DNA of 19,853 nucleotides from Vulcanimicrobiota bacterium (lineage in GTDB: Bacteria > Vulcanimicrobiota > Vulcanimicrobiia > Vulcanimicrobiales > Vulcanimicrobiaceae): the NCBI GenBank assembly GCA_013289785.1, contig JABCZE010000004.1, positions 1 to 19,853 on the forward strand. The letters are read 5' to 3'. The position numbers were made by a program, and so were the translations under genes. Positions 1 through 19,853 of the stretch are shown piece by piece. Under the pieces are notes generated by a model. It did no database searches. It was given only the letters and a program-made list of their open reading frames with translations, and was not told the origin of the DNA. Each line of letters starts with the position of its first letter. Positions within the stretch are counted from its first letter, which is position 1.

Positions 1-1983
1 CCGCAAGCGGCGGTGCAAGCAATTGCGATCGAGTCGCGGCTCTCGATCCGCCGCGTTCGGCTGCGCGGCGGCTGGCAGCGGCGCGAGCACGGACCGATGC
101 TCGCCTTCCGCGGCCCGAATAACGAACCGGTGGCATTGCTTCCGCAGCGCGGTGGCCGTCACGCCAGATATGCCCTCGTCGACCCAAACCCGCCGATCGA
201 GCCGGTGCGGGTCGACGATGCCATTGCTGCTCAACTCGATACCCTGGCCTACGTCTTCCTTCGTCCGTTCCCGGAGCGTCCGATCGGCGTTTGGGACTTG
301 CTGCGCTTTGGATTGCGCCATAGCGGCATCGACGCCGGCCAGATCCTCGGGCTTGGGCTGCTCGGCGGCATTCTCGCCGGCATGATTCCGCTGGCGACGG
401 CAATCCTTTACGGCACGATCATCCCGGGGGCAATGCGACCGCAGCTGCTGACGATGGGCCTCGGGTTGCTCGCGATCGCGCTGACCGCTGCGGTGGCCGA
501 AGTCGTGCGCGGCCTAGCGATCGTGCGCCTTCAGGCACAAGTTGGTTCGACGCTGCAATCGGCGGTGATGGAACGGCTACTGGCGCTGCCGGCGTCGTTT
601 TTCCGGCGTTACGAAATCGGGGATCTGGCCAATCGCCTGATGGGCGTCGACGCGATCGAGCAGTACGTCAGCGACATCACGATCTCCGCGGCTCTCAGCG
701 GCGTCTTCTCGCTCGTGAGCTTCGCGCTGCTCTTCATCTACGACGTTGGGCTCGCATGGCTATGCGCCGGCTTGGCGCTGATCGCCATCGCGGTGGCGGT
801 GGTCGAAGCCTTCGTCACGCTTCCGCTGCGGCGGCAGATATTCGACCGTTCCGGCAGCATCGCGGGCTTCGTGCTGCAGGTCTTTAACGGCATCGGAAAA
901 CTGCGGATCGCGCGGGCCGAAACGCGTGCTTTCGTCGGCTGGCTTCACCGTTTCGTTACGATGCGCCGCATCTCGAACCGGGCGAGCACCATCGTCTACC
1001 GATTCGGCATCTTCGACTCGATCTGGCCGGCGGCAACGGGGCTTGCCATCATCGGCTACGTCTTCATCGTCCGCCAAGGCGCGTTTCCGGCGGCCATCTA
1101 TATCGCCGCGAGCGCCGCGTTCGGCCAGTTGCTGGCGGGGTTACTCGGGCTGGGCGATGCCTTCGTCCAGGTGATTCGGATCATTCCGCTGTACGAGCGC
1201 GCCCGGCCGCTGCTGCACGCGATGCCGGAGATTCTGGAAGCGCACGGCGACCCCGGCACGCTGTCCGGCGGGCTCGAGCTACGCAACCTGAGCTTCCGAT
1301 ACGAGAACGCGTCGGCGGCAACGCTCGACCGCCTCGATTTGAAGATCGAACCGGGCTCGTTCGTCGCCCTGGTCGGGCCTTCGGGATCGGGCAAATCCAC
1401 GCTGTTTCGGCTGCTGCTGGGCTTCGAGAAGCCAAGCCACGGCTCGGTGCTGTACGACGGGCACGACCTGGCATCGCTGGATCTCGCCGCGGTCCGCCGG
1501 CAGATTGGCTCGGTGCTTCAGTCGACAGGGGCGCTGCAAGCGTCGATTTTTGAGAACATCGCGGGCGCGCGATTCATCACGCACGACCAGGCGTGGGACG
1601 CCGCGCGGCGCGTCGGCATCGCCGACGACATCGCCAGTTTGCCGATGCAGCTCGAAACGTATTTAGGGTCGGACGGTGGTGGGCTTTCGACCGGGCAGCG
1701 TCAACGCATCGCCATCGCCCGGGCGATCGTTACGTCGCCGCGCATTCTGCTCTTCGACGAAGCGACGAGCGCGCTGGACAACGAAACGCAGGCAATCGTT
1801 ATGAAGACGCTGGAGAAATTGGATGCGACACGCATTGTTATAGCGCATCGACTTTCTACGATCCAGAATGCGGATCGGATTGTGGTGTTGGAGAGGGGCC
1901 GGATCCTGCAGGACGGGAACTATGCCGATCTAATCGCAACGCCCGGCCCCTTCGCTGATCTCGCGCAACGCCAGTCGATATAG
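1..1983 (+). CDS. NHLP-type bacteriocin/peptide export ABC transporter, permease/ATPase subunit (5' partial)
   Basis: Half-size ABC exporter of the NHLP (nitrile-hydratase-leader-peptide) bacteriocin export type, second-subunit class. It would act in the inner membrane and use ATP to export peptides carrying double-glycine leaders. The frame is open to base 1 with no convincing start: the GTG at 13 lacks a ribosome site and family members have a further N-terminal region, so the gene begins outside the window. Numbered from the codon at 13, residues 80-410 form the six-helix permease. The ATPase has Walker A GPSGSGKST (455-463), Q-loop Q503, signature LSTGQ (558-562), Walker B ILLFDE (578-583), D-loop SALD (586-589) and switch H612. 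No C39 peptidase domain is seen, which in this family belongs to the partner subunit. Two double-glycine peptide genes converge on its 3' end 24 bp away and are plausible cargo. The family call is confident; the cargo is inferred. Confidence 0.9.
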   Translation, partial: PQAAVQAIAIESRLSIRRVRLRGGWQRREHGPMLAFRGPNNEPVALLPQRGGRHARYALVDPNPPIEPVRVDDAIAAQLDTLAYVFLRPFPERPIGVWDLLRFGLRHSGIDAGQILGLGLLGGILAGMIPLATAILYGTIIPGAMRPQLLTMGLGLLAIALTAAVAEVVRGLAIVRLQAQVGSTLQSAVMERLLALPASFFRRYEIGDLANRLMGVDAIEQYVSDITISAALSGVFSLVSFALLFIYDVGLAWLCAGLALIAIAVAVVEAFVTLPLRRQIFDRSGSIAGFVLQVFNGIGKLRIARAETRAFVGWLHRFVTMRRISNRASTIVYRFGIFDSIWPAATGLAIIGYVFIVRQGAFPAAIYIAASAAFGQLLAGLLGLGDAFVQVIRIIPLYERARPLLHAMPEILEAHGDPGTLSGGLELRNLSFRYENASAATLDRLDLKIEPGSFVALVGPSGSGKSTLFRLLLGFEKPSHGSVLYDGHDLASLDLAAVRRQIGSVLQSTGALQASIFENIAGARFITHDQAWDAARRVGIADDIASLPMQLETYLGSDGGGLSTGQRQRIAIARAIVTSPRILLFDEATSALDNETQAIVMKTLEKLDATRIVIAHRLSTIQNADRIVVLERGRILQDGNYADLIATPGPFADLAQRQSI

Positions 1984-2007
1984 ACTGAGCGCTGCTTCGA
2001 TTCGGCT

Positions 2008-2172
2008 CTAGCCGACCGGGTTGGTCTTGCCCTTGATCGGGGCGCCTGGGATGATCGGATGGGTCGGGGGGCCGCCTGGCCGAATCGGGTCGATCGGAAC
2101 CGGATGGGTGCCGATGCCGCCGCTTACCTTATCAAGTTCTTCGTCCTGGATCGGTTTGTTTTGGTCGCTCAT
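2008..2172 (-). CDS. Proline-rich double-glycine-leader peptide A (54 aa), putative exported peptide
   Basis: Short gene read directly from the minus strand: ATG at 2172, TAG at 2008-2010, ribosome site AAAGGG five bases upstream. The first 19 residues, MSDQNKPIQDEELDKVSGG, are a typical double-glycine leader: acidic, with E-L-D-x-V-S-G-G just before the expected C39-peptidase cut. The 35-residue core starts IGTHPVPIDPIRPGGPPTHP and ends TNPVG. It has ten prolines, two histidines and no cysteine, which excludes lanthionine or disulfide bridges. A paralogue lies 203 bp upstream at 2376-2543 with the same leader and core pattern, and an NHLP-type exporter gene ends 24 bp away. I infer secretion with leader removal. 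Whether it is a bacteriocin, signal or modified peptide cannot be told, and no modifying enzyme is in view. The conservation between the two copies argues strongly that both are real genes. Confidence 0.85.
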   Translation of the reverse strand: MSDQNKPIQDEELDKVSGGIGTHPVPIDPIRPGGPPTHPIIPGAPIKGKTNPVG

Positions 2173-2177
2173 AGTTT

Positions 2178-2206
2178 CCCTTTCTTTTACGCGGCAAAAG
2201 AACCGC
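2178..2206 (-). promoter_or_regulatory. Conserved 5' leader hairpin and ribosome site of peptide A
   Basis: Read on the minus strand, GCGG and CCGC (2206-2203 and 2194-2191) can pair around a T-rich loop, followed by a purine-rich stretch and the AAAGGG ribosome site (2183-2178). Nearly the same block precedes peptide B at 2552-2579, although the more distal upstream DNA differs. Conservation outside the coding region suggests an RNA element or binding site controlling both genes; the mechanism is unknown. Confidence 0.55.
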
Positions 2207-2246
2207 GCATATGAAAGTATTTCTCGGCAGTTCGAGCGACTCCTAG

Positions 2247-2256
2247 GGGTTAACCC
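2247..2256. promoter_or_regulatory. Palindrome GGGTTAACCC upstream of peptide A, possible operator
   Basis: A perfect 10-bp palindrome lies about 75 bp upstream of the peptide A start codon. A related string, CCTAAGGGGTTAAC, occurs in the divergent intergenic region near 9768-9781. Placement between the upstream terminator and the coding start would suit a regulator site, but with two occurrences this is only suggestive. Confidence 0.25.
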
Positions 2257-2303
2257 TGGTTATTTGTCCGAATTTCTTTCGGTTTGGAGAAGGATGGGCC
2301 TGC

Positions 2304-2333
2304 AAAAGGGGTCGGAGCACCGCCCGGCCCCTT
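2304..2333 (-). terminator. Rho-independent terminator after peptide B
   Basis: On the minus strand a 10-bp stem (arms AAGGGGCCGG and CCGACCCCTT, one G-T wobble) encloses an 8-base loop and runs into a four-T tract. It starts 43 bp after the peptide B stop codon and before peptide A. The two peptide genes are therefore probably separate transcription units, each with its own promoter. Confidence 0.7.
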
Positions 2334-2375
2334 GCAGAACTTCGCCGCGCCATGTAAAAGGCGCCGCAGGATGAC

Positions 2376-2543
2376 CTAATTCCCGACGGGATTGCTGGGA
2401 ATGCGAATCGGGTTTTGCGCTCCACCGCCCGGATGGGTCGGAGGCGTGCCCGGACGAATCGGGTCGAATGGCATCGGATGCGTGCCGACGCCGCCGCTGA
2501 TTTGGTCCAGCTCGTCGTCCTGCATTTGCTTGTCGTCGCTCAT
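2376..2543 (-). CDS. Proline-rich double-glycine-leader peptide B (55 aa), putative exported peptide
   Basis: Paralogue of the peptide at 2008-2172. ATG at 2543, TAG at 2376-2378, ribosome site AAAGGG eight bases upstream. The leader MSDDKQMQDDELDQISGG (18 residues) ends in the double glycine expected for C39-type processing. The 37-residue core begins VGTHPMPFDPIRPGTPPTHP and ends SNPVGN, with ten prolines and no cysteine. Identities to peptide A are concentrated in GTHP, DPIRPG, PPTHP and NPVG, while the stretch between the second THP and NPVG differs. Such conserved and variable segments are the pattern expected of selected peptides. The gene lies 86 bp downstream of typA on the same strand and is followed by its own terminator. 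I know no named family matching this core; export by the neighbouring NHLP-type ABC transporter is an inference. Confidence 0.85.
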   Translation of the reverse strand: MSDDKQMQDDELDQISGGVGTHPMPFDPIRPGTPPTHPGGGAQNPIRIPSNPVGN

Positions 2544-2551
2544 GGTGGTTG

Positions 2552-2579
2552 CCCTTTCTCGCGCGGCAAAAAGAACCGC
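2552..2579 (-). promoter_or_regulatory. Conserved 5' leader hairpin and ribosome site of peptide B
   Basis: Second copy of the block at 2178-2206. GCGG (2579-2576) and CCGC (2566-2563) flank a T-rich loop, followed by GAGAAAGGG. It differs from the peptide A copy by one T in the loop and a few bases before AGAAAGGG. Confidence 0.55.
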
Positions 2580-2629
2580 AGCTATCTTCCTGTTCGGATT
2601 CGGGCGGACGCTTCCTGGGGGCTGATTGA

Positions 2630-4453
2630 CTAGGGAACCGTCTCCCGCTTCCGCAGGCGCAAGCGAGCGGTTTCATTGAGGAGGCGTTTCCGCAACCGAA
2701 TGGATTCCGGCGTGACCTCGACCAGCTCGTCGTCCTCGATGAACTCGATCGCCCGCTCCAATGAGAGCGTTTCGGGCGGAGCCAGTTTAACGTTATCGTC
2801 CGAACCCGCCGCGCGCATGTTGGTCATCTTCTTTTCGCGGGCGACGTTGAGCGCGATGTCCTTGTCGTCGTTGGCGCGGCCGACGATCATCCCCTCATAC
2901 ACGTCGACGCCGGGTCCGACGAAGAAGCGGCCCCGCTGGTCGACCCCGGCCAGCGCGTAGCCCGTCGTTCGTCCCGTTTCGCTGGCAACCAAGGCGCCGA
3001 CGTTCCGCTCGGGAAGCTCACCCTGCCACGGCTGATGGTCGTAATAGGTATGCGAAAGCACCGCGGTGCCACGCGTTAGCGTGAGCAGTTCGCCGCGCAG
3101 CCCGAAGATGGCGCGAGTCGGCATCGTGTACTCCAACCGTTGGCCGTCCCCGACCGGCAGCATGTTCGACATCATCGCTTTGCGGCGCCCGAGCGCTTCG
3201 ATCACCGCGCCGGCATAGATTTCAGGGACGTCGACGACGACGTACTCGACCGGTTCCCAGCGCTCGCCGTCGCGCTCCGTTACGATGACTTGCGGCTTTG
3301 AAACCGCTAGTTCGTAGCCTTCGCGCCGCATCGTTTCGATGAGGATCGCCAAGTGCAGCTCGCCGCGGCCGCGGACCTCGAACGTGTCGGCGGAACCAGT
3401 TTCGGTAACCCGCAGCGCCACGTTCGATTCGAGTTCGCGCATCAGCCGGTCGCGTATCTGGCGCGACGTCAAATACCGTCCCTCTCGGCCGGCGAACGGC
3501 GAGTTGTTGACGCTAAAAAACATCGAGACCGTCGGCTCGTCAACGGCGACGGCGTGAATGCTCTCGGGCATGGCGGCGTCGGCGAGCGTGTCGCCGATGT
3601 TCAAGTCGTCGATCCCGGAGATGCAGACGATGTCGCCCGCGCTGGCCTGCTCGACGTCGATACGTTCGAGGCCGGCAAACGTCAGTAGGGTCGTAAGCCG
3701 CAGGCCGCCGGTCACGACGCCGTCGCGCGCGATCTTCACGATCGGGTCGTTTCGCCGGGAGGTCCCGCGGAAGATACGTCCGATTCCGACGCGCCCGACG
3801 TAGGGGTTGTGATCGATCGCCGAGATCAGCAGTTGAAACGGACCTTCTTCCGAAGGCGCTTCGGGAACTTTCGCGACGATCGTTTCGAAGAGCGGCTCGA
3901 GGTTCTCGCTTTGGTCCTCCAACGATCGCTTCGCGATTCCAGCTTTTGCGTTGGTGAACAGAACCGGAAAATCGGCTTGTTTGTCGTTGGCGCCGAGGTC
4001 GACGAAGAGGTCGAAGGTTTGATTGACGACTTCTTGCGCGCGGGCATCTCTGCGGTCGATCTTGTTCACCACGACGATCGCGCGTAGGTCGAGCTCGAGC
4101 GCTTTGCGCAGAACGAAGCGGGTTTGGGGCATGACGCCTTCGGCGGCGTCGACGAGCAGCAACACGCCTTGAACCATTTGCAACACACGCTCGACCTCGC
4201 CACCGAAATCGGAATGGCCGGGAGTGTCGACGATGTTGAATTTAACGTCGCCGTGGCGGACGGCGGTATTCTTTGCCAGAATCGTGATGCCGCGTTCCCG
4301 TTCTAAGGGATTGGAATCGAGCACTCGCGTCGCGACGTGCTGGCCCTCTCGAAAGACCCCGCTCTGCTTGAGCATAGCGTCGACCAACGTCGTTTTGCCA
4401 TGGTCGACGTGTGCGATGATCGCGACGTTGCGGATGTCCGAGCGAGTCTTCAT
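2630..4453 (-). CDS. typA: Translational GTPase TypA/BipA
   Basis: Ribosome-associated GTPase of the EF-G/LepA superfamily, involved in 50S subunit maturation and stress or cold adaptation. The 607 aa length is normal for the family. The G-domain has G1 AHVDHGKTT (14-22), switch I ERERGIT (51-57), G3 DTPGH (76-80) and G4 NKID (120-123). Domains II, III and V and the TypA-specific C-terminal domain follow, rich in conserved Arg and Lys and ending in a basic tail. The ATG at 4453 places the G1 motif at the usual distance from the N-terminus, so it is the likely start although its ribosome site is weak. It is divergent from the 97 aa gene at 4592. The two peptide genes lie immediately downstream on the same strand, with no clear terminator after typA, so some read-through into peptide B is possible. 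Confidence 0.97.
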
Positions 4454-4591
4454 AGGCGGTCAGGGCCAAGCGTAGCGCGAACCGGTGGTACCTGGCAACC
4501 ATAGATACGGCACCCGCAACCGCGCCGGCGCGCCGGGAGAGGCGAGCGGAAGCTCGAAGTCCGAGGCCAACCACTGAAATAGGAGGTCGAG

Positions 4592-4885
4592 GTGAACGCA
4601 GACAAGGCGGCACGGATCGCGGAGCTACTACATCAAGTTGGCGAAATTCACCACATGGTTTTCTCCGACACCGACGGCAACGACGACGACTGGGCGACCT
4701 TTTACTCCGACTGGCTTCTCGCTCACTCCGATTTTCCGCGGCTGCTCGCGCGGCGCCCAGTCCGCAGCCACCTGACGCGCGACTTGGTCGAGCTCGACGA
4801 ACAATACACCAGCGCGTCCCCGTCGCAACCCTGGCCGGCCTGGTACGCCGACCGTCTCATAACGAAGTACGGTTTCGCGAGCTAA
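4592..4885 (+). CDS. Small conserved hypothetical protein (97 aa)
   Basis: Starts with GTG preceded by a perfect AGGAGG (4581-4586) five bases away, which supports both the gene and the start. The protein is soluble, acidic and rich in aromatics, with the segment DGNDDDWATFYSDWLLAHSD near residues 28-47 and PWPAWYADRLITKYGF at the C-terminus. It resembles short uncharacterised proteins in several environmental phyla that share the DDDW...YxDWL and PWPxxYAxRL patterns. I recall no function for them. There is no signal peptide and no membrane segment. It is divergent from typA across 138 bp, and its stop codon overlaps the stop of the convergent GloVer gene by a few bases. Confidence 0.8.
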   Translation: MNADKAARIAELLHQVGEIHHMVFSDTDGNDDDWATFYSDWLLAHSDFPRLLARRPVRSHLTRDLVELDEQYTSASPSQPWPAWYADRLITKYGFAS

Positions 4886-6156
4886 CGCGTGACCTCGAAG
4901 ACGACGCCGTAACCGTTCTTTCCACCGTCGCTCGTCGCTCCATAGAGTTTTCCCGACGCGTCTAGGGTGAGCGAGCCGGTGGGGTATTGGCCATCGGTGC
5001 CGCCGGTGAACGAGTATAAGATTCGTTCCTTCCACTGTCCGCCGTGGGTTGGGCTGAGCTCGTAGACGATTCCGGCGTTGTTTGCCCCGCCGAAGACGGT
5101 GGTTCCAAACAAGTTGCCGGACTTATCGGCAATGAGTCCTCCGTACGGCGCGTTACCGTCGCCGGTCGCGCCAAATGCGTGCAGCACGGTTTCCTTCCAC
5201 GCGTGCGCCTTGCCGCGAACGAGCTCGTAGGCCACGCCTCCGTCGTCCGGCCCGCTCTCGATCGCCGTTCCGTAGAACGTGCCCTTCGCCGTCATGACGA
5301 GGCCCGCATACGGATTCTCGCCGCCGCCGTTATTGGTGAAGGTATAAAGGACGCGATCTTTCCACGCCGGCTTCTTTTGCAGCTCGTAGGCGACGCCGTC
5401 GTTGTCCCCGTCGTATTTATAGGTAGTGCCGTAGAGGTTGCCGGCACGGTCGGCGATCACGCCGGCGGCCGGCGCGCTGCCGTCGGTCGTTCCTGCGAAG
5501 CTGTACAACACGTGTTCCGTCCAGCCGCTACTGCCCGGCGTGAGCGAGAAAACGGTGCCGTTGCCGCTGCTTCCACCGTACCACGTCGTGCTATAGAGCG
5601 TGCCGCTCTTGCTGCGCAGCAACACCGCGTTGGGAAACTCTCCGTCGCTTTGGATGAAGCTATGCAGGACGCTCTCGGTCCAGCCGCTGCTCTTGCTCAA
5701 CTCGTACACTAGGCCGCAGCCGATCGAACATTGCGTGCTGCCGCCGGTGCTCGCCGTGCCGAAGGCGTTCCCATTCTTGTCGAGGATCACGCCGGCATTG
5801 GGAAAACCGCCGTCGCTACCGTCGTCAAATGTGTAGAGCGGTGTCTCGCTCCAGCCGCCGCTCTTGTTCGGCGACAGCTCGAACACCACGCCGCAACCGC
5901 CGCCGACGCTGCCGCCGCATGAATCGTTTCCGCCAAAGTGCGTCGTTCCGAACGCATTGCCCGACGAATCAAAAACGAGGCCACCGTTCGGTCCCCCGCC
6001 GTCGGTTCCGTCGGTAAACGAGTAGAGCACGGTTTCGGTGGCGCGAGCGCCTGCCGCGTTTTCCGCCGCGCGCGGAGGTGATGGGGACGTGCCGTTCCCG
6101 GCGCAGCCGGCGATTAGCGCGGCGACGACACCGGCGAGCGCGATGCGTTGAACCAT
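4882..6156 (-). CDS. GloVer tandem-repeat lipoprotein, seven repeats
   Basis: Surface or periplasmic lipoprotein built of the tandem repeat known as GloVer, whose units have the form VLYSF..G.DG..P..G...D..GN.YGTT..GG...G.VYEL. Seven units of about 50-60 residues fill residues 35-424, consistent with a seven-bladed propeller. I chose the ATG at 6156 because it gives a compact lipoprotein signal, MVQRIALAGVVAALIAGC, with the lipidated cysteine at 18; the longer frame to 6216 would overlap the previous gene and bury the signal. It starts 17 bases after the stop of the upstream propeller gene, so the two are probably cotranscribed. No catalytic motif is visible; a scaffold, adhesion or sugar-binding role would be a guess. 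The paralogue at 15565-16908 has the same seven-unit plan. Confidence 0.9.
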   Translation of the reverse strand: MVQRIALAGVVAALIAGCAGNGTSPSPPRAAENAAGARATETVLYSFTDGTDGGGPNGGLVFDSSGNAFGTTHFGGNDSCGGSVGGGCGVVFELSPNKSGGWSETPLYTFDDGSDGGFPNAGVILDKNGNAFGTASTGGSTQCSIGCGLVYELSKSSGWTESVLHSFIQSDGEFPNAVLLRSKSGTLYSTTWYGGSSGNGTVFSLTPGSSGWTEHVLYSFAGTTDGSAPAAGVIADRAGNLYGTTYKYDGDNDGVAYELQKKPAWKDRVLYTFTNNGGGENPYAGLVMTAKGTFYGTAIESGPDDGGVAYELVRGKAHAWKETVLHAFGATGDGNAPYGGLIADKSGNLFGTTVFGGANNAGIVYELSPTHGGQWKERILYSFTGGTDGQYPTGSLTLDASGKLYGATSDGGKNGYGVVFEVTR

Positions 6157-6173
6157 CGAAACCGTATGCTTAA

Positions 6174-7331
6174 CTACAACGATGGCGGCACGCATCTGGT
6201 CCCAACGGTTTGACACGTAGCTGCCCCGACGGGTTTGGTGCCGGCCGCAAACGGTGACCCGGAAACCGTCGTGAGCGCGCCGTTGCTTCCGATGCTAAAG
6301 GCGGAAACATTGTTCGTGCCGACGTTGGCCACGTAGGCAAACTTGCCCTCGGAATCGATTCCCACGGGGCCTTGCGGCTTGGTACCCGTTCCGAATGGCG
6401 AGCCCGTCACCGGCGTCAGCCCGCCGGTGCTCCCACTGAGCGAATAGACGGAAACGTCGTGCGAGCCAATGTTGGGGACGAAGACGAAACGGTCATTGGG
6501 ATCGACTGCCGCGCCGGTGGGGTTAGTGCCTGCTCCAAACGGCGAACCCGCGACCGGTGTCAGCTTGCCGCTGACTGCGTTGATCTTATAGGCGGAGACT
6601 TCGGCGGAGCCGTCGTCAGCGACATAAGCGAACGAACCCGAAGGATCGACAACGGCCAGGACCGGATCGGTTCCCGCGGCAAACGGCGATCCGGTAATCA
6701 AAGACAGCGCGCCGGTGCTCTTGATTTTATACGCATACACGCCACCGCCGCTTCGGCAGGCCACGTAGGCAAACGTTGCCCTCGGGTCGATCCCTACCCC
6801 GACGGGGTCACTGCCGGTCTTAAATGGTGACGACGCCAACTCCGTCAGCTTGCCGGTGGATGGGTTGATCGCAAAGCCGGTTAGTATAGAGGAATCATAG
6901 TTCGACACGTACGCGAACTTGCCGCTGGCGGTGATTCCCATGCCGTTGGGATCCTGGCCCGCCGAAAACGGCGACCCCGCTACCGCGGTCAGCGCGCCGG
7001 TACTCGCGTCAATGGAGTAGCCGGAGACGTTACCGGAGCCAAAGTTAGTCACGTAAAGAAACTTGCCACTCGGAGCGATGACGGGGCGAGCCGGCTCCGT
7101 ACCGGCTGCAAACGGGGATCCAACCACGGCCGCGAGCGCGCCGTCGCTCTGGATTTGAAACGCGGAAATATCGCCGGAACCAGAGTTCGCCACATAGACG
7201 TACTCGACGGGGCTAGTTAACCGGCTTTGCGGCTGTAGCGGCTGCGAGCCGGGAGCTTCGCTCGAGCACGCCGCAAAAACAGCAATCCCCAGCGCCGACA
7301 ATGTGTGGGTAACGAAATGTTTCTGCTGCAT
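6174..7331 (-). CDS. Seven-bladed beta-propeller lipoprotein, YncE/lactonase-like
   Basis: Secreted propeller of the lactonase/YncE superfamily. Seven units of about 50 residues have the consensus FAYVxNxGSxxVSAYxI...TGxLTxVxGSPFxAGTxPxGxxxDPxGK. I chose the ATG at 7331 (385 aa) because the longer frame to 7520 only adds an implausible leader, while this start gives MQQKHFVTHTLSALGIAVFAAC with lipidated Cys22 and an AGG a few bases upstream. The C-terminus after the last blade contains two cysteines (TCQTVGTRC) that could close a disulfide. The family includes 6-phosphogluconolactonase and non-enzymatic surface propellers. The highly regular repeats and lipoprotein signal favour the non-enzymatic kind. 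It is followed 17 bp later by the GloVer gene and lies 228 bp downstream of the amine oxidase. Confidence 0.88.
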   Translation of the reverse strand: MQQKHFVTHTLSALGIAVFAACSSEAPGSQPLQPQSRLTSPVEYVYVANSGSGDISAFQIQSDGALAAVVGSPFAAGTEPARPVIAPSGKFLYVTNFGSGNVSGYSIDASTGALTAVAGSPFSAGQDPNGMGITASGKFAYVSNYDSSILTGFAINPSTGKLTELASSPFKTGSDPVGVGIDPRATFAYVACRSGGGVYAYKIKSTGALSLITGSPFAAGTDPVLAVVDPSGSFAYVADDGSAEVSAYKINAVSGKLTPVAGSPFGAGTNPTGAAVDPNDRFVFVPNIGSHDVSVYSLSGSTGGLTPVTGSPFGTGTKPQGPVGIDSEGKFAYVANVGTNNVSAFSIGSNGALTTVSGSPFAAGTKPVGAATCQTVGTRCVPPSL

Positions 7332-7559
7332 GAGAAACCTGTCGCATTTGAGTCCGCGAAGATTTCGATAAAGCGAGCCTAACAATCTCGTATCGAGCAT
7401 GCCGCGGACCCAGAAACGTGCTCGATTCCGAGCGATCGGGATCTGTGCAATTGGCGATGAATCGGAGCCCCCCTTCAATGTGCGCCGGCAGTTCACTATG
7501 CTTCTTTGTACTGCAGCCAAGAGAGCGAAACGGGCGCGAACGATCGGCTAACTCATCGC

Positions 7560-9038
7560 TCACCCGCGCGCGATTTCGCGTGCTGCGCGTTCGCCCGAGA
7601 TGACCGCGCCGTTGATGTATCCCATATCGTTATACGATGTCTGCTCCCCGGCAAAGAACACGTTCCCCTCCGGCACGGGTTCGACGCCGGCAAAACGGGT
7701 GTATTGCCCCACACGATAGTACGAATACGCGCCGTGGTGCCACGGGTCACGTTTCCAGTCGTCGAGGTACGCGACGCCCGTATAGAGCTTTGCCAAGCCG
7801 GGATAGAGACGGTCGAGCTGTCGGACGTACTCGTCTGCGATAGGCTTCGGTGCCGGGCCGTGCGCCGCGCCGGGCAGCACGCCGTGCCGGCCCCCGGGGA
7901 ATCCGACGAGGATGCCGTATTCGCCCGGCTGTGCCGCCGAGACGTCCCACGACTCCTGATAAGCAAACTGCACGTATGAAGAGCCGTCGTAGTCTTCCTT
8001 GTTCCACAGTCGGCGCTTGAACTGCATGTGAAGTTTCGCGTTCGTGCCGAGGTCGAGGTTTTCGATGGCGATTCGCTTGAGCGCTGAGAAACCGGCGTGG
8101 CTCAGGTCCACGTTGCGCAGCGTGGTGAACGGGATCGCAAGGCAAAGGCGCTCGGCGACGACGTCGTAGGTTCGGCTGCCCGAAGCAAACGTGCAGCTCA
8201 CCGATCCGTCAGAGCGCGCGCGCAGTGCAACAAGCGCGGTATCGAGCTCGATCGTCCCGTCGGGGAGCGTCGCCGCCATTCTTGCGGCGAGTTGATCGTT
8301 GCCGCCGACGATGTGAAGTGCCTCATCAGTGCCGTCGACGTTTAGCCGATGCGGCCGCTCGAAGCCCAGAAGATAGATAAGGTTCAGCGCGCTCTGTATC
8401 TCGGGATCTCCTCCGTATTCGCCGATGCAAGCGTTGGCGAGCAGCGCGCCGATTTTCGACCGGCGGCCGTCGGGCACGTTCGTTTCAATCCACTCGGCAA
8501 CGCTCGTACGGTCGAGCGCACGCCCCGCTGGCGTCGAGTGGTTGTACTTCGTTGGGTAACCGGCAGCGTGAAGTGCAGCCTGAAGAGGTTTGCGCACGTA
8601 CGCGAGGTAGTCGTCGCGCGCCTCTGCGACCGTGTACCGTTCGCTGTCGAAGAAGTAGATGTCGTGCCCGGGCTCCTGGCGGTTGACGTTAACGAGCTGC
8701 AGTCCGAGCTTGCGGGCGAGGCGCTGTACTTCCACCTGCCCGATGGAGATGAACTCGCCGCCGTGTTCGGCGATCTGACCCTCGGCGAAGTAGTTGCGCA
8801 GAGTCCACGTGCGCCCGCCGATGCGATCGTTTGCCTCAAAGATGCGGCTGGCAATGCCCGCTTGCCGTAAACGATAGGCGCACGTTAGACCCGCGACGCC
8901 GGCCCCGATGATGATGACGCGCCCGTCGCGAACCGGCGGAATCGCCGAAGCGGACATTCCGGCGAACGTGGAAACCCGCGCGCATCCTGCGAGAGCGCCT
9001 GCGGCACCGGCGACAAATGCGGCTCGCGTGCTGCCCAT
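7560..9038 (-). CDS. Flavin monoamine oxidase family protein, probably exported
   Basis: FAD-dependent amine oxidase that oxidatively deaminates amines or amino acids, giving aldehyde or keto acid, ammonia and peroxide. Numbered from this ATG, the N-terminal dinucleotide fold has GAGVAG near 45-50 with the family motif RIGGRTW near 72-78. The C-terminus has the FAD-binding segment VFFAGEQTS followed by GYINGAVISGERAA. The region matching the covalent-FAD cysteine of mammalian MAO reads GAYSYYRVG, so FAD is probably non-covalent. The N-terminus, STRAAFVAGAAGALAGC, looks like a Tat or lipoprotein signal but lacks the second arginine of a Tat motif. A GTG start at 9092 (510 aa) is an alternative that would overlap the upstream gene by 11 bases. 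Neither start has a strong ribosome site. The substrate cannot be read from the sequence. Confidence 0.9.
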   Translation of the reverse strand: MGSTRAAFVAGAAGALAGCARVSTFAGMSASAIPPVRDGRVIIIGAGVAGLTCAYRLRQAGIASRIFEANDRIGGRTWTLRNYFAEGQIAEHGGEFISIGQVEVQRLARKLGLQLVNVNRQEPGHDIYFFDSERYTVAEARDDYLAYVRKPLQAALHAAGYPTKYNHSTPAGRALDRTSVAEWIETNVPDGRRSKIGALLANACIGEYGGDPEIQSALNLIYLLGFERPHRLNVDGTDEALHIVGGNDQLAARMAATLPDGTIELDTALVALRARSDGSVSCTFASGSRTYDVVAERLCLAIPFTTLRNVDLSHAGFSALKRIAIENLDLGTNAKLHMQFKRRLWNKEDYDGSSYVQFAYQESWDVSAAQPGEYGILVGFPGGRHGVLPGAAHGPAPKPIADEYVRQLDRLYPGLAKLYTGVAYLDDWKRDPWHHGAYSYYRVGQYTRFAGVEPVPEGNVFFAGEQTSYNDMGYINGAVISGERAAREIARG

Positions 9039-9081
9039 CCCGGATCTAAGTCCGCGTTCGTTCCCGGTTAGCCGGTCGAGC

Positions 9082-9603
9082 TTAGGCGCCACCGCAGTCG
9101 TGCTCGCTATTCATCCCCGCGAACTGTGCGTGTTGACGATAGTCGTAAACGCGAAACACCCGCCCTCTGCCGTCTTTGTCCGGATCGCAGTATGCTGTCG
9201 GCGCCGGCCTCGAGATGAAACAAACCTGTACCTTATCACCCGGATGCTCCCGCATCATAATGTCGTTCCCGGGGGTATTTTGGTAATGAGTTACGGCGCT
9301 TCGCATGTTCCGATTAGCGGGATCTGATCCTAAGGTGGTATTGAACTCTACGAAAACGCCGCTCTCTTGGAAATCCTGAGCCGTGAAAGTCTTTTGAGAG
9401 TCCCCTGTTAGCCGAGGTTCGACGGATCTGACGGTTGTGTCTACGCACGACACGGAGCGATAGTGCCATACTCCTGGAACATACCGTTCGTCTTGCGCCA
9501 TGGCAATGGGCCCGTTTATCGTTGCCATGGAGAGCATCGTAGCAGCGAGCGCTAGAGTTGCGATCCTCGTGCGGGTGGTATTGGTGACCCACGGCTTGGC
9601 CAT
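9082..9603 (-). CDS. Secreted hypothetical protein with four cysteines
   Basis: 173 aa protein of unknown function. It has a Sec signal peptide with hydrophobic core IATLALAATMLSMATI and probable cleavage after AMA at 36. The mature part carries four cysteines (SVSCVDT, VQVCFIS, TAYCDPD, EHDCGGA) that could form two disulfides, and is otherwise polar. The ATG at 9603 has GGGAGGG nine bases upstream, a good ribosome site. A TTGACT box (9657-9662) lies about 60 bp upstream on the same strand, though its -10 partner is poor. It is the first gene of the leftward block and its stop lies 43 bp before the amine oxidase ATG, so the two are probably cotranscribed. I recognise no family. Confidence 0.78.
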   Translation of the reverse strand: MAKPWVTNTTRTRIATLALAATMLSMATINGPIAMAQDERYVPGVWHYRSVSCVDTTVRSVEPRLTGDSQKTFTAQDFQESGVFVEFNTTLGSDPANRNMRSAVTHYQNTPGNDIMMREHPGDKVQVCFISRPAPTAYCDPDKDGRGRVFRVYDYRQHAQFAGMNSEHDCGGA

Positions 9604-9876
9604 GCGTTAGAGCCCTCCCAAACGCCGAATTTCTCGCTACATGGATTTCCGCCTTCAGTCAACGAGTTTGATGGAATGTCGCTTTGGGGTGTCATTTAGA
9701 TGCTCGCGTTTGGCGGCAGAGCGGCGAGTGAAGAGGATGCGGGCCGTTTCGGCACGCACCCTGACAACCTAAGGGGTTAACGTCGCGGCGATACGGAACC
9801 AAATGACGAGCCTCGTTTCGCATTCGAAGGAGGGTACCGGCCTGATTCCCACCGCAGCAAGAAGCTAAGCGTCGCG
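9604..9876. other. Divergent intergenic region (273 bp)
   Basis: Separates the leftward block starting at 9603 from the rightward gene at 9877 and should contain promoters for both. It holds CCTAAGGGGTTAAC (9768-9781), resembling the palindrome before peptide A, and a strong AAGGAGGG (9827-9834) that lies 42 bases before the only plausible start of the next gene and serves no obvious frame. Short frames at 9641-9772 and 9803-9868 lack support as genes. Confidence 0.5.
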
Positions 9877-10371
9877 ATGCAAACTGTAGAAAGAATACTC
9901 GCTGCCTGTGCTGCGCTCGCGCTTATCGGTGCAACACGGCTCGATACCGCTTACGTTAACGGCACGACAGACGGAATTGCGTGGCAAATCGCCGTGCGTT
10001 CGGACGGCGCCGCTACGGTCTATAGCGCATACGGCAATAGGTCATTTTACATGCAAGGCGACTTCGTCACTCGCTTCTTCGCGGCCGTCAAGGGCGTACA
10101 CGACGACGACTGGTCCAGTTTCATATGCCCGCCGCCGCCGCCATTTATGGGATCGCCGATTCGCGTGACTTGGCACGGATGGCCCTCGCCGAACGTCATT
10201 TGCACCCCGAAGTGGACAAGCCCCGACGACGACATGTCGGGCACGATCTCGTGGCACTTCATGCAACTCAACAACACCGTCATGGCGATCGTCGTGCTGG
10301 CGGGACGGCCCGCGGCGATTCCATGCACGGAGCTTCCGCGGGAAGATCAGCCGCCGGGCTGCGGAAGATAA
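9877..10371 (+). CDS. Secreted hypothetical protein (164 aa)
   Basis: Protein of unknown function with an N-terminal signal (hydrophobic ILAACAALALIGA, cleavage near residues 19-20). The mature part contains HDDDW, a run of five prolines after a cysteine (CPPPPPF), the aromatic stretch VTWHGWPSP and cysteines in VICTPKW, IPCTEL and PGCGR. Four mature cysteines would allow two disulfides. The TAA at 10369-10371 comes 27 bp before the tRNA-Sec gene on the same strand, so the two might share a transcript. The ribosome site directly before the ATG is weak, while a strong one lies 42 bases upstream; no upstream in-frame start uses it. I recognise no family. Confidence 0.7.
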   Translation: MQTVERILAACAALALIGATRLDTAYVNGTTDGIAWQIAVRSDGAATVYSAYGNRSFYMQGDFVTRFFAAVKGVHDDDWSSFICPPPPPFMGSPIRVTWHGWPSPNVICTPKWTSPDDDMSGTISWHFMQLNNTVMAIVVLAGRPAAIPCTELPREDQPPGCGR

Positions 10372-10398
10372 CTGCGCGAAGCGGCCTAATCTCACCGT

Positions 10399-10492
10399 GG
10401 GAGCGTACGGATCTGGTGGTTCGCACGGTCTTCAAAATCGCTGAGGTCGTCGCAAGGCGACTGGTAGGTTCGATTCCTACACGCTCCCGCCA
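10399..10492 (+). tRNA. selC: tRNA-Sec (selenocysteine, anticodon TCA)
   Basis: A 94-base tRNA with the special bacterial tRNA-Sec fold. The acceptor stem has eight pairs (GGGAGCGT with ACGCTCCC) and the D stem six pairs (CGGATC and GGTTCG around TGGT). The anticodon loop is CTTCAAA with anticodon TCA at 10432-10434, reading UGA. The long variable arm closes GTCGTC to GGCGAC over a GCAA tetraloop. The T arm is GTAGG-TTCGATT-CCTAC, followed by discriminator G and an encoded CCA. Overall it aligns well with E. coli selC. The anticodon stem shows an A-C mismatch away from the loop. Its presence implies selenocysteine insertion, but no selA, selB, selD or clear selenoprotein is in the window. Confidence 0.94.
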
Positions 10493-10609
10493 TATTTGAG
10501 CACGATTCGCCATAACGCCGCATCGCTAGAGTGGGCGGGGCCGACGCTGCGGGTTTTGCCACGCGTCGCAACACGTCGAACCTGCGCATCGCCCAGCTTC
10601 GGAAAGACC

Positions 10610-11524
10610 TCATTTTTGCTTCGTACCAGCGCTGACCGCGACGGCGTACGGAAAAAAGTCGCGCCGCACAATGGTCTTTGTGGGATCGCCGCCCTTCGGG
10701 TACGGCCAAATATGCACGTCACCATAATAGGAGTTTCCCGAGACGATTGCGCTATCCTGAATCCAGAACTGCGACGTGTAAGTATTGTCCTGCAATTTGG
10801 TCGTATGTTGCAGGCGGCCTCGAGATCCCGAAATGCTGAACTCATAGATGTTTCCGCTGATGTGGTCGCCCACCACTAACTGCTTGCCGTCCCAGCCAAG
10901 ACCACCGGCAAATGTGATACTTCGATCGATCGTTATCGGCTCGAATGCGGGCTCGCTGGGCAAAAGCGCCGCGAGCTCGAATGTTTGTCCGCTATTGCCA
11001 CCTTGGCCGTCGACGAACAGATCTCCGTTGTCACCGTAGACGCAGCCGACGTAAGAGCCGAACGCGTTATCCACATAGTACGCGGCTTCGCCGGTTGCTT
11101 TCGGATAGATCGCCACGCTCGCGGGACTGCTCCCGTTGATCACCGCAAGGTTGCCCGTTACGGGGTCGACGGCGCATCCCATCGGACGCGCTGCCTTATC
11201 GGCTAGTACTTGCTCGGGCGATTTACCGCCGTGGGCGAACTCCTTTAGTTCATCATTAAACGTGTCGGCAACCCAGATGTTGCCCTTCGCGTCGGCGCAG
11301 ACTCCCTTGGGAAAGTCGAATCCATGTAGAGTCTGAACGAGCTTCCCGCGTGGGTAGCTGAAGACGTCAACCGTGATGGAGTTCGTGACGTACAGGAGGT
11401 CTTGAGAAGTCGTCGCTCGTTCCAGCCCTCCGAGCTTCGATCGAGTCGCCACCTGTCCGGAAACCAAATTCTGCGAAACTGCACAGCCCGCTAGAAGCGC
11501 CGCAGCCGCCAAACGACCCCACAT
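10610..11524 (-). CDS. NHL-like beta-propeller lipoprotein (304 aa)
   Basis: Short lipoprotein signal MWGRLAAAALLAGC with lipidated Cys14, then repeats of the NHL/SMP-30-like kind such as DLLYVTNSITVDVFSYPRG, GVCADAKGNIWVADTFN and CAVDPVTGNLAVING, giving a probable six-bladed propeller. A textbook AAGGAGGG (11531-11538) precedes the ATG by seven bases, making the start firm. No catalytic residues stand out. It is related in style to the lipoprotein at 17003-17971. It is divergent from the small lipoprotein gene at 11642 across about 120 bp and points toward the tRNA-Sec gene 118 bp beyond its stop. Role unknown; surface binding or structure is likely. Confidence 0.85.
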   Translation of the reverse strand: MWGRLAAAALLAGCAVSQNLVSGQVATRSKLGGLERATTSQDLLYVTNSITVDVFSYPRGKLVQTLHGFDFPKGVCADAKGNIWVADTFNDELKEFAHGGKSPEQVLADKAARPMGCAVDPVTGNLAVINGSSPASVAIYPKATGEAAYYVDNAFGSYVGCVYGDNGDLFVDGQGGNSGQTFELAALLPSEPAFEPITIDRSITFAGGLGWDGKQLVVGDHISGNIYEFSISGSRGRLQHTTKLQDNTYTSQFWIQDSAIVSGNSYYGDVHIWPYPKGGDPTKTIVRRDFFPYAVAVSAGTKQK

Positions 11525-11641
11525 CGCCGTCCCTCCTTATGCTCGCCACGTTCTATCGGGCGTTCCGCGTACCATTGTGGCAGAGTAGGCGGGGGAACGG
11601 GCGGTTTCGAAGGTCGAACCAACACGGTGGATGGCGTTCCA

Positions 11642-12019
11642 ATGACTTATACGGCAAATCGCATGCTCGCGCTGGCCCTTCTGGCAGCCGCTTCCGCGTG
11701 TTCGCACTCGTCCGAGATCGCTGTAGGCGAGACTCACACCGTCGCTAGTGCAACGACCCAACGGTCTTCAGCCGACTGGCCATGCTTTGTCGACGAATCC
11801 ATGTACGAGGTTTGGCTTGAGGACGACGGCGACAGCCAAGAGCAAAATACAATCGAAGAAAACAGCTCGATTTGGCTTTCCGACGGCGACATGGTTAAGG
11901 TGCTACAGATTCGTAAGCCGGACGCGCTTCGGGTCGTGATCCTTACCGCGCCGACTTCTGATTACGTCGGGAAGAAGTGTTGGGTCTCCGGCTACAACGG
12001 CTCTTTGTTTTCGAGATAA
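11642..12019 (+). CDS. Small putative lipoprotein (125 aa)
   Basis: Starts MTYTANRMLALALLAAASAC, a lipoprotein-type signal with the modified cysteine at 20. The ATG at 11642 has GGATGG seven bases upstream; a GTG at 11627 and an ATG at 11663 are alternatives. The mature part is acidic (WLEDDGDSQEQNTIEENSS) with two further cysteines (WPCFVDE, KKCWVSG). The C-terminal half, DGDMVKVLQIRKPDALRVVIL and YVGKKCWVSG, could be a small SH3-like barrel. That fold is a guess from pattern alone. The gene converges on the TonB-receptor gene, with 29 bp between stops. No family recognised. Confidence 0.68.
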   Translation: MTYTANRMLALALLAAASACSHSSEIAVGETHTVASATTQRSSADWPCFVDESMYEVWLEDDGDSQEQNTIEENSSIWLSDGDMVKVLQIRKPDALRVVILTAPTSDYVGKKCWVSGYNGSLFSR

Positions 12020-12048
12020 GCGATCTGCTCCAGTAAAGGTCGCAGCTC

Positions 12049-14769
12049 CTAGATTCGATATCGCAGACGGATCAAGGCCGAGCGCGCCATCGGGTAAGCT
12101 TCGGGTACGTATCCGCCAACCCCGTACTGCCATGGTACCGCGGGGGACTGCCCGTTGTTGGTGGGTACGCCGTTGCCGAGTGTGTAGAGGCAGTGTTTGC
12201 AATACTGCGCGCCGTAGGCCCGCTCGTAATAGATGTCGCCGCCGGTGTATCCGGGCGGACCGATGAAGTACGGGTTGCCTTGAAGTTGCGTCGGCGTAGC
12301 GATGCCAAAGAGATTCACTACGTCGAGCATCGCCGTAACGCGCGGCGAGAGATCCTCCTCGACGTGGAGCGATGCGAGCGTTTGGGGCGTCGTACGCAGC
12401 GTATTCGGATCGGCACCCTCACCCGTTCCCAGATTCGCGATATAGGGGTTTGCCGTGGCGTTGTATGGACGCGCCGGATTCCGTAGAAAGTAATAGTTGT
12501 ACCCTGGATTGACGTAGTTGTCGTTGGGAACCTGTACCGGCTTGCCGTTAACGATTTCCCAGACCATCGTGCCGTTGCCGTACGGATAGCCGCTCTCGTA
12601 CGAAAGCAGCGGCGTGACGCGTAAGCGATGGCGCAAGAAGTCGAACTCATACGAGGCCGTCGCCGTGAAGTTCGGTATGTAGTTGGCCGGGAAGAGGTGC
12701 CCGGCGAGAATCGCCGGCGCGTTGAGGTCGTTGAAGGCAAACTGATAGATGCTCGACGAGAGCGTGTGATTGTAGTTGGCGTTGAGTGTAAATCCCCCGT
12801 TGTGCACCCAGAACTCCAGGCCGTGAGAGCGGAGCTGGCCGGCGTTGGTGGGAACGCCGATGGCGTTGGGATTTTCACCGGCATTGAGGGCATCGCGATA
12901 GTTGGTCGGGAGCACGTCGATGACGTTCTGCTCCAGCTCGACGAAGTAGGTAAGCCGCACCTGCGTTCGGCCGCCGCGTTCGTAGGAGAAGGCGTAGTCG
13001 TCCGAAGTCTCCGGCGCCAGCGGGAAACTCGGGCACTCACTCGCCGGCTCGCACGTGTGCTGAACCTCAAGGGGCAGCGGCGGGACCGAGTTGTGGTCGA
13101 AGGTTGCGCGCAATCCGTTAACGCCCGCGAAGGTGTACGCGAGCGCGAGGTGTGGATCGATGGCACCGTCGCCGTAGATGACCGACGGGTTGTCGCTCGT
13201 CTGGGCGTGCTGACCAACATAGCGCAGCGAACCCATTGCCGAGAAGTTCTGCGTTACACTCCACGTGTCGCTCACATAAACGAGATATTGATTCAACCGT
13301 GGTGCGGCGGTAAGGACCTGCGGGACCGTCGGCACGATCTGGTAGATATTGCTCGCATTGACGTCGTATTGCGCACCGGCTCGAAAGTCCGTCTTGTCGT
13401 TGGCTTGGTCCTCGAAGTCGTAGCCGATTCCGTCTTCGCGCTGGTTTTGCGTTGAATAGAGCGAGATTACGCCGTCGGGAAAGGAGAGGTCATCCCATTC
13501 GGGGCCGTTGGCGACCGCACCGACCTGCGACTGGAAAAGCTGAAGTCGCCCTAGTGAGTGCTGCCAATCGTGAACCCACTGGAGCTTCTCGACGCTATAC
13601 GTTCCTCTCGCGATCGAAGGTGTATCCACTTGTTGGTTCGGATTCGCCGGTTCGCCGGGAAACGTCGCGGTGGGGCTGTTAAACGTCGACCATTGCAGTC
13701 CCTCATATGGCGAATCATACTGTTGGTATGCCGCCGCGCCGGTGAGAAAGACGGCCGAGAGATCGTCGATCGAAGTAGCGGCGAAATGCACGTTTCCGGC
13801 GATTGCGTACTGCGCTCGCGTCTGAAAGCCGAGACCGTACGTACCGCTCTCCGCTGGATAGAACGTGTGGCCGTCGCCGTAGGAGAAATACTCACTGCCG
13901 CTCGTTGTCGAGAGCGCATAGCGCCAGCGCAGGTCGGGCGTGGCCTCCTGCGCGGTGAACTTCACCTCGCTAAGCTGCGTACCGATTCCGTCGGCGACGT
14001 CGAGAGTTTCCGCTCCCGGATACGTGCCGGTCAGCGGCACTTCGTTGACCACCCCGCCGAGAGCGTTTTGGCTGACGTCGGTGTAACCGCCGAGCGTAAC
14101 GGTTTCCGAACCAACGCCTGCCGTACCAAGTTGCGCGCCTACGATGTTGCCGCCAGGTTCGGCGATCAGGCCTTGCGGTACGGGGACGGAATCGTAGTCG
14201 TAAACGGTGTCTTGCACTTTCCCGCCGCGCACGATCACGTTCGCGAACGAGTCTTGTTGGATGCCTGGGACGTTCGAGATCGCCCCCTGGATCGAGTCGC
14301 GCGAATAGTTGGCAAGACCCGACGACGAGGCTTGCGGCGTACCGGCTTGAGCCTGTTGGCTTTGCACCGTGAAGACGTCGCTCGTGCTGCCGATCGCGAA
14401 CGCTGGCCCCTTGGCTTCGACCTTTGCGATTTCTTTGAGTTTGGCGAGCAACGCCACCGCGAGCCGCGCGTGCTCGCCGGGGAGCACGACGACCGTTGCG
14501 CTGCCCGGTTCAAAACCGGCCGCTTCAACGCTGACCGCGTACGTGTCGGGTGCGACTCCGAGAATCGTGAACCGGCCACCGGCGTCGGTGATTCCCGTGT
14601 AGCGACCCGATGGCGCGAGCGCCAAGATTCGCGCGTTGACGATCGGTGCGCCAGTCGTCGTTGTAACGGTTCCCAAGATTGCGCCCGTGACGAGCTCGGC
14701 GGCGCCGGCGCGTTGAGTGGAAAGCGCTAAGGCGAAAAGAACGCAAAGAAAGCGACTGCGCTTCGGCAT
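12049..14769 (-). CDS. TonB-dependent receptor with carboxypeptidase-regulatory-like domain
   Basis: Outer-membrane active transporter, 906 aa from the ATG at 14769, which has GGGAG at a good distance; the frame extends to a TTG at 14784 but this is less likely. Order of parts: Sec signal (MPKRSRFLCVLFALAL, cleavage near AGA at 21-23), a carboxypeptidase-regulatory/Cna-B-like beta-sandwich at about 29-95 (GTVTTTTGAPIVNARI, TDAGGRFTILGVAPDTY), a plug with ISNVPGIQQDSFANVIVRGG near 165-185, then a long barrel rich in alternating aromatic strands ending LIRLRYRI. This plan is common in receptors of Acidobacteriota and relatives and in SusC-like uptake. The last residue is Ile rather than the usual Phe or Trp of the barrel-assembly signal. 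The substrate is unknown, and no exbB, exbD or tonB is nearby. Confidence 0.92.
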   Translation of the reverse strand: MPKRSRFLCVLFALALSTQRAGAAELVTGAILGTVTTTTGAPIVNARILALAPSGRYTGITDAGGRFTILGVAPDTYAVSVEAAGFEPGSATVVVLPGEHARLAVALLAKLKEIAKVEAKGPAFAIGSTSDVFTVQSQQAQAGTPQASSSGLANYSRDSIQGAISNVPGIQQDSFANVIVRGGKVQDTVYDYDSVPVPQGLIAEPGGNIVGAQLGTAGVGSETVTLGGYTDVSQNALGGVVNEVPLTGTYPGAETLDVADGIGTQLSEVKFTAQEATPDLRWRYALSTTSGSEYFSYGDGHTFYPAESGTYGLGFQTRAQYAIAGNVHFAATSIDDLSAVFLTGAAAYQQYDSPYEGLQWSTFNSPTATFPGEPANPNQQVDTPSIARGTYSVEKLQWVHDWQHSLGRLQLFQSQVGAVANGPEWDDLSFPDGVISLYSTQNQREDGIGYDFEDQANDKTDFRAGAQYDVNASNIYQIVPTVPQVLTAAPRLNQYLVYVSDTWSVTQNFSAMGSLRYVGQHAQTSDNPSVIYGDGAIDPHLALAYTFAGVNGLRATFDHNSVPPLPLEVQHTCEPASECPSFPLAPETSDDYAFSYERGGRTQVRLTYFVELEQNVIDVLPTNYRDALNAGENPNAIGVPTNAGQLRSHGLEFWVHNGGFTLNANYNHTLSSSIYQFAFNDLNAPAILAGHLFPANYIPNFTATASYEFDFLRHRLRVTPLLSYESGYPYGNGTMVWEIVNGKPVQVPNDNYVNPGYNYYFLRNPARPYNATANPYIANLGTGEGADPNTLRTTPQTLASLHVEEDLSPRVTAMLDVVNLFGIATPTQLQGNPYFIGPPGYTGGDIYYERAYGAQYCKHCLYTLGNGVPTNNGQSPAVPWQYGVGGYVPEAYPMARSALIRLRYRI

Positions 14770-14784
14770 GGAACTCGCTCCCAA

Positions 14785-14810
14785 GCGGCGCGTGATAGTA
14801 CACGCGTCGC
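14785..14810 (-). promoter_or_regulatory. Hairpin in the 5' leader of the TonB receptor gene
   Basis: Inverted repeat with arms GCG-A-CGCGTG and CACGCG-C-CGC (minus strand), ten positions with one mismatch and a six-base loop, ending just before the GGGAG ribosome site at about 14778-14782. As RNA it could influence translation start; as DNA it could be an operator. It is not a terminator for any visible plus-strand gene, although a T7 tract follows it on that strand. Confidence 0.4.
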
Positions 14811-14829
14811 GGTTTTTTTGTCGAGTAAG

Positions 14830-15516
14830 TTAGGCTAGGGCTGGGAGCGCAGACGGTGGAGCGCGCAGACCGCGCGACTTAACGATTTCTGGGGCGACGT
14901 GAGAACAACTCGTGTCCGGATGGGGCATCGACGCGTGCTTCGGCGTCGCCGCGTTCGAGTGCGAAAGCCGCAGGAACGACGTCAGGAGCGAAGCGGCAAA
15001 CGTTCCGCTGCGCGCGGCAAAGCGAATCGCAGCGCCGAGCATCATCCGAGCGGCGACCGCGATCGTAAGAAATGCCAACACGAGAATCGGAGCGTGAGCG
15101 ATGACGACCGAGTTTGCGTCGAATGGTGCTAGGCCGCCGAAGTGCGTTTCGTAGCCTTCGATCGCGACGACGGTGATGCACGCTCCGGCGAATGCGGCGA
15201 CCGCATCGGCCGCGCGGGCGCGCGCATCGTCGAGCTTGCGCACCAGCGGATCGCTCGGCGCGATACGGGAGCTAATGATGTAAGCAGCAAGGCCAAGGGC
15301 CAGCGCCAACGTGATTGCGAGCGCCGGTAGGACTCCCTGTTGGTCTACGTCCTTGCCGATGCCGCCCAAAAAACCAAACATCGCGGAAAACTCGGTCCCG
15401 GCGTCGGCGAGCACACCGGCTAGGAGTCCGATCGTAATTACGGCCCAGATCCGCACCACGGAATACCGCATTACAGGTTGACCTACGACAACGATCGAGC
15501 CGGCCCTCTCAGTCAT
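14830..15516 (-). CDS. Four-helix integral membrane protein, unknown function
   Basis: About 228 aa with four predicted membrane segments: VRIWAVITIGLLAGVLADAG, VLPALAITLALALGLAAYII, DAVAAFAGACITVVAIEG, and the stretch from HAPILVLAFLTIAVAARMM onward. A hydrophilic, His- and Pro-containing C-terminal tail of about 50 residues follows. ATG at 15516 is preferred; GTG at 15525 and ATG at 15471 are alternatives, and none has a strong ribosome site. It sits between the second GloVer gene (48 bp before) and the TonB receptor (60 bp after), all leftward, suggesting cotranscription. The gene upstream ends in a UGA that is in frame with this gene, with no stop between. I recognise no family. Confidence 0.72.
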   Translation of the reverse strand: MTERAGSIVVVGQPVMRYSVVRIWAVITIGLLAGVLADAGTEFSAMFGFLGGIGKDVDQQGVLPALAITLALALGLAAYIISSRIAPSDPLVRKLDDARARAADAVAAFAGACITVVAIEGYETHFGGLAPFDANSVVIAHAPILVLAFLTIAVAARMMLGAAIRFAARSGTFAASLLTSFLRLSHSNAATPKHASMPHPDTSCSHVAPEIVKSRGLRAPPSALPALA

Positions 15517-15564
15517 TGGCGTCACGCTGCGGAAAGGGAGCAGCTGCCTAGGACTGCGGCGGAA

Positions 15565-16908
15565 TCAAAATCCCGATAGGGAGAAAACGGTGCCACATCC
15601 ACTAGAGCAGGATCCCGAACCACCGTTATAGGTGGTGCCATAGAGCACGCCGTTCAGGTAAAGAAGCGTCGTTATCGGTGTCGCGCCGTCCGAGCCGCCC
15701 TCGAAGCTGTAGAGCATCGTTTCTTTGCCGGACGTCGTGACGCGGAAGACCACTCCGCAACCGGCCGTACCGGTGGTTCCAGTGCATGCGGTGCTCTTGC
15801 CGCCTTGTTGTGTGGTACCGTAGAGCGTTCCCTTGACGTTGGTCAGCTTTCCGAACGGACTTGCGCCATCGTTCGGAGGACCCTGGAAACTGTGAATGCC
15901 GTGGAACTTTCCGGACGTGCTTATGTCGAAGAGGGTCCCGCATCCGCCGTCACATCCTTTGCCGCCGCCCCCGCCTGCCATCCCGTACAGCGCGCCGTTC
16001 ACGTCGATCAAGCCCCCGTCCGGGAATGCACCGTCCGATCCGCCGGTAAAGCTGTATAGCACCTGCTCCTTCCCGGACGTGCTCACGCTGAAGATCGTTC
16101 CGCACCCTGCGGGGCCGCCGCTGCTGTTGGTGCAGGCCGAGCCGCCACCGCCGCCGCCTATTTCAGTCGTGCCGTAAAGCTTGCCATTGCTGTAAAACAA
16201 GCTCCCTGTTGGGAAGTCGCCGTCCTGGCCCCCCGCGAAGCTGTGGAGCACGGTTTCTTTTCCGGATGGGGTCACGCTAAAGACGGTGCCGCATCCCGCC
16301 CCGCTGGTGCCGCACGTGCCGGTGCCGCCGTCGAGCGTCGTGCCGTAGAAGGTGTCATCAGACTGTACGTAGATCACTCCACCGTAGGGGTCGATGCCAT
16401 CATATCCGCCTTTGACCGCGGCACCAAAACTATGCAGCACGGTTTCCTTCCCGGAAGTTGTGATCTTGAAGAACGTGCCGAAGCTGTTCTTGCCGCCACC
16501 CTGCGTCGTGCCGAAAAGAGCGCCGCTTTTCTCGACGACGCCCCCTTTCGCGTACTGGCCGTCCGGAGTACCTGTGAAGCTGTAGAGCGCGCTTTCGGCT
16601 CCTGACGTGCTCATCTTAAAGACGGTCCCGCAACCGTCACCGCTTTGGCATCCCGAATCGCCGCCTCGCTCGGTAGAGCTATAGAATGCGCCGTTCGCTG
16701 CGATTAGCGCCTCATTCAACGGGTGAGCGCCGTCCGAGCCGCCAGCGAAGCTGTAGAGCACCTTTTCCGTAACGCCGTCCGGCGCTGTGAGCGAGCGGCT
16801 TACCGATGAAGGCATAGAGGAAGAGAGACCGTTGTTGCCTCCGCCGCAGGCGGTTAGGATCCCCGCTGCAAGAAATGCGGCGACAAGAGTGCTTGTTGAA
16901 ATGCGCAT
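15565..16908 (-). CDS. GloVer tandem-repeat lipoprotein, seven repeats (second copy)
   Basis: 447 aa lipoprotein: MRISTSTLVAAFLAAGILTAC with lipidated Cys21, then seven GloVer units from about residue 47 to the end. The form is KETVLYSFxGGxDG..P.G.L....G.LYGTTxxGG....CGTVFxxSTSG. Several units carry paired cysteines in the connector between GTTxxGG and CGTVF (for example the last unit, GGSGSCSSGCGTVF), so each blade may be stapled by a disulfide; cysteines are far more frequent here than in the copy at 4882. The ATG at 16908 has AGAGTAGG upstream and a good promoter 50-80 bp away. The frame ends in TGA exactly at the end of the seventh unit. Function unknown; cell-surface location inferred. 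Confidence 0.9.
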   Translation of the reverse strand: MRISTSTLVAAFLAAGILTACGGGNNGLSSSMPSSVSRSLTAPDGVTEKVLYSFAGGSDGAHPLNEALIAANGAFYSSTERGGDSGCQSGDGCGTVFKMSTSGAESALYSFTGTPDGQYAKGGVVEKSGALFGTTQGGGKNSFGTFFKITTSGKETVLHSFGAAVKGGYDGIDPYGGVIYVQSDDTFYGTTLDGGTGTCGTSGAGCGTVFSVTPSGKETVLHSFAGGQDGDFPTGSLFYSNGKLYGTTEIGGGGGGSACTNSSGGPAGCGTIFSVSTSGKEQVLYSFTGGSDGAFPDGGLIDVNGALYGMAGGGGGKGCDGGCGTLFDISTSGKFHGIHSFQGPPNDGASPFGKLTNVKGTLYGTTQQGGKSTACTGTTGTAGCGVVFRVTTSGKETMLYSFEGGSDGATPITTLLYLNGVLYGTTYNGGSGSCSSGCGTVFSLSGF

Positions 16909-16958
16909 TGCTGCTGAACCTACTCTCTGTGGGCGTCTGGACAGGCGAATCTCAGGCC

Positions 16959-16987
16959 AGGATGCGCCCTCTTGCTAGCTTTGTCAA
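16959..16987 (-). promoter_or_regulatory. Putative sigma-70 promoter of the second GloVer gene
   Basis: On the minus strand a perfect -35 box TTGACA (16987-16982) is followed after exactly 17 bases by CATCCT (16964-16959), a weak -10 with three of six matches. It would start transcription about 45 bp before the ATG at 16908. Confidence 0.45.
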
Positions 16988-17002
16988 CAGAACGACGTTT
17001 CC

Positions 17003-17971
17003 CTAATGAATCGCAACGCCGGCCGGATCCGACAGGCCGTTTTTCGAGCCAAGCGTCGTGTACGATGAACCCGACGGATACTTGTCGACGAATACCTCGG
17101 CCTTCACGACGTCCGCAACGAACAAGAGCTTGTTCATTTTGTTCAATCCGACGTGGAACGGTTCGCTGAAGCCCGTGATCGATGAGCTAACCGACGAGTA
17201 GGGTGGTTTGATGATGTCGACCACCCCGGCAGTTTGGTCGCAGGCGACCACGTCGCTCTCCTTGTCGAGGACCATCCCGCCCGCGTAGCCCAGGGTGACT
17301 CCCAAGACCGTTCCGGCGCAGTGCCCGAGGCCGCCCTTGTACTCGACGATGTTCGCCCCGCCACTGGAATTGTTGTATGACGCGAAAACGTCGCCGTGCT
17401 TGTCAACCGCAACGCCGACCACGGAACCGCCAGGTTCGCACTGGTCCTTGATCTTGTTGCTATTCTGAGCGTACTCTGTAACTGTTCCAGAGCCTGCGCC
17501 GTCGTCATAGTCGGCGACCAGTACGTCACCCTTCGTGTCGGCCGACACGTCGACTGGGTCGATCAACCCGGCCGAGTACGTGAAGCTCGGCGACGTGCCA
17601 TTGGGCGCGTACTCCGCAACGTCGATGGCGGCATAGTCCGCGACGTAGAAGTTACCTTTCCCGTCGTACCAATCCCCATCGGGGCGAATCAGGCCTTTCG
17701 AGATAGTGCCCGTTGCCTTACCGGTTTTGCTTAAAATTTCAACCGCGCCCGTCCCGAAGTCGGAAACGGCCAGCTTCTTGAGCCCGAGCTGGATGGCGTC
17801 GGGGTGCAGGTTGAGTCGGGTCATGGGCTGTCTGTACTGCGTTTGCAGCGCGACCCCGCTCGCATTCTGAACGTTCGTTGAAGGCGTGCTCCGCATGTCG
17901 GCGTCGCTGCAACCGCCTAAGAGTGCGGCCAATGTGACGGCCGCGATGAGTTTAAACACCCCGGCGCTCAA
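17003..17971 (-). CDS. NHL-like propeller lipoprotein (322 aa)
   Basis: Lipoprotein with signal SAGVFKLIAAVTLAALLGGC (modified Cys21 counting from the TTG start), a variable linker, then propeller-like repeats such as LAVSDFGTGAVEILSKTG, GNFYVADYAAIDVAEYAPNG, GDVLVADYDDGAGSGTVTEY and GDVFASYNNSSGGANIVEY. The open frame begins with TTG at 17971, whose bases overlap the TGA of the preceding gene (TTGA), a usual form of translational coupling. A GTG at 17959 would give an even more compact signal, MFKLIAAVTLAALLGGC, and is a fair alternative. Three cysteines in the mature part could pair. It belongs to the same broad class as the protein at 10610-11524. No catalytic motif seen. Confidence 0.85.
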   Translation of the reverse strand: MSAGVFKLIAAVTLAALLGGCSDADMRSTPSTNVQNASGVALQTQYRQPMTRLNLHPDAIQLGLKKLAVSDFGTGAVEILSKTGKATGTISKGLIRPDGDWYDGKGNFYVADYAAIDVAEYAPNGTSPSFTYSAGLIDPVDVSADTKGDVLVADYDDGAGSGTVTEYAQNSNKIKDQCEPGGSVVGVAVDKHGDVFASYNNSSGGANIVEYKGGLGHCAGTVLGVTLGYAGGMVLDKESDVVACDQTAGVVDIIKPPYSSVSSSITGFSEPFHVGLNKMNKLLFVADVVKAEVFVDKYPSGSSYTTLGSKNGLSDPAGVAIH

Positions 17972-19026
17972 TGTGAAACGATCGGGATGGTCATCGTATG
18001 CTGTTTCGACACGGTATGGGATCTCCGATGGTGAGGCGTATACGAGGGCACGAGGCTGATCTGAGTTGAATAATTCAACCCCGGGAAAGAGCCGGAAAGT
18101 GTCTGTTGGTTGCCGTTGTTGTCGTAGGCAGTTATCGTGGAGCCGCTACGCCCTCCGCCCGAGTTAACTACATAGATTAACCCGTTGTTCGGATCGTACG
18201 CGATGCCAGAGGGAAAATTGATTCCCGACCAGGAGCCGGAGAGCGTCTGTGGATTGCCGTTCTCGTCGAACGCCAGAATGGATGAATAATATGATACCTG
18301 CGCCACATAGATAAAGCCATTGCTCGGGTTGTACATGATTGCGTCCGGTCCGTGCGTAAGTCCCGGGAAAGAGCCCGAGAGCGTCTGCAGGGTTCCGTAC
18401 TGATCGTATACGGTGACGGGCGCTTGGCCGCAGCAACCATAATTTGTATTGTAGAGGAATCCATTATTCGGATCGTATGCGATGTCGTTCGTTTGGTACG
18501 CCCCGAAAAACGAGCCCGAGAGCGTTTGCTCGTTACCGCTCTCATCGTATACCGTAATGCCGCCGTAGTTGCCGTTTCCAAGTTGGTAGTTGGTGACGTA
18601 GAGGAGGGAGTTGCTCGGATCGTACGCGATTCCGTACGGATCGCCGAGGTTCGGGAACGCCCCCTGCTGGAGCGTCTGTTGGTTTCCGCTCGTATCATAC
18701 GCGTTAATAACTTCGCTGTTGTTGCCCATACCCACGTAAAGGAGCTGATTACTGGGGTCGTACGTGAGGCTACTTGGGTAGTACAATCCGGGGAACGATC
18801 CGGAAAGCGTCTGTTGGTTCCCCTGCTCGTCATATACCGTGATCGTCGCGTTCCCGCCGTTTGCCACGTACAGCAACTGTGGGCCGTAGGAACCATGTTT
18901 CACGTGCTTAGCGTGCCTGGCCGGTATTACACCGCTCGAGGTTGGCACGCTACCGCCGCAGCCCGCGAATACGGCGACGACTGCGCAAGCGCCTAAAACG
19001 TAGCTAGCCTGTTTCGAAAATCGCAT
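17968..19026 (-). CDS. Six-repeat propeller lipoprotein with YDxxGNxQTLSGSF units
   Basis: 352 aa from the ATG at 19026; a TTG at 19047 is the frame's first start but places seven extra residues before a good signal. The signal is MRFSKQASYVLGACAVVAVF followed by AGC, with lipidated Cys23. After a His/Lys-rich linker (ARHAKHVKHGSYG), six units of 43-49 residues follow with consensus LLYVxNxxxxxITVYDExGNxQTLSGSFPGLxxPxxIAYDPxNG, predicting a six-bladed propeller. The C-terminal tail is again His-rich (PHHRRSHTVSKQH). The glutamine- and serine-rich QTLSGSF turn is unusual among the propellers here. The stop overlaps the start of the next gene, so the two are coupled and their products probably act together. 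Function unknown. Confidence 0.85.
   Translation of the reverse strand: MRFSKQASYVLGACAVVAVFAGCGGSVPTSSGVIPARHAKHVKHGSYGPQLLYVANGGNATITVYDEQGNQQTLSGSFPGLYYPSSLTYDPSNQLLYVGMGNNSEVINAYDTSGNQQTLQQGAFPNLGDPYGIAYDPSNSLLYVTNYQLGNGNYGGITVYDESGNEQTLSGSFFGAYQTNDIAYDPNNGFLYNTNYGCCGQAPVTVYDQYGTLQTLSGSFPGLTHGPDAIMYNPSNGFIYVAQVSYYSSILAFDENGNPQTLSGSWSGINFPSGIAYDPNNGLIYVVNSGGGRSGSTITAYDNNGNQQTLSGSFPGLNYSTQISLVPSYTPHHRRSHTVSKQHTMTIPIVSH
18046..18876 (-). repeat. Six tandem coding repeats (about 130-147 bp each)
   Basis: Imperfect DNA repeats encoding the six propeller units of the lipoprotein gene. The best conserved stretch codes for GNxQTLSGSF and the following YDPxNG. Such repeats allow copy-number change by recombination, although the copies have diverged at third positions and in the variable loops. 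Confidence 0.75.
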
Positions 19027-19122
19027 TTGCTTTAACCCGCCTCTCAAGTCGGACTGCCTATTGCAGCTTCCGCGCAGAGCTTCTCTCTACCGAGTTGCGC
19101 CTCAGGCGGCTTGCTTTCAAGC

Positions 19123-19146
19123 AAAAAAGCCGACAGGCCGGTTGGC
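19123..19146 (-). terminator. Putative rho-independent terminator downstream of the chromate-transporter gene
   Basis: On the minus strand GCCAAC and GTCGGC form a six-pair stem (one wobble) around CGGCCT, followed directly by TTTTTT. It lies 156 bp after the stop of the chromate-transporter-family gene and before the propeller lipoprotein gene, so it separates the two leftward units. The stretch 19027-19301 otherwise holds only the propeller gene's upstream region; the plus-strand frame there looks non-coding. Confidence 0.6.
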
Positions 19147-19301
19147 TGCATGAGAGGCTGGAAGTACGACGAAAGTCTGGTTCTACCTCGACGGACAGCC
19201 AGCCACACGGCTGGGAATCTACCAGGCCAAGTTCTCAAGGGCCGTAATTCGGCCAGGGCTCGGCTGGTTGGCGCTTTCCGAACTGGCGGCCGGTCGCTCC
19301 C

Positions 19302-19832
19302 TTAGCGGAGGGCCGCGACCCCTACGGCGCCCGAGAGCACGATTAACAGCGGCGCATTGATTTTGGTGCGAAGCATCAAGACCACGACGGCGGCGCTGGT
19401 TAGGTAAGCTACAACCGACGATGGCGCCCCGCGACCGATCGTCCAGACGCTCGACCAGACCAGGCCAACTATTGCCGGCGCAAGCCCACGTGAGATGATT
19501 GCGCGCCAGGGTGATGCTGAAAAACGCGCCTCCAGCGAATCGAAGCCGATCATGATGAGGCTCGACGGTAGGAACATGGCCGCGGTCGCGACCGCCGCTC
19601 CCAACAACGGGTTTTGTGGCAGCGCCGCATATCCGATAAGCGCCGCGAAGATCGTCGTCGGGCCCGGCACGAGCTTGCCGATCGTATAGAACTGGGTAAA
19701 CTGCTCGGAACTGACCCACCGGTACGTCGTAACGGCATCGGTATGCATCTGCGGGATGATGCCTTTCCCGCCACCGAAACCAAGAACCGAGAGCTGCGAA
19801 AAAACCGAGAGGAGATGGAGCAGCGTTCCCAT
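19302..19832 (-). CDS. Short chromate-transporter (CHR) family protein
   Basis: 176 aa membrane protein with one CHR domain. The N-terminal motif LGFGGGKGIIPQM and the loop GKLVPGPTTIFAALIGYAAL match the family's GxGGG...P and PGP...IGY signatures. About five or six hydrophobic segments follow, ending in APLLIVLSGAVGVAALR. Family members export chromate or related anions. Single-domain versions of this size usually work as a pair encoded by adjacent genes, and the partner would lie beyond the right edge: a TAA directly precedes the ATG at 19832, compatible with a close upstream gene. Substrate specificity cannot be judged here. Confidence 0.88.
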   Translation of the reverse strand: MGTLLHLLSVFSQLSVLGFGGGKGIIPQMHTDAVTTYRWVSSEQFTQFYTIGKLVPGPTTIFAALIGYAALPQNPLLGAAVATAAMFLPSSLIMIGFDSLEARFSASPWRAIISRGLAPAIVGLVWSSVWTIGRGAPSSVVAYLTSAAVVVLMLRTKINAPLLIVLSGAVGVAALR

Positions 19833-19853
19833 TTACTGCTACGCTTCGGTTCT

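Follow-up and report, generated by a model that had tools for sequence, protein, structure and literature searches.

Proline-rich double-glycine-leader peptides beside an NHLP-type exporter subunit in Vulcanimicrobiota: a peptide family with shared leaders and probable exchange of core halves

The window analysed here, a 19,853-nucleotide stretch of a Vulcanimicrobiota genome (contig JABCZE010000004.1), carries two small peptide genes on the reverse strand. Peptide gene 1 (2008..2172, -) encodes 54 amino acids, with a leader of residues 1-19 (2116-2172), a core (2011-2115) and a stop codon (2008-2010). Peptide gene 2 (2376..2543, -) encodes 55 amino acids, with a leader of residues 1-18 (2490-2543), a core (2379-2489) and a stop codon (2376-2378). 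In the window sequence, both genes have an ATG start, a purine-rich ribosome site of the GAAAGGG type and a stop codon. The leaders end in EELDKVSGG (peptide 1) and DELDQISGG (peptide 2). Counted on the translations, there are ten prolines in each core and cysteine is absent; the two cores have in common the pattern GTHPxPxDPIRPGxPPTHP together with NPVG.

The peptide genes are convergent with a gene for the ABC2 subunit (permease/ATPase) of an NHLP exporter (13..1983, +), which scores 767.7 bits for TIGR03797 (cut-off 709.4). The 5' end of this gene is lost at the contig edge; a longer homologue is present in a sister genome (G016). The upstream neighbour is a gene for the translational GTPase TypA/BipA (2630..4453, -; TIGR01394), which has the same place in the sister genome and is probably outside the peptide system. 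Farther along, the window encodes repeat or beta-propeller proteins that match GloVer repeats (4882-6216) or Lactonase/NHL (6174-7520 and 17968-19047). The product of 15565-16908 resembles that of 4882-6216 by eye and has no Pfam match.

Homologues identify both reading frames as real genes, because the genome of the window holds six intact copies and one frame-broken copy, and 136 database proteins match the family. This bears out the initial annotation, which had described two paralogous, proline-rich, cysteine-free peptide genes with double-glycine leaders. Its remark that they are too short for usual gene callers was wrong: many relatives are already annotated, some of them as “bacteriocin” or “bacteriocin-like protein.” Chance reading frames are ruled out by the homologues and by selection on them. 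A reading frame on the opposite strand (2021-2374) is unsupported, as conservation tracks the frame of the reverse strand.

The genome of the window is an assembly of 2.0 Mb in 361 contigs, 66% complete. A search of this assembly at E ≤ 10 returned six matches over four contigs, with E values from 6.4e-34 to 2.1e-5, and a profile search added a tandem seventh copy (L025, G000:C153, ~1421-1569). The frame of this last copy is broken, by either assembly error or pseudogene decay. Four of the six intact copies lie on contigs of 4-5 kb without a recognised exporter, where they adjoin genes that we take, from our own reading of the neighbours, to resemble trxB and selA. When peptide 1 was searched by tblastn against 72,556 plasmid and 50,697 phage records, there was no match at E ≤ 0.01, and a plasmid or phage origin of the peptides was rejected on this ground.

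The peptide family is large. A first profile, built from 12 copies, matches 136 proteins at E ≤ 0.01, and the 120 of these that were listed were used for residue counts. All taxonomically named entries among these 120 belong to Candidatus Cybelea or Candidatus Eremiobacteraeota (Eremiobacterota); many entries are nameless, and the host range may be wider than Eremiobacterota. The same profile matches 3 of 148 genomes (E ≤ 0.01), all within the genus of the window, which comprises 18 genomes including its own. A 36-row profile extends this to 6 of 99 genomes of the host family, although in three of these, which belong to other genera, the matches are weak (best E values of 8.8e-5, 0.0012, and 0.006) and driven mainly by the leader. 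The initial annotation had called the peptides an undescribed kind. Members were already in databases, so that this holds only in the sense that we found no study of the family in the open-licence literature, a scope mostly without subscription papers and preprints.

Family cores are short, hydrophilic and rich in proline. The 120 listed cores have a median of 36 residues, of which 27.9% are proline and 4.1% serine; cysteine occurs in a single core. These cores contain 272 occurrences of the motif [ST][HN]P, where shuffled cores average 13, and neighbouring occurrences are 13-15 residues apart in 144 of 164 cases. The core is therefore an irregular internal repeat. Structure prediction gives a short helix in the leader (residues 10-16) and no confident fold for the rest, with a mean pLDDT of 61.5. 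From 19 divergent members we built a second profile, which matches 183 proteins; 70 of the 120 listed are new. The leaders of these further proteins are much alike, and their cores are rich in proline, histidine or glycine; at the level of sequence, one leader type carries very different cores. Among other arrangements, one protein (P0153) has two successive GG sites and apparently two cores in tandem. Cores with LNPQPLPP or LNPQPIPP motifs follow GG leaders in two peptides (L031, G004:C78, 1459-1593; L048, 719-868), and LNPQPLPP repeats are found in the cores of P0081 and L048.

The histidine content of the cores raises the question of whether these are secreted metal-binding peptides. Histidine makes up 5.9% of residues in the 120 proline-rich cores and 9.2% in the 70 further cores, and some related cores are His-rich repeats. 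Other proline-rich cores have one histidine (P0075) or none at all (P0083), and we regard metal binding as a very unlikely function.

Peptide genes of this family are under purifying selection. With the Nei-Gojobori method, where site counts are small, whole-gene dN/dS is below 1 in every comparison. For peptide 1 and its ortholog in the sister genome it is 0.36, with an unchanged leader and 0.42 in the core, and for peptide 2 and its ortholog it is 0.12 (leader 0.04, core 0.17). A third ortholog pair, that of copy C176, gives 0.54 (core 0.39), and the two window peptides compared with each other give 0.19. The C176 leader has five non-synonymous and no synonymous changes; therefore, the leader is not the more constrained part in this pair.

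The leaders fit the published recognition pattern of C39 peptidases, as far as sequence can tell, at the GG site and at positions -4, -7, and -8. The cited description of this pattern (PMC6363468, in excerpt) gives GG, hydrophobic residues at -4 and -7, glutamate at -8, and a hydrophobic residue at -12. Both window leaders have valine or isoleucine at -4, leucine at -7, and glutamate at -8, with isoleucine (peptide 1) or methionine (peptide 2) at -12. Among the 120 listed proteins, the leader ends in GG in 117 and in AG in 3, so that homologues with a conserved double-glycine leader are abundant. Position -4 is valine or isoleucine in 118, -7 is leucine in 99, and -8 is glutamate in 95. Position -12 is isoleucine, valine, methionine, leucine or phenylalanine in 79 of 120 and lysine in 25 of 120.

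Leaders of this kind are also found on class II bacteriocins, and the exported cores might kill competitors. Peptide 2 scores 15.8 bits against TIGR01847 (bacteriocin_sig; cut-off 15.7), while peptide 1 is not among its matches at E ≤ 1. At the same threshold, TIGR01847 matches 10 of 36 family members and TIGR03949 touches 14 of 36. Some database entries of the family carry the name, and many diversified copies would suit warfare. Against this, the hydrophilic cores (median GRAVY -0.78) argue against membrane-active bacteriocins. In the 120 listed cores, the longest hydrophobic run is at most 4 residues, and at most 2 in 113, unlike the hydrophobic stretches of class II bacteriocin cores. Net charge is low, and the cores are without predicted structure, at low confidence. 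No immunity gene was recognised beside the copies; for the dispersed ones, flanking genes were assessed by eye. An immunity protein may be short and of no known family. The “bacteriocin-like” character proposed in the initial annotation thus lacks support beyond the leader, and we consider a killing function unlikely.

Peptides of this family occur together with a C39-type exporter. At the corresponding place of the sister genome (PMTY01000049.1; G016:C174) are TypA, two peptide genes and ABC2 (TIGR03797, 786.6 bits), followed by ABC1. This ABC1 matches TIGR03796 at 956.2 bits (cut-off 853.3) and includes a Peptidase_C39 domain (PF03412). The operon also encodes a short HlyD-like protein, which at 139.5 bits is below the TIGR03794 cut-off of 156.2, as well as an RND-type adaptor and an OEP-family channel. 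No ABC1 above the cut-off was found in the window's own 66% complete assembly. Several other genes share the sister contig (L040). A further divergent GG-leader peptide lies upstream of the exporter operon (7319-7495), beside a gene for an adenylate-cyclase/NB-ARC/TPR protein (4442-7258) that is ~1.8 kb from the channel gene. A prolyl-oligopeptidase-family (S9) enzyme (2084-4309) is encoded on this same contig as the proline-rich peptides.

ABC1 is rare among the 99 genomes of the host family, where 10 candidates were scored per genome: eight have it at E ≤ 1e-150, six of them over the cut-off. At E ≤ 1e-150 it is present in 5 of the 6 peptide genomes versus 3 of the 93 others (Fisher p = 4.6e-6, not corrected for relatedness). 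When the cut-off is applied instead, these figures are 4 of 6 versus 2 of 93. The sixth peptide genome, without ABC1, is that of the window itself, where ABC2 is present and the assembly incomplete. Short GG peptides also turn up close to exporters in further genera. Per contig with an exporter, there are two in G060 and two in G155, one each in G054 and G032, and three in G016. A 16.7-kb stretch read around the G021 exporter showed no recognisable GG peptide, two script-listed GG-like reading frames having been dismissed by eye; the exporter contig of G004 is only 4.1 kb long. Export by a C39-type ABC system, as first proposed for these leaders, is supported by this co-occurrence and by the adjoining ABC2 subunit. 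Predicted export of the window peptides is therefore well supported.

NHLP exporters often serve modified peptides (RiPPs), according to the cited part of PMC2887384, and a tailoring enzyme for the window peptides might be encoded elsewhere. One family relative, G031, has a Cys-containing GG peptide next to a gene for a LanM-like lanthionine synthetase (DUF4135 + LANC_like; L096, G031:C49, 10009-13216), both near a TIGR03796-like exporter on the same contig. In G155, a methyltransferase gene sits between peptides and exporter. A flavin-containing amine oxidoreductase, encoded both in the window (7560-9092) and on the sister contig (L041, G016:C174, 16048-17526), may be the one tailoring candidate, though it is at least 5 kb from the peptides. 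On the other side, the near absence of cysteine and the low serine content of the cores leave few residues of those kinds, and a scan of 23 proteins encoded around the exporters of G016 and G060 turned up no known tailoring enzyme. It is because of this last result that the products are likely unmodified, and we find modification by a distant enzyme quite unlikely.

The peptides might instead be signals that the producing cell or its neighbours sense. Exporters of this type carry quorum-signalling peptides in Gram-positive bacteria, as the excerpted source has it (PMC6363468), and the adenylate-cyclase/NB-ARC/TPR protein near the sister operon's channel gene could be read in the same direction. 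Yet there are many divergent cores per genome, and family matches of neighbouring genes revealed no linked receptor in the window or beside the copies. A signalling role, which the initial annotation had also raised, is likewise unlikely.

A conserved hairpin likely precedes the peptide genes in the 5'UTR. For gene 1, hairpin, ribosome site and start span 2167..2216 (-), with an E value of 1.8e-9 to covariance model R1 and a fold z of -2.13 against shuffles. For gene 2 they span 2538..2589 (-), with an R1 E value of 3.5e-9; both are training sequences of R1, and the covariation involves both. Folded singly, the gene 2 hairpin is no better than shuffles, as is the case for 3 of 10 copies. In a simple hairpin scan, 14 of 15 copies have a hairpin immediately before the ribosome site, compared with 9 of 38 ordinary genes. 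Among five GG peptides outside the set that defined the hairpin, three have one, a weak figure. In the 15 aligned upstream pieces, 92.2% of 90 cells are paired, and 8 cells are doubly changed versus 2.1 (sd 1.3) in shuffles, for a structure that was picked by eye on the same 15 sequences. Sliding the stem partner makes the pairing collapse.

In the window's own genome, R1 recovers 7 of 7 copies, all of them training data, before the next match at E = 1.2 (with 150 of the 768 candidates from a first look scored). A broader use of the hairpin, outside the peptides, was rejected, as R1 has no match below E = 1.2 in this genome other than the seven peptide copies. Across 99 genomes, with 60 candidates scored per genome, R1 has 19 matches at E ≤ 0.01, of which 15 are training sequences. 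The other four are not before GG-peptide genes, so R1 has false matches.

Core 1 is a mosaic. An alignment of peptide gene 1, the ortholog G016a and the dispersed paralogue C190a gave 123 informative sites. Upstream of positions +92 to +169, 74 of 79 sites side with the ortholog, and downstream 20 of 21 do so. Between them, 23 of 23 consecutive informative sites side with the paralogue, a statistic reached in 0 of 10,000 permutations. The tract corresponds to 2003..2080 (-), in coordinates derived from alignment offsets; it covers the second half of core 1 and the stop codon and ends shortly beyond it. It contains an exact 72-nt match between gene 1 and C190a at 2009-2080. This tract is best read as gene conversion with C190a, in either direction.

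The paralogue itself is probably a duplicate of the exporter-side locus, because behind it lies a degenerate antisense remnant of the exporter ABC2 gene, from its 3' end (L023, G000:C190, 2869-2978; tblastn E 2.4e-7; blastn 77% over 109 positions). In the wider family, the 120 listed proteins include three different N-terminal halves that precede one and the same C-terminal half, IIPGAPIKGKTNPVG.

We propose that these genes encode secreted, probably unmodified peptides that are cut after the double glycine and exported by an NHLP-type system, with shuffled cores and a communal role of a surface or matrix type. We consider this reading probable as a whole. The leader of ~19 residues would be recognised by the C39 peptidase subunit of the exporter and cleaved after Gly-Gly. 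The exporter would consist of ABC1, ABC2 and a HlyD-like adaptor, with an outer-membrane channel, and the core of ~35 proline-rich residues would leave the cell. The four intact copies on other contigs would use the same exporter in trans. Several genes, most of them dispersed, would probably be co-expressed as a cocktail, because the copies have the leader and the 5'UTR hairpin in common. Through duplication and gene conversion, copies would trade C-terminal core halves. Once secreted, the peptides would most likely act as communal surface or matrix components like EbfG1-4, rather than as killers. This extracellular role, drawn by analogy, is the least certain part of the explanation.

More tentatively, the family could be a combinatorial repertoire of unmodified peptides. 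Leader and hairpin would serve as an address label, the cores would be hypervariable and swapped by conversion with no tailoring, and the RNA hairpin would provide co-control. We hold this to be possible, at somewhat less than even likelihood. If true, it would amount to a diversification system for exported peptides without tailoring chemistry. The family equips an uncultured soil bacterial group with a defined and testable collection of predicted exported peptides, and pairs an NHLP-type exporter with short leaders and apparently unmodified cores. It also offers a probable example of recombination exchanging the cargo of secreted peptides while the export signal stays. Databases that call such proteins “bacteriocin” may be relying solely on the leader.

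Exporter and leader type are known, while the peptide family, the hairpin and the conversion of core halves appear to be new. The exporter is that of the NHLP/NHLM system (TIGR03794, TIGR03796, TIGR03797; Haft et al. 2010, PMC2887384), with ABC2 above the cut-off in the window and ABC1 above it in the sister genome. The consulted part of that paper describes GG precursors with hypervariable cores in paralogous sets, and the window family resembles these in all three respects. Unlike the NHLP/N11P precursors of the same account, with nitrile-hydratase-like or Nif11-like leaders of ~70-87 amino acids, the window leaders have 18-19 amino acids. Correspondingly, TIGR03793 and TIGR03798 have no match at E ≤ 1 in either window peptide or in 36 family members. 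The family also differs in its cores, nearly all without cysteine, and in that no known tailoring enzyme was recognised beside the exporter.

With the bacteriocin leader families TIGR01847 and TIGR03949, the window family shares the motif around the GG site. The match is confined to the leader, and the window-family cores are hydrophilic and proline-rich. Proteins with a bacteriocin-type signal domain in Treponema denticola, as far as the cited passages go (PMC11879956), are secreted, showed no detected bactericidal activity and, in several cases, are encoded near a bacteriocin-type ABC transporter gene. They differ from the window family in coming from another phylum and in being tandem lipoprotein genes, and those passages mention no proline-rich cores. 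The best analogy, though not membership, is with EbfG1-4 of Synechococcus elongatus, which the excerpted source describes as small GG peptides serving biofilm formation from one transcript (PMC4997328). Their efficient secretion needs a C39 exporter, and mature EbfG1, at the start detected for it, is rich in proline (PMC4997328, same excerpt). The genes of the window family, in contrast to that single transcript, are mostly dispersed. Both systems combine several small GG peptides with a C39 exporter, and the likeness drawn here is one of description.
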